A stretch of 64,000 nucleotides of DNA from Sulfurospirillum halorespirans DSM 13726 (GTDB taxonomy: Bacteria > Campylobacterota > Campylobacteria > Campylobacterales > Sulfurospirillaceae): contig NZ_CP017111.1 in the NCBI RefSeq assembly GCF_001723605.1, forward strand, positions 2,480,001-2,544,000, given 5' to 3'. The notes under the pieces were generated by a model, which saw only the letters and a list, made by a program, of their open reading frames with translations, ran no database searches and was not told where the DNA came from. Made by a program: the position numbers and the translations under genes. How positions within the stretch are numbered: position 1 is the first letter of the stretch; each line of letters opens with the position of its first letter. This document shows, piece by piece, positions 1 to 64,000 of the stretch.

Positions 1-23
1 TAACATTGTTCCACCTTTTTTAT

Positions 24-258
24 TTTAGCTCCTGACACGCTTTTAAAGCAAAGCTCTAAAAGCTACGCTAACGCTGTGTTCTCCTCGGCGGAGTGCCCGC
101 GCACCTTTGGTGCTTTTTTCTTTAGCTCCTGACACACTTTTAAAACAAAGCTCTGAAAGCTATGCTAACGCTGAGTTTTCTTCGGCAGAAAGCTCACGCA
201 CCTTAGTACTTCTTTCTTTAGCTCCTGACACGCTTTTAAAGCAAAGCTCTAAAAGCTA
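24..258. repeat. 97-bp tandem repeat (about 2.4 copies) downstream of soxZ
   Basis: Three starts of the same unit (TTTAGCTCCTGACAC) lie at 24, 121 and 217, giving periods of 97 and 96 bp. The third copy breaks off at about 258, a few bases before the soxZ stop codon. Each unit holds the arm-rich stretch GCTTTTAAAGCAAAGCTCT and a TCGGC-centred hairpin. The middle part of copy 1 reads GCACC-TTT-GGTGC followed by six T, a plus-strand terminator shape that is degraded in copy 2. A 100-residue plus-strand reading frame crosses the block, but its protein is simply the repeat translated twice. I regard the block as a non-coding extragenic repeat. Confidence 0.8.
101..117 (+). terminator. Terminator-like hairpin inside the tandem repeat
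   Basis: GCACC TTT GGTGC is followed by TTTTTT on the plus strand. No plus-strand gene is visible upstream in the window, so the shape may be incidental to the repeat. It is not oriented to end the minus-strand sox operon. Confidence 0.4.
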
Positions 259-264
259 CAAAGT

Positions 265-558
265 TTATTTGAGATCAAACTCACCTTGTTCTGTTTCGCC
301 CGTGTTGTCTTTCCATGAGACATCAATTTTATCGCCTACTTTGGCACCTTTAAACATAAACTTTATAAAAGGGTTTTCTGAAATACCCACGCTTGGATAC
401 ATGGTATAAACGGTTTTCCCGCCATGCTTAACCAATAACTCTTGGATATATTTAGCTGTTTTATTGGTTTTTGCATTGACCATTTGCATCGGATGTTTTA
501 TGAGAAGTTTGACTTCTGCTACGTCATCTTTGACTTTTGCTATTACTTTGATTCCCAT
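265..558 (-). CDS. soxZ: SoxZ, thiosulfate-oxidising carrier subunit
   Basis: The 97-residue protein matches SoxZ in length and overall pattern: a small immunoglobulin-like beta sandwich with an early HPM motif (KHPMQMV, residues 21-27) and the late GDKIDVSWKDNTG segment. SoxZ pairs with SoxY in the periplasm; SoxY carries the sulfur substrate on a C-terminal cysteine while the other Sox enzymes act on it. SoxZ has no signal peptide and in the family is exported together with the Tat substrate SoxY, which agrees with the lack of a leader here. It is the last sox gene in the window, 58 bp after soxY. soxA and soxB are not seen and may lie beyond position 1 or elsewhere. Confidence 0.95.
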   Translation of the reverse strand: MGIKVIAKVKDDVAEVKLLIKHPMQMVNAKTNKTAKYIQELLVKHGGKTVYTMYPSVGISENPFIKFMFKGAKVGDKIDVSWKDNTGETEQGEFDLK

Positions 559-616
559 TGTATTTCTCCATTTAAGTATTTATAATATTTTTCGTGCATT
601 GCTGTGAAAGGTTTTA

Positions 617-1069
617 TCAACCACCACATCCACCAACAGTCACTTTAACCTCTTTGGTTGCCGTATGAAGTGTGCCATCTTTTGTTTTGACCACTAAAAC
701 AACATTACTCGTCTCACCCATTCGTATACGTGTTGAAAAATCAGGGATGGTATTTTCATTGATTTGCCAAACCGCAATGAGTGGGTAAGGGTTTTTCTCA
801 ACAAAAAGGGACATCTCTACAACATCGGGTAGTGTCGTTGAAATCGTCACAGGAACAGCTCCACCATTTTCTGCTATATCAGGAACTTTGAGTTCAACCT
901 TGCTGTCTGCTGCTGATTTGGCTTGTCCATATAAATCGCCCATGGCTTCAGGGGCACTTTTAAACGTAAATGCTTTCGCATGATCTTCTAAAAACCCCGC
1001 GTACAGTGAAGGAGAAAGTACTCCAAGGGCAATAAAACCACCTATTTTTATAAAATTTCTTCGTTGCAT
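617..1069 (-). CDS. soxY: SoxY, sulfur-carrier protein with C-terminal GGCGG
   Basis: This 150-residue protein begins with a twin-arginine leader (MQRRNFIKIGG, then a hydrophobic stretch) and ends in GGCGG, the swinging arm whose cysteine covalently holds thiosulfate-derived sulfur in SoxY. Both hallmarks are intact. It lies between soxX and soxZ with short gaps, as expected for an operon whose products form the SoxYZ heterodimer. The Tat leader implies folding, and probably SoxYZ assembly, before export. Confidence 0.96.
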   Translation of the reverse strand: MQRRNFIKIGGFIALGVLSPSLYAGFLEDHAKAFTFKSAPEAMGDLYGQAKSAADSKVELKVPDIAENGGAVPVTISTTLPDVVEMSLFVEKNPYPLIAVWQINENTIPDFSTRIRMGETSNVVLVVKTKDGTLHTATKEVKVTVGGCGG

Positions 1070-1084
1070 AGTTGTCTCCTAAGT

Positions 1085-1453
1085 TTATTTAACGGTATAT
1101 CTAATGTACGCAATAACTGCGTCTATTTCGTCTTTGGTTACCCTAAGATTTCTTCCCAATGGAGGCATCGTTGAGTTGGGGGTATCGACATTGGGGTCCC
1201 AAATTTTGTTGAAAAAGTATTCATCAGGAAGTCCTACAAAATTGGCAAGATTGGGTCCCATATTGCCTTCTTGCTCAATCCCCGAACCCGTAAGCGTATG
1301 ACACGCTAAACAGTTCCCCCTTGATATATCTTTGTAAACGGCTTCTCCAAGCTTAATCTTCGCATCCTTGCTCATCTCTTTATCTGCGGCTACCATACCC
1401 GTTACAAGTAGCGCCGTACACGAAAGAGCAATTACTAATTTGATAGGCATCAT
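1085..1453 (-). CDS. soxX: SoxX-type monohaem cytochrome c
   Basis: The 122-residue protein has a Sec signal peptide (hydrophobic residues 4-21) and one haem c site, CLACH at 48-52. The downstream GPNL and MPPLGRN segments supply the usual methionine ligand region. The RGNCLACH, NKIWDP and TMPPLGRN pattern followed by an EID-V-Y-I helix is typical of SoxX, the small subunit of the SoxAX cytochrome that couples thiosulfate to SoxY. It sits between soxD and soxY. SoxA, its normal partner, is not in the window, so a generic class I cytochrome remains possible. Confidence 0.85.
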   Translation of the reverse strand: MMPIKLVIALSCTALLVTGMVAADKEMSKDAKIKLGEAVYKDISRGNCLACHTLTGSGIEQEGNMGPNLANFVGLPDEYFFNKIWDPNVDTPNSTMPPLGRNLRVTKDEIDAVIAYIRYTVK

Positions 1454-1463
1454 CGTTACTCCT

Positions 1464-2582
1464 TTATTTACTTTGGTTGATCATATATGCTGCAGCTTCA
1501 TTCACGGCATCATCACTTAGATCAGTCGCTCCACCCTTTGGAGGCATTGCACCCACTCCCATGATAGCGTTCTTTAAGACCGTATCCAAGCCTTTACTCA
1601 TCGCCTTTGCCCATGCGGTTTTATCTCCCAACTTTGGAGAACCTGCAAGACCTGATTCATGACACCCTGCACAGTAGGTCACATAGGTTGCTTTCCCTGG
1701 AACATCGCTTTCTGCTTTGCTTCCAACCTCTCCATAAAAGTAGCGCTCTTCTCCAAATTCTGGCTCGACCTCTGTGCCATCGGTTACAATCCGTTGAATC
1801 GTCACTTTGTTAAGATCAAGACAATCTTTCATACACCGTTTATTCTGTGTATCGGATTTTCTTAGATTGTTGTATTCAAACCCTTTTTCGTTTGGCATGT
1901 GCACCGCTTTGATAAAAGCCGCATCAATGACCGTATCATCTTCGATGGCTTCTCCATTGACTTTGATGTCATTGACTTGGAGCAAGTAGCCCAAAATGCC
2001 ATACACTTCACTGTTCGTAAGGGATTTAGGCGAAGAGAGTGGCATCGCCGTTTGAATGTACCAAAACATCGGTGCGATGTAAGGAAGATAACTGCCAAAT
2101 GTCTTTAAGGGGCCAGGTTCTCCGCCATTTTGAGGATGTAGTTTGAGTGTGTTTAGACCTCCTGTAAGCACAGGAAATTTATCCACGCCCTCACCAAAAT
2201 CGCCATGGCATGCGCCACATTTTGCGATAAACACTTCAGAGCCCTTCGCAACACTCATGCTTCCTTTTGGCAACCCTTTTCCATCCGGTCTGACATCGGT
2301 ATCCCATGCCTCAACTTGCTCTTTGGTCGCTTTTTCGCCAAGATGAAACCCTTTGGCACTAAAAGGTGAAGCATACACATGGTTAACACTAAAATTTTGA
2401 GGCTTTTTGATAGCACCATCATTGTTGATTTTATTGCCGTGCATGTCTATTGTCTCGCTCGGATAGGGGTATTTATCGGGATTGGCGGGTGTATAGCTCA
2501 GTGATTCACTCATCGCAGAGGACGCGTACAACAGTGTTATCACACCCGCTATCGCGATATTATGCTTCATAGATGTGAACAT
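1464..2582 (-). CDS. soxD: SoxD-type dihaem cytochrome c subunit of the SoxCD complex
   Basis: Two haem c motifs, CGACH and CAGCH, lie in two cytochrome domains of a roughly 372-residue exported protein, the arrangement of SoxD. It receives electrons from SoxC, which oxidises the sulfane sulfur bound to SoxY. I start it at ATG 2582 (MFTSMKHN), because a strong GGGGAGG ribosome site lies 6 bases upstream and a signal peptide follows directly. The longer frame reaching 2663 would add a basic, non-leader N-terminus inside soxC. The chosen start overlaps the soxC end by about 23 bp, suggesting coupled translation. Confidence 0.9.
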   Translation of the reverse strand: MFTSMKHNIAIAGVITLLYASSAMSESLSYTPANPDKYPYPSETIDMHGNKINNDGAIKKPQNFSVNHVYASPFSAKGFHLGEKATKEQVEAWDTDVRPDGKGLPKGSMSVAKGSEVFIAKCGACHGDFGEGVDKFPVLTGGLNTLKLHPQNGGEPGPLKTFGSYLPYIAPMFWYIQTAMPLSSPKSLTNSEVYGILGYLLQVNDIKVNGEAIEDDTVIDAAFIKAVHMPNEKGFEYNNLRKSDTQNKRCMKDCLDLNKVTIQRIVTDGTEVEPEFGEERYFYGEVGSKAESDVPGKATYVTYCAGCHESGLAGSPKLGDKTAWAKAMSKGLDTVLKNAIMGVGAMPPKGGATDLSDDAVNEAAAYMINQSK

Positions 2583-3873
2583 TGTGAACCTCCCCGTTGC
2601 TTTTAACTTCCCAAGTTTGGATGGCATTTCGATGATACACCGCCTCTTTACCTCGTGCCGCATTGATTTGGGTGGCTACGGGTTGGGTAAATCCTGTATC
2701 GTCCGTTGCTCTGCTTTGGAGCATCATAGGCTTTCCATCCCATTCTATTTTAAGCGCGAACCTCGTGACGGCTTTGGGCAGTTGAATACTTGTGAACTTA
2801 GCCTCCTTCCATGTTTTTCCCCCATCAGTGGAGATATCAACATACTTTATCGTTCCTTTGCCAGACCATGCGATCCCTTCTACCATGATAGGTCCTTTTT
2901 TCTGACCAACCCAATTGCGCTCAGGACACGGCGAGGTAATGACGGAATTTGCTTCAAATACCCAGTTGTACATCAAGGCGTGACCATCTTTTAGCAGCAT
3001 CGTGTATTTGGTGCTCTCTTCTCTGACCATCCACGATTTCGTGTCAAACTCCAATCGCTTCAACCACTTCACCTGCATAACACCTTCCCAACCCGGCAAG
3101 AAAAGCCTGATGGGATAGCCCTGTTCAGGTCGAAGCGCCTCGCCATTTTGGGCATAGACCAGCATCGCATCATCGAGTACTTTTTCTATCGGGATGGAGC
3201 GCCCCACACCCGCAGGGTCTGAGCCTTCAGGAAACATCCATTTGGCTTCGGGTTTGAGTCCAATATCTTCCAATATGGTTTTTAAAGGAACACCCGTCCA
3301 TTCGCTACACGCCAACATTCCATGTGTGACTTGCAAGGAGTCCATGCCAGGCCCACGAAACTCCATACCGTTGTTGGCGGCGCATTCAAAGGAGTGAATG
3401 ACACTGATGCTTGGGTATCGTTTAATATCTTCGAGTGTTAAAACAACTTCTCTATCCACCAACCCGTGAATCAATAAACGATACTCTTTAGGGTTAATAT
3501 CAATCACACCCCCATGACACCTCGTAAAATGAAGCCCATTGGGAACGATGATCCCTTTTAAATCCTGCCACGGAGTAAAGCTAACCGATGCTTTTCTATC
3601 AGCCGTCAGCCAAGGAACTTCACGCCTAACCACATGTTTCTCAAATCGAGAAGGCATTCCATAAGGATCGCTGTTATTATCCCGTCCCCATTTCAATCCC
3701 CAGTCAGGATTGTTCGGAGGTAAGTTGTTTGGATTGATGGGATACTCAGCATGAAGCTGTGTAGCGCTACCAACCGTTGCCAACGCTGCAGCCGAGTAGA
3801 GAAAACTTTTTTTTAAAAAATTTCGTCTACTGCTCTCTTCTTTAAAAGAGTCTATTTCATAGGTATCTCGCAA
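2560..3873 (-). CDS. soxC: SoxC, sulfite-oxidase-family molybdenum subunit (sulfane dehydrogenase)
   Basis: The 437-residue protein carries a twin-arginine leader (SRRNFLKK around residues 15-22) and the sulfite-oxidase-family molybdopterin fold. The likely molybdenum-ligating cysteine is C164 in HSFECAANN. A C-terminal dimerisation domain (GKGTIKYVDISTDGG) follows. In SoxCD this subunit oxidises the outer sulfur on SoxY-cysteine persulfide and passes six electrons to SoxD. It is the first of five consecutive sox genes and lies 53 bp after the hydrolase gene. Having soxCD suggests complete oxidation to sulfate without sulfur globules. Confidence 0.95.
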   Translation of the reverse strand: MRDTYEIDSFKEESSRRNFLKKSFLYSAAALATVGSATQLHAEYPINPNNLPPNNPDWGLKWGRDNNSDPYGMPSRFEKHVVRREVPWLTADRKASVSFTPWQDLKGIIVPNGLHFTRCHGGVIDINPKEYRLLIHGLVDREVVLTLEDIKRYPSISVIHSFECAANNGMEFRGPGMDSLQVTHGMLACSEWTGVPLKTILEDIGLKPEAKWMFPEGSDPAGVGRSIPIEKVLDDAMLVYAQNGEALRPEQGYPIRLFLPGWEGVMQVKWLKRLEFDTKSWMVREESTKYTMLLKDGHALMYNWVFEANSVITSPCPERNWVGQKKGPIMVEGIAWSGKGTIKYVDISTDGGKTWKEAKFTSIQLPKAVTRFALKIEWDGKPMMLQSRATDDTGFTQPVATQINAARGKEAVYHRNAIQTWEVKSNGEVHNVHIYEA

Positions 3874-3926
3874 GTTTTCCTCCCGAAGTATATGTATTTC
3901 AAATTTTCTAATATTATGGTGATTAT

Positions 3927-4664
3927 TTAGTGACTACTCTTTAAAAAGCCATCGATATACGGTTTCACTCTTGGCAACAACACGACACCATGCCCATCGC
4001 TTGAAATCAACAGCAACGAACCGCGCAATGCCTCTTTAGTATACGCAATCGCTCGCTCTTGCGCACCCAAAGGGTCATCTTTACCTGCGATAAACAAGGA
4101 AGGCGCTTCTGAGTACATCAGCGATGTTTTGATAGCTTCCTCATCTCCACCACCTGGAGATAACGCGATCAGCGCGATAGGCTCAGCCTCTACCATCAAA
4201 GGGATGATCGCCCCAGCCCCAAGAGAGGAACCAACAAGGATCAGCTTGTGCATATCGATCTCTTTTTCGCTAGAGAGCTTGCTTAGCCACTGCGACAAAT
4301 CACCCGTTATTTTTTCAAATCCCACATTCTTTTTGCTCTCTTCAATCGCACTGGCGATGTGATCCATTCGGGTATCCGCGCTAATTTTGACTGTGGTGCC
4401 ATTTTTCATAATCGACTTACCATGACCTCGAAGATCCACCATCAAAGTTGCATACCCTTTTTGGTTAAACTCTCCAGCCATCTCTTTCCAGATGGTATGG
4501 TCTGCGCCAAATTGATGCGCAAAGAAAACGATGGGATAGTTCGCTTGTTTTTGCGCGGGATAATCCAACCAGCCGTGCATCACAAAACCATCTTCACTGG
4601 TGATAGTGATCTCTTTTGCAAACAGTGACATACAGGCAAGGAGTAAAAAGATGACTACAGGCAT
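3927..4664 (-). CDS. Periplasmic alpha/beta hydrolase
   Basis: The 245-residue protein has an N-terminal signal peptide (about residues 1-16) and an alpha/beta hydrolase fold. The nucleophile elbow is GSSLG (Ser147), an acid follows in AGKDDP, and the histidine is in SSDGHG. FFAHQFG and VDLRGHG are the usual oxyanion and strand motifs. The substrate cannot be read from the sequence. It overlaps the pentapeptide gene by 10 bp and precedes soxC, so it is co-transcribed with the sox genes and may act on a periplasmic ester or thioester. That role is inference from position. Confidence 0.75.
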   Translation of the reverse strand: MPVVIFLLLACMSLFAKEITITSEDGFVMHGWLDYPAQKQANYPIVFFAHQFGADHTIWKEMAGEFNQKGYATLMVDLRGHGKSIMKNGTTVKISADTRMDHIASAIEESKKNVGFEKITGDLSQWLSKLSSEKEIDMHKLILVGSSLGAGAIIPLMVEAEPIALIALSPGGGDEEAIKTSLMYSEAPSLFIAGKDDPLGAQERAIAYTKEALRGSLLLISSDGHGVVLLPRVKPYIDGFLKSSH

Positions 4665-5263
4665 TGTGTGCTCCCATCCATGATGGCACCATCTTTTTTG
4701 GCAGCTTCACAATCTTTCTTCAAGAGTTTTGCACCGTGAAGTTTGGTCTCCCAAAAGATGGCGCCCTCTAAATTGGTGTGGCGCAAATCCACACCTGTCA
4801 TGTTGGCTTGACCCAGTTGGGCTTCTTTCATCGTGACATTTTTAAGATTTGCCCCTTGAAAATTCACCGCCCACAGTCGTCCACTACTCATATCCGCATT
4901 TTCTAAATTGGCATTTTCCAAAGACATCCCTTTGGCATCCGCCCCCACAAAACGTGCATTTTTGAGGTTTGTACCGCTCCAATTTGAGGTATAAATAATC
5001 GCCCCTTCAAGATTGATGCCAATGGCTTCGGCATCGGAGACATTGGCTTTGGCAAAACTGGCTCCGCTAAAATCACCTTTATTGAGGGTTGCAAGCGAAA
5101 GATTGGCATTATCTAGCACAAATCCTTGCGCTTTAATGCCACTCAGATCTGCGCCACTTAAGTCGCATCCTACACACGCTTTGTCTTTCATCAGTTTATC
5201 AACCGCTTCGTTCGCAAACAGCGATGAGAGCACACAAAAGATTAAAATGACTATGTTTCGCAT
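4655..5263 (-). CDS. Exported pentapeptide-repeat protein
   Basis: After a signal peptide (about residues 1-17) almost the whole 202-residue protein is A(D/N)LXX pentapeptide repeats, for example ADLSG, ANLSL, TNLKN, ANLEN, ANMTG and TNLEG. These fold into a right-handed quadrilateral beta helix. A CVGC pair near residues 32-35 and two cysteines in the C-terminal tail (DCEAAKK, QCL) could form periplasmic disulfides. The neighbouring SoxW-like thioredoxin and CcdA could service them. The function is unknown; the operon position suggests a structural role in the sox system. Confidence 0.75.
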   Translation of the reverse strand: MRNIVILIFCVLSSLFANEAVDKLMKDKACVGCDLSGADLSGIKAQGFVLDNANLSLATLNKGDFSGASFAKANVSDAEAIGINLEGAIIYTSNWSGTNLKNARFVGADAKGMSLENANLENADMSSGRLWAVNFQGANLKNVTMKEAQLGQANMTGVDLRHTNLEGAIFWETKLHGAKLLKKDCEAAKKDGAIMDGSTQCL

Positions 5264-5266
5264 CGC

Positions 5267-5665
5267 TTATCCTTTACTTTTTGCTTTTTCTAAAAACTGC
5301 AAAAATCGATCGCTTCTTGTTCCACCGATTTGCCTCTCTACAATATTTCCCTCTTTGTCGGTGATATAAAACGTTGGAACGCCGATACGTGGGTATTTTG
5401 CAGGCACTTCCGTCTCTCTAAACTCAAGGGCGACATTGACAAAATTGGCATCCATATACGCGCGTACTTTTTCATCTTTAAAGACCACATTTTCCATGTA
5501 AGCACACTCGGGACAGCCTTTGAGATGGATCATAATCATCATCATTTTGTTCTCTTTTTGTGCCGCTTCAAAACCCGATTTATAATCATGATAGAGCTTT
5601 GGACCATCACTGGCTAAAAGCAGTGAGCCAAGAAGAAGAAACATCAAGGCAAAGATTTTTTTCAT
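5267..5665 (-). CDS. SoxW-like periplasmic thioredoxin
   Basis: This is a 132-residue exported thioredoxin-fold protein with a leader (about residues 1-18), the redox pair CPEC at 51-54, and the cis-proline region GVPTFYI. The pattern of MIMIHLKGCPECAYME followed by RIGVPTFYITDKEG resembles SoxW and DsbD-gamma/TlpA-like reductases. It directly follows the ccdA-like gene by one base, the classical soxV-soxW arrangement in which the membrane protein passes electrons to SoxW to keep Sox cysteines reduced. SoxW is inferred from context; a general thiol reductase is possible. Confidence 0.8.
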   Translation of the reverse strand: MKKIFALMFLLLGSLLLASDGPKLYHDYKSGFEAAQKENKMMMIMIHLKGCPECAYMENVVFKDEKVRAYMDANFVNVALEFRETEVPAKYPRIGVPTFYITDKEGNIVERQIGGTRSDRFLQFLEKAKSKG

Positions 5666-5666
5666 A

Positions 5667-6446
5667 TCAAACTCCTTTAAAACCGAGATTTAGGAAAAAT
5701 TCTGTTAGCAAACTGATGCCACCCGTCGCAATCGCTACGCCAATGAGCACCAAAAGCGAACCTGCCACAATTTCGATAAGCTTAAAATGCTGTTTCATTC
5801 GGTTCATCACACCAATGGCGCGACTCGTCAAGAGTGCGCTTAGGAAAAAAGGAACGCCTAGTCCTGCGGCGTAAAGTGTCATTAAAATCGTTCCTTGCAT
5901 CGTGTCATCCCCAAATGAAGCCATGCCTAAAATACCGCCTAAAAGCGGTCCCACACACGGTGTCCACCCTAGCGCAAATGACATGCCGAGTAAAAAAGGG
6001 GCAAAGAAATTTAAGACATACCTAAACATGCCGCTCTCACTCTTTTTCATCCCTCCAAAATCTGCTCGCTGTTCGTAATTGAGGAATTTAATATCGATCG
6101 CGTGCATTACATGTAAACCAAAAATGATGATAATGACACCAGCAACTACCGCGACGTATTGATTGCGCATCCATTCGCCGATGAATGTTGAAGCCGCTGC
6201 GCCTAAAAGAATAAAAATAAGGCTAAATCCTGCGATAAAGAGTAAAGAGGCGGTGAGAACTTTGGTTTTTGTGCTTGAACTCATTTTTTCGTCGTCTTTT
6301 AGCTCCGCAAGAGAAAGCCCAGAGATGTACGATAAATAGGCAGGAATCAAGGGTAAAACACACGGACTTAGAAACGTAATAATCCCTGCTAAAAAGCTTA
6401 CAAGGTACGGCGCACTGGTAAATGCAGCTAAAAGAGCGTCACTCAT
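5667..6446 (-). CDS. CcdA/SoxV-type thiol electron transporter
   Basis: The protein has 259 residues and about six membrane helices. It carries the two conserved helix cysteines of the DsbD/CcdA family in FLSPCVLPLIPAY (about residue 29) and GWTPCVGPLLGG (about residue 164). This family moves reducing power from cytoplasmic thioredoxin to periplasmic partners. With the SoxW-like thioredoxin one base downstream it is best read as SoxV; a general role in cytochrome c maturation is an alternative. It is the first gene of the minus-strand sox operon and is preceded by a 318-bp intergenic region. Confidence 0.88.
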   Translation of the reverse strand: MSDALLAAFTSAPYLVSFLAGIITFLSPCVLPLIPAYLSYISGLSLAELKDDEKMSSSTKTKVLTASLLFIAGFSLIFILLGAAASTFIGEWMRNQYVAVVAGVIIIIFGLHVMHAIDIKFLNYEQRADFGGMKKSESGMFRYVLNFFAPFLLGMSFALGWTPCVGPLLGGILGMASFGDDTMQGTILMTLYAAGLGVPFFLSALLTSRAIGVMNRMKQHFKLIEIVAGSLLVLIGVAIATGGISLLTEFFLNLGFKGV

Positions 6447-6477
6447 TTCAGTCCTCCAATTAATGACTACTAAAATG

Positions 6478-6483
6478 AGTATA
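6478..6483 (-). promoter_or_regulatory. Possible -10 box for the sox operon
   Basis: Reading the minus strand, TATACT sits 32-37 bases before the ccdA start. It follows an AT-rich, T-tract-rich region without a clear -35 box, as is common in Campylobacterota sigma-70 promoters. This is suggestive only. Confidence 0.35.
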
Positions 6484-6682
6484 ATTGAAATATTTATAAA
6501 AATAACATAAATTTGTAACTTAGTTTTATATTTTTTTCTAACTTATAGTTGAGAATTGAGGGTGCTTTTTTTCGTTCAAATGAGAAATTATTTCAGCTTA
6601 GATGCCAAAACAGGCACCTTGCGTCATGTCATGGCGAAGTGATACATGCGAAATTTGCATAGAGTTTAATCAGAGGGGTCAA

Positions 6683-6736
6683 AGGGCGTGAGTAATTTTG
6701 CACTGCATTTGCAAAAACTTCAACCACTCACGCCCT
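6683..6736. repeat. Nested inverted repeat downstream of dgt
   Basis: AGGGCGTGAGT (6683-6693) pairs perfectly with ACTCACGCCCT (6726-6736). Inside it TTTTGCA (6696-6702) pairs with TGCAAAA (6710-6716), giving a two-level stem. No U-tract follows on either strand, so it is not a standard intrinsic terminator. It could stabilise the 3' end of the dgt message or act as a protein site. Confidence 0.6.
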
Positions 6737-6764
6737 ATGTTTACATGTAAAATGCACACGCCCG

Positions 6765-8207
6765 CTAAAGCGCCATCAATGTGCGATACTCGTGCAATGC
6801 AAAATCATCCGTCATACCGCTGATATAGTCGATGATAAGGCGCGTTCGATAATAAAATTCTAAAAGCATAGCGCTCTCTTCGTCTTTTCCCTCCAACGCT
6901 TTCACATCGTTTTGATACGCCACAATTTGCTTGGACGAGATGCGCTTAATCAACCTCATCGCGATGAAACACTCTATTTTTTCATCACTCAACAACGCCT
7001 CAAACTCTTTACATGTAAGATTCATCAGCGGTTTGAAAACACTCAAAAGCCCATTGATGATCGCGTAGCCTTGAAGCTCCAAAGTTTGCACATCTTTGTT
7101 TTGGTAGATATGCTTTGTGGAGATCGTTTGTAAGATTTTGATCGCTTTGTAGTATTTGCTTTTCGTGTCGTATTCCAGTAGCGCAGAATTAAAACTGCCT
7201 TCATATATCGCTTCGTGGTTTTGGGTGTAAATATCGACCACATGAAACACCAACGAGGTCACAAGTTTGGCACGTACGAGCGTAAAAAAAAGATTGAATT
7301 GGTACGGTTCTTCATTCTTTTTGGCTTGATCGTACCGATCTTGAATCACTTCCAAAAGGTACGTCTCACCCTCTTTTTCGCACTCCGCTTTGATCAATTC
7401 ATAAACCTTGTCAAGGCTCAAAATACCCTTCTCCACCGAGTCTTCCAAATCCGCCGTAAGGTAGGAGATGTCATCCGCCGCTTCCATGATGTAAGTGAGA
7501 GGAAAACGGTGTCCGTGTTTTACATGTAAAGCACTTTGTATCTTTTCAACAGCGCTTTTTTCACTGAAATAAAACCCTGGCTTTTTCATCAAATAATCAA
7601 ACGGCTCGCCTTTTTTAGGCTTATCTTCATACGCACCACGCGTGTATTTTACCACCGAAGCGATTTGAGTGTAGGAGAGATTGAGGCGTTGTAATTTGGT
7701 GATGACACGAATGGCTTGAGCGTTGCCATCGTAATTGCACAGATCTTTGGCAAGCATTATTTTAAGCGCTTTTGTCTCTTCCGAAGTTGCAGGAAATGTC
7801 TCAAACAGAGGCAGCGCATTTTCAGCAATCCATTTGTTGATCGTCTGTTCCGCAAAATGCCCAAACGGAGGATTGCCGATGTCGTGAAGCAGACTGGTCA
7901 TCTCCACCGTAGAGACAAACGCATTTTCAAGCCCTTCAAGCCCATAGGTTTTCAGCCCCTCTTTTTGAAGCTTGCTCAAAATACTCTTAGCAATAAACCG
8001 CGCAGTCTGCGATACCTCCAAAGAGTGCGTCAAACGCGTACGAATCGAAGCATTGAGTTCCAACGCAAACACCTGCGTACGCTTTTGAAGCCTCCGAAAC
8101 GCAGGAGCGGAGAGAATGCGCCCACGGTCACTCTCAATGGAATAGTCCAGATTGTCGATGGGATTGACTTCTCTGGCGGTGGTGAGTTTTTTGCTGTAAT
8201 CAATCAT
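6765..8207 (-). CDS. dgt: dGTPase (deoxyguanosinetriphosphate triphosphohydrolase)
   Basis: The 480-residue cytoplasmic HD-domain protein has the family hallmarks near the N-terminus: RRLQKRTQVF, RTRLTHSLEV (metal-binding His) and LLHDIGNPPFGHFAE (the HD pair). YIMEAADDISY and the DLED region follow. Dgt enzymes hydrolyse dGTP, or dNTPs in general, to the nucleoside and triphosphate; they shape nucleotide pools and are sometimes antiviral. The start ATG at 8207 has an AAGGT ribosome site and the length is normal. The gene contains two TTACATGTAA copies, read as LTCK and LHVK. Confidence 0.93.
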   Translation of the reverse strand: MIDYSKKLTTAREVNPIDNLDYSIESDRGRILSAPAFRRLQKRTQVFALELNASIRTRLTHSLEVSQTARFIAKSILSKLQKEGLKTYGLEGLENAFVSTVEMTSLLHDIGNPPFGHFAEQTINKWIAENALPLFETFPATSEETKALKIMLAKDLCNYDGNAQAIRVITKLQRLNLSYTQIASVVKYTRGAYEDKPKKGEPFDYLMKKPGFYFSEKSAVEKIQSALHVKHGHRFPLTYIMEAADDISYLTADLEDSVEKGILSLDKVYELIKAECEKEGETYLLEVIQDRYDQAKKNEEPYQFNLFFTLVRAKLVTSLVFHVVDIYTQNHEAIYEGSFNSALLEYDTKSKYYKAIKILQTISTKHIYQNKDVQTLELQGYAIINGLLSVFKPLMNLTCKEFEALLSDEKIECFIAMRLIKRISSKQIVAYQNDVKALEGKDEESAMLLEFYYRTRLIIDYISGMTDDFALHEYRTLMAL

Positions 8208-8223
8208 GGATGACCTTTTAAAT

Positions 8224-9087
8224 TTATTGGCTAGAAGATGCCATGTTTTCTAAGTCTTTATAATAAGGGTTATGCGGAATGAACTTTCCACTTTTTTTCC
8301 ACTTTTCATCTGCGTAGTTCGTTGTCAAAATGGTACCTTCATTGACCCAAAACTCTGTTCGATTGAACATGTACTTTGGAAAATAGTTAGGTTGTGTACT
8401 TGCCAGTGGGATAGCGTTCCATTTGGACTTTTTCGTTGCTTCGAGAAGATACTCATTTCCCTCGTTAAACAGAACAACCCACGCATGCCCCACAGGCGTT
8501 TTGCCACTGGACTTTGCAGTACCAACGACAACCCTAGCATCGTAACCAAGCCCGATAAGCCAGTCGGCTAAAAGCAAAGCATGGTCTTCACAGTCGCCAC
8601 GAAGCTTGACATAAGACTCTTTTGCCGTCTGCCATACCTCTTTTCTATCGTTATACCCCACTTCGTCTAGTTGGTACTTCAATCTCGTTTGCAGATACTG
8701 CAAAATGACCCACATATTGTCCACTTTATAGGGAACAAAACCATTGAGGTAGCCATTGACAAAGTACATTTCATTTGAGGTGGCAGATTTGGCATACGCG
8801 AAGATTTGTTGGTTGTAGTTCGTGACAAAGTAGCCGTATCGGGCATTTTCACCTAACTGCGACACCTGCTTGATCTTGGTATGTTGTTTTCGCACAAGAT
8901 CTTCCGCCTCACCCGCCTTTGGAACTTCGAGGTCATAATGGCGTGCTATATTTTGCACGGGTTTGGGTGTATCAACCTCCACAGGGTTAACAATAAGCGG
9001 CGGTAACGGCTCTTTTTTGCGCTCAAACCTCACAAGAAAAATGATGAGCACAAAGATAATGAATAACGTTGAAGTTTTCACGTTCAA
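8224..9087 (-). CDS. Transglutaminase-like (papain-fold) exported protein
   Basis: The 287-residue protein has one N-terminal membrane or signal segment (about residues 6-20). A transglutaminase-like domain follows with LRGDCEDHALLLADWL (catalytic Cys) and GHAWVVLF (His), then EATKKSKW with an acidic third residue position. Such proteins are bacterial peptidases or amidases of the cell envelope. The start is a TTG (9087) overlapping the stop of the upstream DUF350 gene as TTGA; a GTG two codons later is an alternative. The overlap implies translational coupling with the small membrane protein. The substrate is unknown. Confidence 0.75.
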   Translation of the reverse strand: MNVKTSTLFIIFVLIIFLVRFERKKEPLPPLIVNPVEVDTPKPVQNIARHYDLEVPKAGEAEDLVRKQHTKIKQVSQLGENARYGYFVTNYNQQIFAYAKSATSNEMYFVNGYLNGFVPYKVDNMWVILQYLQTRLKYQLDEVGYNDRKEVWQTAKESYVKLRGDCEDHALLLADWLIGLGYDARVVVGTAKSSGKTPVGHAWVVLFNEGNEYLLEATKKSKWNAIPLASTQPNYFPKYMFNRTEFWVNEGTILTTNYADEKWKKSGKFIPHNPYYKDLENMASSSQ

Positions 9088-9311
9088 TGGATGCCCATAC
9101 CAACTATGATAGCGATAAAAAGCATGATGGAAGAGGCAAAAATCGAAGCGGCGACATTGCCATTTTTGATCTCTTGCTGAAGGTTTATCTCTTTTAAAAG
9201 CAATCGATCAATGCCTATCAACAACGTCACACTGACAATCAACGTCACCAGTGTAAAAAGCAGATTTAACCCCAATGTCACGTACGTTGCATTTAAAAAT
9301 TCTGTTTCCAT
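9084..9311 (-). CDS. DUF350-family small membrane protein
   Basis: This 75-residue protein has two hydrophobic helices (about residues 10-33 and 51-73) separated by a polar segment (LLLKEINLQQEIKNGNVAAS). The GN-AASIF motif at the start of helix 2 is characteristic of DUF350 proteins, which usually appear as tandem repeats in larger proteins; here there is a single unit. It is coupled to the transglutaminase-like gene by a 4-base overlap, and DUF350/transglutaminase-like neighbours suggest an envelope role. No biochemical function is known to me. Confidence 0.7.
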   Translation of the reverse strand: METEFLNATYVTLGLNLLFTLVTLIVSVTLLIGIDRLLLKEINLQQEIKNGNVAASIFASSIMLFIAIIVGMGIH

Positions 9312-9319
9312 GTTTGTCC

Positions 9320-9766
9320 TTACGATTTAATTTTGTTTGCTTCTTTCAATTTCCAAAGCACCTTCACCATCGCCAAAGTATCGAGTTCACAGTACTTCAA
9401 CAACTGCTCATGCACTTTCATTTCCTCGTCCAAACTCTTTACATGTAAAGAGGCAAAGGTGTTCATGGCGTCTCCTCCGTTGTGGATGCCGTCAAAGATA
9501 AACGTTGCCTCGTAGATGTTTTCCACACCCTCATCAATATACGCTTGGGTCAGTCTCGCCATGCTTTTAAAATCGTGTGCATTAAAAGGTATCTCCCGCC
9601 CATCAGGAAACAATTCACACGCCAAAGCCCCCACGATATTACCCATCTCAAACCGCGCTTTGGCACTGGCACCCTGTGGGGTTAAAACCTCAGGTTTGTA
9701 CTTTTTTAGCCAGAGGGATTTTGGGCATTGAATAGCTCTGGTGTAGAGAGATTTTGAGAGGGTCAT
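9320..9766 (-). pseudogene. Internally deleted DUF2779-family gene
   Basis: The open frame is 148 residues, but intact DUF2779 proteins are about 450-500. Residues 1 to about 93 match the family N-terminus (SLYTRAIQCPKSLWLKKYKP, then YEATFIFDGI). From about residue 94 the sequence jumps to the family C-terminus (GGDAMNTFASL, LLKYCELDTLAMVKV), so the nuclease-like centre is missing without a frameshift. The cysteine-bearing termini remain. It is probably a decaying gene, though a stable small product cannot be excluded. Its neighbour shows the same kind of deletion. It carries one TTACATGTAA copy (LHVK). Confidence 0.75.
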
Positions 9767-9767
9767 G

Positions 9768-10100
9768 TTATTTATTTTTCACTTCTAACAACAGTTTGTC
9801 AAAATCACTCCTAAAAAGTCTATCTTGAACCACACGGTATTTTTCAAATTCGCTCAAAGCTTTTTCATCTGCTATCTTTTTAGTGATTTTTCCCGCATCG
9901 TGCAAAATTGCTCTATCATCAAACTCCAAAAAGGCATCTAAGTTATAGTATTTTGTGTTATAGGTTTTACCATCATTGGCAGTATGTTCCAAAATGGAAC
10001 TAACAGACTCTTCAAAAACTTTGACTTCGATGCTGTTTTCTCGACTTTGTGAGGTAAATATCAAAAATTCAGCTGCCCCGTTTCTTATGAGTTTATCCAT
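9768..10100 (-). pseudogene. Internally deleted RhuM-family gene
   Basis: The 110-residue frame joins three separated pieces of a RhuM protein: an N-terminal piece (LIRNGAAEFLIFTSQSREN), a middle piece (TANDGKTYNTKYYNLDA), and the C-terminal helix region (DDRAILHDAGKITKKIA, then EFEKYRVVQDRLFRSDFDK). The helix-turn-helix and the central body are missing, while the intact neighbour has 328 residues. The frame stays open and its start lies directly next to the neighbour's stop. I read it as a remnant of a second, divergent RhuM copy. RhuM function is unresolved; some members are described as virulence or DNA-binding proteins. Confidence 0.72.
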
Positions 10101-11087
10101 CTATCGCAACCTTTTTATATCTTCTTCGAGTTCTTTTAAACTTTGAAGTTTTTGCTCAACGTGTTCCATCTCTTTGTATTTGTTATACTCGATTTCACTT
10201 TTTGCTTTGGCGATTTCGTGGCTGATTTTTCCTGCATGACTTAGAAGTTCTCTGCCATTTAGAGAGATGACCATATCAAGCCTTCCAATCCAGTCTTTCA
10301 TGTACATTGGTATTTGTTGCATTGCCATCGTTTCAGCAAATGCCAAATATTGCTCGACTAAAAGACCCAAGAGTTTTATCTCTTCTTCATTCAAATAATT
10401 TTTGGCTATGCTGACATCTTTTTTGGTTACATTTTTGTCTTCTTTATCAAAAGAGTTCATTCCTAAAAGAGGTTTATTGACATCTACTCTATTGTGTATG
10501 AGTTCTGCGGCGGTTTGAGAAGATACCGCCCATAAAAGCTTATTTTGCACTATTTTAAAAAACTCTAATGTCTTTTCATCTTTTGGGTCATAGTCAATGC
10601 TTGTCATATAAATATCTTTGATTTTTTGATAAAAAAATCTCTCACTAAGTCGTATCTCTCTTAGGCGGTTTTGTAATTCATCAAAATAATCAGGCTTACC
10701 ATCAGGATTCTTAAGCCTCTCATCATCCATCACAAAACCCTTAACCATGTACTCGCTCAGGTTTTTGTTTGCCCACTGGCGGAACTGTGTCCCTCGTTTG
10801 CTTCGGACTCTAAAACCGATGGCTAAAATCATCGCCAAAGCGTAGTGGGAAACAGAGTAATTTTTCCCATCGCTGGCAGTTGTCAAGTATTCCTTGACAA
10901 CTGAATTTTGCGCTAACTCTTCCTCTTCAAAGATATTTTGAATATGCAAACTTATATTTTGTTTTGAGGTCGCAAAAAGTTCCGCCAACTGGCTCTGGCT
11001 CAGCCACGCCGTGCCGTCTTTGGTAAGAAGCGAAACAGAAGCTTTACCGTCTGCGGTGTTGTAGATGATGATGTTATTTTCGCTCAT
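10101..11087 (-). CDS. RhuM-family protein (intact)
   Basis: The 328-residue protein has an N-terminal winged-helix-like segment (WLSQSQLAELFATSKQNIS). The conserved RhuM core follows (TASDGKNYSVSHYALAMILA, RVRSKRGTQFRQWAN, YMVKGFVMDDERLK, REIRLSERFFYQKIKDIY), ending in a charged coiled tail. Length is normal for the family. RhuM genes are frequent in genomic and defence islands next to restriction or toxin genes, and their molecular role is not established. A palindrome TTGAAAAAATTTCAA lies 53 bp upstream of the start and recurs at the same distance from the GNAT gene at 14958. Confidence 0.85.
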   Translation of the reverse strand: MSENNIIIYNTADGKASVSLLTKDGTAWLSQSQLAELFATSKQNISLHIQNIFEEEELAQNSVVKEYLTTASDGKNYSVSHYALAMILAIGFRVRSKRGTQFRQWANKNLSEYMVKGFVMDDERLKNPDGKPDYFDELQNRLREIRLSERFFYQKIKDIYMTSIDYDPKDEKTLEFFKIVQNKLLWAVSSQTAAELIHNRVDVNKPLLGMNSFDKEDKNVTKKDVSIAKNYLNEEEIKLLGLLVEQYLAFAETMAMQQIPMYMKDWIGRLDMVISLNGRELLSHAGKISHEIAKAKSEIEYNKYKEMEHVEQKLQSLKELEEDIKRLR

Positions 11088-11139
11088 TGGTCAAGTTCCC
11101 TTTTTTGACAACTATTTTACTCTTCATTGTTCAAGTGCT

Positions 11140-11154
11140 TTGAAAAAATTTCAA
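11140..11154. promoter_or_regulatory. Palindromic operator candidate, copy A
   Basis: TTGAAA-AAA-TTTCAA is a perfect inverted repeat 53 bp before the RhuM start. The flanks show partial similarity to the second copy at 15012-15026, so the whole promoter region may be shared. This sits in the 156-bp gap between RhuM and the membrane-protein gene, which also holds one TTACATGTAA at 11205. Confidence 0.55.
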
Positions 11155-11243
11155 TGTGAAATGCTTTGTGGCGCAATGACCGTACGCCGAAGCTCATCGT
11201 TTTTTTACATGTAAGAAAAAAAGTAGTCTGTCACCTTTTTTTG

Positions 11244-12413
11244 TTAACTTCCGCAAATAGTTGGCAGATTTTGAATGAAAATTTTGATTGACTCAATCCA
11301 CTCCGTGGGTATATGGATAATAAAAAAATAAGCTAGCCCAAGAAAACCTATAGTAAAAATAACTACAACCATCTGATAAAGAGTTGTTAATAATTGTATA
11401 TTTTTTAATCTATCATCAATGCCATTTTTTTCTTTTTCTAACGTATTTAAATCAATACCAGATTTTTCTGCAATTTTTTTAAATACATTCTCAAATCTAT
11501 AAGCTAAATTAGCAATGCTCTTTTTTATTGTTAAAATCGAAAAAAGACTAAATAAACTCCAAATTATAATAATTGTACTAGCAATAAGTAATGGATATAT
11601 TTCTTTTTCAAATCTAAAGAGCATATAAATGTAAACTCCAAATTGGATAGGTAGTGAATTTACTTTTGATAAAAAGTCTGAAAGAGAATCTTGCAAAGTT
11701 TTAAAATATTTGTCTCTTTCTTCTTCTAACTTTGAATTGAACTCATCGAATGAAAACTTGTTTAAAAACAGCTTGTATTCTCTATCAGTTTTCTCAATAA
11801 TGAGTTCTAGCTTACTAAGTAAATAAAAAAATCTATCGTCAACTTCTTTTTTTTCTTCAACAGTTTTAATAATATTGTCTCTAAAAAAAGCAATATACTC
11901 CTTTGATAAATTACTCTCCATAGAATCATGTAGCTTTTTTAGGTTGTAACTATTTTCATAAAATTCCAATGGCTTATTTTTATAACCAACTTCAATTTTT
12001 CCATTCTTTTCTGAAAGTAAAAAATATTTTTTATTTACTTTATCATTAAAAGATATGACTTCCTTATCTTCTATTAGCTTTTTAATTTTCTGTGAATAGA
12101 TTAAATTTTCAAAAAATATATTACACTTTGCAGATTTATCATAAATTATTTCATCTTTTATTACGATGACTTCTTTATCTATATCTCCTTGAAAATGTTT
12201 TATACAATCAGCTTTAGTTTTATAAATAGAAATGGCTTGATTCGCCAAGTTTATACTAATGCCCTCAGCCAATTCATCATATTGAATGCCCAACTCAGTC
12301 AATAATGTTGTTTGACTATTTAAATCATTAGACAAAAAGGTTAATTCATCTGTTTCTACATCTGTGCAACTAGCCAATAAATCAACTATTTTTTTTATAG
12401 TTTCTGTTTTCAT
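11244..12413 (-). CDS. Membrane protein paired with NdpA-like gene (unrecognised)
   Basis: I do not recognise this 389-residue protein. Residues 1 to about 245 are soluble, charged and largely helical (for example KYFKTLQDSLSDFLSK). Two close hydrophobic segments (about 250-292, including PLLIASTIIIIWSLFSLFSI) and a third (about 342-370, QMVVVIFTIGFLGLAYFFII) follow, so the C-terminal third is membrane-embedded. Its start ATG overlaps the stop of the upstream NdpA-like gene as ATGA. A soluble domain tethered to the membrane and co-translated with a nucleoid-binding protein recalls the logic of two-gene membrane/DNA-binding defence systems such as Kiwa. That comparison is inference; no sequence match is claimed. 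Confidence 0.7.
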   Translation of the reverse strand: MKTETIKKIVDLLASCTDVETDELTFLSNDLNSQTTLLTELGIQYDELAEGISINLANQAISIYKTKADCIKHFQGDIDKEVIVIKDEIIYDKSAKCNIFFENLIYSQKIKKLIEDKEVISFNDKVNKKYFLLSEKNGKIEVGYKNKPLEFYENSYNLKKLHDSMESNLSKEYIAFFRDNIIKTVEEKKEVDDRFFYLLSKLELIIEKTDREYKLFLNKFSFDEFNSKLEEERDKYFKTLQDSLSDFLSKVNSLPIQFGVYIYMLFRFEKEIYPLLIASTIIIIWSLFSLFSILTIKKSIANLAYRFENVFKKIAEKSGIDLNTLEKEKNGIDDRLKNIQLLTTLYQMVVVIFTIGFLGLAYFFIIHIPTEWIESIKIFIQNLPTICGS

Positions 12414-13393
12414 TGCTCTATATCAATATCAGCATTAAGTGCGTTTAGAATTTGTTGTGCTAGTTCTGAAGAATGAATAACAACTTGTCCATCTATTATT
12501 TCAATTTCATTGGGGTTAAAACTACTTCTAGGTGCAGTAAGTTCAATATTATTTGCCTTGACAGAAACTTTATAAAAACGACCCAAATTAGCACCAGTTA
12601 ATTTAAATTCTCCATCTATATCAACATTATTCTGTTCACAGTATCTTGCAATATAATCTTCATCTTGAAAGATATATGTACTTAAATCTCTTAAATTAAC
12701 AACTCTTCCGTTGCTACTTTTTGCATAATCGAAAATAGTTCTTTTTAAACTATCTCTTGTCATTCCAGCTAGTAATTCTATTTGGTTTGCTATATTATAT
12801 AAAGCTTGTGCATCTTTATTTTCTTGCTTTGGATCATCTAGCCCTATCCAAGCTTCAAAATAACTTGAAATATCTGTATTACCTCGAACTAAAGATATAT
12901 ATCTATCTTCTGAATTACTGTTTAAAATAGATAAATTAATTTTTGCACCCATTGCAAAGTGCTCAACATCTAAATATTGAGTAGAGTCCAAATTCCAACT
13001 TCCACCACTTGGAATCAGTTTAGAACCTTCTGTATTTCTTACTAAAAAAATCGCTAAAAATTCTTGTGTTGTTGTATATTTAGCAAAAACAAGATAACCA
13101 CCTTTAGCTGGAGAGATCCCATCAATTTTATTTTTTAACTTTTTTGTTAAAACATCTGAAAAGTTTACAATATCAATAGCACTATAGTCTTGAAAATCCT
13201 CTTGAAAACCATCATCTGAAAATTTAGCTCTTTTGAGCGTTTTTTTTGAAAATGATTCTTCCAAAGAAGTAACTATTTTGAGTACATATCCATTAGTAGC
13301 ATCTAATGTAGTATTTGACAAATATAACGTCGCCGTATTTGTAGTATTAGCTTCCTTTTTTATTTCATGGATAATAACAGAACTTAGTGTCAT
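12410..13393 (-). CDS. NdpA/YejK-type nucleoid-associated protein
   Basis: The 327-residue protein shows the NdpA (37-kDa nucleoid-associated protein) pattern: an N-terminal IIHEIKKE segment, KGGYLVFAKYTTTQEFLAIFLVRN in the middle, then LDVEHFAMGAKINLSIL and RYISLVRGNTDISSYFEAWIG. E. coli YejK binds the nucleoid, and phage proteins related to it inhibit gyrase. This copy sits in an accessory block, overlaps a membrane-protein gene by ATGA, and uses a more AT-rich sequence than the surrounding core genes. This suggests transfer and a specialised role, possibly sensing or binding invading DNA. The function in this pair is inferred. Confidence 0.8.
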   Translation of the reverse strand: MTLSSVIIHEIKKEANTTNTATLYLSNTTLDATNGYVLKIVTSLEESFSKKTLKRAKFSDDGFQEDFQDYSAIDIVNFSDVLTKKLKNKIDGISPAKGGYLVFAKYTTTQEFLAIFLVRNTEGSKLIPSGGSWNLDSTQYLDVEHFAMGAKINLSILNSNSEDRYISLVRGNTDISSYFEAWIGLDDPKQENKDAQALYNIANQIELLAGMTRDSLKRTIFDYAKSSNGRVVNLRDLSTYIFQDEDYIARYCEQNNVDIDGEFKLTGANLGRFYKVSVKANNIELTAPRSSFNPNEIEIIDGQVVIHSSELAQQILNALNADIDIEQ

Positions 13394-13553
13394 TGGATTT
13401 CCTTTTTGTTAGTTTAGTCTAGTTTTCTACATTAAAAGCTTCTGCAAATTTTCAAGATTTATATAACTATATGCGAATAAAACATTTCAACTTTATGGAA
13501 ATAGACTTTTCATTCATCTACTAAATTCTGTCTTATGTTTTTACTATTTTCCC
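13394..13553. other. AT-rich gap upstream of the NdpA pair
   Basis: About 160 bp of AT-rich sequence separate the ASCH gene stop from the NdpA-like start. It must hold the promoter of the NdpA/membrane pair, but I see no clear boxes or repeats. An AAAGGAAATCC ribosome site precedes the NdpA start. Confidence 0.5.
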
Positions 13554-13928
13554 TCAAACTACATATTTAAATGACTGTGGGGCAGTAAAATTATCGTACA
13601 TTTCATGAGGGCATCTAGGTGTGTCGTATTTGTTTAAAGATTTTATCTTTATAGCATAGCCTTTTTCTCTGTCTGTAAAATAACTATCGTAAAAATCAGC
13701 ACTAATGCCTGAGAAATTTTTTGTCTTTTCCCATAGCGTTTTTGGGTGTTCTTCAAGTATGGCTTCAATGTCAAACTCTCCCACTATCTTCCCCACGGGC
13801 ATGGTAGAGTATATGACGACTGATTTAATGCCTTTTCGTTTAAAAATACTTTTTCTATACTCAAATTTTTTATTACCGTTAAAAATTTCTTCTACAAATT
13901 GGGGCTTAATCGATAATAATACTTTCAT
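13554..13928 (-). CDS. ASCH-domain protein
   Basis: The 124-residue protein begins MKVLLSIKPQFVEEIFNGNKKFEYRKS-like and continues VVIYSTMPVGKIVGEF, the signature of the ASCH fold, a PUA-like beta barrel predicted to bind RNA or modified nucleotides. Its start lies inside the end of the upstream GNAT gene (23-bp overlap), so the two are coupled. ASCH proteins near mobile elements often accompany toxin or modification genes. A cytoplasmic nucleic-acid-binding or nucleoside-processing role is likely; the precise substrate is unknown. Confidence 0.82.
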   Translation of the reverse strand: MKVLLSIKPQFVEEIFNGNKKFEYRKSIFKRKGIKSVVIYSTMPVGKIVGEFDIEAILEEHPKTLWEKTKNFSGISADFYDSYFTDREKGYAIKIKSLNKYDTPRCPHEMYDNFTAPQSFKYVV

Positions 13929-14958
13929 CTACTTCTCCAGCTTTTATGATTTTTTTAAATTGTTCATGTGTTACACTAAAAACACCCCAATACTCAGGTG
14001 TTATACCAAAACTGTCAATCATTTGACCGTTTGTAACGCGTCTTTTAAATGCGACATTGTATGTCATCTTGATAATAAAAGGATACTTCTTTGTTCTATA
14101 GAAGCTTCTTAACTCATCGACTGAAAATATACTATACGGCTCACAATACTTTAAAAATTTCTCTTCTGTACTAAAGTCATTTATAGTTAAAACTTCTTCC
14201 ACTACACAAATAGAGGTTACAACAGACCTATAGCGTGCGGCACCTTGTCCATCATTTGTACGATATATCAATAAAATATCACCCTTATGAAAGTTTTGAA
14301 CAGCTTGCATGGCGCAAATATATATTTTATGGATGCTGTTTGTGTGAGATACATCTTTGAGTATATCTACACTTTCATTGTTTAAGATAGAATCTGAAAA
14401 GAGTTTTGTATGAAATTGTGGAAGAATCGACAATCCGTATATATGTTTATTCTCAGTTTGCACAATAGGGTAATCTTTTAAAATATCATTTTTGAGATTA
14501 AAAAGATTTTTGAGCAAAACCAACTCTTTACCATTTGATGTTGTCTTTGTACCGTATTCTGAAAAACCAAAAGTTTTAAGTAAACTTATTAGTGGCTGAT
14601 GTTTATCAAATATCGTTACATAAATTTCATCTATTTTCTTTGCTACAGCAACATCAAATATCTTTTTTACAAATCTTTCTCCAAGTTTTGTACCATGTGC
14701 ATCAATCTTAAAAGTGCCAACTTTTAATCTTTTCTTTTCTGTAAATTTTGGAACGATAGCTTCATCAATCTCATCTTCAATTTTAAGATACAAAAATGCC
14801 ATTAGCTTAGTATTTTCATACAATGTGAACGCATGTTTGTCTTCTATTGCTTTTTTAGTGAACCAACTACTAAATTCAGAATAATCTTCTTTTAAAGAGT
14901 CAAAGAACGCATCATCTAAATCAATATCTTTAAAATACTGTGATTGAATATTTGCCAT
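13906..14958 (-). CDS. GNAT acetyltransferase with C-terminal PUA/EVE-like domain
   Basis: The 350-residue protein has two parts. Residues 1 to about 150 resemble a GNAT N-acetyltransferase (KLMAFLYLKIEDE, LKVGTFKIDAHGTKLGERFV, LLKTFGFSEYG). Residues from about 165 to 350 resemble a PUA-like domain (KIYICAMQAVQNFHKGDILLIYR, SVVTSICVVEEV, FIIKMTYNVAFKRRVTNGQMI, PEYWGVFSVTHEQF). It overlaps the ASCH gene, so two PUA-fold proteins and an acetyltransferase are made together. Such a combination could acetylate and recognise an RNA or tRNA target, perhaps as a toxin-antitoxin-like unit. This is inference. Confidence 0.72.
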   Translation of the reverse strand: MANIQSQYFKDIDLDDAFFDSLKEDYSEFSSWFTKKAIEDKHAFTLYENTKLMAFLYLKIEDEIDEAIVPKFTEKKRLKVGTFKIDAHGTKLGERFVKKIFDVAVAKKIDEIYVTIFDKHQPLISLLKTFGFSEYGTKTTSNGKELVLLKNLFNLKNDILKDYPIVQTENKHIYGLSILPQFHTKLFSDSILNNESVDILKDVSHTNSIHKIYICAMQAVQNFHKGDILLIYRTNDGQGAARYRSVVTSICVVEEVLTINDFSTEEKFLKYCEPYSIFSVDELRSFYRTKKYPFIIKMTYNVAFKRRVTNGQMIDSFGITPEYWGVFSVTHEQFKKIIKAGEVDESIIID

Positions 14959-15355
14959 TGTAAGCCCCTTTTTTCATTTTGATATATGTTAATGTAAATT
15001 GTGAATTACCTTTGAAAAAATTTCAATTTGACATACTTTACAACGCTCTCAAACATATCTTTTATTTCTATCTCGTTGAAAAGGTACTAAATAAGATTTT
15101 AAGATAAGTAAAATGTATCACATAAATATGAAGTTTTGAAGTGCACAAGCAATTGCCTGTATTATTGAGAGTGTCTAAATCGTTAAAGCCTAAATGCGTG
15201 TCCGAAAAATGAATCAGTTTCACGGTGCTTCTTTATGATTAGTTAGACTTTTTCAATGGGTTATGAAAGAAGTCTGTTCGATTATAACCAATATTATTAC
15301 AGATTAAGAGAAATTTATGATAAAAAAGGAAAGATTTGTGGAGGTTGGAAAAAAA
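14959..15355. other. Intergenic region upstream of the GNAT gene
   Basis: The stretch holds the GNAT promoter region with palindrome copy B. The rest is AT-rich sequence in which I see no convincing gene. A 66-codon plus-strand frame (15256-15456) runs into the structured repeat element. It has no ribosome site and the frame is not kept in the second copy of that element, so I do not call it coding. Confidence 0.6.
15012..15026. promoter_or_regulatory. Palindromic operator candidate, copy B
   Basis: TTGAAA-AAA-TTTCAA is identical to copy A at 11140-11154 and lies 54 bp before the GNAT start, almost the same spacing as copy A before RhuM. Partial similarity extends about 25 bp on the distal side. 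Confidence 0.55.
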
Positions 15356-15500
15356 GAAACGCTCGAACCGGGCAATTCGAGCGTTGGTATTACAAGTTGT
15401 TAGGTTCTACACAAAAAGGAGGTATGCGTCTTACATGTAAAAGTATAGGGCTTTAGTCTAAATGGGATGTGAACCGTTTGTAAATGAATCATAAATTTTT
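15348..15500 (+). ncRNA. Structured repeat element, copy 1 (candidate ncRNA or attachment-like repeat)
   Basis: A 30-bp block at 15356-15385 is identical to 18976-19005 and forms a perfect 10-bp stem, AACGCTCGAA with TTCGAGCGTT, around the loop CCGGGCAA. After a 24-25-base spacer both copies share CACAAAAAGGAGGT (here 15410-15423), AAAGTATAGG (15440-15449) and a diverged tail containing GAACC and GTAAAT. Conserved blocks, variable spacers and the broken reading frame in copy 2 point to a structured RNA or DNA element rather than a protein. A TTACATGTAA (15431-15440) replaces TTGGTAGTGA of copy 2. Confidence 0.55.
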
Positions 15501-15543
15501 TTAACACATCATTTTTGGTTGATTTTATTCGCCAAATTTATTG

Positions 15544-15822
15544 CTAGAAAGAACTTTTTGAGAGCCTAAGATCACAGTTTGAAAGTCTCTCATCAAAAAT
15601 AACATTCATCGTATCAACATCTAAAACTTCCATCAGTTGCATAAAAAATACAAAGCTAAATCCGCCTCTGTCGATTTTTCGGCGCAAAGAAGCTTCGGTG
15701 GTATCAATATAACCGTGGGCTTTAAAAAGCTCAGTGAGTTTGACCATATCTAGCCCTCTTTTTTTAATTTCGCCTTTGATGCTGAGAATCGCAAGTTTTG
15801 TAAAATCGTCAGTTGTAACCAT
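15544..15822 (-). CDS. DUF6471-type helix-turn-helix regulator
   Basis: The 92-residue protein matches the short DUF6471 pattern: KLAILSIKGEIKKRGLD, then TEASLRRKIDRGGFSFVFFMQLMEVL. This is a lambda-repressor-like helix-turn-helix without additional domains. It is transcribed divergently from the PspA/YqiJ/flotillin operon, and two near-identical 16-bp inverted repeats lie in the shared 123-bp promoter region, where it probably binds to control both sides. This regulatory role is inferred from position. A good ribosome site (AGGAGAA) precedes the ATG. Confidence 0.72.
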   Translation of the reverse strand: MVTTDDFTKLAILSIKGEIKKRGLDMVKLTELFKAHGYIDTTEASLRRKIDRGGFSFVFFMQLMEVLDVDTMNVIFDERLSNCDLRLSKSSF

Positions 15823-15837
15823 GTATTCTCCTATAAT

Positions 15838-15873
15838 AGTCTCATTTAGGACATATTTGTCTCATTAGAGACA
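15838..15873. promoter_or_regulatory. Twin operator between DUF6471 gene and pspA-like operon
   Basis: AGTCTCATTTAGGACA (15838-15853) and TGTCTCATTAGAGACA (15858-15873) are two versions of the same inverted repeat with arms TGTCTC/GAGACA, set 20 bp apart, which is two helical turns. They abut the -35 box of the plus-strand promoter, so a bound dimer pair could repress or activate it. Confidence 0.65.
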
Positions 15874-15881
15874 TTTAAGTC

Positions 15882-15910
15882 TTGACATTATACTGTATTT
15901 TCCTTATAAT
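15882..15910 (+). promoter_or_regulatory. Consensus sigma-70 promoter of the PspA/flotillin operon
   Basis: TTGACA (15882-15887), a 17-bp spacer and TATAAT (15905-15910) form a perfect consensus promoter 36 bp before the start of the PspA-like gene. Such a full -35 box is unusual for Campylobacterota, and a promoter this strong would need a repressor, in line with the twin operator just upstream. Confidence 0.8.
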
Positions 15911-15945
15911 TTTATCGAATCTATTCAAAACTTAAAGGAGACGCT

Positions 15946-16584
15946 ATGTCAGAGAAGTTTTATTCGAGAGTCAGTCGCATCGTTGCGGGCAGTCTTAATG
16001 CCATTATTGATGCCGCTGAGGGTATTTCACCAGAGATTATTGCGAAGCAGAGTATTCGTGAGATTGAAAAAGTAGCAAGTGACATCAAGCTTGAACTGGG
16101 CAAAGATGTCGTGAAGCAAAAGCTTATTAAGGAGCGAATAGATTCTTACAACGCTGAGCACAATAAGCTTCTAGCTCAAGTCAAAATTGCGCTTAAAGAA
16201 GACAGAGAAGACCTTGCGGAAGCAGGACTTGCAGAACAAATTTCAATCGAAGAAAAAATCAAAGCAAACCAAGTGCAGATGGACGCACTTCAAAAAGAGA
16301 TAACCACCTATCAGGAGTACCTTGATAAACTCTCTGCCAAGAAAAAAGATATGGACAGTGAGCTTAAAGCTCTTTCGAGCAAACCAAATGCCATTGATTC
16401 CCTTGCAACAAAAGATAAACTTGACAAAGCAGAAGAGGCGTTTTACCGTGTCATGGGCGATGAATTAAGAGAAGCGGACAAAACAAGCAAAGACACCTCC
16501 AAACTCAATGAACTTGATGAATTGGCTAAAAACAATCAAGTTAGTGAGCGCTTAGCTGCACTAAAGGCTACGTTGAATGTTTGA
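15946..16584 (+). CDS. PspA/IM30-family membrane-stress protein
   Basis: The 212-residue protein is almost entirely coiled coil and starts with an amphipathic helix (FYSRVSRIVAGSLNAIIDAAE), followed by QSIREIEK and repeated heptads, as in PspA/IM30 proteins. These assemble on the inner face of the cytoplasmic membrane and maintain its integrity under stress. The first gene of a three-gene operon, it overlaps the next by 8 bp. An AAGGAGA ribosome site lies before the ATG. The PspA-YqiJ-flotillin arrangement is a known association, which supports the call. Confidence 0.88.
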   Translation: MSEKFYSRVSRIVAGSLNAIIDAAEGISPEIIAKQSIREIEKVASDIKLELGKDVVKQKLIKERIDSYNAEHNKLLAQVKIALKEDREDLAEAGLAEQISIEEKIKANQVQMDALQKEITTYQEYLDKLSAKKKDMDSELKALSSKPNAIDSLATKDKLDKAEEAFYRVMGDELREADKTSKDTSKLNELDELAKNNQVSERLAALKATLNV

Positions 16585-17227
16585 TATGTTTTGGCTCCCA
16601 GAACTGCAACCTTTCACAATCGCATTGATTATAATGCTTGTGATTGCCTTGCTTGAGGGCGTTGGTCTATTGCTAGGTGTGGGATTATCAACACTGTTTG
16701 ATTCTCTTTTGCCCGATATCGACTTTGACATCAATGAACCTAGTGGTGCTTTAACACATTTTATGGGGTGGATGAATATCGGGCGTGTGCCATTGTTGGC
16801 TATTATCATCTGCTTTTTAACATCTTTTGGTGCGATTGGATATTTAATACAATCCATTCTATATGGCGTCATGGGAATCTTTCTTCCCTCTGCCCTTGCC
16901 ATAGTGCTCTCTTTTGCGATGGCACTGCCTGCAACGAGGATAACCACCAATGCAATTCGCAAAGTGATTCCCTCCGATGAAAGTTCGGCTCTTTCGCAAG
17001 AAGACCTTATAGGCTCAGCGGCAACGATTACGCTAGGGCGTGCAACAAAAGGTTCTCCAGCAGAGGCTAAGTATGTGGATAAATACGAACAAGCGCACTA
17101 TTTTATGGTTGAGCCAGAAGAGGGTGGCATTGAGTTTAAAGCGGGTGAGACGGTGATTTTAGCGAAACAATCACCCAAAGGCTTTTATGCTATTAAAAAT
17201 ACACTATCCCAATTGGAAAAGGAATAA
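16577..17227 (+). CDS. YqiJ/NfeD-like membrane protein with OB-fold
   Basis: The 216-residue protein has about three membrane helices in the first 120 residues (for example FTIALIIMLVIALLEGVGLL, and FLPSALAIVLSFAMALP). A C-terminal beta domain (DLIGSAATITLGRA, HYFMVEPEEGG, GETVILAKQS) is typical of YqiJ/NfeD-type OB folds. NfeD-like proteins are obligate operon partners of flotillins and probably anchor or scaffold them. It overlaps the PspA-like gene by 8 bp and ends 3 bp before the flotillin gene. Confidence 0.83.
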   Translation: MFDMFWLPELQPFTIALIIMLVIALLEGVGLLLGVGLSTLFDSLLPDIDFDINEPSGALTHFMGWMNIGRVPLLAIIICFLTSFGAIGYLIQSILYGVMGIFLPSALAIVLSFAMALPATRITTNAIRKVIPSDESSALSQEDLIGSAATITLGRATKGSPAEAKYVDKYEQAHYFMVEPEEGGIEFKAGETVILAKQSPKGFYAIKNTLSQLEKE

Positions 17228-17230
17228 ACG

Positions 17231-18886
17231 ATGATTAATGATACGATTATAATGATAGCGGGGGCAGCCATCATAGCACTTATAACGATTGCCTTGATTG
17301 TCGCAAGACTTTATAAACGCTCATCAAAAGAGATGGCATTTGTACGCACAGGGCTTGGCGGTGAAAAAGTGGTGCTTAATGGTGGTGCTATCGTTCTTCC
17401 TATCTTTCATGAAATTGCATTGGTCAATATGCAAACGTTGCGCCTTGAGGTGCGAAGAGAACAGTCCCAAGCATTGATTACGGGTGATCGTATGCGTGTG
17501 GATGTGCAAGCAGAATTTTACGTACGTGTTAAACCAGAGATTAGCTCCATTGCTCAAGCAGCACAAGCATTGGGACAAAGAACACTCAACCCCGATATGC
17601 TGAAAGAGTTAATTGAAGGTAAGTTCGTTGATGCCTTGCGTGCGGTTGCGGCTGAAATGGAGATGATACAACTGCATGAAAAGCGTTCCGATTTTGTTCA
17701 AAAAGTTCAACAAGCAGTTGCAGAGGACTTACTTAAAAATGGTCTTGAATTAGAATCCGTTTCACTCACAGGACTTGATCAAACGGGCAAAGAGCATTTT
17801 AATCCTAACAATGCCTTTGATGCTGAGGGTTTACTCCGCCTTACGCAGACTATTGAAGAGCGCAATAAACTTCGCAACGATATTGAGCGCGACACGGCTG
17901 TTCAGATTCAACAAAAAAATCTTCAAACAACCAAAGAAGCACTCAATCTTCAGCAAGATGAGGAATATGCCAGATTAGAACAATCACGAGAGATTGAAAT
18001 GAAAAAGGCACAACAAGAAGCTGACATCAAGATAGAACAATCCAATCAAAACAAAAAATCTGAGACCGTTAAACTCTCTGCAAACCAAGAGATTGAGCAA
18101 GCGCGCATCATTACTGAGCGAAAAATTGAAGAACAACATATCGAAAAAGTTAAAACCATTAAGCTTGCGGAACAAGACAAAGAAATTAGCATCAGCAACA
18201 AATCCAAAGAAGAGTCTGAAGCAAAAGCGGTAGCAGATGAAGCACGTGCAAAAGCCGTAGAAGCAGAGGAAAAAATCAATACGGCTCGTCAAGTTGCAAT
18301 TGCCAACAGAAACAAAGACGTTGAGATCATTAAGGCAAATGAAGAAGCGGAAAAAGATGCGGTTACGATTAAAGTGGGTGCTCAAGCAGAGAAAATCGCT
18401 GCACAAGATCGAGCTGAAGCGATTAAACTTGAAGCACAAGGTAAAGCAGATGCTGTTAGAATCCAAGCAGAAGCCGATGAAAAGCGTTTTGCCGTTCAAG
18501 CCGAAGGTGAAAAAGCCATCAATGAAGCCAACAATGTTTTATCAGCAGAACAAGTGAAAATGCGCATCCAAATAGCGCTTATGCAAGCATTACCCGCTAT
18601 TATCGAGCAAAGTGTTAAACCGATGGAACATATTGATTCTATTAAAATTATTGATGTTGGGAACATGTCAAATGGTGCATCAAATACATCAGGTGGTTCC
18701 ACAAGTATAGGAGAAAGTGATTTTTCCGATAATATGGTCAAAGCTGCGATGAAATATCAGGTTCAAAAACCTTTGGTTGATAAATTATTAAACGACATTG
18801 GTATCACCGATATTGGCAATCTTTCAGACATCGTCATGTCGCACAAAAACATTCAAGAGCCTCTACAGCCAAATAATCCATCTTAA
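17231..18886 (+). CDS. YqiK-type flotillin
   Basis: The 551-residue protein has an N-terminal membrane hairpin (about residues 6-25), an SPFH domain (VRTGLGGEKVVLNGGAIVLP, EFYVRVKPE), a long coiled coil rich in A, E and K, and a C-terminal flotillin tail (QIALMQALPAIIEQSVKP). YqiK-type flotillins organise ordered membrane microdomains and are co-expressed with YqiJ and often PspA. The long, low-complexity antisense frame opposite the coiled coil is an artefact. The start has an AAAGGAATAAACG ribosome site. Confidence 0.9.
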   Translation: MINDTIIMIAGAAIIALITIALIVARLYKRSSKEMAFVRTGLGGEKVVLNGGAIVLPIFHEIALVNMQTLRLEVRREQSQALITGDRMRVDVQAEFYVRVKPEISSIAQAAQALGQRTLNPDMLKELIEGKFVDALRAVAAEMEMIQLHEKRSDFVQKVQQAVAEDLLKNGLELESVSLTGLDQTGKEHFNPNNAFDAEGLLRLTQTIEERNKLRNDIERDTAVQIQQKNLQTTKEALNLQQDEEYARLEQSREIEMKKAQQEADIKIEQSNQNKKSETVKLSANQEIEQARIITERKIEEQHIEKVKTIKLAEQDKEISISNKSKEESEAKAVADEARAKAVEAEEKINTARQVAIANRNKDVEIIKANEEAEKDAVTIKVGAQAEKIAAQDRAEAIKLEAQGKADAVRIQAEADEKRFAVQAEGEKAINEANNVLSAEQVKMRIQIALMQALPAIIEQSVKPMEHIDSIKIIDVGNMSNGASNTSGGSTSIGESDFSDNMVKAAMKYQVQKPLVDKLLNDIGITDIGNLSDIVMSHKNIQEPLQPNNPS

Positions 18887-18969
18887 GTAATATAGGGGCG
18901 CTTTTCATAGCGTCCTAATTCTTATAATTGATAAAGTGCGATTTTCACGAGGGTATTTTTGGGGAAGTA

Positions 18970-19120
18970 AAAAAGGAAACGCTCGAACCGGGCAATTCGA
19001 GCGTTTTGTATGAAAAATTGATACATTATTCACAAAAAGGAGGTTTTTGTCTTGGTAGTGAAAGTATAGGCTTCTTGTCTAAACAAGAGATGAACCATTG
19101 GTAAATAGATCCTAAATGGT
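18970..19120 (+). ncRNA. Structured repeat element, copy 2
   Basis: This is the second copy of the element at 15348-15500, in the same orientation. Blocks 18976-19005 (perfect 10-bp stem), 19031-19044 and 19061-19070 are identical to copy 1, and spacers differ by at most one base in length. Here the stem is followed by TTTTG and any reading frame across it stops at once. The two copies bracket the regulator/PspA/YqiJ/flotillin module exactly. Together with the downstream leader of the kinase gene it fills the 317-bp gap before 19204. Confidence 0.55.
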
Positions 19121-19203
19121 GCACATTTCTCACTTCTTATTCTTTTTATGACCTGCGAAGGAGTATACTTATTTCGAGTATTTGTTTTAAGGAGTTATAG
19201 CAA

Positions 19204-19836
19204 ATGAAAGAGCCTTCACATACGATCATCACGATCAGTCGCCAAATTGGAAGTGGTGGTGCGTTTATTGGACAAAAATTGGCAAAAGAACTGGGCATGA
19301 GTTATGTTGATCGAGAGATCATCACGCAAGCGGCGAAAGAGTTTTCCCTTGTAGAGGAAGACCTTGAATCTTTGGATGAAAAAACCCCTTCATTTTGGCA
19401 ATGCTTCTTTCAATCAAGCATTTGCAGTCCTGACGTTTACCTTCCTCCGCAACTCTTTGTACCAACGGAAGAGGCGATTTTTAAAGTTGAGACAAAGATT
19501 ATCAAACAAATTGCAAAAGATCGCTCTGCTATTATCATCGGGCGATGTGGCTCACATATTTTGCGTGACAACCCCAATCACCTGAGTATTTTTTTACATG
19601 CAGACGCTACTTTCCGCAAAAAACGTATCGAAGAGCTTTACAAGGTTTCAGGAAAAGAAGCGGAGAGAATGATCGAGCAAAGCGATGGTGAGCGAGCGCG
19701 TTACCATCAGCTCTTAGTGGAAAAACCGTGGAGTGATGCAAGCCAGTACGATCTGTGCATCAACACCTCTAAAATAGGGATTGACAGCGCCATCGCGCTG
19801 ATTCGTGAGACAATAGAGCGTTACCAAAACCGCTAA
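19204..19836 (+). CDS. Cytidylate-kinase-like P-loop protein
   Basis: The 210-residue protein belongs to the cytidylate kinase-like family: ITISRQIGSGGAFIGQKLA (P-loop variant), YVDREII near residues 36-42, IIIGRCGSHIL in the middle and RYHQ near the lid. It lacks the insertions of classical Cmk, and family members are of uncertain substrate. It starts at ATG 19204 after a GGAG site and a possible TATACT box at 19164. It stands alone, ending in a shared bidirectional terminator with the convergent gene. Confidence 0.82.
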   Translation: MKEPSHTIITISRQIGSGGAFIGQKLAKELGMSYVDREIITQAAKEFSLVEEDLESLDEKTPSFWQCFFQSSICSPDVYLPPQLFVPTEEAIFKVETKIIKQIAKDRSAIIIGRCGSHILRDNPNHLSIFLHADATFRKKRIEELYKVSGKEAERMIEQSDGERARYHQLLVEKPWSDASQYDLCINTSKIGIDSAIALIRETIERYQNR

Positions 19837-19858
19837 AAGAGGAGCTTATGCCTCTTTT
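19835..19858. terminator. Bidirectional terminator
   Basis: AAAAGAGG (19835-19842), an 8-base loop and CCTCTTTT (19851-19858) form a symmetric stem with A and T tracts. It lies between the stops of the convergent kinase-like gene and the 117-residue membrane-protein gene. Confidence 0.65.
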
Positions 19859-20199
19859 GGCTTTGGTTTGCGTGTTCGCTTTGGCTTCGTTTCAGAGGCG
19901 ACGACTGTTTCACTCGTGCTTTCAGCCTTGTGAGCCGCTTTGACACTGCTTTTTTTAGACGGCTGATAAAGCATGTGATGCCAGAGTGAAAAACCAACCA
20001 GCGCCACACCTGCACCAATGTGAAGGTTTTTCATAACCTTAGACTTCATCCCAAAAGAGGTGCCGATCACTATCGCCATTGAAGTGGTCATGCCGATCTT
20101 TGCAACCTCTTTTTTTGTGTCTAAGTCCCATGTCTTAAAGCTTGGTAGTTTTAGCTCTTTTTTTGTCAAATTTTCTTTTTGCATTTTTTCCTGTCTCAT
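19846..20199 (-). CDS. Small membrane protein with basic Pro/Lys tail
   Basis: This 117-residue protein has two hydrophobic segments (about residues 34-50 and 58-76, including LHIGAGVALVGFSLWHHMLY). A C-terminal tail is rich in K, S, E and P (KPKRTRKPKPKEA). I do not recognise the family. A tandem helix pair with histidines in the second helix might hold a cofactor. It sits behind a Fur-box-like site (20267) with the small 39-codon frame just upstream, beside the P1B ATPase operon, so an iron-related membrane role is plausible but inferred. Confidence 0.7.
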   Translation of the reverse strand: MRQEKMQKENLTKKELKLPSFKTWDLDTKKEVAKIGMTTSMAIVIGTSFGMKSKVMKNLHIGAGVALVGFSLWHHMLYQPSKKSSVKAAHKAESTSETVVASETKPKRTRKPKPKEA

Positions 20200-20254
20200 A
20201 CGTTAATGCCAAGGTTAAAACCGCGGCAATTCCAAGGGGAAAGAGAAGAGGCAT
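20135..20254 (-). CDS. Possible 39-residue single-helix membrane peptide
   Basis: A short frame from ATG 20254 to TAA 20135 encodes a hydrophobic N-terminal helix (MPLLFPLGIAAVLTLALTY) and a strongly basic tail (KNAKRKFDKKRAK). AAAGGA lies 6 bases before the ATG and a Fur-box-like repeat about 13 bp upstream. It overlaps the first 22 codons of the 117-residue protein in another frame. The layout recalls the YtxH-like small proteins of the adjacent operon. Coding is likely but unproven. Confidence 0.45.
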   Translation of the reverse strand: MPLLFPLGIAAVLTLALTYETGKNAKRKFDKKRAKTTKL

Positions 20255-20266
20255 GTAAATCCTTTT

Positions 20267-20283
20267 ATGATATAAGTTATCAT
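20267..20283. promoter_or_regulatory. Fur-box-like site upstream of the 39/117-residue genes
   Basis: ATGATA-TAAGT-TATCAT is a perfect 6-5-6 inverted repeat. The same arms recur exactly at 30516 and 43948 before TonB receptor genes. Confidence 0.7.
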
Positions 20284-20313
20284 AATTATAAAACCTCTCC
20301 CCTAAGACTTAGC

Positions 20314-22413
20314 TTAGCTTTTTTCTATACGAATTTTTTGCATGGAATTGAGTAATAATCCAATCGTCGTTCCATTATGCAAAAAGGCTGTTTTTACAGG
20401 ACTGAGTAAGCCTACAGCCGCACCCATCAATATAAAACTGTTAATACCCACGGTGGCATTAAAGTTACTCTGAATGCGCGCCATCGTTTTATTTGCCAAG
20501 ATTTTGGCTTCCACAACCGCATCGATGTCATCTTTGAGCAAGCTAATATCCGCCGTTGCTTTGGCGATGTCAGCACCTTTGTACATGCTGATGCCGACAT
20601 TGGCGTTCATAAGTGCGGGGGCGTCATTGATGCCATCGCCTATAAACGCGACATGCTTGCCGCTTTCTTTGAGCGCTTGCACGATGTTGGATTTATCGGT
20701 CGGTAGCAGTCTTGCATACACGGTGTCGATGCCCAGCTCTTTGGCTAAGGCTTGGGCTTTATCTTCCACGTCACCTGTGAGCATGACGATCTCTTTTGCC
20801 CCTAATTTTCTTAGTTTCAAAAGGGCTTCTTTGGCATTGGCACGCACACGGTCTATCATACCGATGGTGCCTAAAAGTTTGTTATCATACGCGATGTAGA
20901 GCAAGATTTTGCCATTTTCCAAACACTTCTCGATCTTGGCTTCGTGCTCACTAAAAGAGACCTGCTCATCTTCTTCCAAGAAGTGACGACTTCCGATGAT
21001 CGCCTCTTTGCCATTGATCTGTGTGCGAACGCCATGCGCAACGATAAACTCTACCTCATCATGGTGCATGTGCACAAATCCACGCTCTTTCGCCGCTTTG
21101 ACGACGGCTTCAGCGACAGGGTGGAAGTAGTGCTCTTCCGCACTTGCCGTGAGATTTAAAATCGCATCTTTACTCCACTCTTTATCAAACGAGTAAATCT
21201 CGACCACTTCAAGCTCACCGTGCGTCAAAGTGCCTGTTTTATCGAAAATAAATGTATCGACATGCGAAAGCGCTTCTAAAGCTTTCGCCCCTTTGATAAG
21301 GATGCCATGATGCCCTGCGATGGAAAGCGAATTTTTAAACGCCACAGGCGTAGCGAGTTTCAGTGCACACGAATAGTCTGCTTGTAAAACCGCGGCAACA
21401 CTTGCCATATCACGACGTATCAGATACGAAAGTCCTGCCATCCCTAAGGTAATGGGAACGAGTTTATCGGCTAAGTGCGTGGCTTTGAGACCAATGGCAG
21501 ACTTTTCATCGAGGGAGCTTTTGATGTAGTGTCTGATGCGTTGTGTTGCCGTGTCATCTCCGACTTGCTCCGCCCAGATGCGAATGCGCCCTGATTCGAC
21601 AATGGTACCTGAGATAACCCGTCCACCACGCTCTTTTTTCACAGGCTCCGCTTCACCCGTCATCGAAACTTGATTGATCGACGCCATTCCATCGATGATA
21701 TGCCCATCAATCGGAATCGTATCGCCAGCACCTACAATAACGATGTCACCGACTTTCACCTCAGCGGTGCTGATGCGTTTTTCGGTTCGTTTGCCCTTCT
21801 CTTCCACTTCGATCCACGCCGCTTCCACATTGGGTTTAGCCAGTTCTTTGATGAGATCATCGCTTTTGTGTACCGTGGTCTCTTCGATATATTCGCCAAT
21901 TTCAAGCATGAGATTGGTGCTATTTGCCGCACTGTAATCGCTTCGTGCCAAAGAGACGCCCACCGCCATCGCTTCAAGGACTTTAGAGGTTAATCCTTCG
22001 CTAAAGAGCTCAAAAAGTCCCTCCTTGAGCAAAGGAATGCTCGCAAGGGTACTCACGGCAAGTTTGAGTCGCGGTTGGGGAATGAATGGCTGAAATGCCA
22101 GTGCCATACCTGAGCGTACAATGCCTTTCATGCTAGGCGCTTCGTCGTGATCATTGAAGCATGCGTTGATCGAAGCATCGCAGATTTGGTAGTGCCCAAT
22201 GTCAAGCTGTTGGAGGTGTTTTAAAAGCGCCTTTTCATCCAAATGCTCACCTTCAAATACAACAGAGCCTATTTTAGCATTGACGCGCACTTCACGCACA
22301 CCTTCAATCTTTTTAAGGTCGTTTGCAAGAGCGTGCGCATTGATCTGCTTAAGCGCAGGAGTCACATAGCGCAGTCGCTGGGATGTTTGATGAATCAGGC
22401 GTGTTTTGTGCAT
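20314..22413 (-). CDS. P1B-type metal ATPase with SCA motif (ferrosome FezB-like)
   Basis: The 699-residue ATPase has an HMA-like N-terminus (about 1-80) with no CxxC. Instead it has IHQTSQRLRY and an IGS turn, closely matching the separate 105-residue protein of the operon. Key motifs are TGEAEP (252-257), DKTGTLT (391-397), MLTGD and GDGINDAPALMNA. At the usual CPC position in the membrane it has SCALKLATP (SCA at 348-350). This class is, as I recall, P1B-6, the class linked to ferrosome iron-storage vesicles. With ferritin-like and small glycine-rich membrane proteins upstream, I infer iron pumping into a vesicle or the periplasm. Ni, Co or Mn export is the alternative. Confidence 0.82.
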   Translation of the reverse strand: MHKTRLIHQTSQRLRYVTPALKQINAHALANDLKKIEGVREVRVNAKIGSVVFEGEHLDEKALLKHLQQLDIGHYQICDASINACFNDHDEAPSMKGIVRSGMALAFQPFIPQPRLKLAVSTLASIPLLKEGLFELFSEGLTSKVLEAMAVGVSLARSDYSAANSTNLMLEIGEYIEETTVHKSDDLIKELAKPNVEAAWIEVEEKGKRTEKRISTAEVKVGDIVIVGAGDTIPIDGHIIDGMASINQVSMTGEAEPVKKERGGRVISGTIVESGRIRIWAEQVGDDTATQRIRHYIKSSLDEKSAIGLKATHLADKLVPITLGMAGLSYLIRRDMASVAAVLQADYSCALKLATPVAFKNSLSIAGHHGILIKGAKALEALSHVDTFIFDKTGTLTHGELEVVEIYSFDKEWSKDAILNLTASAEEHYFHPVAEAVVKAAKERGFVHMHHDEVEFIVAHGVRTQINGKEAIIGSRHFLEEDEQVSFSEHEAKIEKCLENGKILLYIAYDNKLLGTIGMIDRVRANAKEALLKLRKLGAKEIVMLTGDVEDKAQALAKELGIDTVYARLLPTDKSNIVQALKESGKHVAFIGDGINDAPALMNANVGISMYKGADIAKATADISLLKDDIDAVVEAKILANKTMARIQSNFNATVGINSFILMGAAVGLLSPVKTAFLHNGTTIGLLLNSMQKIRIEKS

Positions 22414-22417
22414 AAAA

Positions 22418-22720
22418 TTATGCTTCTTTAGCCGCTAACTCAGCTTTAGCATCTTCAAAACGTTCTTTCATCTCTTCGATGCCTGCTTGGAACATTTCAG
22501 TGCCTTTGGCAATCGTTTTGAAAAGATTTTTCTGCGCTTTTTCATTGGTTAGCAAATAAGCACCTACCGCGCCGATGAGGGCACCCATGACAAACTGTTT
22601 GGTGTTAAATGCTCCAAAAAGATGTTCAGGATTACTGAGCATTCCGTTTTCGTTTTTCGCCTCAGTGGCAGGCTCGCCCCCAATGTAGGGGTTTTTGTCC
22701 AGTGAAGATAATAGTTCCAT
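22418..22720 (-). CDS. Small glycine-zipper membrane protein (YtxH-like), 100 aa
   Basis: The protein has one hydrophobic, glycine-patterned helix, FVMGALIGAVGAYLL (about residues 43-57), between a polar N-terminal half and a charged amphipathic helix (FQAGIEEMKERFEDAKAEL). The GALIGAVGA motif recurs in the C-terminal anchor of the ferritin-like protein of the same operon and, loosely, in the 68-residue protein. It overlaps the upstream gene by one base and ends 4 bp before the ATPase start. A structural role in a membrane vesicle is inferred. Confidence 0.72.
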   Translation of the reverse strand: MELLSSLDKNPYIGGEPATEAKNENGMLSNPEHLFGAFNTKQFVMGALIGAVGAYLLTNEKAQKNLFKTIAKGTEMFQAGIEEMKERFEDAKAELAAKEA

Positions 22721-23079
22721 TATTTTGTTTCCTCTTCGGTTGTTGATACGTCAATCGTTTGTGTGCATGTGCATGTTTTTTCATACAGTTTTTCAACACC
22801 ATAAATGCCTGCAACGCCCACAGTAAGGGAACCTAAAAGTCCAAGCCAGCTGTTACGTCCAAGTGCATTGGCTGCTGCAATCGCACTGCCCGTGGCGATG
22901 CCACCTTGAACGGTTAGTTTAAGGCTCTGTTTGATCGCCTCATCTTTGCTAAGCTCTGATTGTTTGTACTTCGTGTACGAAAGAGCCGTTGCTACCATGC
23001 CAGCCGCCAACGCACCACTGATCATATTGCCAGCGACACTGCGAGGGGTTCCTGTATTGATCGTGATTTTAGGGGTCAT
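22720..23079 (-). CDS. Glycine-rich membrane protein, 119 aa
   Basis: I do not recognise a family. The sequence has two or three weakly hydrophobic, Gly/Ala-rich segments (VAGNMISGALAAGMVATAL, GGIATGSAIAAANALG, WLGLLGSLTVGVAGIYGVEK). A short tail follows with CTCTQTIDV, whose two cysteines could bind metal. The composition resembles small magnetosome or ferrosome membrane proteins in style only. Its start overlaps the stop of the 68-residue gene as ATGA and it overlaps the next gene by one base, so translation of the series is tightly coupled. Confidence 0.7.
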   Translation of the reverse strand: MTPKITINTGTPRSVAGNMISGALAAGMVATALSYTKYKQSELSKDEAIKQSLKLTVQGGIATGSAIAAANALGRNSWLGLLGSLTVGVAGIYGVEKLYEKTCTCTQTIDVSTTEEETK

Positions 23080-23282
23080 TGTACCTCCTCTTTTGTTTTT
23101 ACATGTAAAGCTTTTTTGGACTTAATGCACTCGATGGTTCCATCAACGCTTTTCTTCATCTCTTCCGCGACCTCTTTGGCTTTGCAAACGCCTTGTTCAA
23201 GACCTTCTTTAAGCTCTTTTTTCTTAGTAAATGCAATCACAGCAGCGGCACCTGCAAGGGCGCCTACGATAAATGGTAACAT
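23076..23282 (-). CDS. Small YtxH-like membrane protein, 68 aa
   Basis: The N-terminal helix MLPFIVGALAGAAAVIAF is followed by a highly charged helix (KKKELKEGLEQGV, KAKEVAEEMKKS) and a short tail with a cysteine. This is a typical single-pass YtxH-like layout. It lies 30 bp after the ferritin-like gene with an AAGGAGAAAACC ribosome site. A TTACATGTAA copy is read as LHVK near the end. It is one of three consecutive small membrane proteins in the operon. Confidence 0.72.
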   Translation of the reverse strand: MLPFIVGALAGAAAVIAFTKKKELKEGLEQGVCKAKEVAEEMKKSVDGTIECIKSKKALHVKTKEEVQ

Positions 23283-23312
23283 GGTTTTCTCCTTAAATTA
23301 GTCTTTAAAAGC

Positions 23313-23981
23313 TTACGCTTCGTTTTTTTCATCATCAGGGGCGATGACACCGCCCAGCACACTTGCACCCACAGCGCCTATCAAGGCGCCTGCTACAAAC
23401 GAAAAATTGGTGCTTAAGAGCTTAGTGATCTCCTCTTGATTGATCTCACCTTTGGCGATTTTTTGCGCCATGTGGCTGAACTCACCCCATTGTCCCATCA
23501 TGCCTTCCAGCGCTGCCATCGGATTGGCTTCTGCTGTGTGATGGGGCGTAGCATGTGAGGTCACACCGTTTCTAAACGCGGGTAAATGGTTGTTAAAGGA
23601 AGCGGCTTGAAGCCTGTAAAAAAGGTCTTGAACCTCTGCAAAATCTTTTACATGTAAAAGAAGTTCGTTGTAAAGCTGAATGTTTTGAATCTCTGCAGCA
23701 ACGCCCAGTTCGCAACATTCGCGAAGGGTGTTAGGAATGCTAATGTTTTCGGGTACCCTGCGAACAAGCGTGACATTGTGCGCTGCAGCAACGGCGATGA
23801 GCGCTTCTTGGTGGGTCTGTTCGGCTTGGATGCTGTTGACAAAAGGTGTAACAGCGCCAAATTTTTCAATGACCGCACTGTACGTCTCATACGCTTTGAC
23901 TTCATCATCAAACGCGCGTTGCAACGCCTCTTCTAGCGCTTTGTTTTCGTGCACGGGTGGGGCTACTTTCATATCAGACAA
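23313..23981 (-). CDS. Ferritin-like protein with C-terminal membrane anchor
   Basis: This is a 222-residue protein. A four-helix ferritin/rubrerythrin-like domain (about residues 14-135) carries repeated acidic and His residues in the expected pattern: DDEVKAYETYSAVIEKFG, QAEQTHQEALIAVAAAHN, ELGVAAEIQNIQLYNELL and LQAASFNNHLPAFR. After a linker, a hydrophobic glycine-zipper anchor follows (FVAGALIGAVGASVLGGVI, about 193-212). Ferritin-like domains bind diiron and store or oxidise iron. Membrane anchoring beside a P1B ATPase suggests iron loading at a vesicle membrane. It overlaps the HMA-like gene by 8 bp. Confidence 0.82.
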   Translation of the reverse strand: MSDMKVAPPVHENKALEEALQRAFDDEVKAYETYSAVIEKFGAVTPFVNSIQAEQTHQEALIAVAAAHNVTLVRRVPENISIPNTLRECCELGVAAEIQNIQLYNELLLHVKDFAEVQDLFYRLQAASFNNHLPAFRNGVTSHATPHHTAEANPMAALEGMMGQWGEFSHMAQKIAKGEINQEEITKLLSTNFSFVAGALIGAVGASVLGGVIAPDDEKNEA

Positions 23982-24291
23982 TCTCCTTTGCGAGTTGGTC
24001 TATGATCGTTATAATTTCATCAAGTTTTTCGCCTTTGACTAAATTTTCCCACAAATGATCGGGAAAAATAGCGTGGTCATACTCAACGGTTAAAGAGCCA
24101 ATCATTTTGTTAATCTTAATCGATTTAATGCCATTAATGCGAGCAGGCAATGCTTCGATGTCTTCAATACCGACGTGATGCTTATGCTCTTTAATCTTAG
24201 GACTCACGCGCAAACGAATGCGCCCTTTGATGTGATGAACAATGGAAAAATAGCCTCCAAGTTCAACTAGTTTTTCTGCTGTAACGTTCAT
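23974..24291 (-). CDS. HMA-like (cysteine-less) metal-domain protein
   Basis: The 105-residue protein starts with IVHHIKGRIRLRVSPK and has INGIKSIKINKMIGSLTVEYD. This is the ferredoxin-like HMA fold with the CxxC loop replaced by an IGS turn, as in HMA_2-type domains. The same motifs form the N-terminus of the downstream ATPase (20314-22413), so this is probably its separate partner or paralogous domain, equivalent to FezC-type proteins of ferrosome loci. It is the first gene of the operon. Two Fur-box-like sites lie directly upstream (24301, 24351). Confidence 0.75.
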   Translation of the reverse strand: MNVTAEKLVELGGYFSIVHHIKGRIRLRVSPKIKEHKHHVGIEDIEALPARINGIKSIKINKMIGSLTVEYDHAIFPDHLWENLVKGEKLDEIITIIDQLAKEIV

Positions 24292-24300
24292 AACTTTCCT

Positions 24301-24317
24301 TTGATAATTACATTGTA
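24301..24317. promoter_or_regulatory. Fur-box-like half site upstream of the ferritin/ATPase operon
   Basis: TTGATAATTACATTGTA lies 10 bp from the start codon. It matches the left arm of the window's Fur-box set (TTGATAAT) and the right arm weakly. Confidence 0.4.
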
Positions 24318-24350
24318 AGGTGGGAAGAATAAATATTAGCTTAATATTTT

Positions 24351-24367
24351 TTAAGAATTATTATCAA
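24351..24367. promoter_or_regulatory. Fur-box-like site upstream of the ferritin/ATPase operon
   Basis: TTAAGAATTATTATCAA differs at only two positions from the site at 55341 before a TonB receptor. With the site at 24301 it frames the likely promoter. Confidence 0.55.
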
Positions 24368-24451
24368 TGGTCCAAGCCATGCGAGAAGAGTTTGCCATGA
24401 TACCAATTTAGTAGTTTTGAGCGATTACATGTAAGCTTTTGAACATGGCTT

Positions 24452-24946
24452 TTAATGGCTATTTTGAGCATTGTGGCACCTTTCGCAGACACCATACAAT
24501 GTCAGCGTATGATGGGTTCCTGTAAATTTATGGGAGGCGAGTATTTCGTTTTGTTCCGCTTCGATGGCGGTATCGCAAAAACGGATGATGGCGCCACAGG
24601 TGAGGCAGACCAAGTGGTCATGATGCACGGCGCGTTTTAGTTTGTATTTTTTCATCTTTGAAGGGTAACTGAGCACCGTACTGACCATATCAAGGCTCTC
24701 AAAAAACGCCAGAATTTTATAAATGGTGGCAAGAGAAATCCGCATACACTGCTTCGTGTAAAGCTGCTGATGGATCTGTTCAGCACTCATGTAAGCATCG
24801 CACTCATAGAGTGCTCGAAGAAGAAGTTCGCGTTTTGCGGAATGGCGAATCCCTGCTTTGGCAGTCAGTTTTAAAAAGTGGGTGTAAAAGTGTTCAAACG
24901 AAGAAGAGCAAAAATTCTCTTGCTCTTCTAAAAGGTTCGCTGACAA
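24452..24946 (-). CDS. Fur-family regulator
   Basis: The 164-residue protein has a winged helix (SAKRELLLRALYECDAYMSAEQIHQQL, then RISLATIYKILAFFESLDMV) and the Fur dimer domain. The regulatory HHDHLVCLTCG motif is present, and the CLTC and CERC pairs should bind structural zinc. Its N-terminal extension (EEQENFCSSSFEHF) is longer than usual. It lies 9 bp after the porin gene and faces the ferritin/ATPase operon, so it is likely a dedicated local regulator rather than necessarily the global Fur. PerR or Zur specificity cannot be excluded from sequence alone. Confidence 0.88.
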   Translation of the reverse strand: MSANLLEEQENFCSSSFEHFYTHFLKLTAKAGIRHSAKRELLLRALYECDAYMSAEQIHQQLYTKQCMRISLATIYKILAFFESLDMVSTVLSYPSKMKKYKLKRAVHHDHLVCLTCGAIIRFCDTAIEAEQNEILASHKFTGTHHTLTLYGVCERCHNAQNSH

Positions 24947-24955
24947 CCGCTTTCC

Positions 24956-26077
24956 TTAAAAAGTATAAGCGATGTGCGCTTTAAAAGCATCGTAACTTTG
25001 AGCGTTGTCATCGTTGTCAATGTTCACGTAGATCAAAGAGGCTTCAAGATTTTTAACAATCTCATAACCAACGCTTAGATCAAGCTCTTTTTCTTTGAAT
25101 TTTAAACCTGCGTCTTCATACTTGGTTTGACCGTACAGTGCAGAGAGTTTGACCCCTTCAAGTTCGTATTCGGCGCGAACATACGGTGTTTTAGCATCGG
25201 TTGCAAAGACATAATTTCCCTCTTCAAACGGAGATTGATCGCCAAATGACTCAATGCCACCTGTTCCGTCTTTATCGGTTTTCATGTAGCCAAGACCGAG
25301 GTTGAGTCCTGCAACTTCCACACCTTGTTCCAATTGCATAAAAGAGCCATCTTTGACATCGACCACATCGCTACTTACGCTGACATAATGTGCGATCGTT
25401 GTGGTTTTAACCTCTTCGCTTGGCTCTAAGTTCAGTGTTGCTTTCAAACCATACGCACTTAAAAGGTCACTCCCGTAATATAGATAAGGATTAAGCTCCA
25501 AAGCCTCGATCGGTGTGTATTTGGCTTCGAGCATGTAGATGCCATCATTGCCGTTCATTTTTGTAAAAGATTCCGAAATTTCATCGATGTCAATGACCGC
25601 TTGTCTGCGCGCCCATACCATGCTGAGCACTAAGTTTTCCACCGCAGTGATTTCAGCGCTGACGCCATCAACGTAATCCGTTAACCAGTTAAAATCCACC
25701 GCTTGGCGACCCAGAACAAGCGCACCTAAGCCTTCGTGTTCCACTTTGATGTACGCTTCAGAAAGTGCGCTGCGATCAGCGATGGCATTTTTAAAATCGT
25801 CATCGTTTTTTTCGCTGGTTTTCATACTGCCCCAACCCGAAACACCTAGGCTTACACCATTATAAGGTGCGGTGACAAAACCCACATTCAAATAGCCATT
25901 GGAAAAACCATCATCGACGCTGCCGCCTTTACGATCGTTATTAACGCCAAACCAGCCCACGGTTCCTGTAAGTTCACCTTGCGTGAAAACCTCTTCTAAA
26001 TTGGTTGCTTCTGCAGCAAAACCCAGTGAACTCCCCAAAACAACCGCCGCGACAATACGTGAAAAATGTATTTTCAT
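24956..26077 (-). CDS. Outer-membrane porin (Opr-like)
   Basis: The 373-residue protein has a signal peptide (about 1-22) and many amphipathic beta strands with alternating aromatic residues. The sequences GELTGTVGWFGVNN, LVLGRQAVDFNWLTDYVDG and the terminal strand IAYTF-stop are typical of epsilonproteobacterial major porins. The final phenylalanine is the usual BAM signal. It is the first gene of a porin-fur operon with two Fur-box-like sites in its promoter. A general cation or ferrous-iron pore is plausible. Confidence 0.82.
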   Translation of the reverse strand: MKIHFSRIVAAVVLGSSLGFAAEATNLEEVFTQGELTGTVGWFGVNNDRKGGSVDDGFSNGYLNVGFVTAPYNGVSLGVSGWGSMKTSEKNDDDFKNAIADRSALSEAYIKVEHEGLGALVLGRQAVDFNWLTDYVDGVSAEITAVENLVLSMVWARRQAVIDIDEISESFTKMNGNDGIYMLEAKYTPIEALELNPYLYYGSDLLSAYGLKATLNLEPSEEVKTTTIAHYVSVSSDVVDVKDGSFMQLEQGVEVAGLNLGLGYMKTDKDGTGGIESFGDQSPFEEGNYVFATDAKTPYVRAEYELEGVKLSALYGQTKYEDAGLKFKEKELDLSVGYEIVKNLEASLIYVNIDNDDNAQSYDAFKAHIAYTF

Positions 26078-26092
26078 CCATGCTCCTTTATG

Positions 26093-26109
26093 ATGATAAC
26101 TATTATCGA
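26093..26109. promoter_or_regulatory. Fur-box-like site 1 upstream of the porin gene
   Basis: ATGATAACTATTATCGA contains the perfect inverted core GATAA-CTA-TTATC, 16 bp before the porin start codon. Confidence 0.6.
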
Positions 26110-26141
26110 ATCATAGCGAAAGGAGCTTAATATTTTATAAC

Positions 26142-26158
26142 ATGATACTTATTATCAA
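26142..26158. promoter_or_regulatory. Fur-box-like site 2 upstream of the porin gene
   Basis: ATGATACTTATTATCAA has perfect TGATA-N5-TATCA arms. It lies about 65 bp before the porin start and just after the stop of the preceding gene. Confidence 0.65.
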
Positions 26159-26162
26159 ATAT

Positions 26163-26615
26163 TTATCTGGGCATTTTGCGTCTGCGATAGCCATAAACTC
26201 GGTAAGCGCTTATCCCAAGAAAGAGTGCGAAAAACCCCAAGGAGACGAACCACATCGTGCGAAACGCTCTCTCTTTTTGTGACGTCGCTACCTTTTGAAA
26301 GCCATTTTGTGGAGAGGGTCCCTCTTCCACGACGTCCTGATCACCCACGTAGAGATAAACCCAATAAGACTCCTGCGGAATCTTTACATGTAAAGGTTTC
26401 CCCACCTCTAAAAAGAGCTCTAAAAGCACGCGCTTGTCGATCATAGAGATGAGTGCGACTTTGTTGCCTTCGAGTTTTTTACCTGAACCTTTCATCTTGC
26501 CTTCGATTGCAATCGTGTCGTTTTCAAGAGGCGTGAGCAGAAGGGTGATTCCTTCAATTTTATGCGCCCAAAGGTGTGTCGCTAAAAGAGCGATAAAACA
26601 CAATTTAATACCCAT
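26163..26615 (-). CDS. Exported protein with C-terminal membrane helix (iron operon)
   Basis: I start this at ATG 26615, giving about 150 residues: MGIKLCFIALLATHLWA is a clear leader and AAAGGAG lies 8 bases upstream. A longer frame would run through the PepSY gene. The mature part is beta-rich (GITLLLTPLENDTIAIEGKM, KVALISMIDKRVLLELFLEV) and a final helix (FVSLGFFALFLGISAYRVYG) anchors it with a basic end. The family is unknown to me. It overlaps the PepSY gene end by 11 bp and ends the TonB-receptor operon, so a role in periplasmic iron or haem handling is likely by position. Confidence 0.68.
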   Translation of the reverse strand: MGIKLCFIALLATHLWAHKIEGITLLLTPLENDTIAIEGKMKGSGKKLEGNKVALISMIDKRVLLELFLEVGKPLHVKIPQESYWVYLYVGDQDVVEEGPSPQNGFQKVATSQKERAFRTMWFVSLGFFALFLGISAYRVYGYRRRKMPR

Positions 26616-28164
26616 CAAAGACTCCTTTGCGCTCATAACGGTAAAAAAGCTCTTTTTTCTCAACTGCTTTTGCCAACACAAAACAGAGCAAGGCACTGAG
26701 CAAAAACATGACATCCATGCCAAAAAGCGTCCATGCCCCTTTTTCAAAACTATCCCAGATGAAAAACCCACTTTTAAGCCCATGAAACAGCACAGCAAGC
26801 ACCAAAAGCCACAAGGTGCTTTTCAGCATACGTCCAATGATCGTAACAATGGCGCGCTCAAACACCGTGTAAAAGAGCCAAAACGACCAAAACGCATAAA
26901 AAGCGCCTCGTATCCACACCTCTTTATCGAAAAGATCAAACGCTAAAAGCCACTGCAAAAAAAGCACCAGCGCACTGCTAGGCAAAATGCCAATGAGCAC
27001 AGCGATGCTAACACGGTTGGTAAGATCCCCCAGCCACCCTTTTTGATGCAGATTTTTCTCCGCCCACAAAAGATAGCCTGTTACCAAACAAAACGCTAAT
27101 GCGACACCAAAACAGGCTAAAACAATGCGCACGCCTAGCGTCTCATCGGGCACAAAGTGAAGGTAGTAAAAAAGGGAAAGCGCTTGGTTGATGCCATGCG
27201 TGTTTTCCAAACCACGCTTCTCCACCACGACGCCACTTCGTGCATCAAGGGTGATACTAAGCCGATTGATTCGCCCTGATTGAGCCACACTGTTTTTATC
27301 GAACCCACGAAAGCGTACTTTTGCCGCGTCGGTTCCATAGTGATAGAGCGTTGCATTGGTAATTTCAAGACTGGGGTAATGCTCGTTCGCGATGGCACGC
27401 AGTGTTGAAAAAGGAAGCATAATTGCCTTGGTTTCAGAGCTTTTATAAACGGGTTGCGCAAAGATGATGGGGCTCACAAGTTTGCGCATATTGCTCTCCT
27501 CTTTGCTGCTTGCACTCCAAGCAAAAGGGTGAGAATAAGAGAGCATTAAGCCCAAAAAGGCTCCCGTGCAAGCAAACACAAGCGCGTAGGGAATGATCCC
27601 AAGCCCCATGATTTTATGCCACGAAAGCCACCTGCTTTTCCAGCCCTCTTTTGATCTCTTCGTCTGCGTGTGCTTATAAAAGTAGAGCCAAAAACCGCCC
27701 AAGGTTAAGAACACTATACCAATGCTCATGATGCCCATCAGCGGCATGCCGATGAGTGGAATCACCACGCCTGTATGCAGTTCGTTAAAAAAAGTGGAGA
27801 TCAGATTCTCCTCTTTGGAGAGTTTGATCACTTCGTTGGTGAGGGGGTTAAGGTAGAGGCTATTTTGAGACTCAGACGAGAGTTTCAAAAGCGGATCGCG
27901 AAAGCTTGGAAGCGTTATATCAACGGGTTTTGAGCTCAAAAGGTGCTGCTTTTCTAACAGCTCACCCAAAAGAAGATCGATGTTAAACGCATGCTCTGCC
28001 AAAGGAACAAAATGGCGCGATGGCGACTCCCACACTTTAAGATAGGGCATAAAAAAAGTGAGCGTTCCAAAGTAGGTGCTCATGTAAAAAAGGAAAAGTA
28101 CCACAAGTCCGATGATCGTGTGCGAGCGGTGTAGGAATTTAAACCGTAATGATTTTGCAAGCAT
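26605..28164 (-). CDS. PepSY-associated TM protein (iron-uptake type)
   Basis: The 519-residue protein has four or more membrane helices and two periplasmic PepSY-like regions. The first hydrophobic block begins HRSHTIIGLVVLFLFYMSTYFG, a second has KIMGLGIIPYALVFACTGAF, and a stretch LRAIANEHYPSLEITNATLYHYG precedes GVVVEKRGLEN. This is the PepSY_TM/PiuB family, several of which reduce or pass ferric siderophore or haem iron. It is encoded behind a TonB receptor and a 98-residue membrane protein in one operon (gap 8 bp), which supports inner-membrane ferric reductase or transporter activity. Confidence 0.82.
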   Translation of the reverse strand: MLAKSLRFKFLHRSHTIIGLVVLFLFYMSTYFGTLTFFMPYLKVWESPSRHFVPLAEHAFNIDLLLGELLEKQHLLSSKPVDITLPSFRDPLLKLSSESQNSLYLNPLTNEVIKLSKEENLISTFFNELHTGVVIPLIGMPLMGIMSIGIVFLTLGGFWLYFYKHTQTKRSKEGWKSRWLSWHKIMGLGIIPYALVFACTGAFLGLMLSYSHPFAWSASSKEESNMRKLVSPIIFAQPVYKSSETKAIMLPFSTLRAIANEHYPSLEITNATLYHYGTDAAKVRFRGFDKNSVAQSGRINRLSITLDARSGVVVEKRGLENTHGINQALSLFYYLHFVPDETLGVRIVLACFGVALAFCLVTGYLLWAEKNLHQKGWLGDLTNRVSIAVLIGILPSSALVLFLQWLLAFDLFDKEVWIRGAFYAFWSFWLFYTVFERAIVTIIGRMLKSTLWLLVLAVLFHGLKSGFFIWDSFEKGAWTLFGMDVMFLLSALLCFVLAKAVEKKELFYRYERKGVFDGY

Positions 28165-28172
28165 GAAAACTC

Positions 28173-28469
28173 CTACACAAACGCGATAATACAGGCATTG
28201 AGCAGTGCCATCAACACGATTTTGAGCGTTACATGTAAAAGGTTTTTAGAGAAAAGCAACCAAAACCCAAAACCGCAGACCAACAGCGGAAAGAGAAACA
28301 TCGAAGGAAAAATGCGCTCTGCCATATCGCCCCACAAAAGGGCACTTAAGCTCGTGCCACACAGGTACGCCAAGCCAAAAGCACCCACAATCGCCAAAAC
28401 GCCGTGAGCCCAACCGATAACGGTTTTGGGCTCTTGAGATAGACGGCTCATTTTAGAGAATAAGAGCAT
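28173..28469 (-). CDS. Small three-helix membrane protein of the PepSY operon
   Basis: The 98-residue protein has three hydrophobic segments (WAHGVLAIVGAFGLAYLCG, FPSMFLFPLLVCGFGFWLLF, VTLKIVLMALLNACIIAFV). It resembles the small DUF3649-like membrane proteins found beside PepSY and TonB receptors, though I am not certain of the family. It lies 2 bp after the receptor gene and 8 bp before the PepSY gene. It probably assists the PepSY protein in iron transport across the inner membrane. Confidence 0.65.
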   Translation of the reverse strand: MLLFSKMSRLSQEPKTVIGWAHGVLAIVGAFGLAYLCGTSLSALLWGDMAERIFPSMFLFPLLVCGFGFWLLFSKNLLHVTLKIVLMALLNACIIAFV

Positions 28470-28471
28470 GA

Positions 28472-30487
28472 TTAAAATTCATACGAGAACGAGAGTTTGA
28501 TGTTACGTCCAGGTTCGTAGTCTGAGAGTGAAACACCACTAAGAAGTCTGTTTTCAGAGGCATGAGAGACGTAAGACTCATCAAAAATATTATCAACTCC
28601 TGCGATTAAGGTAAGCCCTTTAACGCTACTTGGTTTCCATTTCACTGCAATATCATGCACATCGTACGCCTCTTTGGTCTGTTGCGCGGCAATATACTGA
28701 CGCTCTTCTTCCATCACAAATAACGAATCCCATGAGAGTGAGAGGTTTTTCATAAACGCATAATCAAGGTTAACGCTTAAGCTGTCTCCCGGTTCTCTTT
28801 GCGTTGAAAGTCCTGTATTTCTAAATTTTGAGTTGGAGTGCGCATAGGTGATTAAAGAGCTAAGAGCGCCTATGTCATACACAAAACTTGCCTCAAAACC
28901 TTGAATATCAAGGGTTCCACCGTTGGTCATCTCCGCACTTGTACTGGTCGTCCATGTCGTGATAATGTAGTCATCAATACGTGTATCAAACACTTTGAAG
29001 CTAAAGCCAAGGTTTTTGGCGCCCAGTGTGTTTTTGTTCTGATATTTAAACCCAACCTCTTTGTTAATGCCCGTTTCTGCTTTAAGACCAGAGTTGTCAT
29101 TGACATACATACGGTTACTGGCTAGTACATCCACCATCTCAACACCTTTGTAAAGCGTTGTGGCACTTGCAATGAGACTGAACGTGTCGGAGAGAGGATA
29201 CTCCGCCGCCAAACCGTAGGTAAATTTACTATCAGAGATTTCGCCATACACGCCATCGTATTGATAGTTGTTGTAACGAATCCCTGGTGTTAAGATAAAG
29301 CCATTGCTAAACGCGATGGCATCTTCAACGTAAAGCGCGCCCGTTTTGGCTTTCTCATTTTCACCGTATTGCTCGCCACTCCACTCAACTTCACTGCTCT
29401 GTGTGTCGTACAAGCCGCCATACGTAAAGGTGTTATTGAAACTTCCAAGCGCGATAGTAGACTGTGCTTTGGTGTTGATACCATAGTTTTTAACCACGCC
29501 ATCCAAGAGTCCTTCATACGGGTTCATGCCCGCAGGAACAGCTCTGACACGTTGGGTGGTTCCATCGCGTTTTTCATAGCGTTGCAGCTCATTTTCATTG
29601 CTGTAAATCGAGGTTTGCAAAAAGAGATTGTCGCCTAAATCAATCTGATGTTTAAGCGTGATCGTCTCTCTGGTGTACTCGGTTGGGTAGAGATAATTTC
29701 CCGTTGCATATTGGTTATACGCTTTGCCAAAGTCAGGACGTGGCACGTAATCGCCTTCGTCTTTGAGTTTATCGTACGAGAGTGTGATGCGTTGTACATC
29801 GCTGATGTCATACCCAACTTTAATCAACGTATTGCCAACCTCGCCATCGGTTCCAAAACTCTCTTCGCCTCTGCCATCTTCCCACTCATTCTTGTCCACG
29901 TAGTGATGATACAATAAAAGATCGACCTTATCGGTGACTTTGCCATACGCTGCCACGGAGCCACCAAGGCTGTCATTGGAGTTGTAATTGCCCTGAATTC
30001 GTGCGCCATACTCTTTGCCATCTTGCAAAAGGTCTTTGCCGTCTTTGGTTTCAAACGCAACTGCACCACCCAAGCCTCCATTGACAACCGAATTAGTACC
30101 CACTTGGACATCTGCTTTTTTCAAGATGTCAGGATTGACCAGCAAGTTACCGATGTGATGGAACATATTGACATTGGAAACTTTCGCGCCATCGATGCTA
30201 ATATCGAGGTTTTCATCCTCCAAACCACGAATCGCAATACGGTTGTTGATCGAGCTCGTACCTCCCACATCCACACCAGGAAGATCGCGCAAAAGATCGC
30301 TTAAATGATCGGCCTGTTTGGTTTCAATCGAAGAACTTCCAAGATTGAGGGAGGAGCTGCTGACCTGTGTTTCCCACACTTCAACACTCTCTAACTGCTG
30401 CTCTTCCGCCATAGCAACACTGCATAAAAGCGTGGTTGTGACAAGTGATAACCTTAATGTCTGTTTTATACGGAGCGAATTTAACAT
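28472..30487 (-). CDS. TonB-dependent receptor (haem/siderophore type)
   Basis: The 671-residue protein has a signal peptide (about 1-27), a plug domain (SVEVWETQVSSSS, DLLRDLPGVDVGGTSSINNRIAIRGLED), a barrel region with IPNG-like turns and a C-terminal strand ending in F (LSFSYEF). The plug resembles HmuR/Hgp-type haem and protein-haem receptors more than catecholate receptors, but this is only a suggestion. It starts an operon with a small membrane protein, PepSY_TM and an anchored exported protein. The Fur-box-like site at 30516 lies 29 bp before the start and is shared with the divergent response regulator. Confidence 0.88.
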   Translation of the reverse strand: MLNSLRIKQTLRLSLVTTTLLCSVAMAEEQQLESVEVWETQVSSSSLNLGSSSIETKQADHLSDLLRDLPGVDVGGTSSINNRIAIRGLEDENLDISIDGAKVSNVNMFHHIGNLLVNPDILKKADVQVGTNSVVNGGLGGAVAFETKDGKDLLQDGKEYGARIQGNYNSNDSLGGSVAAYGKVTDKVDLLLYHHYVDKNEWEDGRGEESFGTDGEVGNTLIKVGYDISDVQRITLSYDKLKDEGDYVPRPDFGKAYNQYATGNYLYPTEYTRETITLKHQIDLGDNLFLQTSIYSNENELQRYEKRDGTTQRVRAVPAGMNPYEGLLDGVVKNYGINTKAQSTIALGSFNNTFTYGGLYDTQSSEVEWSGEQYGENEKAKTGALYVEDAIAFSNGFILTPGIRYNNYQYDGVYGEISDSKFTYGLAAEYPLSDTFSLIASATTLYKGVEMVDVLASNRMYVNDNSGLKAETGINKEVGFKYQNKNTLGAKNLGFSFKVFDTRIDDYIITTWTTSTSAEMTNGGTLDIQGFEASFVYDIGALSSLITYAHSNSKFRNTGLSTQREPGDSLSVNLDYAFMKNLSLSWDSLFVMEEERQYIAAQQTKEAYDVHDIAVKWKPSSVKGLTLIAGVDNIFDESYVSHASENRLLSGVSLSDYEPGRNIKLSFSYEF

Positions 30488-30515
30488 ACGTAACTTCCTT
30501 TTAGTATCTTTTTAA

Positions 30516-30532
30516 ATGATATTTGTTATCAT
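30516..30532. promoter_or_regulatory. Fur-box-like site between TonB receptor and response regulator
   Basis: ATGATA-TTTGT-TATCAT is a perfect 6-5-6 inverted repeat in the 94-bp divergent region, so both the receptor operon and the two-component system may respond to iron. Confidence 0.7.
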
Positions 30533-30581
30533 AGTTACAAGAAATCATATCAAAATCTCAATATGAGGAAAATAAACCAAA

Positions 30582-31289
30582 ATGGGCAAAAAAAACGAAG
30601 ATATTAAGATTTTGGTCGTGGAAGATGAGACTATTTTGGCATTGCAACTCAAAATGAGCCTTCAAAAATTTGGCTATGGCATCAGCGGTGTGGAAGCAAC
30701 CGCCAATGATGCGATGCGTCACGTCGATGCCAATCTGCCCGATATGGTGCTGCTTGACATTCATCTAAAAGGTGAAAAAAGTGGTACGGAAGCGGGGCGT
30801 TACATCTGGCAAAACCACCATATTCCTATTATTTATCTAACCTCCTATTGCGACAATGCGACGATCAAAATGGCGATGGATTCGGAGCCTTATGGCTATT
30901 TGAGCAAGCCCTTTCGTGCCAATGATCTCAAAGCAACGCTTCAAGCCGCGTGGTACAAACACACCTATTTTCACCCCACGCTAGAGCTTACACGCACCTC
31001 CAATCCTCTGATCAAACTGCCGTGCAACTACATCTTTGATCGCACCAGTGGCGTGCTTACATGTAAAGATCAAAGCGTGAAATTAACAGGCAATGAGATC
31101 AAATTTTTCCAGATTTTAAGCGAATCGGCTGGCAATACGGTCAGTTTCGAGCAGATCAGTGCGTACATTTACAGAGAAGAGTCACACGATCTCTCGCGCC
31201 TGCGCAACCTTGTGTATCGTCTGCGCCAAAAGATCGATGCAAGCCTTTTAGAAAATGTCTTTGAGGCAGGATACCGTCTCAATGTTTAA
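30582..31289 (+). CDS. Response regulator with winged-helix output
   Basis: The 235-residue protein has a receiver domain (ILVVEDE acidic pocket near 10-16, phosphoacceptor Asp59 in MVLLDIHLKG, SKPF near 105). An OmpR/PhoB-like winged-helix domain follows (LTGNEIKFFQILSE, RLRNLVYRLRQKID, FEAGYRLNV). The receiver resembles those paired with HisKA_2 kinases. Its stop codon is overlapped by the start of the kinase gene, so the pair is translationally coupled. The targets are unknown; the neighbouring TonB receptor operon is the most obvious candidate. Confidence 0.9.
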   Translation: MGKKNEDIKILVVEDETILALQLKMSLQKFGYGISGVEATANDAMRHVDANLPDMVLLDIHLKGEKSGTEAGRYIWQNHHIPIIYLTSYCDNATIKMAMDSEPYGYLSKPFRANDLKATLQAAWYKHTYFHPTLELTRTSNPLIKLPCNYIFDRTSGVLTCKDQSVKLTGNEIKFFQILSESAGNTVSFEQISAYIYREESHDLSRLRNLVYRLRQKIDASLLENVFEAGYRLNV

Positions 31290-33180
31290 CGCGTTTCGAA
31301 CCCTTTCGCTTTCGGCGAAATTTGCCCTTAGCTTTAGTGCGATTGTGCTTTGCATTCTTGCCGTGATGATGGCGATTGTCATCCCCACTTGGCAAAATGA
31401 ACGCCTCAAAAGCGAGACAGATACGATCGATCGCTTACTCACCAACATGGAGCATCAAGTCCTTCTGACCATTCACGTCAATACGCTTTACAACGCTTCG
31501 TACTGGGAAAAGATGAATTTGCAGATGCAAAACAGACTGCACGCACTTTTGGATGCATACAAAGAGGCACCAACTAAAGAGTCTTCCACGCTTATTGCGC
31601 TTTTAAATGAGCACTTTTCAGGCTTTACATGTAACGCAGTGCTCAGACAAAATGACCAAGCCCTTTACAGCACACACAACGCTTTGGAGCAAAACTCCAT
31701 CTTCTTTTCCACGCAAACGCCGCTGTATGAGCAGTGGAATGTGCACGATAAAACGAAAAAAATCAACATCTGTCCTGCGGGCGATAAAGAGTACCTTTTT
31801 GTCAAAAAAATTCCTCACAGTGAGTATGATATAGCGCTTTTTTGCCATACGCAGGAGTTTTTGAAAAGCCGCAGTGAGTTTGAGACCACCATCGGTTTCA
31901 TGCTCAAACAGAGCTTTCAAAACCTCAAAAACCAAAGTGCAGGCTTTGCCTACATGATGTGGGTCGATGGCAGTGAAAAACCCTGCGATCACAACGCCAC
32001 TTTTCGCAAAAGCCACGAGAAAGACGCCAAAAACTACAACACCACCTGTTGCGTTAGCGAATCTTCTCCGACCGATCAGCCGCTTACGGGAACACTTAAG
32101 AGTTCGGATTATCTCAAAGCCGCACACGAGGGCAAGCCGATACACCATCTCTTGCCCAAGCTGGATGACCCCTCGGGCAAACTCTACCCTGCCCTTACGT
32201 GGGTGCGCTACTTCAAAGGCAGTCGCGAATACCCGTTTGTGCTCGCGGCGAGTCTCTACGAAGAGGAGATCTACAGCGATCTTGACCCCATCATCGTGAA
32301 GTTTCTGCCTGCCATTCTTATCGCCCTTTTTTCGGCATTCGGGTTGGGATGGCTGCTTTTTCGAGGCTTTACATGTAAGATCGACCGACTGCTCAGTGTT
32401 GCTAAAACGATCAAAAATGGCAACCTCAAAGAGCGAAGTCGCATCACAGGCGATGATGACATTGGGCTTTTGGCTGAAACCTTTGATGCGATGCTTGATT
32501 CGCTGGAGGAGAACATCCAGACGCTTGATGCCAAAGTAGCAAAACGTACCTTAGAGCTTGAAGCGCTTCTCAAAGAAAAAGAGGTGCTCTTAAAAGAGGT
32601 TCACCACCGCGTGAAAAACAACCTCTCGATCATCATCGCCCTCATGCAACTCAAGGAAAACCAAGCTCAAAGTGAAGAGTCGCAAACGCTGTTACTTGAA
32701 CTTCAAGAGCGCATCTATGCGATTGAACTCTTACACCGCCAACTCTACCAGTCCACAAGTATTAAAGAGATCGCGTTTGATGTCTATGTGAGTGGTTTGG
32801 TCGAAAACATGCGCCAAACCTATGCGACGGATGAGAAAAAAATTGGTTTACATGTAAGCATTGAACCTGTCTTTCTTGGCATCGAACAAGCTCTCGCCTG
32901 CGGTCTTTTGATCAATGAATGCGTCACCAACGCGATCAAACACGCCTTTGATGCAAACGGTGGAAAAATCGACATTGGCTTTACATGTAAAGAGCACGAA
33001 TGTACACTGAGCATCAGCGACACGGGCAAAGGATTGCCAAAGAATTTTGCGCTTGAAAGGGCACAAGGGCTTGGAATGCAGTTGATCGAAGGCATCGCAT
33101 GCCAACAACTCCAAGGCAAACTGAACTATAAAAATTCAGGCGGAGCGCACTTTGCGATCCGCTTTACGCAAGAGGCTTAG
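31282..33180 (+). CDS. HisKA_2-type sensor histidine kinase
   Basis: Starting at ATG 31282 (overlapping the regulator stop as ATGTTTAA), the protein has 632 residues. It has a membrane helix (about 13-35), a periplasmic sensor of about 300 residues containing several Cys and His (SGFTCNAVL, CDHNATFR, NTTCCVSE), a second helix (LPAILIALFSAFGLGWLLF), a HAMP segment, and EVHHRVKNNLSIIIALMQL with the phospho-His at 441 or 442. It ends in an ATPase domain with NECVTNAIKHAF. The Cys/His-rich periplasmic domain might sense metal or redox state. The gene alone carries four TTACATGTAA copies. Confidence 0.88.
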   Translation: MFNAFRTLSLSAKFALSFSAIVLCILAVMMAIVIPTWQNERLKSETDTIDRLLTNMEHQVLLTIHVNTLYNASYWEKMNLQMQNRLHALLDAYKEAPTKESSTLIALLNEHFSGFTCNAVLRQNDQALYSTHNALEQNSIFFSTQTPLYEQWNVHDKTKKINICPAGDKEYLFVKKIPHSEYDIALFCHTQEFLKSRSEFETTIGFMLKQSFQNLKNQSAGFAYMMWVDGSEKPCDHNATFRKSHEKDAKNYNTTCCVSESSPTDQPLTGTLKSSDYLKAAHEGKPIHHLLPKLDDPSGKLYPALTWVRYFKGSREYPFVLAASLYEEEIYSDLDPIIVKFLPAILIALFSAFGLGWLLFRGFTCKIDRLLSVAKTIKNGNLKERSRITGDDDIGLLAETFDAMLDSLEENIQTLDAKVAKRTLELEALLKEKEVLLKEVHHRVKNNLSIIIALMQLKENQAQSEESQTLLLELQERIYAIELLHRQLYQSTSIKEIAFDVYVSGLVENMRQTYATDEKKIGLHVSIEPVFLGIEQALACGLLINECVTNAIKHAFDANGGKIDIGFTCKEHECTLSISDTGKGLPKNFALERAQGLGMQLIEGIACQQLQGKLNYKNSGGAHFAIRFTQEA

Positions 33181-33190
33181 TCATTGAGCG

Positions 33191-33216
33191 AAGCCTCTTA
33201 ATGAGGCTATTTTTTT
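33191..33216 (+). terminator. Terminator of the two-component operon
   Basis: AGCCTC-TTAAT-GAGGCT followed by ATTTTTTTT lies 11 bases after the kinase stop and overlaps the end of the convergent 39-residue gene. Confidence 0.75.
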
Positions 33217-33326
33217 TCACCACAACTGCTTTTACCGCACCCGCATCCTCTATTTTTTACCAATTTTCGGTAGAGGTAATAGAGTGCTCCTAAACTAATT
33301 GCCACCAATAAAACATCTTCTAACAT
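33207..33326 (-). CDS. FeoB-associated Cys-rich membrane protein
   Basis: A 39-residue frame from ATG 33326 to TAG 33207 encodes a single membrane helix (VLLVAISLGALYYLYRKLV) and a cysteine-rich tail (GCGCGKSSCGEKK). This is the pattern of FeoB-associated cysteine-rich proteins, the FeoC-like companions of ferrous-iron transporters. It has an AAGGAGAG ribosome site and lies 22 bp after the feoB stop, so feoA-feoB-companion is one operon. The tail could bind a metal or an Fe-S cluster. Confidence 0.82.
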   Translation of the reverse strand: MLEDVLLVAISLGALYYLYRKLVKNRGCGCGKSSCGEKK

Positions 33327-33348
33327 GCTCTCTCCTTGTACATTTTTT

Positions 33349-35811
33349 TCACGGTCTATTTCTAAATCCACCCGTCCACGCGTGACCTCGTTGCGGTAAT
33401 AGCCCTAAAATAAGGGCACTCAAAACAATAAAGGCGTAAAAATAGCTCATCGCCTCCACCCCACTCCACCCTGCAAGCGTGCCAAAACTAAAGATAAAAG
33501 TCGAAAAGAATACGCCAAGACCGATGGGGAAGAAAATCGCAAACAGCATCCATTTATAGCTGTTAAACTGCATCTTCACCACGATCATCGTCGCAATGCA
33601 CGGTGGCGTTAAAATCATAAAAATCAAGATCGCCACGGCATGCAGAGGTGTATAACCGCTATTGGCATACATCGCCTCTTCGGCGCGCATGGAGTCGGCT
33701 TTGTTGTTCTCATACAGTGATCCGAGTGTGGCAACCGCACTTTCACGCGCAGCAAATGAGCTTAAAAATGCCACGTTGATCTTCCAATCAAATCCTGCAA
33801 ATTGGGTCAAAGGCTCCATGGAACGCCCTACCATGCCTAAAAAGCTGTTCTCGATTTTCTCATTTTTCATACTGCGCAAGATCTCTTTGCGCGCATTGGA
33901 GAGTTGCACAAGCGCTGTATTGATGCTTTTGGCTTCCACATCTTTTCCCGGTTTTAGCAGTACAAACCCTTTTTCAAGCTTCTGCTTAAACGCCTCATCG
34001 ACCTTTTGCGTCGACTCACTGCTACTGACCAGCATACGTTTTGCTTTGTAGCTATCGTACGCATTTAAAAGGGCTGAGACCTTCTCACGACTGTCCACGC
34101 TTTCATAATACGCCGTTGTTTGAGCCGTCGCATCAAAGCGGCTGAGCGCATCGCTGAGTTTGAGTTCAAACGCCTCTTTGGACGTTTCGCTCAAGCCTGG
34201 AAATTGCAACAAAGCAAATAAAATAATCGCCACGGCAAGCACGATACTCACAACTTTTTTGATGTACACCCACACCCGTTGCGCCGCTTTAATCACGACC
34301 CCTTTAAAAGTCGGCAAATGATACGGTGGCAACTCCATCACAAAAGGTGCTGTCTCTTTGGTACGAAGCACCGTACTGGTGAGCAGTTTGGAGACGATAA
34401 GGGCTACAAAAAGGGTTACCGTTGAGATGTAAAACATCATGAGTCCCATCTCTTCTTTGAAAAAACTTCCCAAAATGAGCGTGTAAAACGGTACTTTGGC
34501 TAAACAGTTCATGTACGGCACTGCCAAAATGGTCGCCATGCGCGCGCGCTCATCGGCAATGCCTTTGGTCGACATGACACCAGGAACGGCGCACCCTCCA
34601 ACCATCGCACCCCCAAGAACTAAGGGAAGCGTGGACTGCCCGTGCAGACCAAATTTTTTAAAGACGCGATCAAGAATGAACGCCAGACGCGGCATATACC
34701 CCACATCTTCCATAATGGCGATCATCACAAACAAGATGAAAAAGACGGGAATATAGTTCATCAGCGCATTGGCACTGTTCACCATCCAGATCGCAAGGTC
34801 GGTAAAAAGTGGCACATAAATCAGATCAGGTGAGGGCACACTTTCAATCACAAAATTTTTAAACGCCGCCAAGATCGGCCACGTATAATCGGTCAGCTTG
34901 TAGCCGCCCACAATGGAGAGCTCATAGACCAAAAACATAATCAAAATTAAGATAGGAAACGCCAACCAACGGTTGAGAATGAAGTGATCGACTTTATCAC
35001 TAAGCGTTTCACCTTGAAGTTTGCTCACCGTTGCGCATTGATGAAAGATAATCTCGGCTGCCTCATAACGATGGAGCGCAAAAGAAGCGGCACTGTCTTT
35101 GCCATACATTGTGTGAAACCGCTCTTCACAAGAATCCACTTCGGCTCTTTGTTCGTGCGAAACGGCAAGTTTTTCGAGAATCGTCTCATCATTTTCAAGC
35201 ACTTTAAGAGCAAGCCAACGCTGATTGAGTGCACTCTCTTGGGGCACGATCGTGTTTTGAATCTCTTGGATAAACGGCTCTAAACTATCATAATCCATTC
35301 GAAACGGAACGTACTGCGCTTTAGCATGATACGTCTCAAGCAGTGCTTGCATGATCCCTTCGCCACCCTCGCCTTTGGAGCCACTCGAGCACACGACAGG
35401 ACAGCCAAGCAGTGCTTGCATTTTTTCGAGATCAATCTCAATGCCCCTTCGTGTGGCAACGTCCATCATATTGAGCACCACAACGACGGGGATGCCGATC
35501 TCCAAGAGTTGAAACGTAAGGTAAAGATTGCATTTGAGGTTGGAAGCATCCACAATGTTCAAAATCACATCGGGCGTCTCCTCATAGATAAACCGCTTCG
35601 CCACACGCTCTTCAAGCGAATAGGAGCTAAACGAATACGTACCTGGTAAATCCACCATCTCGATCTTTTCACCGTGATGGCTAAACCGCCCGATCTTTTT
35701 ATCGACCGTGACGCCTGGATAGTTGGCAATGTGTTGGTGAATGCCGCTCACTAAGTTAAAAATGGTCGATTTGCCACAGTTGGGCTGACCGGCTAAGACA
35801 ACTTTGATCAT
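33349..35811 (-). CDS. feoB: FeoB, ferrous iron transporter
   Basis: The 820-residue protein has an N-terminal G domain: GQPNCGKST at 8-16, NYPGVTVD, DLPGTYS, NMMD and a CSSG segment. A helical spacer and a polytopic membrane domain with two Gate motifs follow (GCAVPGVMSTK, PYMNCLAKVPFYTLI; FAARESAVATLGSLYENN). Length is normal. FeoB imports Fe(II) across the inner membrane with GTP hydrolysis. The start overlaps the feoA stop by 4 bp. A Fur-box-like site precedes feoA. Confidence 0.96.
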   Translation of the reverse strand: MIKVVLAGQPNCGKSTIFNLVSGIHQHIANYPGVTVDKKIGRFSHHGEKIEMVDLPGTYSFSSYSLEERVAKRFIYEETPDVILNIVDASNLKCNLYLTFQLLEIGIPVVVVLNMMDVATRRGIEIDLEKMQALLGCPVVCSSGSKGEGGEGIMQALLETYHAKAQYVPFRMDYDSLEPFIQEIQNTIVPQESALNQRWLALKVLENDETILEKLAVSHEQRAEVDSCEERFHTMYGKDSAASFALHRYEAAEIIFHQCATVSKLQGETLSDKVDHFILNRWLAFPILILIMFLVYELSIVGGYKLTDYTWPILAAFKNFVIESVPSPDLIYVPLFTDLAIWMVNSANALMNYIPVFFILFVMIAIMEDVGYMPRLAFILDRVFKKFGLHGQSTLPLVLGGAMVGGCAVPGVMSTKGIADERARMATILAVPYMNCLAKVPFYTLILGSFFKEEMGLMMFYISTVTLFVALIVSKLLTSTVLRTKETAPFVMELPPYHLPTFKGVVIKAAQRVWVYIKKVVSIVLAVAIILFALLQFPGLSETSKEAFELKLSDALSRFDATAQTTAYYESVDSREKVSALLNAYDSYKAKRMLVSSSESTQKVDEAFKQKLEKGFVLLKPGKDVEAKSINTALVQLSNARKEILRSMKNEKIENSFLGMVGRSMEPLTQFAGFDWKINVAFLSSFAARESAVATLGSLYENNKADSMRAEEAMYANSGYTPLHAVAILIFMILTPPCIATMIVVKMQFNSYKWMLFAIFFPIGLGVFFSTFIFSFGTLAGWSGVEAMSYFYAFIVLSALILGLLPQRGHAWTGGFRNRP

Positions 35812-36035
35812 ATGGCTTCTACCTCCAACATCCCAGCTTCCGTGCGCCTTAGACTGATGAGATAGTTATGAATGCGCAGTTCCATCGGGTCATACAACGG
35901 TGCTTCGCGCACCACTTCAATGTCCGCTCCAAAAATAAATCCCATATCCAAAAGCTTTTGCCTTAGTTTTCCGCTCGTGTGAATCTTCACCAACGTGCAC
36001 TTCTGCCCTTTTTTCAGCTCATTTAAATACATCAA
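35808..36035 (-). CDS. feoA: FeoA
   Basis: The 75-residue SH3-like protein has the FeoA pattern LNELKKGQKCTLVKI, LRQKLLDMGFIFGADIEVV and LYDPMELRIHNYLISLR. FeoA acts in the cytoplasm and stimulates or regulates FeoB. Its stop overlaps the feoB start as ATGA. AGGGAAATTG precedes the start and a Fur-box-like element lies 58 bp further upstream. Confidence 0.94.
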   Translation of the reverse strand: MMYLNELKKGQKCTLVKIHTSGKLRQKLLDMGFIFGADIEVVREAPLYDPMELRIHNYLISLRRTEAGMLEVEAI

Positions 36036-36092
36036 TTTCCCTCGGTTTTAATCCACTTATCATAGATTAACTTCACTTAAAAGCGAATAACA

Positions 36093-36109
36093 TTGATAGT
36101 TGTTTTCAA
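36093..36109. promoter_or_regulatory. Fur-box-like site upstream of feoA
   Basis: TTGATAGTTGTTTTCAA matches the window set (compare TTGATAATAGTTTTCAT at 39128). It lies in the 176-bp gap between feoA and the membrane protein gene. Confidence 0.55.
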
Positions 36110-36211
36110 TTAAGATGAATATTTGAGAATTTCTTTGGCGTACATGTATCGTGTTGAATGCAAAAGTAAGCTGTATTTAGTTAGGGAGTATTACTGTGGC
36201 GGTTGTTAAGA

Positions 36212-36631
36212 TTAGAGCGCAAACATCGTTTGAGAGAGCATGACGATACATACCATCAAAGCAAACATGACGTGATGGTAAATCGTCTTGATTTTACGCT
36301 TCTTTTCACCCACAAAACGGTGCATGATCAAAGGAGCTCCAAAGAACATCGCGATCACGATCAGCCCTAAGGTCATCTTTACATGTAAAAGCACATTGGT
36401 TGGATCAAAATAGGTGTATGCGAGGAAAAGTCCGCTGAAAAGTAACAGGGTATTGTTGATTTTGCCCATCAAACGGGTACGAGGGGAAAGTGCACTCTCC
36501 ATTGCTTCAAATTGGGCACCATCCAGTGCCAAGCGCGCACGCGGTAAGATGAAGTTACGAAAATAGATACATCCGATAAACAGTATCGCCGAGGCGATGT
36601 GGATAAGTTTTGCCGCAATCACTAAGCTCAT
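36212..36631 (-). CDS. CopD/DUF2269-like four-helix membrane protein
   Basis: The 139-residue protein has four hydrophobic segments and conserved histidines (AAKLIHIASAILFIGCIYFRNF, NVLLHVKMTLGLIVIAMFFGAPLIMHRF, IYHHVMFALMVCIVMLSQ). It resembles the small CopD/DUF2269 membrane proteins, possibly haem- or metal-binding. It stands alone between feoA and a TonB receptor. A 24-bp motif 60 bp upstream is shared with the exbB promoter region. One TTACATGTAA copy is read as LHVK. Confidence 0.7.
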   Translation of the reverse strand: MSLVIAAKLIHIASAILFIGCIYFRNFILPRARLALDGAQFEAMESALSPRTRLMGKINNTLLLFSGLFLAYTYFDPTNVLLHVKMTLGLIVIAMFFGAPLIMHRFVGEKKRKIKTIYHHVMFALMVCIVMLSQTMFAL

Positions 36632-36690
36632 GCCTTCAACTCCTAAAATGATTTAGAAAAGTATAGTCTCTTTTGCGAACATTTTTAGGC

Positions 36691-36714
36691 GTTTATCTGC
36701 CTATTTTTTCGTCA
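36691..36714 (-). promoter_or_regulatory. 24-bp motif shared with the exbB upstream region, copy 1
   Basis: On the plus strand TTTATCTGCCTA and TTTTTCG blocks match 45643-45666 at 21 of 24 positions. Both lie 60-90 bp before minus-strand start codons. It might be a promoter for an extracytoplasmic sigma factor (a FecI-type gene lies nearby) or another regulator site. Confidence 0.45.
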
Positions 36715-36717
36715 TCT

Positions 36718-36753
36718 TGACTGCTGCCAGAGTGAATTCTATGGCAGCAGTCA
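36718..36753. repeat. Strong 12-bp inverted repeat downstream of the TonB receptor
   Basis: TGACTGCTGCCA (36718-36729) and TGGCAGCAGTCA (36742-36753) pair perfectly around a 12-base loop, 8 bp after the receptor stop. No U-tract follows on the minus strand, so it may stabilise the message end or serve as a factor-assisted terminator. Confidence 0.7.
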
Positions 36754-36760
36754 GAGAGAT

Positions 36761-39112
36761 TTAAAAGGTATATTTCATCGTGAGTGTCACGGTGCGTGGA
36801 TCACCGTAAATCACTTGCGTGCTGTAGTCGATGTTGGAGTAGTACTCTTTATCGAAGAGGTTTTCAACATTGAGTTGGGCTGATAAAGCTTTGGTGATTT
36901 GGTATTTTGCCATCACGTCGACTAAGAAAACAGCGTCTTGGGTCAGATCGACCGCATTGCCGAGTGAATCGTTGGTAGACTCATAAAACTTACTTTGCCA
37001 ACTGAGCACCGTACCCAAGGTCAATTGACCCATTTTATAGGTCGTACCCAGTTTTGCCTCTTTGCGTGGATGGGTGGTTGTGACATCAACATTCTCAGCA
37101 TCTTTTGCGCTAAACTGTACCCACCCAGCAGAAACGCTCCATTCAGGCGTGATAGAACCAGAGAAGTCAATTTCATACCCTTTGCTCACAACACCTGCCG
37201 CACCATAATAGGCTTGGGTTGTCGTGCCTGGCACAAAATTTGCCCCATCGGCTTCGGCAACATTGTCTTGCTCCATTCTAAAAACAGCCAGTGCCGCGTT
37301 TAGTTTTCCACCAAAATATTCACCTTTAATGCCCGCTTCATAGCTTGCCCCTTCTTTGGGATCAAGATAATTACCACTTTTATCGCGGTAATCTTGCGGC
37401 TTAAAGATGTCGGTGTAGCTTACGTAAATAGAATGTGCCTCATCTAAATCGTAAACAACCCCTGCATAAGGCGTTATGACATGGTCATGCTCATAACTGT
37501 AGTCACTCAGCTTATTCTCATACTCCCAATTGCTCACGCGACTTCCAAGAATCAGCTTCAGATCTTCACGCAAAGCAATACGCGTGGCAAGATACGCTCC
37601 TAACTGCTTCGTTACCGTATCTTCCGTTTTGTAAAAATCTGACCAATCGGGCTCTGGAATATTGCCATTCCAATTGTAAACGCTTTGTGTCGAAACGGAA
37701 CTCAGTGGATCACTCGTATGGGTGATGCTGTCTTCTTGATTGTAGGCAAGCCCTACAAGAATTTCATGTTTCAACCCACCGACTTCCAAAGGAATTGAGG
37801 TATAAATATCGATCGTATCTTGCTTGTTTTCTGTCTGATATTTGCCTGCATAAACCGAATTGAGCCCTAAGCCCGTTGTGCGATCAGGAAACTCATAATA
37901 GCCTGAAAGTGCCAGTTTTGAGTCGGATTCAAATTCTAAATGGGTGTAATTGGCTTTGAGCTTGACGTCATTGGCAAACGTGTGCTCAACGCCTGTAAAA
38001 ATCGTTTTAGTCTCGGTTTCCCAATAGGTCCATTTGGGCGTAAACGAAGCGGACGCACCAAAATCAGTTCGTGTGCCATCACTAAACCACGCAGGAACGC
38101 CACCCCAAGAGCTTCCATCGGCACTGTTGTTTTGATAACTCACCCCTGCATAAAAGAGCGTATTGTCCCCAATATCAGCATCCACGATGCCATAAAAGGC
38201 TTCTGTATCTTTATGGTAAAAATCAACAAACGAGTCTTTATCCTCTTTGCTTACAACCACGCGCGCTCGCACACTTCCTGATTCATTCACACCCGATTGG
38301 ACATCGACCGTGCCTCGGTAATTGTCCCAACTGCCCGCTTTGGCAGTCACGCTACCTGTTGCCTCTTTGGAAGTTGCATGTTTTCGCATAAAATTAATGC
38401 TCGCTGCTGGCTCACCCGCCCCACTCATCAAACCGTTCGCACCACGTACCACTTCCACGCGGTCATACATCACCAAATCTTGCTGAACATTGCCACCATA
38501 ATAGGTAGGCATTCCATCGATTTGGTAATAATCCACCTCAAAACCCCGCATCGTAATATACGTCCGATCCGTATCCCACACAGGGGCATTAAAGCCTGCG
38601 ATGGAGTTGACCACATCTGCAAACGACTCTAAGTTTTGGTCTTCAATTTGCTGATGCGTGACCACAACAACCGATTGAGGCGTATCGCGCAGTGAGAGAT
38701 TGAGTTTGGTGGCGGTATTTGTTGAACCTGTCGTATACGAGCCTGTGCCCTCCGTCGTTGCTTGCGCCGCACTGATTGTGATCGCATCGAGGGCAACTTC
38801 CGCGTCATTTTGAGGCTTAATCACCATTACATCCCCTTGAATCGTCGCCTCCAAACCTGTACCTTTGAGCAGTTTTGAAAGTGCCTCTTTGAGACTCATG
38901 TCACCTTGAAGTGTCGGTGCTTTTTTGCCCTCAAGCAATTTAGAATCAACAATGAGTTGAAGCTTCGCTTGCTTAGCAAATTCGCCAAGGGCAGAGCTTA
39001 AACTCTGCGCTGCAATGTTTACATGTAAAGACTGAGTACTTTCCGCCATAAGAGGCGAACAAAGCGCCAAAGCCGCCGCCACGGCAATGGATAGGGTGCG
39101 AAATTTCATCAT
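36761..39112 (-). CDS. TonB-dependent ferrisiderophore receptor with STN signalling domain
   Basis: I start this at ATG 39112 (MMKFRTLSIAVAAALALC, AAGGAGAA upstream), giving about 783 residues. After the signal peptide comes an STN domain (ALGEFAKQAKLQLIVDSKLLEG, LSKLLKGTGLEATIQ). The plug follows (TPQSVVVVTHQQIEDQNLESFADVV, then EVVRGANGLMSGAGEPAASIN, typical of the FpvA/FoxA/FhuE group), then the barrel ending TMKYTF. The STN domain signals to a FecR antisigma factor, and the adjacent fecR and fecI genes complete the circuit. Hydroxamate-type ferrisiderophores are the likely ligands. Confidence 0.93.
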   Translation of the reverse strand: MMKFRTLSIAVAAALALCSPLMAESTQSLHVNIAAQSLSSALGEFAKQAKLQLIVDSKLLEGKKAPTLQGDMSLKEALSKLLKGTGLEATIQGDVMVIKPQNDAEVALDAITISAAQATTEGTGSYTTGSTNTATKLNLSLRDTPQSVVVVTHQQIEDQNLESFADVVNSIAGFNAPVWDTDRTYITMRGFEVDYYQIDGMPTYYGGNVQQDLVMYDRVEVVRGANGLMSGAGEPAASINFMRKHATSKEATGSVTAKAGSWDNYRGTVDVQSGVNESGSVRARVVVSKEDKDSFVDFYHKDTEAFYGIVDADIGDNTLFYAGVSYQNNSADGSSWGGVPAWFSDGTRTDFGASASFTPKWTYWETETKTIFTGVEHTFANDVKLKANYTHLEFESDSKLALSGYYEFPDRTTGLGLNSVYAGKYQTENKQDTIDIYTSIPLEVGGLKHEILVGLAYNQEDSITHTSDPLSSVSTQSVYNWNGNIPEPDWSDFYKTEDTVTKQLGAYLATRIALREDLKLILGSRVSNWEYENKLSDYSYEHDHVITPYAGVVYDLDEAHSIYVSYTDIFKPQDYRDKSGNYLDPKEGASYEAGIKGEYFGGKLNAALAVFRMEQDNVAEADGANFVPGTTTQAYYGAAGVVSKGYEIDFSGSITPEWSVSAGWVQFSAKDAENVDVTTTHPRKEAKLGTTYKMGQLTLGTVLSWQSKFYESTNDSLGNAVDLTQDAVFLVDVMAKYQITKALSAQLNVENLFDKEYYSNIDYSTQVIYGDPRTVTLTMKYTF

Positions 39113-39127
39113 AAATCTTCTCCTTAT

Positions 39128-39144
39128 TTGATAATAGTTTTCAT
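39128..39144. promoter_or_regulatory. Fur-box-like site upstream of the STN receptor
   Basis: TTGATAATAGTTTTCAT lies 15 bp before the start codon. A GGTTTTC / TACGTCT pair about 35-65 bp upstream on the minus strand could be the ECF-sigma promoter read by the FecI-type factor. Confidence 0.55.
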
Positions 39145-39202
39145 ATAAGAGAAGACGTAAGGAAAATTGAAAACCTGACATCCATTATCAAAAAATAAAA
39201 AT

Positions 39203-40150
39203 TTATCGTTTTTCAATGACGATTTTATCGCCCATCGTGGCAAGCTTCAGCGGTAATACTTTGGGAAGCATCTCTAAAAAACTGGCAAATCGCTCGACCT
39301 CAAAACTCCCCGAAAGCGGCATGGAAGCCAGTTCCAAAGAGGCGATCACGGTTTTTTTCGCCCCATAACGCTCAAACTCAAACAGCACCTCCCTAAGCGG
39401 TGTCTTATCAAAAATCAAACGACCACTGCGCCATGGGGCGACCGAGTCATTGTGCAGTGTGGAAGAACTCAGAACAAATCCCCTCCCATCCAGCGTGATC
39501 TGCTCTTTCGCGCTCAAATTTGCCAATGTTAAAACACTGCCATCTTCCAAGCGTTTGTGCGACACCTCCACACTCCCCTCTTCCACGCTGACACGGACGT
39601 GATTGTCCACATTGCGGACTTCAAAGAGCGTTCCCGTGACGCGAATTTGCACATTTTTAGCTTCGACAAACAGCGGTCGAGCGGCATCTTTGCTTACATG
39701 TAAAACCAATTGCCCCTGATGCAGTTTTACCAAACGTTTCTGCTTATAGTACTCCACACTCACGTTGGTATCCGTATCAAGAAACAGCGTGGTGCCATCT
39801 TGCAGCGTATATTCACGCATCGCACCTACTGGTGTTGCTATATTTTGTGCAAATTCAAGACGACTGTTCCACGTCTGCCACTGCAAAAAGGCGATGAAAA
39901 AACAGGCAACCGCGCACGCACACGCGTACCCAAACCACGGTTTGATCCGCTTTTTCAAACAGGTGCTATTTTGGACTGGTACAAGCCCATCAAGATCGCG
40001 CCACAACGCTTCAAACTGTGCGTACGCTTTTGAGTGTTCTGGGTTTACATGTAACCATTTTTTAAACGCTCTTTGCTCTGAAAAGCTGAGCCCATCTTGG
40101 ACTTTTGTAAACCAAAGTGCTGCCATTTCATCAATCCATGCTTGACTCAT
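39203..40150 (-). CDS. FecR-type antisigma/sigma regulator
   Basis: The 315-residue protein has a DUF4880-like N-terminus (QDGLSFSEQRAFKKWLHVNPEHSKAYAQFEALWRDL) and one membrane helix (about 69-88). A periplasmic FecR domain follows (REYTLQDGTTLFLDTDTNVSVEY, GQLVLHVSKDAARPLFVEA, GTLFEVRN) with a C-terminal STN-like segment (TPLREVLFEFERYG). It relays receptor occupancy to the FecI-type sigma factor, whose gene overlaps it by 4 bp. Two TTACATGTAA copies lie within it. Confidence 0.92.
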   Translation of the reverse strand: MSQAWIDEMAALWFTKVQDGLSFSEQRAFKKWLHVNPEHSKAYAQFEALWRDLDGLVPVQNSTCLKKRIKPWFGYACACAVACFFIAFLQWQTWNSRLEFAQNIATPVGAMREYTLQDGTTLFLDTDTNVSVEYYKQKRLVKLHQGQLVLHVSKDAARPLFVEAKNVQIRVTGTLFEVRNVDNHVRVSVEEGSVEVSHKRLEDGSVLTLANLSAKEQITLDGRGFVLSSSTLHNDSVAPWRSGRLIFDKTPLREVLFEFERYGAKKTVIASLELASMPLSGSFEVERFASFLEMLPKVLPLKLATMGDKIVIEKR

Positions 40151-40635
40151 GCCTCCTCCTTGTGCATCGCATCCACCGAATTTTTGCAGGCGATGAGGGC
40201 ACGCATAATGAGTTTTTCAACCGCATTTTTGCTGATGCCCATTTTTAAAGCGATCTCTTTATGCGAAAGCCCTTCAAATTTGTGGAGTTTAAACGCCTCT
40301 TGGGAACGCGGAGGCAACGAATTGATCGTATGATGTAAGGTTTTCATGCGACTAGAAGAGAGCAGATGCTCAAGCGGCTCTTCATGATCAGCACTGATCT
40401 GCTCTGCTTCACGAAGTTCCACCGCGTCAAAATGCCTGTTTTTACGCCACTCGTCGATGATAATGCGCTTTGCCGTTTGGTACAAAAAAGCGCGTGGCTC
40501 TAAAACAGCGTCCGCACGCTCCCCCATCGCACTGATACGAAGATACGTCTCTTGCACCACATCTTTGGCTTGCTCAGCATCATTAAGCGTATGACTAAAA
40601 TAGCCTACGAGTTCCTTATAGTAGCGCTCAAACAC
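40147..40635 (-). CDS. FecI-type ECF sigma factor
   Basis: ECF sigma region 2 is seen in FERYYKELVGYFSHTLNDAEQAKDVVQETYLRI and region 4 in INSLPPRSQEAFKLHKFEGLSHKEIALKMGISKNAVEKLI. I prefer GTG 40635 as start (about 163 residues). The upstream ATG at 40704 would overlap the esterase gene by 64 bp and add an atypical N-terminus, while AAAGGAG lies in the esterase end just before the GTG. The downstream fecR and STN receptor genes make it an iron-starvation sigma. Its own expression is tied to the esterase and receptor operon upstream. Confidence 0.85.
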   Translation of the reverse strand: MFERYYKELVGYFSHTLNDAEQAKDVVQETYLRISAMGERADAVLEPRAFLYQTAKRIIIDEWRKNRHFDAVELREAEQISADHEEPLEHLLSSSRMKTLHHTINSLPPRSQEAFKLHKFEGLSHKEIALKMGISKNAVEKLIMRALIACKNSVDAMHKEEA

Positions 40636-40640
40636 CTCTT

Positions 40641-41894
40641 TTACGGCTCCTTTAAAGATGGATTTAAAAGTGTGATCAATCCATCGGCTAAACTTCCTCG
40701 CCAATGCGCATAGTCATGTCCACTGTAAGACTCTGCATAACTCACTTCGTAGCCTTTATCCATTAAAACATCCCTAAAGTGACGCGTCGACTCTAAAATG
40801 CCTACTTTCCAAACGCGACTTACTTCGAAAAGGCCTGCTTCCAAATAAAAGCGAATGGGTTCGCGCGTACGTTGCGCATACGTACGACTTAACCACTCAG
40901 GCTCTTTCTCCTCTTTAGGTGACCACCAAAAAGAGCCAGACTGGGCGTAAACATTGCCAAAAATTTCAGGATAACACAGTGCGATATACGCAGACGCAAG
41001 CCCACCGTAACTTGAGCCTGTTATAACTGTCTGTGAAGCAGCGGCATAAATGCCCTGCTCTTTTGCCCAAGGCATCACCTCCTGCGCTACAAAATTAGCA
41101 AACAACGGATTGGGCGGAAGCTCGTTTGAGCGTGTTGCACTGCTTGGATTGGAGATCAAGATAGCAGCGAGGGGTGGCAACTTTTTGGCGGCTACGAGAT
41201 TATCTAAAATCGTGGGCGTTGGCACATGTGAAGCGTAAGATTCGGCATCAAAAAGTACCACGACCGCATCGCCACCTTTGTACCCGAACGAGCGGTAGAG
41301 GTAAATATCGCGGGTATTGTTTAACGTTTTACTGAAAAACGCGTGCTTTTCAAGTGTTCCTTTGGGCACATCGCGTTCTTGAATCCAAGGCTGTTTGGGC
41401 GCAAGCGGAAGCTCAACAAGTGATTTTATAAAGTCTCTCTCACCGAGTTTAACGCTTAGCATTTTTGGGTTGAGAAAATCGTGTTGCATGTTCTCAAGCA
41501 GTGCTGTGCGAAAAGCAAGTGGTGAGTCATCGTTTGGTTTAATGTCAGGACTCAACTGATATGAAAGTCGTGTACGTTTATCGACCACGTAGCTTCTGTA
41601 CCACACATCACTCGCTCCAAGACGATACAACGCATCGTGCTCACCTGAGGGTGCGCCAAAAAGATAGACATTATGGCGCGCACCTCGGTATAAGAAGGTT
41701 AGTAAAAGCTCATTTTCCAAACCAATCTCTTCCATCAAAGGCGTTTGTTGCACTGCCATCTGCTCCCAAAAAGCTTGCGTTGTACCACCATGCTCAAGAT
41801 GATTTATTAAAGCCTGAAGTCTAGGGCTTTGAGGAGGCAGCGTTGCACTAAACACATCCATGCACAAACATAACAGCATCGCAAAAAAACGCAT
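40641..41894 (-). CDS. Periplasmic enterochelin-esterase-like hydrolase
   Basis: The 417-residue protein has a signal peptide (about 1-17), an N-terminal Fes-like beta domain (LLLTFLYRGARHNVYLFGAP, DVWYRSYVVDKRTRLSYQLSP) and an esterase domain with GSSYGGLAS (catalytic Ser), VVVLFDAESYA, FYLEAGLFEV and SGHDYAHWRG (His). This resembles IroE/Fes-type trilactone hydrolases, which release iron from enterobactin-like siderophores. It lies 13 bp after a TonB receptor gene and before the FecI-type factor, so it probably acts on the catecholate siderophore imported by that receptor. Confidence 0.88.
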   Translation of the reverse strand: MRFFAMLLCLCMDVFSATLPPQSPRLQALINHLEHGGTTQAFWEQMAVQQTPLMEEIGLENELLLTFLYRGARHNVYLFGAPSGEHDALYRLGASDVWYRSYVVDKRTRLSYQLSPDIKPNDDSPLAFRTALLENMQHDFLNPKMLSVKLGERDFIKSLVELPLAPKQPWIQERDVPKGTLEKHAFFSKTLNNTRDIYLYRSFGYKGGDAVVVLFDAESYASHVPTPTILDNLVAAKKLPPLAAILISNPSSATRSNELPPNPLFANFVAQEVMPWAKEQGIYAAASQTVITGSSYGGLASAYIALCYPEIFGNVYAQSGSFWWSPKEEKEPEWLSRTYAQRTREPIRFYLEAGLFEVSRVWKVGILESTRHFRDVLMDKGYEVSYAESYSGHDYAHWRGSLADGLITLLNPSLKEP

Positions 41895-41907
41895 CTACTT
41901 TTTTCTC

Positions 41908-43929
41908 CTAAAATCGGTAATCAAAGGTCACTCCAAAGGTAGTAGGTTGCACGACATTGGCAGAGCCACCATTTTTATTGGAAACGAAATAGGCCGCCTC
42001 TTCATCAAACGCATTTTTAACATACGTTCGAATCGTATAGTGTTTGGTCTCATACCCCACATTCATATTGACAAGCACGTATTTACCAGCTTTATAAAGC
42101 TCATTGTTGTCGATATCGGAGTAATATTCACCCACATACGTCACGTCTGAGCCAAAAAAGATCCCTGAGCTCAAGCGTTGCTTAAAACCAACATTGCTTG
42201 TAAAATGAGGTGCATAGTTAAATTCATTGCCGACATACGTTTTATTTTTTGTTACTTCTGTGTGCAACAGACCGATGCCACTGAAAACCTCTAACAGCTC
42301 TGAAACTTGATATCTAAGCTCCGCTTCAAAACCGTAACTCTCACCTTCATCAATATTGGTAAAGCGGTTTGCAGCAGTGAGGGCTTGGTAGCCATCGTAT
42401 TCATTGTAAAAAAGATTGGTATTAAACGCCAATGACTTGTCTAAAAAGAGTGAACGCGTACTGAGTTCATACGTTGTAACCTCTTCTTTATCGTACTCAT
42501 AGTACGTAGCGGGTGTTGTCGTTGTATCAACCGCACCACCGCCAGGGCTGTAACCTTTTCGCACCGTAAAGCCAATGTTGTGCTCAGGATTGAACGTATA
42601 AATCACCCCTGCTTTGGGAAGGAAAAGCGTTTCTGCCACATCGGTGATTACGCGACCTTTAGCAAGATTACTCGGCTTCACCAATACATCGCGTTCTTGT
42701 TTTTCACGTTCAACTCTACCGCCTAAAATCACATCGATTGCATCGTTTACATGTAAGGTATTTTCCGTAAAAATAGCGGCTGTATTAATCTCATCATTGC
42801 CCGTATAACTGTCTGGTTTAACCGCCAAATCTTGGGTACGGTTGTAATAATAAAGCCCGACCATGCTGCTTAGAAATCCGCCACGAGGATCGTAAACAAG
42901 CCTTGTTTCAACCGTATTGCTTTTTTCATCCAAATCCATCGTAAGGGTGGTTGGCGACTGCTTAAATTTCGTCTCATTTTCACTATGCCCCACAAGAACA
43001 TACATTTTTAGGTCATCATTAATCGCATACTCAACATCGGTGCTCACCGCATCACTCGTAGCATCGCCGTAGCGAGCATTAGCACTGCTAGTTGCTTTAT
43101 AATTGTAAGCATAGAAGTCTTTTCCATTGACAAGATTCAGGAACTCTCCTTCATATTGGCGGTGCGAAACTGTTACCTTAGCAATTAACCCCTCGATATC
43201 TTTAGGAATCCAAAGCAATTTAGCACGGACATTGCCTTGCTTCATTTCGGAAGGATCAAACGCACTTGCACCTTGATAGTCGATATAGCTATGTCCTTTT
43301 GTTCCTTGTGCGCTGAGCCTCATCGCCAATTCATCTGCAACCAAAGGGCCTGAGATCATCGCAGCAAGCGTTGCTTTGTCTTCATTGTTTTCATAGCCCA
43401 AGCGCACAGCACCTTCACTCTCAAACGTAGGGTCTTTGGTGTTAATAACCACCGCACCACCGATGCTATTACGCCCTTGAGTTGTCGATTGAGGGCCTCG
43501 TAAAACCTCTACTTGCTCGACATCCCATGTCCCAATATCCATATAGCGCTGACCACTCCAACTCTCGCTTAAACCATCCACACTTGTACTCACACGAGGA
43601 CGTGCCCCTGACATAATCGCCATACCTCCAGTGGCAGCTCCAATGCCTGAAACACCCCTAATAACAGGAATATCCGCAGGGTTGTTAATCATATTGGGAA
43701 CTTGCGAAGCCACATCATAGGCTGATTTTGTTTCCGAAGAATCAATACTATCGCCTTTGACAACCGTAATAGCCGTTGTCGTTTCATGCAAAGGGCGGTC
43801 AATTTTTTCACCCGTAACCGTCACTTCTGTGAGCTCAACGGTACTGTTTTGATCGGCTAATGAGAATGTTGGAAACAAACTCAGCGAAGTAACCACACTG
43901 ATTTTACATAAAGTATTTACCACAGACAT
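41908..43929 (-). CDS. TonB-dependent siderophore receptor (esterase-linked)
   Basis: The 673-residue receptor has a leader (about 1-25) and a TonB box region (VELTEVTVTGEK). The plug contains DVASQVPNMINNPADIPVIRGV and VEQVEVLRGPQSTTQGRNSIGGAVVI. The barrel ends in VTFDYRF. It is the first gene of the receptor-esterase-fecI-fecR set, which suggests a catecholate or enterobactin-like ligand. A perfect Fur-box-like repeat lies 18 bp before the start. One TTACATGTAA copy is read as LHVN. Confidence 0.9.
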   Translation of the reverse strand: MSVVNTLCKISVVTSLSLFPTFSLADQNSTVELTEVTVTGEKIDRPLHETTTAITVVKGDSIDSSETKSAYDVASQVPNMINNPADIPVIRGVSGIGAATGGMAIMSGARPRVSTSVDGLSESWSGQRYMDIGTWDVEQVEVLRGPQSTTQGRNSIGGAVVINTKDPTFESEGAVRLGYENNEDKATLAAMISGPLVADELAMRLSAQGTKGHSYIDYQGASAFDPSEMKQGNVRAKLLWIPKDIEGLIAKVTVSHRQYEGEFLNLVNGKDFYAYNYKATSSANARYGDATSDAVSTDVEYAINDDLKMYVLVGHSENETKFKQSPTTLTMDLDEKSNTVETRLVYDPRGGFLSSMVGLYYYNRTQDLAVKPDSYTGNDEINTAAIFTENTLHVNDAIDVILGGRVEREKQERDVLVKPSNLAKGRVITDVAETLFLPKAGVIYTFNPEHNIGFTVRKGYSPGGGAVDTTTTPATYYEYDKEEVTTYELSTRSLFLDKSLAFNTNLFYNEYDGYQALTAANRFTNIDEGESYGFEAELRYQVSELLEVFSGIGLLHTEVTKNKTYVGNEFNYAPHFTSNVGFKQRLSSGIFFGSDVTYVGEYYSDIDNNELYKAGKYVLVNMNVGYETKHYTIRTYVKNAFDEEAAYFVSNKNGGSANVVQPTTFGVTFDYRF

Positions 43930-43947
43930 ACGAATCCTTTAATTCAA

Positions 43948-43964
43948 ATGATATTCGTTATCAT
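43948..43964. promoter_or_regulatory. Fur-box-like site upstream of the esterase-linked receptor
   Basis: ATGATA-TTCGT-TATCAT is a perfect 6-5-6 inverted repeat, differing from the site at 30516 in one spacer base. Confidence 0.7.
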
Positions 43965-44033
43965 AAGATAAAGAAATCGTATCAAAATCTCATTTTTCAC
44001 AAATCACTCTGCTCACGTTTTTATAACAGGGTG

Positions 44034-44723
44034 TTATTTGAGTTTAAACGCAATCGGTAAGATGACCGTACTTAAACTTTTAGGTTTAGGGAGTTGGTCG
44101 CCTCTCAGTTTTAAAGCGGCGTCCAATGCTGCATCATCAAGTAGTGCCCTACCAGAGCTTTGATGAATCGTCGCACTCACCAGCCTTCCCTCAGGATTGA
44201 TGACCAAAGCGACCTGCACGACACCGTTCCACCCCATACGACGCGCAACGCTTGGATACACAAGGCGAGCTAAAACTCTATCGCGAATAATCTCAAAATC
44301 GGTGCGCTCATACGGCTCTGCGCTGGTTGATGTGGGCGTCACGGGTGCCACTTCTTGCGGCGCAACAACGGGTTTGACCGCTTCAACGGGAGGTTGAACA
44401 ACCTCTTCACGAATCGGCTCTGGATTGACCATCTCTTTTTTGACAATCGGTTTGGGAAGTGGCTTGATCTTTTCAATCGGCTTAATCGGTTCGACTTTTT
44501 TCACCTCTTCCACAGGCTCAGGCGGAGGCGGAAGAACGGGCTTTGGTGCAACGCGTTCGATGTTGGAAATCTCCAAAACCACGGTCTTAGAAGGGATAAT
44601 ATCCAAAGGTTTTTGATGCAAGAAGAGAAGATAAAACCCAATTACGCTTACATGTAAAAAGATCGAAAGGCTCAGCGCTCTTCCTTCATAGGTTTTCGTT
44701 GCAGTGTAAGTTTGGTATGTCAT
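44034..44723 (-). CDS. tonB: TonB
   Basis: The 229-residue protein has one N-terminal membrane helix (LSLSIFLHVSVIGFYLLFLH, about 17-36). A long Pro/Lys/Glu-rich rod follows (PKPVLPPPPEPVEEVKKVEP and on), then a TonB C-terminal domain (RVLARLVYPSVARRMGWNGVVQVALVI, LDDAALDAALKLRG). It transmits inner-membrane proton motive force to the five TonB-dependent receptors in this window. It follows exbD by 39 bp in the exbB-exbD-tonB order. Confidence 0.94.
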   Translation of the reverse strand: MTYQTYTATKTYEGRALSLSIFLHVSVIGFYLLFLHQKPLDIIPSKTVVLEISNIERVAPKPVLPPPPEPVEEVKKVEPIKPIEKIKPLPKPIVKKEMVNPEPIREEVVQPPVEAVKPVVAPQEVAPVTPTSTSAEPYERTDFEIIRDRVLARLVYPSVARRMGWNGVVQVALVINPEGRLVSATIHQSSGRALLDDAALDAALKLRGDQLPKPKSLSTVILPIAFKLK

Positions 44724-44762
44724 TTTTTTTCTCTCTTTTAGCGTTTTATTTCGTCACAATAA

Positions 44763-45158
44763 CTATTCATTTTTATTGACCACCATGCCAATTTTTTCAA
44801 TCTCTTTGGATTTTAACAGATCAATCACGTAGATAAAATCTTCATATGCTGCCATTTTATCGGCACTGATGGCAACCGAATCGTCTTTGGTGAGGCTATC
44901 AAATTTGACAGAGAGCTCATCTCTGGGCGTAAATTCGTTGTTGATAAAAAATTGATGATCGGCTGTGATGCCAATCTCGTAAAATTTGGGTTCAACTTTG
45001 CTAAAGTTGGTCGCTTGTGGAAGGGAAATCTCGATCTTGCCAAGGGCGATGAACGACGAAACCGTCATAACAATCGTGAGAAGTACCAGCATAATGTCGA
45101 TGAGTGGGACGACATTGATCCCCTCAACTTTTTTTAATGCTCTCATCTTCCCACTCAC
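44763..45158 (-). CDS. exbD: ExbD
   Basis: The 131-residue protein has a single membrane helix with the conserved proton-path Asp (GINVVPLIDIMLVLLTIVMTV) and a periplasmic domain (KIEISLPQATNF, VAISADKMAAYEDFIYVIDLL). It forms the ExbB/ExbD motor for TonB. The start overlaps the exbB end by 35 bp; a later methionine (residue 4) is possible but the overlap is usual in this family. Confidence 0.93.
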   Translation of the reverse strand: MSGKMRALKKVEGINVVPLIDIMLVLLTIVMTVSSFIALGKIEISLPQATNFSKVEPKFYEIGITADHQFFINNEFTPRDELSVKFDSLTKDDSVAISADKMAAYEDFIYVIDLLKSKEIEKIGMVVNKNE

Positions 45159-45558
45159 TCACTGCCAAATCCACTTTGCGCAAAAATCCCCCGTAAATCA
45201 TTGTCGAAGGAATCGCTACGATAAGCCCTGCTGCCGTTACTTTCAGCGCCAAAGCAAGTCCTACGATGACTTTAGACGTATCGAGCGCTCCACCGCTAAT
45301 GCCGATCTCGTAAAAGACCACCATGATGCCACCAACCGTTCCTAAAAGCCCGACATAAGGCGCGTTGGAGCCGATCAAAGAGATGATCGTCAAGTTCTTT
45401 GAAACATCGCGTTCAAGCCTGTTTTTGCTCTCGTAACTCTTTACATGTAACGCTCTAAAAAAAAGAAGGCGTTCGATCGCATACCCTAAAACCAAAATGC
45501 TCATAAAAAGCAAAATCCCAAGTGCGCCGTAATCTACGGCAAGTTTAATATTTTCCAT
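45124..45558 (-). CDS. exbB: ExbB
   Basis: The 144-residue MotA/TolQ/ExbB-type protein has three membrane segments: an N-terminal one (GALGILLFMSILVLGYAIERLLFF) and a helix pair in NAPYVGLLGTVGGIMVVFYEIG and VIVGLALALKVTAAGLIVAIPSTMIY. It is the short epsilonproteobacterial form. It starts the exbB-exbD-tonB operon; a Fur-box-like site lies 16 bp upstream and the shared 24-bp motif lies 85 bp upstream. One TTACATGTAA copy is read as LHVK. Confidence 0.93.
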   Translation of the reverse strand: MENIKLAVDYGALGILLFMSILVLGYAIERLLFFRALHVKSYESKNRLERDVSKNLTIISLIGSNAPYVGLLGTVGGIMVVFYEIGISGGALDTSKVIVGLALALKVTAAGLIVAIPSTMIYGGFLRKVDLAVSEWEDESIKKS

Positions 45559-45573
45559 TCGACCTCTATTTAT

Positions 45574-45590
45574 GTAATAACCATTATCAG
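45574..45590. promoter_or_regulatory. Fur-box-like site upstream of exbB
   Basis: GTAATAACCATTATCAG fits the set, with a good right arm (ATTATCA) and a degenerate left arm. Confidence 0.5.
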
Positions 45591-45642
45591 AATGTTAGAC
45601 TGTTTGAGCTTAATTTACCATGAAATCAATAACTTTTATCAA

Positions 45643-45666
45643 ATTTATCTGCCTAATTTTTCGCCA
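45643..45666 (-). promoter_or_regulatory. 24-bp motif shared with the 36.7-kb region, copy 2
   Basis: This matches 36691-36714 at 21 of 24 positions and lies 85 bp before the exbB start. Here the hairpin arm present next to copy 1 is missing, so the conserved part is the motif itself rather than a stem. Confidence 0.45.
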
Positions 45667-45674
45667 CTCTCATC

Positions 45675-46649
45675 TTAAAAGACCCTTTTGAACGATGCTT
45701 TTTCGTGTTCAAGTTGCACTGTAACATGCGCTATCGCAAACTCTTTCTCCAAAAATGAGCTTATTTTTTGAAGCAGATCATTATGAGATTCATGGGCAAA
45801 TGGATGCACTTTTATATGCGCACTAAAGCAGTAGTAGTTATGGCTAATTTCCCAACAGTGCATGTCATAAACCGAGGCGATAAAGGGAAATGCTTGCAGT
45901 AAACGTGTATAAATTTCAGTCGTATCCAAGGGTGATCCCTCTAGGAGAATGTGCAAAGAATCGTGAATCAACCCCCATGCCCATTTTAAAATAACCATCG
46001 AGATAAAAAGCGCTAGAAGCGCATCTAAAAGAAAAAAATCGGTGTAGTAAATAATGACGGCACCTATAATGATCGCCACCGAAGAGAGCGCGTCGGTGAG
46101 CATATGCAAAAAAGCGGATTTGATATTGATATTTTCTCTATCTGCCTTGTAAAGAACTACCCCAGTGATGATATTAACAACTAAACCGACAATCGCAACC
46201 ATCAAGGTTGTCTCACTTAAAATAGCCTCAGGGGTTATCAAACGCTCAATCGACTCATACACAATCCAGACAACAGACACAGCAATGATCAAACCATTTA
46301 CAAAAGCCGCTAACACTTCTGCTCTGTAGTAACCAAAGGACTTTTGAGCATTCGCCTTTTTTGTACGAATGATCAAAGCACCCAACGAGAGAAAAAGTGC
46401 AAACGCATGGGTGAACATATGGATACCATCTGAAATCAATGCTAAAGAGTTGGCATACATACCTGCGACAATCTCCACAATCATCACCAAAAAGGTAATG
46501 CCAAACGAAAGCTTAAGCAGAAACTGGTCGCTTAAAGAATTTCCATGATGATGCGCATGGGTATGATCATGGTGATGATGCTGTTCCTCTTTCGCCTTTA
46601 ACGGTTGATGCTTGTGCATACTTTGAAAAGATGATGTTATCGTTGCCAT
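45675..46649 (-). CDS. Cation diffusion facilitator (CzcD/ZitB-like metal exporter)
   Basis: The 324-residue protein has a His-rich N-terminus (HHHHDHTHAHHH) and six membrane helices with the metal site HMFTHAFALF and FLHMLTDALSSVAI (HxxxD pattern). It ends in a cytoplasmic domain (YDMHCWEISHNYYCFSAHIKVHP). CDF proteins export Zn, Co, Fe or Mn by proton antiport. It is placed just upstream of the mntP-like and transporter genes in reverse order. Lack of a Fur box before it suggests a separate metal response or operon read-through. Confidence 0.9.
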   Translation of the reverse strand: MATITSSFQSMHKHQPLKAKEEQHHHHDHTHAHHHGNSLSDQFLLKLSFGITFLVMIVEIVAGMYANSLALISDGIHMFTHAFALFLSLGALIIRTKKANAQKSFGYYRAEVLAAFVNGLIIAVSVVWIVYESIERLITPEAILSETTLMVAIVGLVVNIITGVVLYKADRENINIKSAFLHMLTDALSSVAIIIGAVIIYYTDFFLLDALLALFISMVILKWAWGLIHDSLHILLEGSPLDTTEIYTRLLQAFPFIASVYDMHCWEISHNYYCFSAHIKVHPFAHESHNDLLQKISSFLEKEFAIAHVTVQLEHEKASFKRVF

Positions 46650-46664
46650 AAGCTTCTCCTTCTT

Positions 46665-47225
46665 TTAAAATAGACTCTTCATGTAATCTTCCCATAAAAT
46701 CTTAAACCCAATCGCAATGAGTACTATCCCTCCCATACGCTCAGCCCCTTTTTCAAAGTGCTGACCACCTTTATGCCCCAAATAAATGCCTAAAAAGCTC
46801 AAACAAAAGGTTGTTATACCAATGATCCCTAATGACCAAAAGATCTCAACATCAAACAGCTTCAGTGAAAAACCAGCTGCCATTGCATCCACACTGGTCG
46901 CAAGGGCAAGCATTAAAAAGATGCGGTGCGTCAGCTTTTTAAAATCATTTTGCGTGCCTTCCTCAAACGATTCATACACCATCTTAATGCCGATAAGCAG
47001 TAAAAGCGCAAACGCAATCCAGTGATCAATACTGGCGATATAGTGCATTAATCCCACACTGCCTAAATAACCTATAGCGGACATCACTATCTGAAATCCA
47101 CCAAAATAGCATCCTGCTTTTAATGCAAGAGAGAGCCATGTTCTCTTCTGTTTGGAAGCAAGTCCTATCGAAACAGCAAAAGCATCCATACTAAGAGCAA
47201 TGGCTAGCACAAAGACGTCATACAT
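46665..47225 (-). CDS. mntP: MntP-type manganese efflux pump
   Basis: The 186-residue protein with six helices has the family repeats FVLAIALSMDAFAVSIGLAS and LMLALATSVDAMAAGFSLKL. The two helix Asp residues are characteristic of MntP. It extrudes Mn(II) and supports resistance to metal stress. It overlaps the stop of the preceding MFS gene by 22 bp and lies 15 bp before the CDF gene, so metal efflux is transcribed together. Confidence 0.92.
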   Translation of the reverse strand: MYDVFVLAIALSMDAFAVSIGLASKQKRTWLSLALKAGCYFGGFQIVMSAIGYLGSVGLMHYIASIDHWIAFALLLLIGIKMVYESFEEGTQNDFKKLTHRIFLMLALATSVDAMAAGFSLKLFDVEIFWSLGIIGITTFCLSFLGIYLGHKGGQHFEKGAERMGGIVLIAIGFKILWEDYMKSLF

Positions 47226-48385
47226 GCTTTATGCCTGAATGCAAACACACCTAAAAGTGCAAATGCGATGGAGGCGACCACAAAAGGAAAAATGGGGTTG
47301 ATTCCATACAATGCCGTACTCGCCAATGGTCCGATGATGATGCCCAAGCCTTGTGCGGAAGAGACCGTACCTGCCGCAGCTCCTTGTTCAGCTTCGCTGA
47401 CACTGTTGGCTGCCATTGCTTGAAACGCAGGGAAAATAAGCCCCATACCAAAGGCTGCGATGCAAAAACCAAACCCTAGCATGACGCCAGAGTTCATCAT
47501 AAAAACAATTACATACCCAATAGCCGCAATGATGGAACCTAAGAGTAGCCATCTTTGTGGCAAAACACCTTGGCGTTTGGAAACGATAATTTGAGCCAAT
47601 ATAAAACAAACCCCCACCAAGGCTAAAATATATCCCGTCACTTTGGCACTAAGTGTAGGATCAAGGGCGAGTTTATCGATGACAAAAAAGCCTAAGCAAA
47701 CCTGTGAAGTGACCACGCTGTACATCGTTAAAAATGCCGCGATCATTGGTAAACGCAAACGCGCATCGCTCCATTTAGGATGCGGTACCTCTTCAACATG
47801 CTGTTTGGGCGTTTTCGGAATCGTTTTATAGACCAAAAATGCTGCAACCAGTGGTAAAATCGCAAATGCATACAGCGGCGCGGAGAGTCCATACGCCGCC
47901 AAATAGCCACCCACGGCAGGCCCTAAAATCATTCCAAACCCACTTGATGCGCCCAATTTTGCCATATAATTTGTCCGCTCACTCGCCGCTACTTTATCAG
48001 CAATCAAAGCGTTAGAAACCGCAGGAATGGCGGCGTAAAAAACACCGATCAACGCACGCGCCAAGACAATCATCCCAAGGGAAACCAAAATAGGCGGCAT
48101 GGTTAAGAGTGCAAAATCGATGTAGGAAGCCAATAGCAGATACGAAACGCCAACGCCTAAAACACCCATCAATAAAATCGGTTTTCGACCTACCGTGTCA
48201 CTCTTTTTACCCCAATACCGCGCCATCACAACCCACACAACCCCTGCAAGTGCCACGGTTAATCCTGCATGCCACTCTTGCATATGAAGGGCACGAATAA
48301 TCGGCCCAACAACGGCTAAAAATGCCATCATCGCGGCAACACATAACAAATTTACGACCATTAAGGTCTTCATCTCTTTCATCAT
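47204..48385 (-). CDS. MFS transporter (12 TM, efflux type)
   Basis: The 393-residue protein has twelve hydrophobic helices and the MFS loop motifs GVVWVVMARYWGKKSDTVGRKP (motif A) and a GPAVGGYLAAYG segment (motif C-like), the signature of drug/H+ antiporters. In an iron island it may export a siderophore or a metal chelate. It is preceded 11 bp upstream by a second MFS gene and overlaps mntP. Siderophore specificity is inference from context. Confidence 0.82.
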   Translation of the reverse strand: MMKEMKTLMVVNLLCVAAMMAFLAVVGPIIRALHMQEWHAGLTVALAGVVWVVMARYWGKKSDTVGRKPILLMGVLGVGVSYLLLASYIDFALLTMPPILVSLGMIVLARALIGVFYAAIPAVSNALIADKVAASERTNYMAKLGASSGFGMILGPAVGGYLAAYGLSAPLYAFAILPLVAAFLVYKTIPKTPKQHVEEVPHPKWSDARLRLPMIAAFLTMYSVVTSQVCLGFFVIDKLALDPTLSAKVTGYILALVGVCFILAQIIVSKRQGVLPQRWLLLGSIIAAIGYVIVFMMNSGVMLGFGFCIAAFGMGLIFPAFQAMAANSVSEAEQGAAAGTVSSAQGLGIIIGPLASTALYGINPIFPFVVASIAFALLGVFAFRHKACMTSLC

Positions 48386-48396
48386 TTACTCCCATT

Positions 48397-49632
48397 TTAT
48401 CCGATAAACTCGACCTGTATCGTGCTCTCTTCTTTCACGACCACTTCACCACTGAGATACCATGCAAAAATACTCGTTGCCACCGCGATAAGCGAAAGGA
48501 CGATAATGACATTGACATACCCAAAGATTCCTGCCAAACTCATCGTGACTCCTGCTGAAACGATTCCTGCAAAACTAAAAACACAATGCTGCATCGCATA
48601 CTCAAGCGCAGGCGAATGCTCCACATGATCCATCATCAATGTTGAAAGCACAGTAGCAGAAGGGCTGTAAAAAAACATAATCGAGCCAATAGCCAGCATA
48701 CTAAAACCAAAATGCGCATAACCAAAAGCTGGCAATAACAGACATAAAATGCCCAGACTTTGTGCAAACGGTGTCCAGATGAGTATCAGCCTTCGCCCAA
48801 ACCGCTCAATCAACCACCCTGCCCCAAACGCTCCGATAATGCCGAGGATTGAGCCAAAAATGCTGATATTAAGCCCTATATGATCCAACCGCCACCCGGC
48901 ATCAACCAAAATAGGCGTCATCAGCCCATATGCACCACTGATGCACACGGGGTATGCCAACAGCAACACAAACCAGCGACGCTTCTCTTTGCCCCTCCAA
49001 AATCGAAAGAAATCTCTCCACGAAGGCTCATGTATTTTGATGGTGTGCATGTCATTGGGTTCTTTAAAAAACAACAGTTGAAAGAGCGATGTGGTCGTCC
49101 CAACGCATAAAATTAGCATCGCGTAAAACCATCCTAGATGCTCATACACAATTAAAACCAATCCACCGCCGATAAACATCCCAACCAGCCCACCACCGAT
49201 TTTTAAGGCATTGACCATGCCACGCTCTTTAGGCGAGACAATTTTATACGCCAGTGCATCCACCGCAATGTCTTGCGATGCCGCAAAAAAGGCGAAAAAA
49301 GCGCACCCGATCAACAGTGGCTGAAGTTCTGTGAGCACATCAAAACGGCTTACATGTAAAAGACTGAGCACCATCAAACTCTGCCAGATAAAAAGCCACG
49401 TGCGGTAATGCCCAAAGCGTTTAAAACAGACTTTATCGATCAAAGGCGCCCACAAAAAACGAAGCATCATAAAAAGACCGAGTGAGTAGATCAGCCCCAA
49501 CTGCTCTAGCGGAACCCCATTTTTACGCAAAATAGCAACCAACGACTCCATGAAAAAGCCCAGCCCTAGGTACTGAGAGACATAAAGATTCAGCAAAAGA
49601 GCTTTGTGTTGTAAGGAAGTTTTAGCGGACAT
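48397..49632 (-). CDS. MFS siderophore transporter (RhtX/FptX/YbtX-like)
   Basis: I start this at ATG 49632 (MSAKTSLQHKALLLNLYVSQYLGLGFFMES), giving about 411 residues. The longer frame runs back into the ABC gene, and the chosen start overlaps its stop by about 11 bp. The sequence LNLYVSQYLGLGFF, then KNGVPLEQLGLIYSLG and FLWAPLIDK, is typical of the RhtX/FptX/AmpG-like permeases. Together with the paired ABC half-transporters this matches the YbtX-YbtQ-YbtP set of siderophore import. One TTACATGTAA copy is read as LHVS. Confidence 0.83.
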   Translation of the reverse strand: MSAKTSLQHKALLLNLYVSQYLGLGFFMESLVAILRKNGVPLEQLGLIYSLGLFMMLRFLWAPLIDKVCFKRFGHYRTWLFIWQSLMVLSLLHVSRFDVLTELQPLLIGCAFFAFFAASQDIAVDALAYKIVSPKERGMVNALKIGGGLVGMFIGGGLVLIVYEHLGWFYAMLILCVGTTTSLFQLLFFKEPNDMHTIKIHEPSWRDFFRFWRGKEKRRWFVLLLAYPVCISGAYGLMTPILVDAGWRLDHIGLNISIFGSILGIIGAFGAGWLIERFGRRLILIWTPFAQSLGILCLLLPAFGYAHFGFSMLAIGSIMFFYSPSATVLSTLMMDHVEHSPALEYAMQHCVFSFAGIVSAGVTMSLAGIFGYVNVIIVLSLIAVATSIFAWYLSGEVVVKEESTIQVEFIG

Positions 49633-51409
49633 GGGTGTTAAGATTCCACGTTTTAATGCGTTGTTGCGCACTCCACATTGCATGGTATTTTCCCTCTTTG
49701 ACAACCAAGCTTTCATGCGTTCCCTCTTCGACCAAACACCCTGCATCAAAGACTAAAATCTTATCGGCAGCACGAATCGTTGAGAGACGGTGCGCGATGA
49801 CAATGACCGTTTTATCGTGAACCAGTGCATCGATCGCTCTTTGCACCGCGACTTCACTCTGGGTATCGAGTGCAGCGGTTGGCTCATCTAAAATAACAAT
49901 CGGTGCATTTTTCAAAATAGCACGCGCAATGCTGATGCGTTGCCGCTCCCCACCACTCAGACTTCCGCCTATATCGCCAATACGCGTTTGGTACCCCTCA
50001 GGTAACCGTGCGATGAATTCATGGCAAAACGCCGCTTTAGCAGCCTCTTCCACTGCTTCATCGCTCGCATCAGATCTTCCCATACGAATGTTATTTAAAA
50101 TTGTGTCATCAAACAGATAGACATCTTGAAAGACCACCGAGAAGTGCTTCATCAGCGTATCACTCGAAATAGAACGAACATCCACCCCACCAAGACGCAC
50201 CTCACCACGTTGAGGATCAAAATGGCGCATCAACACTTTGCTCAAAGTTGTTTTACCCGAACCAGAAGTCCCAACAATCGCATTGAGTGTGCGCTCTTTG
50301 AGGGTAAAACTAACCTCTTTAAGAGCGCGCTCATTCTCTCCTTCGTAGGCAAAATTGACCCCTGAAAAAGTGACTTCAAAACTCTTAGGTTCAGCCGTTG
50401 GCATCTTTACATGTAAAGGGGTTGATGCCAAAATGGACTTGATATGCAAAAACGCTGTGTCCATCAGATCAAACATCGGAACGATGCCTAAAAAGATCGA
50501 AAGAGGCTCACTCAGGCGTGAAACTATCACTAACATCGCCGCTAAAGTGGGGAGCGCTAAGAGATGCTCATCGACCATGAAACTTCCCACGGCTAAAAGA
50601 ATGAGCAAAATCACTTCGATTAACACGCCCATGATGAGCAGAGGCAAGGTCGCTTGTTCAACCCCTTTGCCTTGCACGGCTCTGACATGTTCAATGGAAG
50701 CGTGCAGATTTTTAGCATTCGCACCTGTTTGATTGAGTGCGCGAAGAACCGCAAGCCCTTGCACATACTCGATAAATCCCGCTTCAAGATGGGCATTTGC
50801 CTCACTAAAATCGCTTTTTTCTTCAATACTAACGCGACGTTTCCAACGGTAAAGCGGAATCATCATCGGAATGAGAATAGCCATAATGAGCGCTAACTTC
50901 CACTCGATAAACAGAGTCACCAAAACGACGACAATCGGCACCACCGTAATCTGCAAAAAAAGAGCAGCAACCACGCCCATGTGCATGACCGACTCATCGA
51001 CACTGCTTGAAAAAATGGCATTGAGCTCACCTGTTTTATAACGACTGAGTTTTTCCAAAGGCATTTTGCGCAGCGCATTGCCAAGAGTGGTGCGCAGATC
51101 GTGTGTCACCTCAGCGATGTAACCTGAGTAATCAAACCCGTGCCCTAGCCACTTCAGCACACAAAAAAGCAGGCTAAACAGCGCCATACCACTTAAGTAA
51201 AACAGCACATCTGCGACGATAAATGGCGTAGCAAAAAGCGCTTTTAAGAGCGGATAGAACATCGCAAAAGCAACCCCTTGAGCGGTAAAAGCAAGGGTGA
51301 AAAAAACCAAACTGCGTTTAAAACCACTTGCGTAATTGCCTGCTAACGCAACCGAGAGCTGATACACCTTAGGCAACGAGGCGTAGTGATGGGCATGTGT
51401 ATGACTCAT
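49622..51409 (-). CDS. ABC half-transporter (YbtQ/IrtB-like)
   Basis: From ATG 51409 (MSHTHAHHYASL) the protein has about 595 residues: a six-helix exporter-fold membrane domain and a nucleotide-binding domain with GTSGSGKTT (Walker A), LSGGERQ (signature) and VILDEPTAALD (Walker B). Despite the exporter fold, YbtPQ and IrtAB of this type import ferric siderophores. The start overlaps the stop of the partner gene as ATGA. A His-containing N-terminus is present. Confidence 0.86.
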   Translation of the reverse strand: MSHTHAHHYASLPKVYQLSVALAGNYASGFKRSLVFFTLAFTAQGVAFAMFYPLLKALFATPFIVADVLFYLSGMALFSLLFCVLKWLGHGFDYSGYIAEVTHDLRTTLGNALRKMPLEKLSRYKTGELNAIFSSSVDESVMHMGVVAALFLQITVVPIVVVLVTLFIEWKLALIMAILIPMMIPLYRWKRRVSIEEKSDFSEANAHLEAGFIEYVQGLAVLRALNQTGANAKNLHASIEHVRAVQGKGVEQATLPLLIMGVLIEVILLILLAVGSFMVDEHLLALPTLAAMLVIVSRLSEPLSIFLGIVPMFDLMDTAFLHIKSILASTPLHVKMPTAEPKSFEVTFSGVNFAYEGENERALKEVSFTLKERTLNAIVGTSGSGKTTLSKVLMRHFDPQRGEVRLGGVDVRSISSDTLMKHFSVVFQDVYLFDDTILNNIRMGRSDASDEAVEEAAKAAFCHEFIARLPEGYQTRIGDIGGSLSGGERQRISIARAILKNAPIVILDEPTAALDTQSEVAVQRAIDALVHDKTVIVIAHRLSTIRAADKILVFDAGCLVEEGTHESLVVKEGKYHAMWSAQQRIKTWNLNTHVR

Positions 51410-53181
51410 ACGATCTCCTTTAGGGCGCGCAAATCCCAATGTTGTGCTTTTTCGTAATTTCCCCAAAGCATCGCGTAAAGTCCATTATGAGCTAAAAGAT
51501 GCTCATGCGATCCGATTTCAGCGATTTTTCCTTGATCGAAAACGATGATCTGATCGACATCTTTGATCGTTGAAAGACGGTGTGCGATGACAATAACGGT
51601 TTTATTGCGCATCAAATTGGCAAGGGCTTTGATGATCTCCTCTTCGTTTTCAGGATCGGCAAAAGCGGTTGCTTCATCCAAAACAACGATAGGCGCATTG
51701 CGTAAAATAGCACGCGCGATTGTAAGGCGCTGCTTTTGCCCACCTGAGAGTCTTGTTCCTCGATCTCCTGCTAACGTTTCATAGCCTTGTGGAAGGCTCA
51801 TAATAAACGCGTGAATCTGCGCCGCTTTGGCTGCTTCTATCATCATAGCATCGCTTGCGTTTGGGTTTGCCATTTTGATATTAGCCCCTAACGTATCGTG
51901 AAATAAAAAGGTGTCTTGAAAGACAAAAGAGACATGTGCCATCAAAGACTCGGCACTGATGGTGCGCACATCAACGCCACCGATCAAAATGCGTCCTTGG
52001 TTCACATCCCAAAAACGAGGAATCAGCTTTGCCACCGTACTTTTGCCAGCACCCGAAGGACCGACTAACGCGGTCACACTGCCCTCCGGCACCGTAAAAC
52101 TAACCGACGCTAGGGCATACGCATCTTTACGCTCATAGGCAAACGAGACATCTTCAAAACGCACACTCGCATCCTGGGGTATAGACGTTATTTCAGGATA
52201 CTCCAGTCGTGGTAGATCTAAAATCTCTTGAATACGAAGTGCTGCTGCTTGGGATTTTTTGATGAAATTGCTCATCCACATCAGAGGTAACATCGCATCT
52301 GCCATACCTGTACTAATCAGCAGTGCTGCGATAAACGGCGCAAAATCTAACGCATCTTTCGCAATCAGCCAAATGCCCACACCACTCACCACCAACAGCG
52401 TTGGCAGCGGACTTAGGATCATCATGCCAAGTTTGGCGGAGATAGCAGTTGCATTGATCCACGCTTTCAGACACGTTTTGTAACGAAGAAGCGCGTCGGT
52501 GTAACGTTTAAACGAACTGCTTCCATCATCAAACGTGCGCACCACGCTCATGGCTTGCACAAATTCGATGACAGAACGGTTGATCTGCGATTGCGATTCG
52601 TCGTAATTTTTACGGTGCTCGACCGAATCTTGCATCACCCACGCCATAATCACCCCACCTACCACAAGCACCACAATACTCGCCAATGCCAAACGCCAGT
52701 CTATAAACAAAAGGGCTATCAGTGAAGCCATCGGTGTGGCAACACTTTTGCCAATCATCGGCGTGGTATCCGCCACAAACGCATGCAGATTTTTGACATC
52801 ATCCAGAAGCACCTTTTTAAGCGCCCCCGAACCTGTGGTGATGATATACCCAAGAGGCGTTTGTGCCAAATGCTCAATAAGCCTTTTGCGCAAAATCTCT
52901 TCGAGCTTAAACGCCCCATGATGCGAAACAATAAAGGCGTACTTTGAAAGTAAAAAGGAACAAATTGCAATCACTCCTAGCAGACTAAATGCGCCCCAAA
53001 AGCTTACATGTAAACTCAAAATTTCAACACTTCCATGCAGAGGAATTGCCATCACATACGCTAAAAGCGCCATATCTACCACCAACAACGCTCCTCCCAA
53101 AACAGAGAGGAGGATTGCTGTTTGTATCTCTTTATTTACAGGAGCCATGATCGCCCATAGCCCCCTTTTTTGCTCTTGCAT
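51406..53181 (-). CDS. ABC half-transporter (YbtP/IrtA-like)
   Basis: The 591-residue partner half-transporter has membrane segments in residues 20-300 and an ATPase domain with GPSGAGKST, LSGGQKQ and VVLDEATAFAD. It is coupled to the second half by ATGA. The heterodimer lies 11 bp after a TonB receptor gene and is followed by an MFS permease, the YbtPQX order. In mycobacteria and Yersinia such pairs bring ferric siderophores across the inner membrane. One TTACATGTAA copy is read as LHVS. Confidence 0.87.
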   Translation of the reverse strand: MQEQKRGLWAIMAPVNKEIQTAILLSVLGGALLVVDMALLAYVMAIPLHGSVEILSLHVSFWGAFSLLGVIAICSFLLSKYAFIVSHHGAFKLEEILRKRLIEHLAQTPLGYIITTGSGALKKVLLDDVKNLHAFVADTTPMIGKSVATPMASLIALLFIDWRLALASIVVLVVGGVIMAWVMQDSVEHRKNYDESQSQINRSVIEFVQAMSVVRTFDDGSSSFKRYTDALLRYKTCLKAWINATAISAKLGMMILSPLPTLLVVSGVGIWLIAKDALDFAPFIAALLISTGMADAMLPLMWMSNFIKKSQAAALRIQEILDLPRLEYPEITSIPQDASVRFEDVSFAYERKDAYALASVSFTVPEGSVTALVGPSGAGKSTVAKLIPRFWDVNQGRILIGGVDVRTISAESLMAHVSFVFQDTFLFHDTLGANIKMANPNASDAMMIEAAKAAQIHAFIMSLPQGYETLAGDRGTRLSGGQKQRLTIARAILRNAPIVVLDEATAFADPENEEEIIKALANLMRNKTVIVIAHRLSTIKDVDQIIVFDQGKIAEIGSHEHLLAHNGLYAMLWGNYEKAQHWDLRALKEIV

Positions 53182-53192
53182 TCACCTATCCT

Positions 53193-55298
53193 TTAAAAGG
53201 TATATTTAAACCCGACTCCCACACGTCTGCCCTCACCAAACATCACGAGTGTGTCGTAATTGGGCATCAATGTTTGAGCGGTAGCATTGATAATATAATC
53301 TTCATTGGTCACGTTTTGAACATACGCATAAACATCAAGTCCTGATTTCATGCGATACCCTGCTTTCACGTCACCAACAATATAGGCATCTGCTTTAATC
53401 GTATTTTCAGGATTGTAATAGGTCTCGCCTTGCGCCCTAACATCAACGCGTCCATACACTCCGCTTGGATGCGTATAACCGATGCCTATTTTTGCCGTAT
53501 AAGAGGGGGTTCGCTCAATTTTATTGCCCTCGGTAGGAACTAAAATACCTGAGCTATAGACTTTATAGTCATCATATTCAGTCTGAATTAAGCCCACTGC
53601 ACCGTTCATTTCGATGCTTGGAATCGGCCTATACAACGCCTCAAGCTCAATACCTTGGGAATGCGCTTTATCGGCGTTGGAAGCAGTCATAATGGTACCC
53701 ACTTGGGTATAGACGTGTATATCTGTGATATCCATATAAAAGATGTTTGCTCCTAGAAAGAGTGTTCCATCTAACGTATCGCCTTTAACACCCACTTCGT
53801 AGTTAATAGACTTCTGAGGTTCAAACATATTGGTCTCTTTACCACCGCTGGTAGCATAATTATTAAATCCCCCAGGTAAGTATCCCGTTGAAATTGACGC
53901 ATATGCGGAGAGGTTGTCGTTGATTTTATACAACAGTGCCGTTTTGGGTAAAAATGCCGTCCATGAATCTTTGGCATCGTAGTGGTGTGTAGCAAAGTCC
54001 ATCCCAGGATACAAATCAATCGAGGTCAGCGTATAATTCGAATCGATCTCTTTTTCAATACGTTGAACACGTCCACCCAAAGTCCATTCAAAATGACTTG
54101 CAAACGGGACAATGACTTGTCCAAACGCTGCATACGTCTCGGCTTTTTGCGTCGAAGCATCATTGATATTGACGGAGCCGTAAGTACCGTAACTGTATTG
54201 GCGTCCATACCCTGGATAGTCAATATCCTCTTTTTCATAGTAAAGTCCCGCAACCCACCTAAACCCTTCTTTGTTTGGGCTAGAGAGTTTTAATTCTTGC
54301 GTATAGGTGTCGCTTTCGCGATCCACAAACGCACTTAGTCCGTTATAGGTGGTATCCAAATCAAACGTTCCGTTTGCTTCTACTTTTTTATGGGTCGTCG
54401 TCGATGTTAAGTCCATCGCATCAAACGCATACTTTAAATTCAACGCTTGCGAATTGGACTTGGTCGTGATCTTATTATCAACGTCCCAATCTTGGAATTT
54501 CGTATCGCTACGGCTGTAAGAATTGATATTTTCTCCCGCAGGAACACCAACAATATCCATCGCACCTGCACGGCTGTAATAATCCGATAAGCTTAATTGC
54601 GCGCTAAAACGATCGGTCGGCTTCCACGTCATGTTCACGCCGATGTTGTGTTTGCTTGTCTCATCAATCCCCTTTTCACCATCATAAAGGTTGGTAATGT
54701 ACCCCTCATCGCTCGCATAATCGCCGTTAACGTTCACAAACAGCACGTCATCCACCACGGCTCCGCCCACGCTCATCGTCGTATACATGTAATTGTCCGT
54801 ACCGTACTCCGCCCCGATCGTACCACCCCATTCATTCTTAGGCAATTTTGTGATAATGTTGATAATCCCACCAATAGAATCCTTGCCGTAAAGGCTTCCT
54901 TGAGGACCTCGTAACACCTCAACATGATCGACGTTTGCCAAAGACGCCTCGTACGCGTAAGAGTTACTTTGCGAAACACCGTCGATGTAGATCGTTACGG
55001 GATTATTCGAGGTAAATATCGATTGATTAATGCCCCTAAAGTTGACACTTTGATAATAAAGTGGCGAAAAAGACATATTAGGAATTTCTTGAATAATCCC
55101 CTCAACGTTTTTAATTTCACGATCTTCCAAATTGCTCTCACTCAAAACCGTAATGCTCTGCGGAACATCTTGGATCTTCTCCTCGATTTTATTGGCACTG
55201 ACGGTTACACCCTCAAGGTTGTATTCTCCCTCCGCACCGTACAACAGACTACTGACCACGACTGAAATCATTGCAAATGCAACCTTTTTTCTCTTCAC
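53193..55298 (-). CDS. TonB-dependent receptor of the YbtPQ-like operon
   Basis: The 701-residue receptor has a leader (about 1-22) and a plug (LEGVTVSANKIEEKIQDVPQS, EGIIQEIPNMSFSPL, DHVEVLRGPQGSLYGKDSIGGIINIITK). The barrel ends in VGFKYTF. The TonB-box style resembles FyuA-type receptors. It is the first gene of the receptor-ABC-ABC-MFS operon. A Fur-box-like site lies at 55341. Confidence 0.9.
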   Translation of the reverse strand: MKRKKVAFAMISVVVSSLLYGAEGEYNLEGVTVSANKIEEKIQDVPQSITVLSESNLEDREIKNVEGIIQEIPNMSFSPLYYQSVNFRGINQSIFTSNNPVTIYIDGVSQSNSYAYEASLANVDHVEVLRGPQGSLYGKDSIGGIINIITKLPKNEWGGTIGAEYGTDNYMYTTMSVGGAVVDDVLFVNVNGDYASDEGYITNLYDGEKGIDETSKHNIGVNMTWKPTDRFSAQLSLSDYYSRAGAMDIVGVPAGENINSYSRSDTKFQDWDVDNKITTKSNSQALNLKYAFDAMDLTSTTTHKKVEANGTFDLDTTYNGLSAFVDRESDTYTQELKLSSPNKEGFRWVAGLYYEKEDIDYPGYGRQYSYGTYGSVNINDASTQKAETYAAFGQVIVPFASHFEWTLGGRVQRIEKEIDSNYTLTSIDLYPGMDFATHHYDAKDSWTAFLPKTALLYKINDNLSAYASISTGYLPGGFNNYATSGGKETNMFEPQKSINYEVGVKGDTLDGTLFLGANIFYMDITDIHVYTQVGTIMTASNADKAHSQGIELEALYRPIPSIEMNGAVGLIQTEYDDYKVYSSGILVPTEGNKIERTPSYTAKIGIGYTHPSGVYGRVDVRAQGETYYNPENTIKADAYIVGDVKAGYRMKSGLDVYAYVQNVTNEDYIINATAQTLMPNYDTLVMFGEGRRVGVGFKYTF

Positions 55299-55340
55299 AC
55301 CATTCTCCTTTGGATAGTTAAGGGAGAATGGTACCCTTTA

Positions 55341-55357
55341 TTAAGAACCATTATCAA
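55341..55357. promoter_or_regulatory. Fur-box-like site upstream of the 53-55-kb receptor
   Basis: TTAAGAACCATTATCAA differs in two bases from the site at 24351 and lies 42 bp before the start codon. Confidence 0.6.
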
Positions 55358-55421
55358 TAATTTTTTAACGGCAGAGGGATTATTTTGCGCCCGAAACGGA
55401 TTTTTAGTCAAACTAACTCCA

Positions 55422-57464
55422 TTAAAATCGATAGGTAAAAGCAACACCGACACTTCGAGGCTCCCCAGCTCTTGCATACCATGAAGAATTGACGATAAAC
55501 GCACGGGTAATGCAGCCCTCATCAAAGATGTTTTTACCGTAAAGGTAGACATCAAATTTCTCTGTTTCATAACCGACTTTCAGATTGGTCACACCGTAAC
55601 TTTGGGAATGGGTATTGGCATTGTCATAGTAAATATCGCCAAAATAGGCGTAATTTCCACCGATATAATAACCACTAGGAATACGGTAATTTGCCCCTAA
55701 ATTGATCGTATAACGTGGTACATTGATAACATAATTGCCGCTGTAATTCTCGCTTCCTTTCGTGTACTCCTCATACGTCGCTTTGGTGTACCCAAGACCA
55801 CTAAACACATTTAAACCTTCCATCGGATTCATGTGAAGCTCAATCTCAGCTCCTTTACTGGTCGCGCTAGAGGCGTTGTCAATATACGCCACGCCGTTGC
55901 TTTGCGCTAACTCCACTTGCATATCTTTCCAGTCAATGTAGAAAAGTGCGGTACTTAAAGAGAGCGTATCGCTGAGTTTGGACTTGACACCGAGTTCATA
56001 ATTCCATGTAAATTCAGGATCGTAGCTTTGCCCCACGGTATCGGTTGTGTTAAATCCACCGCTTCGAAAACCTTTCGAAATCGTTACATACGGACTAAAC
56101 GCTTCGTATTGTTTATAGGCTAAAGAGAATTTAGGAAGCCACGCATCAAACGTCTCACTTGCAGAGCCACTTTTATCCTCGTATCCAAACATAGAGAGCA
56201 TCGTTCCACCCGTTTGTGCATAGTCATCTTCTTTTTTCTCCCTGTCGTAGCGAAGCCCTAAAGTGGTTTGTAAACTGTTTTCAAAACTGTATGTCGCTTC
56301 GCTAAACAGAGCAGTTCCTAGCGTGTCGATCTTACTTTTTTGCACCAGCGTCTCGGTGGGCATACCCATGCCCATATTCATAAAGTTCATTGGCATTTGG
56401 TAGTCGTGTTTTTCCTCTTCTTTGAGAAGAAAAATACCGTTAATCCACTGCAAACGCTCATTGGGTTTGGCGATAAATCGAAGCTCTTCGGAGAGCGACT
56501 TGACCTCTTTATCGGTATAAAGTCTCGTTAAATCGTACGAGGTAAAATCAATATCGTTATTGGCGACGTAATGCTCTTTTTTTGCCGACGTGATGGAGAC
56601 GATTTTAAGGGCATCGCTGTAGGTGTAATCCGTCTTTACATGTAAATCATGTATCTCTTTTTTGGCATCGCCCAAATAGTCCACATCAACGTTTTTACGT
56701 ATCGTTTCACCTGACCATGGGGCATACTGTGCATAATGCGGCGAATCGCTTTTTTGGTAGTTATACCCGATGCTCACGCTAAGATCATCGTTCACTTTCG
56801 TGTAAAGTTTCAAGCGCGCATCGATGTTTTTCTCCTCACCCACATCATCGCCCTTTAACGTGTCTTCAAAATAGCCGTCACTGTGTTCATAACGAAGTGC
56901 CGCGCGAAGAGTTGTCGTGTCGCTTAAGGGCTGATTGATAATCGCATGAGAGCTGATTGTGTTAAAACTGCCATACTCCATCCCCACTTCGGCACTGGGT
57001 ACAAACGAAGGCGCTTTGGTCACAACATTGACAACACCCGCTTCGGAGTTGCGCCCATAAAGCGTACCTTGTGGCCCTTTTAAGACCTCAATATGGTCGA
57101 TGTCTAAAAAGTTCATATCCAAAGCGCTGTAATACACATCATCCACATAAAATCCAACTGCAGGTGTACCAATCATTCCAGCCGTAACGCCTCGCATCGA
57201 GGCAAACGTTGTTACCGTAGCAGGACCGGTTTCCACAATAAGAAAGTTTGAAGTCATACTCTGCAACCCCATCGAATCTTTGATAGAAAAATCATTGATC
57301 TGATCGGAACTCACCACACTCACACTTGAAGGCAACTCCAAAAGTGTACTTGATCCTGTTTTATCGGCACTTAAAACAATTTCATCTAGTCTTGTCTCTT
57401 CTGCCCATGCCCCAACGTTTATCAACGCGATAACCGCCATACTCAACACTCTTTTTCTACGCAT
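55422..57464 (-). CDS. TonB-dependent receptor (FyuA-like)
   Basis: The 680-residue receptor has a leader (about 1-21) and a plug with LDEIVLSADKTGSSTLLELPSSVSVV, MGLQSMTSNFLIVETGP and IDHIEVLKGPQGTLYGRNSEAGVVNVVTK. The barrel ends in GVAFTYRF. The YGRNSEAGVVNVVTK plug end is close to FyuA, the yersiniabactin receptor. Divergent to it are two AraC regulators, as in the ybtA/fyuA and pchR/fptA layouts. A perfect Fur-box-like repeat lies between. One TTACATGTAA copy is read as LHVK. Confidence 0.9.
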   Translation of the reverse strand: MRRKRVLSMAVIALINVGAWAEETRLDEIVLSADKTGSSTLLELPSSVSVVSSDQINDFSIKDSMGLQSMTSNFLIVETGPATVTTFASMRGVTAGMIGTPAVGFYVDDVYYSALDMNFLDIDHIEVLKGPQGTLYGRNSEAGVVNVVTKAPSFVPSAEVGMEYGSFNTISSHAIINQPLSDTTTLRAALRYEHSDGYFEDTLKGDDVGEEKNIDARLKLYTKVNDDLSVSIGYNYQKSDSPHYAQYAPWSGETIRKNVDVDYLGDAKKEIHDLHVKTDYTYSDALKIVSITSAKKEHYVANNDIDFTSYDLTRLYTDKEVKSLSEELRFIAKPNERLQWINGIFLLKEEEKHDYQMPMNFMNMGMGMPTETLVQKSKIDTLGTALFSEATYSFENSLQTTLGLRYDREKKEDDYAQTGGTMLSMFGYEDKSGSASETFDAWLPKFSLAYKQYEAFSPYVTISKGFRSGGFNTTDTVGQSYDPEFTWNYELGVKSKLSDTLSLSTALFYIDWKDMQVELAQSNGVAYIDNASSATSKGAEIELHMNPMEGLNVFSGLGYTKATYEEYTKGSENYSGNYVINVPRYTINLGANYRIPSGYYIGGNYAYFGDIYYDNANTHSQSYGVTNLKVGYETEKFDVYLYGKNIFDEGCITRAFIVNSSWYARAGEPRSVGVAFTYRF

Positions 57465-57513
57465 CTTCTCTCCTAAGCTTTCCTAAATAAAGTTTGCGTT
57501 ATTCTATTTTTAT

Positions 57514-57530
57514 TTGATAGTAAATATCAA
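57514..57530. promoter_or_regulatory. Fur-box-like site between FyuA-like receptor and AraC gene
   Basis: TTGATA-GTAAA-TATCAA is a perfect 6-5-6 inverted repeat in the 111-bp divergent region. Confidence 0.65.
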
Positions 57531-57575
57531 TATGTTATTTATGCCAAAGCAACATTTTTTTATGAGGAAACCATC

Positions 57576-58541
57576 ATGTGCAATACAATTGACCTACAAT
57601 CGCTTGATTTGCTCAATCCAAAAAATGCGAACCAAGATAAAACAGCTTTGTTGCAACCGTATGCAAAAGGAAATATTCATCCTATTATTCTCGGCGAAGG
57701 CATCATGTTGTGCCATTTTGACCTCACCGCTAAAGAAAACTTAACACTCAACAACCAATTCGAGCAGCCTCTTTTGATGTTTGCAACCTTTACGCAAGGA
57801 GGCATTGCGTATGAACACCGTGATTTTCACCTGAAACAAACGTTCCAAACAAACCGTCTTTACACCGTACTCTTAAACCGAGAAAATGGGCAAAGTTATT
57901 ACAAAAAAGATCTAGCAACCCGTTCGTTTAACCTTGTCATCTCTCCATCTTTTTTGCAACAAACACTGGATGATACCCACCATCCTTTGTCAAAACTTCT
58001 CGATACGTTGGAGCAAAAACCCCTTTTTAATATCCTGCAAGAAGCACCGTTGAGTCAAAATGCTCGCTACAGCATCGAGATGCTAAGCCATTTGGATCTT
58101 CGCGAACCCATGAACCTTTTTTACCTCAAATCCAAAGTTTATGAACTGTTACACGATTGGCTTTGGGCGTTGCATCAAAACACAACATCCCAAAAATCTC
58201 TGCCAGAACTCGAACGCTTTTACATGAACAAAGTAGCAGCGTATGTTCAAGAACATCTCTTAGAACCGCTCACCCTTGAACAGCTTTCACGCGTTGCTAA
58301 AACCAACAGTTCAAAACTGCAACGCAGCTTCAAACAGCTCTTTGGTCAGAGCCTTTTCACCTACATCTGCCAACAACGCCTCCAGCATGCCAAGGCCCTA
58401 CTTGAAACTCAAGAGATGCGCGTTGATGAAGTAGCAAAAGCTGTCGGATACGCACACCAAAGCAACTTCTCAACGGCATTTACCAAATATTTTGGCTACG
58501 CACCCAAAAGCGTTTTACACCACAAAACATTTTACATGTAA
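57576..58541 (+). CDS. AraC-family regulator (PchR/YbtA-like), first of tandem pair
   Basis: The 321-residue protein has an N-terminal ligand domain (about 1-215) and a C-terminal AraC DNA-binding domain (HLLEPLTLEQLSRVAKTNSSKLQRSFKQLFG, then RVDEVAKAVGYAHQSNFSTAFTKYFGYAPK). The layout matches PchR/YbtA, which bind a ferric siderophore and activate receptor genes. It is divergent from the FyuA-like receptor gene. Its last codons, TTT TAC ATG TAA, lie within a TTACATGTAA copy, whose end is the stop codon. GAGGAA precedes the start. Confidence 0.87.
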   Translation: MCNTIDLQSLDLLNPKNANQDKTALLQPYAKGNIHPIILGEGIMLCHFDLTAKENLTLNNQFEQPLLMFATFTQGGIAYEHRDFHLKQTFQTNRLYTVLLNRENGQSYYKKDLATRSFNLVISPSFLQQTLDDTHHPLSKLLDTLEQKPLFNILQEAPLSQNARYSIEMLSHLDLREPMNLFYLKSKVYELLHDWLWALHQNTTSQKSLPELERFYMNKVAAYVQEHLLEPLTLEQLSRVAKTNSSKLQRSFKQLFGQSLFTYICQQRLQHAKALLETQEMRVDEVAKAVGYAHQSNFSTAFTKYFGYAPKSVLHHKTFYM

Positions 58542-58551
58542 AGGATTTAGA

Positions 58552-59508
58552 GTGGCTATCACCCTCTCGTGCGACGACTTTTTTGAAGCGATGCCAGAGC
58601 TTTTCAGTGCGCAAAGCCCCAGGACGTTTGGGCAAACGGCGCTTCTACAAGCGTATGGAAATGTCACTTTAACGCATTTCAACACAGGCAATGGCATTGC
58701 ATATGGTGCGTTTGAAGGCATGTTTCATGAGGAGATGCACCTTCAATCTTTGGAAATGAAGGAGCAATCGTTTCTCTATTTTAACCTTGGCGATGACTTA
58801 TGTTTCAAATCGATCAATGACAAAAAAGCGTTTTCAATGCGTCAAAACAGCATGATTCAAGGCACGATTCATGAAGGATTGCACTCATTGGGTATTTATG
58901 AAAAACAGAAGCGCTATTCGTGCCACACGCTCATTGTTGATAAAGCACTATTGGATTCTCTGCACACCTATGAAACTTCGCTAACACCAGGCTACTTTCA
59001 AATAAACACGTATCAAAACATGGCACAGAATCAACGTGTTTTACTGGAGCATATCCTGAAGCAAAAAGAGCTTTTAGGTCCTTTGCAAGAGCTCTATTTG
59101 GAGTCAAAACTACTCGAACTGGTCTACCAAACGTTCCACAACACTTCAGTGCATGTCTGCACCAAACTGTGCCAAGATGACTGCAAATCCCTTCATAAAG
59201 CGGAGCAGATTTTACTTGGCAATCTTTCCAACCCACCTTCACTTAAAGCGCTCTCACATCAGTGTGCCATCAACGAATTTAAGCTCAAACAGGGATTTAA
59301 AGAGCTTTTTGGAACCACGGTTTATGGCTTAGTGCATATCAAACGGTTGGAAAAAGCCAAAGAACTTTTGGAAAAGCAGGAGATTTCGGTGCAAGAAGCG
59401 GCTTTACATGTAGGCTATAAAAGCCTCAGCCATTTTAGTAAAGCCTTTAAAGAGCGCTATGGCATCTTTCCTTCCGAGCTTAAAAAAGAGCGTAAATATT
59501 ACCGTTAA
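58552..59508 (+). CDS. AraC-family regulator (PchR/YbtA-like), second of tandem pair
   Basis: A frame beginning at ATG 58492 exists, but it overlaps the end of the first regulator. I prefer GTG 58552 (VAITLSCDDFF), with AAGGA 6 bases upstream and a 10-bp gap to the previous stop, giving about 318 residues. The C-terminal AraC domain is intact (SLKALSHQCAINEFKLKQGFKELFG, SVQEAALHVGYKSLSHFSKAFKERYG). It is a paralogue of the first regulator, so two related siderophore receptors may be controlled separately. The N-terminal half has extra cysteines (CTKLCQDDC). Confidence 0.82.
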   Translation: MAITLSCDDFFEAMPELFSAQSPRTFGQTALLQAYGNVTLTHFNTGNGIAYGAFEGMFHEEMHLQSLEMKEQSFLYFNLGDDLCFKSINDKKAFSMRQNSMIQGTIHEGLHSLGIYEKQKRYSCHTLIVDKALLDSLHTYETSLTPGYFQINTYQNMAQNQRVLLEHILKQKELLGPLQELYLESKLLELVYQTFHNTSVHVCTKLCQDDCKSLHKAEQILLGNLSNPPSLKALSHQCAINEFKLKQGFKELFGTTVYGLVHIKRLEKAKELLEKQEISVQEAALHVGYKSLSHFSKAFKERYGIFPSELKKERKYYR

Positions 59509-59511
59509 TCT

Positions 59512-61197
59512 TTACGAGACAACACTCTGATTTCGTCCTTTTCGTTTGGCTTCGTAAAGATTTTGGTCGGCTTTTTCGTAGAGGCTCTCAAAGGTGGCTC
59601 CCATTTTATTGAAAACACCACCGATGCTAACGGTGAGCGAAAAGGACTCGCCCTGCGTGCCTTGCAGAGACAAAGCTTCTACTTTGGTGCGAAATTTTTC
59701 TGCACTGTGTTGGAGCTGTTCGAGCGTTTCGCATGAGAGAATCATCACAAACTCTTCGCCACCGATTCGCCCGATCACGTCTGTTCCACGTGCATTGAGG
59801 GTTAAGACATTGGAAAACGCCTTCAAAACTTCATCGCCAATGGGATGTCCGTACGTGTCATTGACGCGCTTGAAATGATCCAGATCAAACAGCAAAAGTC
59901 CTTGCACGTGGGAATGAAACTTCTCTTCAAGCAGTGTTAAGATGCCACTACGATTGAGAAGTGAGGTCAAAGGATCGAGCATCGCCTTTTTTTGAAGTGT
60001 TTGGAGCTGTTCGTTGAAACTCGAAACATCCGTCAGCGTAATGAGGCGTTTATTTTGAAAGAGCGGTTTGGTGTTGATGATGAAGAAAAAAGGGCGCTCC
60101 AAGAGGCTAATCTTAATCGTTTCATGATTTTGAGCATGTAACAATGGGGCAAACAGCGCTTCTTGCTGCGTGCTAAGGCGCTCTTGGGCGCTTCCAAATA
60201 TCTTTTTAAACGCGTCATTGACTTTGAGAATTTTTTCATGGTCAATGACCAAGAGCGCGTGTTGCCATGAGTCGATAATCGTTTGTAAAAAATTGCGCTC
60301 CTCTTCCAAGAGTGCTTCTTTCGCTCCCAGCTCTTTTTTCTGGTATGTTTCAATCTCGCCAAGCATGGCATTGATCCACAAAACCATCGTTCCAAGCTCA
60401 TCATTGCTTTTACATGTAATCCTTAAACTCATATTATTGGGGCTGGATTTGAGGGTTTGAATCTGCTGTGAAATATGCCGAATGGTTGAGAGCACTAAGC
60501 GATCCAGTAGGACGTAAAAAAGAGCCAAAATAATCGCTAAAATCGAGATGAAATAAGCCATACTTTTGTACAAATCCTCTTTCATAAAAGCAAAAATACC
60601 ACGATCAAACGTCACTTTTACGTAGAGCGATGCGGTAAAAGGGATGTAAATATCGGTAAAACTACCACTTTTATGCGTTAAATAACGCTGCTCACGGTCT
60701 TCAAAAAAGAGCGTTGATGAGGGCAAAGAGAGTGACGCATCCAATGGGACAAATTGCACACTTCCTTGAAGAAATTCGCTAAAGCGTTTGGCTAACACCT
60801 CATCCACAAAAAAGATTTTGCCGCCATAAAGCGGTGCCTGGGCTGATCCAATGAGGGTAAAAAGGGCGTATTTTCTCGTGTCATTGTGAACATTAAGCAG
60901 CGCAAAAGGTTCTTTTTGAAGCGTAGAAACCAGTAAGTCTGTGTCGATGTCCATCGCTTCGTTGCTCTGTTTTGAATCAATCACCACATCCAAGTGAGCG
61001 GTCGTACTATTTTTAAGATCAACCTTCTTTTCATCCCAAAACTCTTTTAACATGTAAAACGCGCGAAACGCTTCATTGCGTGCCCACATCTGTTCAAGAT
61101 TGTTGTATTTCTCGATGTTTTGCGCTAAAAAGATCAGCAGTAATGCGAGCAAAGGAAGGGCAATCGCGACAATCAACCATAATGCCTTTTTTCTCAA
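59512..61197 (-). CDS. Membrane diguanylate cyclase (HAMP-PAS-GGDEF)
   Basis: The 561-residue protein has an N-terminal helix (LWLIVAIALPLLALLLIFLA), a periplasmic sensor, a second helix (AYFISILAIILALFYVLLD), a HAMP segment, a PAS-like region (FLQTIIDSWQHALLVIDHEK) and a GGDEF domain. The catalytic motif is GGEEF. An RxxD inhibitory site (RGTD) precedes it by 5 residues, so c-di-GMP synthesis with product feedback is expected. It ends the EAL/FTR1-domain-like/GGDEF operon and overlaps the preceding gene as ATGA. Confidence 0.9.
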   Translation of the reverse strand: MRKKALWLIVAIALPLLALLLIFLAQNIEKYNNLEQMWARNEAFRAFYMLKEFWDEKKVDLKNSTTAHLDVVIDSKQSNEAMDIDTDLLVSTLQKEPFALLNVHNDTRKYALFTLIGSAQAPLYGGKIFFVDEVLAKRFSEFLQGSVQFVPLDASLSLPSSTLFFEDREQRYLTHKSGSFTDIYIPFTASLYVKVTFDRGIFAFMKEDLYKSMAYFISILAIILALFYVLLDRLVLSTIRHISQQIQTLKSSPNNMSLRITCKSNDELGTMVLWINAMLGEIETYQKKELGAKEALLEEERNFLQTIIDSWQHALLVIDHEKILKVNDAFKKIFGSAQERLSTQQEALFAPLLHAQNHETIKISLLERPFFFIINTKPLFQNKRLITLTDVSSFNEQLQTLQKKAMLDPLTSLLNRSGILTLLEEKFHSHVQGLLLFDLDHFKRVNDTYGHPIGDEVLKAFSNVLTLNARGTDVIGRIGGEEFVMILSCETLEQLQHSAEKFRTKVEALSLQGTQGESFSLTVSIGGVFNKMGATFESLYEKADQNLYEAKRKGRNQSVVS

Positions 61198-62009
61198 TCC
61201 CTATTCCTCTGCTTTTTCAGCAAAAACCATCCACCCGTGGGAATCAGCAAAACAAGAGCACTCATCAGCCATTGCAGTAACGGAATGCGCTTTTGGTGAG
61301 AAACGCTGCGTGTTGAAGAGAGCTCTTTGGGCGTCAGCAAGGAAGAGAGCTCCTTCAAATCAGCCTCAATCTCGTGGGTGTAATTCACAAGCGTTGCGGT
61401 GGTTTCACCTTTTTTCATCATCTCGGAGAGCACTCTAAAACGCTGTTCTGCTTTGAGCTTACGATCTTCATTCAGCGCTAAAATCGCCTCTTCCATACCG
61501 CTATTTTCAAAAATATCAAAATAGATTGATTGCACTTTGGAGGTCGCTTGTTTTAGCTCTTTGTGTTGATACAGCGCAATAGCACTCAAAAGAGCCTCGT
61601 TAATCTCTTGCGTCACCAGATGCCAATTTTTGACCGACGCGCGTTTTGTAAGCGGTGAAAGTGCGGGTAAAATGAGACGAATGCTCTCTTGTAAAGTCTG
61701 CATTTCAGCGCCAATAAGATTCAGTTGATGCGGCTTTTCTATCAGCAGTTCTAGGTTTAAAAACTTCTCTTCGATGGCATTTGCCTCTTCAAAAGAGCGC
61801 TCTTTTTCGATTTGGCTTTTAAGCCCAGAATTACGGTAACCATGGTAGAGGGCAAATTTAAGCTCCTCTTTGGCATGTTTGCTGTCGCCTATTTTATATA
61901 GATTGAGTGCTTTTTCGAGATCATTTTGAATAAGCTCCATCACAAAATCATTGGAAGATGCGTGCAAGAATGTCATGAAAAAAACAAGCAATAAAAACAG
62001 TTTTTGCAT
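61194..62009 (-). CDS. Exported helical protein resembling the FTR1 periplasmic domain
   Basis: The 271-residue protein has a leader (about 1-17), helical repeats with short acidic motifs (VQSIYFDIFENSGMEEAIL, FEEANAIEEKFLNLELLIEKP) and a C-terminal membrane helix (LLQWLMSALVLLIPTGGWFLL). The IYFDIFENSGMEE segment is close to the extracytoplasmic helical region of FTR1-type iron permeases, but the permease part is absent. A periplasmic iron-binding or signal-input role for the adjacent GGDEF protein is a reasonable inference. It overlaps the GGDEF gene by 4 bp and lies 15 bp after the EAL gene. Confidence 0.6.
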   Translation of the reverse strand: MQKLFLLLVFFMTFLHASSNDFVMELIQNDLEKALNLYKIGDSKHAKEELKFALYHGYRNSGLKSQIEKERSFEEANAIEEKFLNLELLIEKPHQLNLIGAEMQTLQESIRLILPALSPLTKRASVKNWHLVTQEINEALLSAIALYQHKELKQATSKVQSIYFDIFENSGMEEAILALNEDRKLKAEQRFRVLSEMMKKGETTATLVNYTHEIEADLKELSSLLTPKELSSTRSVSHQKRIPLLQWLMSALVLLIPTGGWFLLKKQRNRD

Positions 62010-62024
62010 GAGCGTTTAACCTTT

Positions 62025-62768
62025 TTAGGAGCGTTTTTGGCTACTGATATTTAAGTGTTTAAAGATGTACCCTTGTACAAAATCAACCCCCAATGCCCTA
62101 GCCATCGTAAAATCCTCTTCTTTCTCAACCCCTTCTAGGATGCTTTTTTTACCCTGCGCTTTTGCAAAGCTCAAAAACCCTTTGAGGATCTCTTGGTAAT
62201 CCACGCACGCCTTGATTTTTAAAAGCCATGTCCGATCAAATTTTAAAAACTGCGCACGCTTCGTTAAATCAAAGCAAAAAGGCTTTTGATCGTTGCCAAT
62301 GTCATCTTGTGCGATGGGAATGCCACTTTTTTGAATCTCATCCAAGCAATACGACAGAAGTGAAACCTGCATATCGCCCGTATTTTCAGTCACTTCGATG
62401 CAGAGATTTTGAATATCGCGAAAGAGCGTATGCCAATACCGAATCTTATCGCTATCGCTGAAATTATGAGGGTCAATGTTGACAAAAAGCATACCCTCAC
62501 GAGGGCGATGCGCTAGTTGCATGATTTTAAGCGCCCGCTCCAAATGAAAGAAAAGTTCGTTCTCTTTGTGCGCAATCTCTAAAATAGGCATGGGAGGAAT
62601 CTGCTTGCCATTGATGACAAAACGGGCGAGTGCTTCATAGCCGAAAATATCGCCATTGTTCATATCGATAATGGGTTCATATTCGACCCAAAAACTCTGC
62701 GTATCGATAATTTTGCAGATGTCATCGTAATTGAGAAGATGCTCATGCGAGAGGGTTGGAAGAGACAT
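62025..62768 (-). CDS. EAL-domain c-di-GMP phosphodiesterase
   Basis: The 247-residue cytoplasmic protein is a free-standing EAL domain with most catalytic residues in place: YEALAR (EAL), FVNIDPHNF, CIEVTENTG, IAQDDIGND (the usual DDFG read as DDIG), LKFDRTWL, ILEGVEKEED and VQGYIFKHL. It is probably active. It is the first gene of an operon that ends in a diguanylate cyclase, so opposing enzymes are co-expressed. Confidence 0.87.
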   Translation of the reverse strand: MSLPTLSHEHLLNYDDICKIIDTQSFWVEYEPIIDMNNGDIFGYEALARFVINGKQIPPMPILEIAHKENELFFHLERALKIMQLAHRPREGMLFVNIDPHNFSDSDKIRYWHTLFRDIQNLCIEVTENTGDMQVSLLSYCLDEIQKSGIPIAQDDIGNDQKPFCFDLTKRAQFLKFDRTWLLKIKACVDYQEILKGFLSFAKAQGKKSILEGVEKEEDFTMARALGVDFVQGYIFKHLNISSQKRS

Positions 62769-62832
62769 ATCAAAAACCTTTAGTAGCGAAACGTAAGGTC
62801 ATAATGCACGTTATGACCTTACATGTAAACGC

Positions 62833-63144
62833 TTATTTTTCTAAAATACAACCGCCGTTTGGATTGTATTTTTTACAGAGTTCACAAAAAACTGAGCTTT
62901 CACTTCGTTTCGCGCAGATAAACTCTATCGCTTTACGCTTGGCTTCATTTTTGAACTTATTCATCGCGTTGTGATTTAAAAAGTTGGTAAGCATGATCAC
63001 CAAGGTGACATCCTGAGGAATCTCTTTTTTAACCACGGAAGGGTTTCGCGCATCCCAATGCGTGACTTTCTCAAAAGAGAAATCTTGCAAAACAGACGTT
63101 ATTGAATCAATTTTATCTCCACCTATGACAAGAACCGCTGACAT
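62833..63144 (-). CDS. DUF2325-family protein
   Basis: The 103-residue protein begins SAVLVIGGDKIDSITSVLQDFSF and contains VTLVIMLTNFLNHNAMNKFKNEAKRK, the DUF2325 core. A cysteine-rich tail follows (FCELCKKYNPNGGCILEK) that may bind a metal. The family function is not established. It lies beside a Fur-box-like site at 63157 and is divergent to the PhnD-like gene, which suggests iron control. A TTACATGTAA lies between it and the EAL gene. Confidence 0.78.
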   Translation of the reverse strand: MSAVLVIGGDKIDSITSVLQDFSFEKVTHWDARNPSVVKKEIPQDVTLVIMLTNFLNHNAMNKFKNEAKRKAIEFICAKRSESSVFCELCKKYNPNGGCILEK

Positions 63145-63156
63145 AACTTCTCCTTT

Positions 63157-63173
63157 TTGATAATTGTTATTAA
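63157..63173. promoter_or_regulatory. Fur-box-like site upstream of DUF2325 and PhnD-like genes
   Basis: TTGATAATTGTTATTAA lies 12 bp before the DUF2325 start. A second partial site (ATTTATTATCATTATTT) lies at 63214-63230 on the PhnD-like side. Confidence 0.55.
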
Positions 63174-63302
63174 AATAATAGACTAATAAAGCTTAATTTT
63201 ACATAACTTTGAGATTTATTATCATTATTTCTATGTAATCATTTTGTAATGCACCCGTAGTAAAGTAATTTCTATATTTTTTAAAACAAGGAGTGTTCTA
63301 TT

Positions 63303-64000
63303 ATGAGACGTTTTATGCACCTAATTTTAGCATCAGTACTATGTTCGAGCCTAGCATGGGCAGAGTTTAAACTGGATTCGCGTTATGAAGATAAAGACGG
63401 AGACATGGTAGCCGACACTCCCAAAGAAGCTTCAAAACTCATAGATCCCTCCACACTGATTTTTGCGTATACACCTGTGGAAGACCCTGCTGTTTATGTT
63501 GAAGTATGGGCGGAGTTTTTAAAGCATATGGAAAAAGTGACCGGCAAAAAAGTCCAATTTTTTCCCGTTCAGTCTAATGCGGCACAAATCGAAGCGATGC
63601 GAGCAGGACGCTTACATGTAGCAGGATTTAACACAGGTTCTAACCCCATTGCCGTTGCGTGCGCAGGGTTCAAACCTTTTACAATGATGGCAGCCAATGA
63701 CAACTCTTACGGTTACGAGATGGAAATCATTACCTATCCAGGATCGGGCATTACAAAAGTGGAAGATATTAAAGGTAAAAAACTCGCCTTTACATCTCAA
63801 ACCTCTAACTCAGGCTATAAAGCACCCTCAGCAATTCTAAAAGCGGAATTTCATATGGAAGCAGAAAAAGATTTTGAACCCGTTTTTTCAGGCAAACATG
63901 ACAATTCCATCTTGGGTGTTGCCAATAAAGATTATCCAGCTGCATCGATTGCCAACTCTGTTTTGGTGCGTATGCTAGAGCGAAATGTGATTAAAAAAGA
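63303..64000 (+). CDS. PhnD-like substrate-binding protein (truncated by window end)
   Basis: ATG 63303 follows AAGGAG. The leader is about 19 residues (MRRFMHLILASVLCSSLAWA). The mature part shows the phosphate/phosphite/phosphonate binding family pattern: a first strand with TLIFAYTPVEDP, AEFLKHMEKVTGKKVQFFPVQS, EAMRAGRLHVAGFNTGSN, and ITKVEDIKGKKLAFTSQTSNSGY. About 233 residues are visible before the end. The binding residues are not recognisable enough to name the ligand, and the Fur-box-like sites upstream suggest a role tied to iron supply. Confidence 0.85.
   Translation, partial: MRRFMHLILASVLCSSLAWAEFKLDSRYEDKDGDMVADTPKEASKLIDPSTLIFAYTPVEDPAVYVEVWAEFLKHMEKVTGKKVQFFPVQSNAAQIEAMRAGRLHVAGFNTGSNPIAVACAGFKPFTMMAANDNSYGYEMEIITYPGSGITKVEDIKGKKLAFTSQTSNSGYKAPSAILKAEFHMEAEKDFEPVFSGKHDNSILGVANKDYPAASIANSVLVRMLERNVIKK

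Follow-up and report, generated by a model that had tools for sequence, protein, structure and literature searches.

An NdpA-like protein and a phrog_5023-family membrane protein as a candidate antiphage defence pair in Sulfurospirillum halorespirans

Introduction

YejK is a nucleoid protein present in many bacteria. The chromosomal YejK/NdpA of Escherichia coli (PDB 9be2) has its Pfam family and, as judged from a model, its fold in common with the NdpA-like protein studied here. E. coli yejK, unlike the gene described below, stands as one core gene flanked by rplY and yejL and lacks a membrane partner.

A defence system of similar design is Kiwa, in which membrane-embedded KwaA tetramers are combined with dimers of KwaB, and these bind DNA that has been injected but do not cut it (PMC12904381). 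A second point of comparison comes from the DefensePredictor screen (Science 2026; PMC13092281). According to that report, 42 E. coli defence units were validated, and one protective unit carries a YejK nucleoid-associated domain that was new to defence; TM and coiled-coil elements are listed in the figure key. No other paper tying YejK to phage defence was found in a literature search.

The window, that is, the whole 64,000-nucleotide stretch of S. halorespirans DNA that was analysed, contains an NdpA-like gene followed by a gene for a membrane protein, which an earlier note had put forward as a candidate defence pair. The computational analysis of this pair and of its homologues is presented here.

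Results

The two-gene unit

The features of the locus are listed in Table 1. Both reading frames of the pair were whole and shared four bases in an ATGA stop/start overlap, so that the translational coupling described in the earlier note was borne out. Close spacing is general among the homologues: the genes overlapped in 32 of the 37 representative pairs and lay within 20 nt of each other in the other five, with no gap exceeding 20 nt. A promoter scan returned sites that were no commoner than expected by chance.

Table 1. Coordinates of the candidate pair and of the neighbouring features in the window.
Feature	Position	Strand	Basis or remark
RhuM C-terminal fragment	9768-10100	minus	PF13310 E=4e-8, profile 193-248
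RhuM-family protein, PADLOC candidate PDC-S05	10101-11087	minus	PF13310 E=9e-102; PDC-S05 E=5e-130
Intergenic repeat, left border of cassette	11105-11243		Repeat search, 55 nt, 75% to right copy
phrog_5023-family membrane protein, gene 2 of pair	11244-12413	minus	389 aa, frame intact
ATGA stop/start overlap, translational coupling	12410-12413	minus	Sequence: TCAT on + strand
NdpA-like (NA37/YejK-family) predicted DNA-binding protein, gene 1 of pair	12410-13393	minus	327 aa, frame intact
ASCH-domain protein, PADLOC candidate PDC-M11B	13554-13928	minus	Domain and PADLOC matches; island member
GNAT-type protein, PADLOC candidate PDC-M11A	13906-14958	minus	E=2.5e-144; overlaps ASCH gene
Diverged repeat copy, right border of cassette	14985-15070		Search of the same genome: 90% over 30 nt

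The NdpA-like protein

The first gene product matched PF04245 (NA37) over profile positions 1-298 of 325 (E=4e-33; 115.6 bits against a gathering threshold of 24.6) and phrog_3767 (E=1e-37), and it was recovered by a leave-one-out HMM of the family (E=4e-34). Its score of 97 bits against the NCBIfam YejK equivalog PRK00378 was below the cut-off of 341, and orthology to YejK was ruled out on this basis. The predicted fold is that of YejK: the model (pLDDT 82.7) matched 9be2 in Foldseek with E=1.3e-16, the sole significant PDB match, and was aligned to it by VIA over 313 residues (Z=21.1) with an rmsd of 15.2, which is taken to reflect domain placement. The NdpA-type identity that had been proposed thus stood on both the family match and the modelled fold.

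In the family tree, the window sequence (end branch of 3.33 substitutions per site) and that of another genome of the same order, G241, were on very long branches, and their placement was unsure. The unpaired YejK relatives, namely E. coli yejK, a Vibrio phage protein and plasmid proteins of Vibrio and Pseudomonas, clustered with one paired Methylobacter protein (support 97/96).

The membrane partner

The second gene product matched phrog_5023 (E=1.2e-10), and had no credible match among Pfam, NCBIfam, PADLOC or PDB sequences. When it was used alone in tblastn searches of phages and plasmids and in pattern scans nothing was found, because its sequence is too divergent; its relatives were reached through the genes adjoining NdpA homologues. 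When the window sequences were left out of its construction, an HMM still recovered the partner from the window (8e-14) and that from G241 (1e-10), with no further match among the open reading frames of the window. The match to phrog_5023 extended to all 37 representatives of the partner, including the window protein, and at a further locus (L008) it was found within a 524-aa frame (E=1e-5).

Hydropathy analysis of the window protein gave strong peaks centred on residues 284 and 357 of 389, and a weaker segment at about 255-270. Two of the three membrane helices claimed earlier were therefore clear and the first was weak, for which the three-helix label is still fair. The single cytoplasmic block of 245 residues, also claimed, was not borne out by the modelled structure of a homologue. 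The partner was modelled from a better-conserved member, L021 (pLDDT 88.6), instead of the window copy. The model comprised an alpha/beta domain up to residue 225 or so, followed by long helices with two clear and one weak membrane segments; the first membrane segment was preceded by one long coil, and another coil lay between the later two membrane helices. No PDB or BFVD structure matched this model with E<0.001. The VIA matches were helical bundles of a generic kind, with pore-forming toxins and MukF among them.

Co-conservation and distribution

A search for the partner only, with phrog_5023 relatives as queries, yielded 76 loci (29 viral and 47 genomic). An NdpA gene was present directly upstream at 72 of the 74 testable loci; the four other loci were two cut by contig ends and two with truncated partners (Cupriavidus, one shared fragment). 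A second partner query gave six further loci, all six paired with NdpA. The distances among NdpA proteins paralleled those among their partners (Mantel r=0.909, n=37; maximum of 0.413 in 2000 permutations). The two genes are thus co-conserved, and the lack of co-conservation that would have spoken against the earlier note was not what the co-occurrence search found. The finding is more general than that note could tell: the window pair belongs, as a distant member, to a mobile two-gene module that is widespread.

Both genes are rare within the class: of 397 genomes, 3 gave a match to the NdpA-like protein and 2 a match to the membrane protein, with one false match in each case; two weak class-level matches (L003 and L005) were discarded as unrelated proteins. 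In G241 an NdpA-like gene is followed by a gene whose 324-aa product has membrane helices in its C-terminal part. Further afield, the plasmid-borne NdpA genes of Pseudoalteromonas, Methylobacter and Acinetobacter each directly precede a gene for an unannotated protein of 377-401 aa, and the same arrangement was found in Sinorhizobium phage phi2LM21, two faecal phage contigs and a Klebsiella phage.

Defence genes near homologous pairs

For 25 genomic pairs, the 135 genes lying no more than 5 kb away were compared with PADLOC models. The matches included Hachiman HamB, one ZorA2, type I methylases and others, and defence neighbours were counted at about 6 of the 25 loci, a raw count that includes putative readings of the sequence. 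At L064, HamB adjoins the pair with a probable HamA between them. A type I methylase lies near the pair at L095, where HsdS is probably encoded as well; at L094 the match was to an AbiEi-type protein. The ZorA2 match was assigned by sequence to a putative ZorA-like protein at L059. By our own reading of the sequences, putative HsdM-like and SEFIR/TIR-like proteins are encoded near the pair at L069 and a putative Csb2-like protein at L057. Location in mobile elements and defence islands, a criterion for antiphage systems, was therefore found for the homologous pairs.

The gene island and its borders

The pair and the ASCH/GNAT genes lie in an island with a GC content of 25-30%. The GC content of the pair itself is 0.272, compared with a mean of 0.430 (sd 0.043) for the window, and only 3 of 619 segments of the same size were equally low, in agreement with the AT-richness noticed earlier. 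Profile matches also confirmed the flanks as they had been described, with RhuM and its remnants on one side and the ASCH/GNAT genes on the other. Beside the RhuM fragments, a 148-aa ORF (9320-9766) resembles a truncated remnant and had no family match.

A 55-nt repeat at 11113 and 14985 (75% identical) brackets exactly the pair and the ASCH/GNAT block. In the sister genome G397 the right flank is 97% identical and is followed by different small genes in place of the window block, and these small genes are also separated by repeat copies of about 150 bp (L109, 161-298 and 605-753). The presence of the same repeats around different genes suggests that the locus exchanges gene cassettes. Identification as integron cassettes was rejected, as integrase matches in the window genome and in G397 were only below the curated cut-off. 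A short ORF region at 15256-15456 was observed to recur as DNA in G397, at C251, C291, C7 and C219.

The palindrome TTACATGTAA occurs 31 times in the 64 kb against 0.11 expected, and is a strong genome signature; its sites include 6107, 9439, 11205 and 15431. On the assumption that this is the signature motif which the earlier note reported as lacking from the pair, its absence was confirmed for 11215-15430. As a longer gap exists at 15440-23099, this absence is a weak point.

Comparison with Kiwa and with the published YejK-domain unit

A genuine ATGA-coupled KwaA/KwaB locus (L125:1432-3008) from the same order was used as the reference for Kiwa. This locus belongs to another family of the order and adjoins type I restriction genes. 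The hhalign probability was 0.4% both for the NdpA family against true KwaB and for the partner family against true KwaA. KwaB (PF16162/DUF4868) was not matched by Pfam or PADLOC in any of the 37 NdpA members, and PADLOC KwaA matched one of the 37 partners, with E=0.006 only, which was not the window partner. The matches listed for the NdpA model included none of the KwaB structures in the PDB (9mrx, 9mtn, 9nyu and 9o0i), an absence that is no proof. Membership of Kiwa was ruled out by the profile comparisons.

What the pair shares with Kiwa is two overlapping genes, a membrane protein with a DNA-binding protein (predicted in the present case), and mobile defence contexts. It differs in that the gene order is reversed, the membrane gene coming second in the window, in the want of any sequence or profile relationship to KwaA/KwaB, and in its predicted YejK-fold DNA-binding part and the large cytoplasmic domain on the partner. 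From the lack of profile resemblance, the window pair at most works like Kiwa and is not one; of the parallel drawn in the earlier note, the analogy of design was retained, and no membership follows from the profiles or from Foldseek, which found YejK only.

The protective YejK-domain unit is probably an NdpA and phrog_5023 pair, as likened by the domain and the figure key alone. The features in common are the YejK/NA37 domain, the location in E. coli accessory genomes, and TM and coiled-coil elements like those of the partner. The published unit is from E. coli, whereas the window copy comes from a bacterium of a distant class and is very divergent.

Discussion

The proposal that this is a candidate defence pair is well supported by the co-conservation of the two genes, by the prophage, plasmid and defence-gene contexts of the homologues and by the published YejK-domain unit. 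On these grounds, it is likely that the pair has a role in antiphage defence.

For the way in which it might act, the reading that we tentatively prefer, at somewhat less than even confidence, is that of a horizontally moving two-component antiphage module in which a membrane-tethered NdpA-like protein captures incoming DNA. In the cytoplasm, the NdpA-like protein, with its predicted YejK fold, would bind double-stranded DNA. Its phrog_5023 partner would be made in the same translational unit, probably in a fixed ratio to it; seated in the inner membrane, with the alpha/beta domain projecting into the cytoplasm, this partner may retain the NdpA-like protein at the membrane. Injection of a phage genome or perturbation of the membrane might serve as the trigger, upon which the tethered protein would coat and sequester the incoming DNA, and replication or expression would be blocked. 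Three points of this scheme we infer: that the window copy binds DNA, that the two proteins are in physical contact, and that events follow in this order.

An arrangement of sensor and membrane effector ranks close behind DNA capture, although on its own it is rather unlikely. The NdpA-like protein would sense phage DNA or a disturbed nucleoid; upon its release, or a signal from it, the partner would open a pore or depolarise the membrane, and the infected cell would be killed or arrested (abortive defence). Conservation in the partner family peaked in the run into the first membrane helix and in the helix itself (mean of 3.2 bits, compared with 1.9 for the cytoplasmic domain), and this segment carries an invariant proline and conserved D/Q/Q/K residues; as it is better conserved than the cytoplasmic domain, a membrane effector fits as well as a tether. 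Long helical hairpins stand beside the membrane segments in the partner model, and overlapping genes are usual for sensor-effector and toxin-antitoxin pairs. Against this, the partner fold had no match to a known effector and its helical part resembles generic bundles only. SLATT or other named 2TM effectors had no Pfam support in the 37 members. Several conserved residues are also lost in the window copy, which is about 15% identical to its relatives: among the near-invariant positions, H195, K249, K264, Q289 and N303 (L021 numbering) and others are replaced or gapped, and Y213, F220, S221, D246 and P255 are kept. This strong divergence is the chief reservation about the preferred reading as well, for with so many conserved residues lost the activity of the window partner may differ from that of the family.

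The pair might instead do housekeeping work for a temperate phage or plasmid: by anchoring the DNA of the element to the membrane it would help to maintain or partition that DNA or would provide superinfection immunity, the chromosomal copies being remnants. Many homologous pairs do sit in prophages and plasmids, and YejK-type proteins are nucleoid proteins. We consider this improbable, as the prophage pair behaves as an accessory insert beside lysis and not replication genes. A DNA search of 5426 E. coli genomes with the Klebsiella pair as query found it in 35 of them, in three versions: a lambdoid-prophage version (14 genomes) placed between the Q antiterminator and the holin and on the opposite strand, a version in Mu-like prophages (19 genomes) that adjoins the holin, and a third in 2 genomes. 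Several chromosomal pairs adjoin Hachiman, Zorya-like or restriction genes, and the window copy shares its gene cassette with defence candidates, which also argues against a housekeeping role.

Least probable of all is that the family is defensive and that the window copy has decayed or been repurposed, since the long NdpA end branch, the many replaced partner residues and the RhuM remnants nearby, which indicate regional decay, are set against two intact frames with retained ATGA coupling and against a comparably divergent pair (L006) that persists with the same gene order in another family of the same order.

DNA capture by a tethered NdpA-like protein thus stays the preferred reading. A broader and more doubtful proposal, which we hold to be possible, is that the module represents an unnamed and broadly spread immune system, in which a membrane protein with a new fold took over a YejK-fold nucleoid protein so that incoming DNA would be seized at the envelope, independently of Kiwa. 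The E. coli versions of the pair are small and laboratory-ready for testing. If the paired YejK relatives are membrane-tied antiphage proteins, a host nucleoid protein would have been turned into an immune component, and the pair would be a second and unrelated case of the Kiwa-type design of a membrane-tethered DNA binder; phrog_5023, a family of phage proteins without an assigned function, would also gain one.

Follow-up and report, generated by a model that had tools for sequence, protein, structure and literature searches.

Bacteria are described as storing iron in two distinct ways, in protein cages or in ferrosome vesicles. In a locus of Sulfurospirillum halorespirans DSM 13726, a ferritin-like protein with a membrane anchor is encoded in one cluster with a P1B ATPase. 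The locus was studied within a window of 64,000 nucleotides (contig NZ_CP017111.1, positions 2,480,001 to 2,544,000) of the complete 3.03 Mb genome. Judged from its sequence, it is probably a ferrosome cluster of the Fez type. It would belong with the large clusters (Rhodopseudomonas/Azospirillum type), as a variant found in Campylobacterota to which a ferritin module has been added. This Fez-type reading, already put forward in the preliminary description of the locus, is supported by the marks of the pump and its place in the phylogenetic tree, the HMA and glycine-zipper partners, a FezC-like protein, the Fur-box-like promoters, and the occurrence of related clusters elsewhere. The genes concerned are the following (window coordinates):

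24956-26077, minus strand: Opr-family porin, first gene of the upstream porin-fur unit (NCBIfam NF033922, E 2.5e-145)
24452-24946, minus strand: Fur-family regulator adjoining the cluster (Pfam FUR, E 4e-28)
23974-24291, minus strand: cysteine-less HMA_2 protein, 105 aa (Pfam HMA_2, E 4e-10, above cut-off)
23313-23972, minus strand: predicted ferritin-fold (DUF2202/rubrerythrin-like) protein with C-terminal glycine-zipper TM anchor, 219 aa (structure, families, ligand columns)
23076-23282, minus strand: small 68-aa membrane protein with a glycine zipper (related to the YtxH-like family, HMM-HMM E 8e-9)
22720-23079, minus strand: MamC-like membrane protein, 119 aa (NCBIfam MamC, E 2.9e-6)
22418-22720, minus strand: YtxH-like glycine-zipper membrane protein, 100 aa (Pfam YtxH, E 1.8e-4)
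20314-22413, minus strand: P1B-6-type ATPase, FezB candidate, 699 aa (motifs, families, tree)
20135-20254, minus strand: 39-aa single-TM protein (present at this position in roughly half of the loci)
19846-20199, minus strand: DUF4405-like small membrane protein, FezC candidate, 117 aa (or starting from the ATG at 20184)

The Fez-type cluster proper extends from 24291 to 19846 on the minus strand. The gene order is porin, Fur-family gene, HMA_2, ferritin-like, 68-aa, MamC-like, YtxH-like and P1B ATPase, followed, after a short gap, by the genes for the 39-aa membrane protein and for the DUF4405-like protein, which ends at 19846. Every gene of the preliminary description was recovered, including the HMA protein devoid of cysteine, the three small membrane proteins and the flanking porin-fur operon, and its statement that the genes are coupled also holds: stop-to-start gaps or overlaps range from -4 to +4 bases, the exception being 30 bases after the ferritin-like gene. 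Its end of the cluster at 20135, on the other hand, was placed 289 bases too early, so that the 39-aa ORF was taken in but the DUF4405/FezC-like gene was truncated and missed. An identification of the 39-aa protein as FezA was not adopted, as there is no sequence evidence for it. On the opposite strand, a YqiJ and flotillin pair (16577-18886) adjoins the cluster, while the region upstream (26605-30487) encodes a TonB-dependent receptor, a small protein and a PepSY_TM protein, and is possibly an iron-chelate uptake unit.

In the ATPase, M4 contains the motif DYSCALKLATP, and the last TM helix contains LHNGTT. The preliminary description had SCA replacing CPC; CPC is indeed absent, but the motif in register is Y-S-C (DYSCALKLATP versus ACPCALGLATP), with the second cysteine kept. 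An HN motif in TM6 has been reported as a mark of P1B-6 pumps, and CtpC-like pumps keep CPC (PMC9374683). The combination of HN in the last TM helix with no CPC in M4 was found in the window protein and its orthologues, and both motifs are common, with small changes, to the orthologues and the Azospirillum pump. A maximum-likelihood tree placed the ATPase with the pumps encoded in the clusters of Azospirillum, Cereibacter and Vibrio (support 100/99); the other P1B pumps of the genome and the DUF1490-linked CtpC-type pumps fell outside this group. Its best matches were other Fez-like pumps; the close relationship to a Ni/Co/Zn exporter that the preliminary description had named as counter-evidence was not seen, and known P1B structures matched only as distant superfamily members. 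The pump is 96-97% identical in Sulfurospirillum sp. UBA1314. Its N-terminus is HMA_2-like, without the usual metal-binding cysteine pair, and the proposed likeness of this region to the separate HMA protein was borne out (BLASTP E 2e-6, HMM-HMM E 1e-9).

It should be added that many relatives possess a second P1B ATPase between the Fur and HMA genes (e.g. L043, 10338-12662; L045, 10754-12928; L084, 4661-6835). Its N-terminus is HMA_2-like; M4 has SCPC, and the HN motif is lacking. This second ATPase forms a separate branch of the tree, and is absent from the window and its closest relatives. At two loci of one family (L055 and L098), the pump is shorter (613-617 aa) and lacks the HMA-like N-terminus, and the ferritin-like gene was not found there; the cluster at these two loci is a reduced variant.

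In the window cluster, the pump is encoded together with HMA-like and small hydrophobic proteins. Homologous clusters with the same core genes occur in other phyla. On a plasmid of Azospirillum brasilense, six genes lie together that code for an HMA2-FezC-like, an HMA, a small, a MamC-like and a YtxH-like protein and an ATPase, the last being 52% identical to the window ATPase. Profiles built from Campylobacterota proteins matched the plasmid proteins for HMA (E 6e-17), MamC-like (2e-9), YtxH-like (3e-16) and FezC-like (7e-4), while the small protein was assigned by position and its MLPxxxxxxG start only. Homologues of the HMA protein were also found in the Vibrio and Cereibacter clusters, and those of the YtxH-like protein in Azospirillum, Cereibacter and Vibrio alike (E 1e-16 to 1e-18). 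Six fez genes underlie ferrosome formation in Rhodopseudomonas palustris CGA009 (PMC12016538), and we infer that these are the same six as on the Azospirillum plasmid. With the proven fez clusters of R. palustris (RPA2333-2338), Desulfovibrio magneticus and Clostridioides difficile, which were compared by published description and bridged by the Azospirillum six-gene cluster rather than by sequence, the window cluster has in common a P1B-6-type pump, HMA proteins, small hydrophobic proteins, a DUF4405-like FezC candidate and putative Fur-type control. It differs in adding an anchored ferritin-fold protein and the 39-aa membrane protein, and its FezC-like protein is without the HMA domain seen in the Azospirillum counterpart.

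FezC, the ferrosome cytochrome, is a DUF4405-like haem b protein (PMC10979944). The DUF4405 model was matched by 22 of the 30 members of the FezC-like family, although weakly: the best E value was 7e-4, the matches fell short of the Pfam cut-off, and the window protein reached 16.1 bits against the required 26.7. Two histidines, His60 and His74, are invariant in the family, so that the DUF4405-like protein with conserved histidines expected of a FezC is present, with the weakness of the matches in mind. Some relatives of the same genus and family have a FezC-like protein that is extended at its C-terminus by a SpoIIAA/STAS-like domain (L045, 5948-6598; L046, 5568-6218; L047, 13983-14618; L048, 5507-6133).

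Among the small membrane proteins, the 119-aa one aligned almost over its full length with the NCBIfam model of the magnetosome protein MamC (Mms13). The model was matched nearly full length and in register by 23 of 35 family members (best E 8.8e-9, in Vibrio), although the 27.5 bits of the window protein are well short of the equivalog cut-off of 100. None of eight shuffled sequences matched the model, and composition alone therefore does not explain the likeness. A fold search with a model of the MamC-like protein gave no match, and a profile search of PDB sequences found no MamC. No other magnetosome gene was seen in the cluster. The protein is read as a remote homologue of magnetosome MamC, and not as a magnetosome gene; the presence of such a homologue among the small proteins of the cluster is new here.

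As to the ferritin-like protein, the single window sequence matched the rubrerythrin model with an E value of 9e-4, and the rubrerythrin or DUF2202 models were matched in 16 and 14, respectively, of 31 family members; a search of PDB sequences with the protein returned nothing credible. A structure model was built with AlphaFold using 30 relatives. It predicts a confident four-helix bundle (residues 11-141, core pLDDT >95), then a linker and a TM helix (191-208), and matches bacterioferritins and related proteins with Z of about 18 and an rmsd of 2.0 A over about 137 residues (Foldseek, VIA-align). The modelled domain thus shows the four-helix fold of the ferritin-like superfamily, and the description of the protein as ferritin-like with a membrane anchor agrees with this structure and with its C-terminal TM helix. 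Residues E24, E51xxH54, E94 and H129 are placed like ferritin ligands, as judged by position and spacing and not by atom-by-atom superposition; a complete di-iron set would comprise four acidic ligands and two histidines, and the acid expected three residues before H129, the sixth ligand, is missing. Outside one clade, which looks like Campylobacter (L053, L084-L090), 21 of 22 members retain E24, E51, H54, E94 and H129. In that clade E51, H54, Q122 and H129 have all changed together and E24 and E94 remain. Their joint loss suggests that the four residues form one site, and the retention of the protein in its place without them suggests a structural role as well. The survival of the protein in a clade devoid of the ferritin-site ligands is new here.

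The C-terminus of the protein reads FVAGALIGAVGASVLGG. The GALIGAVGA anchor which it was said to have in common with its neighbour was confirmed as shared, although the likeness covers a short stretch (19 columns, HMM-HMM E 1e-4). Stand-alone DUF2202 proteins are 34-48% identical, only over the domain (about residues 13-137). The anchor is similar to the terminal part of a protein of 184 aa from the Cereibacter cluster (E 2e-5), which suggests that a pre-existing ferrosome anchor acquired the ferritin domain. The four-helix fold and the ligand-like placement are common to DUF2202 proteins, rubrerythrins and bacterioferritins, whereas the window protein is anchored by a glycine zipper within a fez-type cluster; this fusion of a DUF2202/rubrerythrin-like ferritin domain to a ferrosome-type anchor is also new here. 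Because there is no signal peptide and only a single C-terminal helix, the ferritin domain is most likely cytosolic, and its facing the cytosol is more likely than its facing the vesicle lumen; the charge around the anchor gave no clear answer. The genome also holds two ordinary ferritin-family genes, and iron storage therefore need not depend on the cluster.

The following Fur-box-like sites were located in the promoters:

26143-26157, minus strand: Fur-box-like site TGATAATAAGTATCA before the porin gene, 13/14
26094-26108, minus strand: second Fur-box-like site before the porin gene, CGATAATAGTTATCA
24352-24366, minus strand: Fur-box-like site TGATAATAATTCTTA, 12/14, 75 bases before the HMA gene
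20268-20282, minus strand: Fur-box-like site TGATAACTTATATCA before the gene for the 39-aa protein, 11/14 (up to 13/14 in relatives)

A genome-wide search allowing three or fewer mismatches gave 337 matches to the Fur pattern against 172 to the reversed pattern, too many for ranking, and the sites were judged on orthologous promoters against shuffled controls. Upstream of the HMA gene, 11/14 was reached at 21 of 36 orthologous loci, compared with 8% of shuffles, and near relatives have the TGATAATAATTCTTA site in the same position; upstream of the 39-aa gene it was reached at 13 of 15 loci, compared with 5% of shuffles. The Fur-box-like sites claimed for the locus are thus above chance across orthologous loci, and precede the porin, HMA and 39-aa genes, consistent with putative control by a Fur-type protein. 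The genome encodes five Fur-family proteins, and a Fur-family gene lies near the cluster in many of the orthologous loci. In C. difficile, the fez genes are Fur-repressed (PMC12574912).

A P1B6-like pump with a small glycine-rich TM partner is also known from mycobacteria, and the products of the locus might, like CtpC-PacL, form an efflux platform in the plasma membrane, in which the small proteins cluster the ATPase and zinc or another toxic metal is expelled without any vesicle. CtpC has been called P1B6-like, and PacL, with its conserved GxxG-type TM helix, forms membrane patches with the pump (PMC9374683, PMC13043812); moreover, the tree has the branch of the CtpC-type pumps with DUF1490 partners close to that of the Fez-like pumps. 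However, those pumps keep CPC, where the window pump has YSC, and the mycobacterial system is further distinguished by a DUF1490 partner with a metal-binding tail and a zinc/cadmium cargo, and has no ferritin, HMA or FezC partners. No window protein matched DUF1490 or DUF6110 in Pfam, and the Fur-box-like sites, the ferritin-fold partner and the FezC-like haem-protein candidate point to iron; we regard an efflux platform of this kind as very improbable. If the cargo is iron, the pump might still export Fe(II) across the plasma membrane and detoxify the cytosol, with the ferritin-fold protein as a local ferroxidase and no organelle. The same evidence from pump and ferritin would fit such an exporter, and the genome data fit a vesicle or the plasma membrane alike. 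Yet the Fur-box-like sites suggest that the genes are expressed under iron shortage, a pattern that fits storage, as in C. difficile (PMC12574912), better than export; nor does simple export call for the several small hydrophobic proteins that are conserved together with the pump. We consider this alternative unlikely.

For the ferrosome that we favour, a working scheme may be outlined. Low iron would lift Fur repression, and the glycine-zipper proteins (the 68-aa, MamC-like, YtxH-like and 39-aa proteins and the ferritin anchor) may pack side by side into a specialized membrane patch, which would bud into a vesicle as the literature on other ferrosomes indicates. A docking or regulatory function may fall to the HMA protein, with its lack of cysteine, and to the corresponding N-terminus of the ATPase. 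Fe(II), the cargo expected from other ferrosomes, would be moved by the P1B-6 pump from the cytosol to the lumen, and the FezC-like haem protein, again by analogy with the literature on other ferrosomes, may pass electrons across the membrane and so set the redox state of iron for deposition or release. The ferritin-fold domain, tail-anchored and probably facing the cytosol, might bind Fe(II) at the pump and oxidize or shield it; this role and orientation, and the packing function, are proposals made here only.

If this is true, vesicle storage and ferritin storage of iron would be joined in one machine, with the locus putting a ferritin domain on the presumed ferrosome membrane throughout Campylobacterota, to which gut bacteria and pathogens belong, and offering a testable role for the uncharacterized DUF2202 domain. 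The MamC-like protein also raises the possibility that the membranes of ferrosomes and magnetosomes are linked in evolution. That the two organelles share a MamC-like protein of common origin, and that much of the phylum, including Campylobacter- and Helicobacter-like lineages, builds ferritin-bearing ferrosomes, is a tentative proposal, to which we give somewhat less than even chances. In the literature searched, which left out most journals and is therefore weak evidence, no link of ferrosomes to Campylobacterota or of DUF2202 to ferritin was found, nor any cell-biological data from a member of the phylum.

The pump was detected in 101 of 298 Campylobacterota genomes; the groups concerned appear to include Campylobacter, Helicobacter and Arcobacter lineages. 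The ferritin-like protein accompanies it in 96 of these 101 genomes, against 3 of the 197 without the pump, where the matches were weak and partial only; the anchored-ferritin design is thus present in about a third of the genomes of the phylum that were searched. The order HMA, ferritin-like, 68-aa, MamC-like, YtxH-like, ATPase, FezC-like is conserved in nearly all of 36 Campylobacterota loci. The whole cluster, including the ferritin-like gene, was also observed on a plasmid of Arcobacter sp. DSM 115972 (CP129951.1, L103), and can therefore be plasmid-borne.
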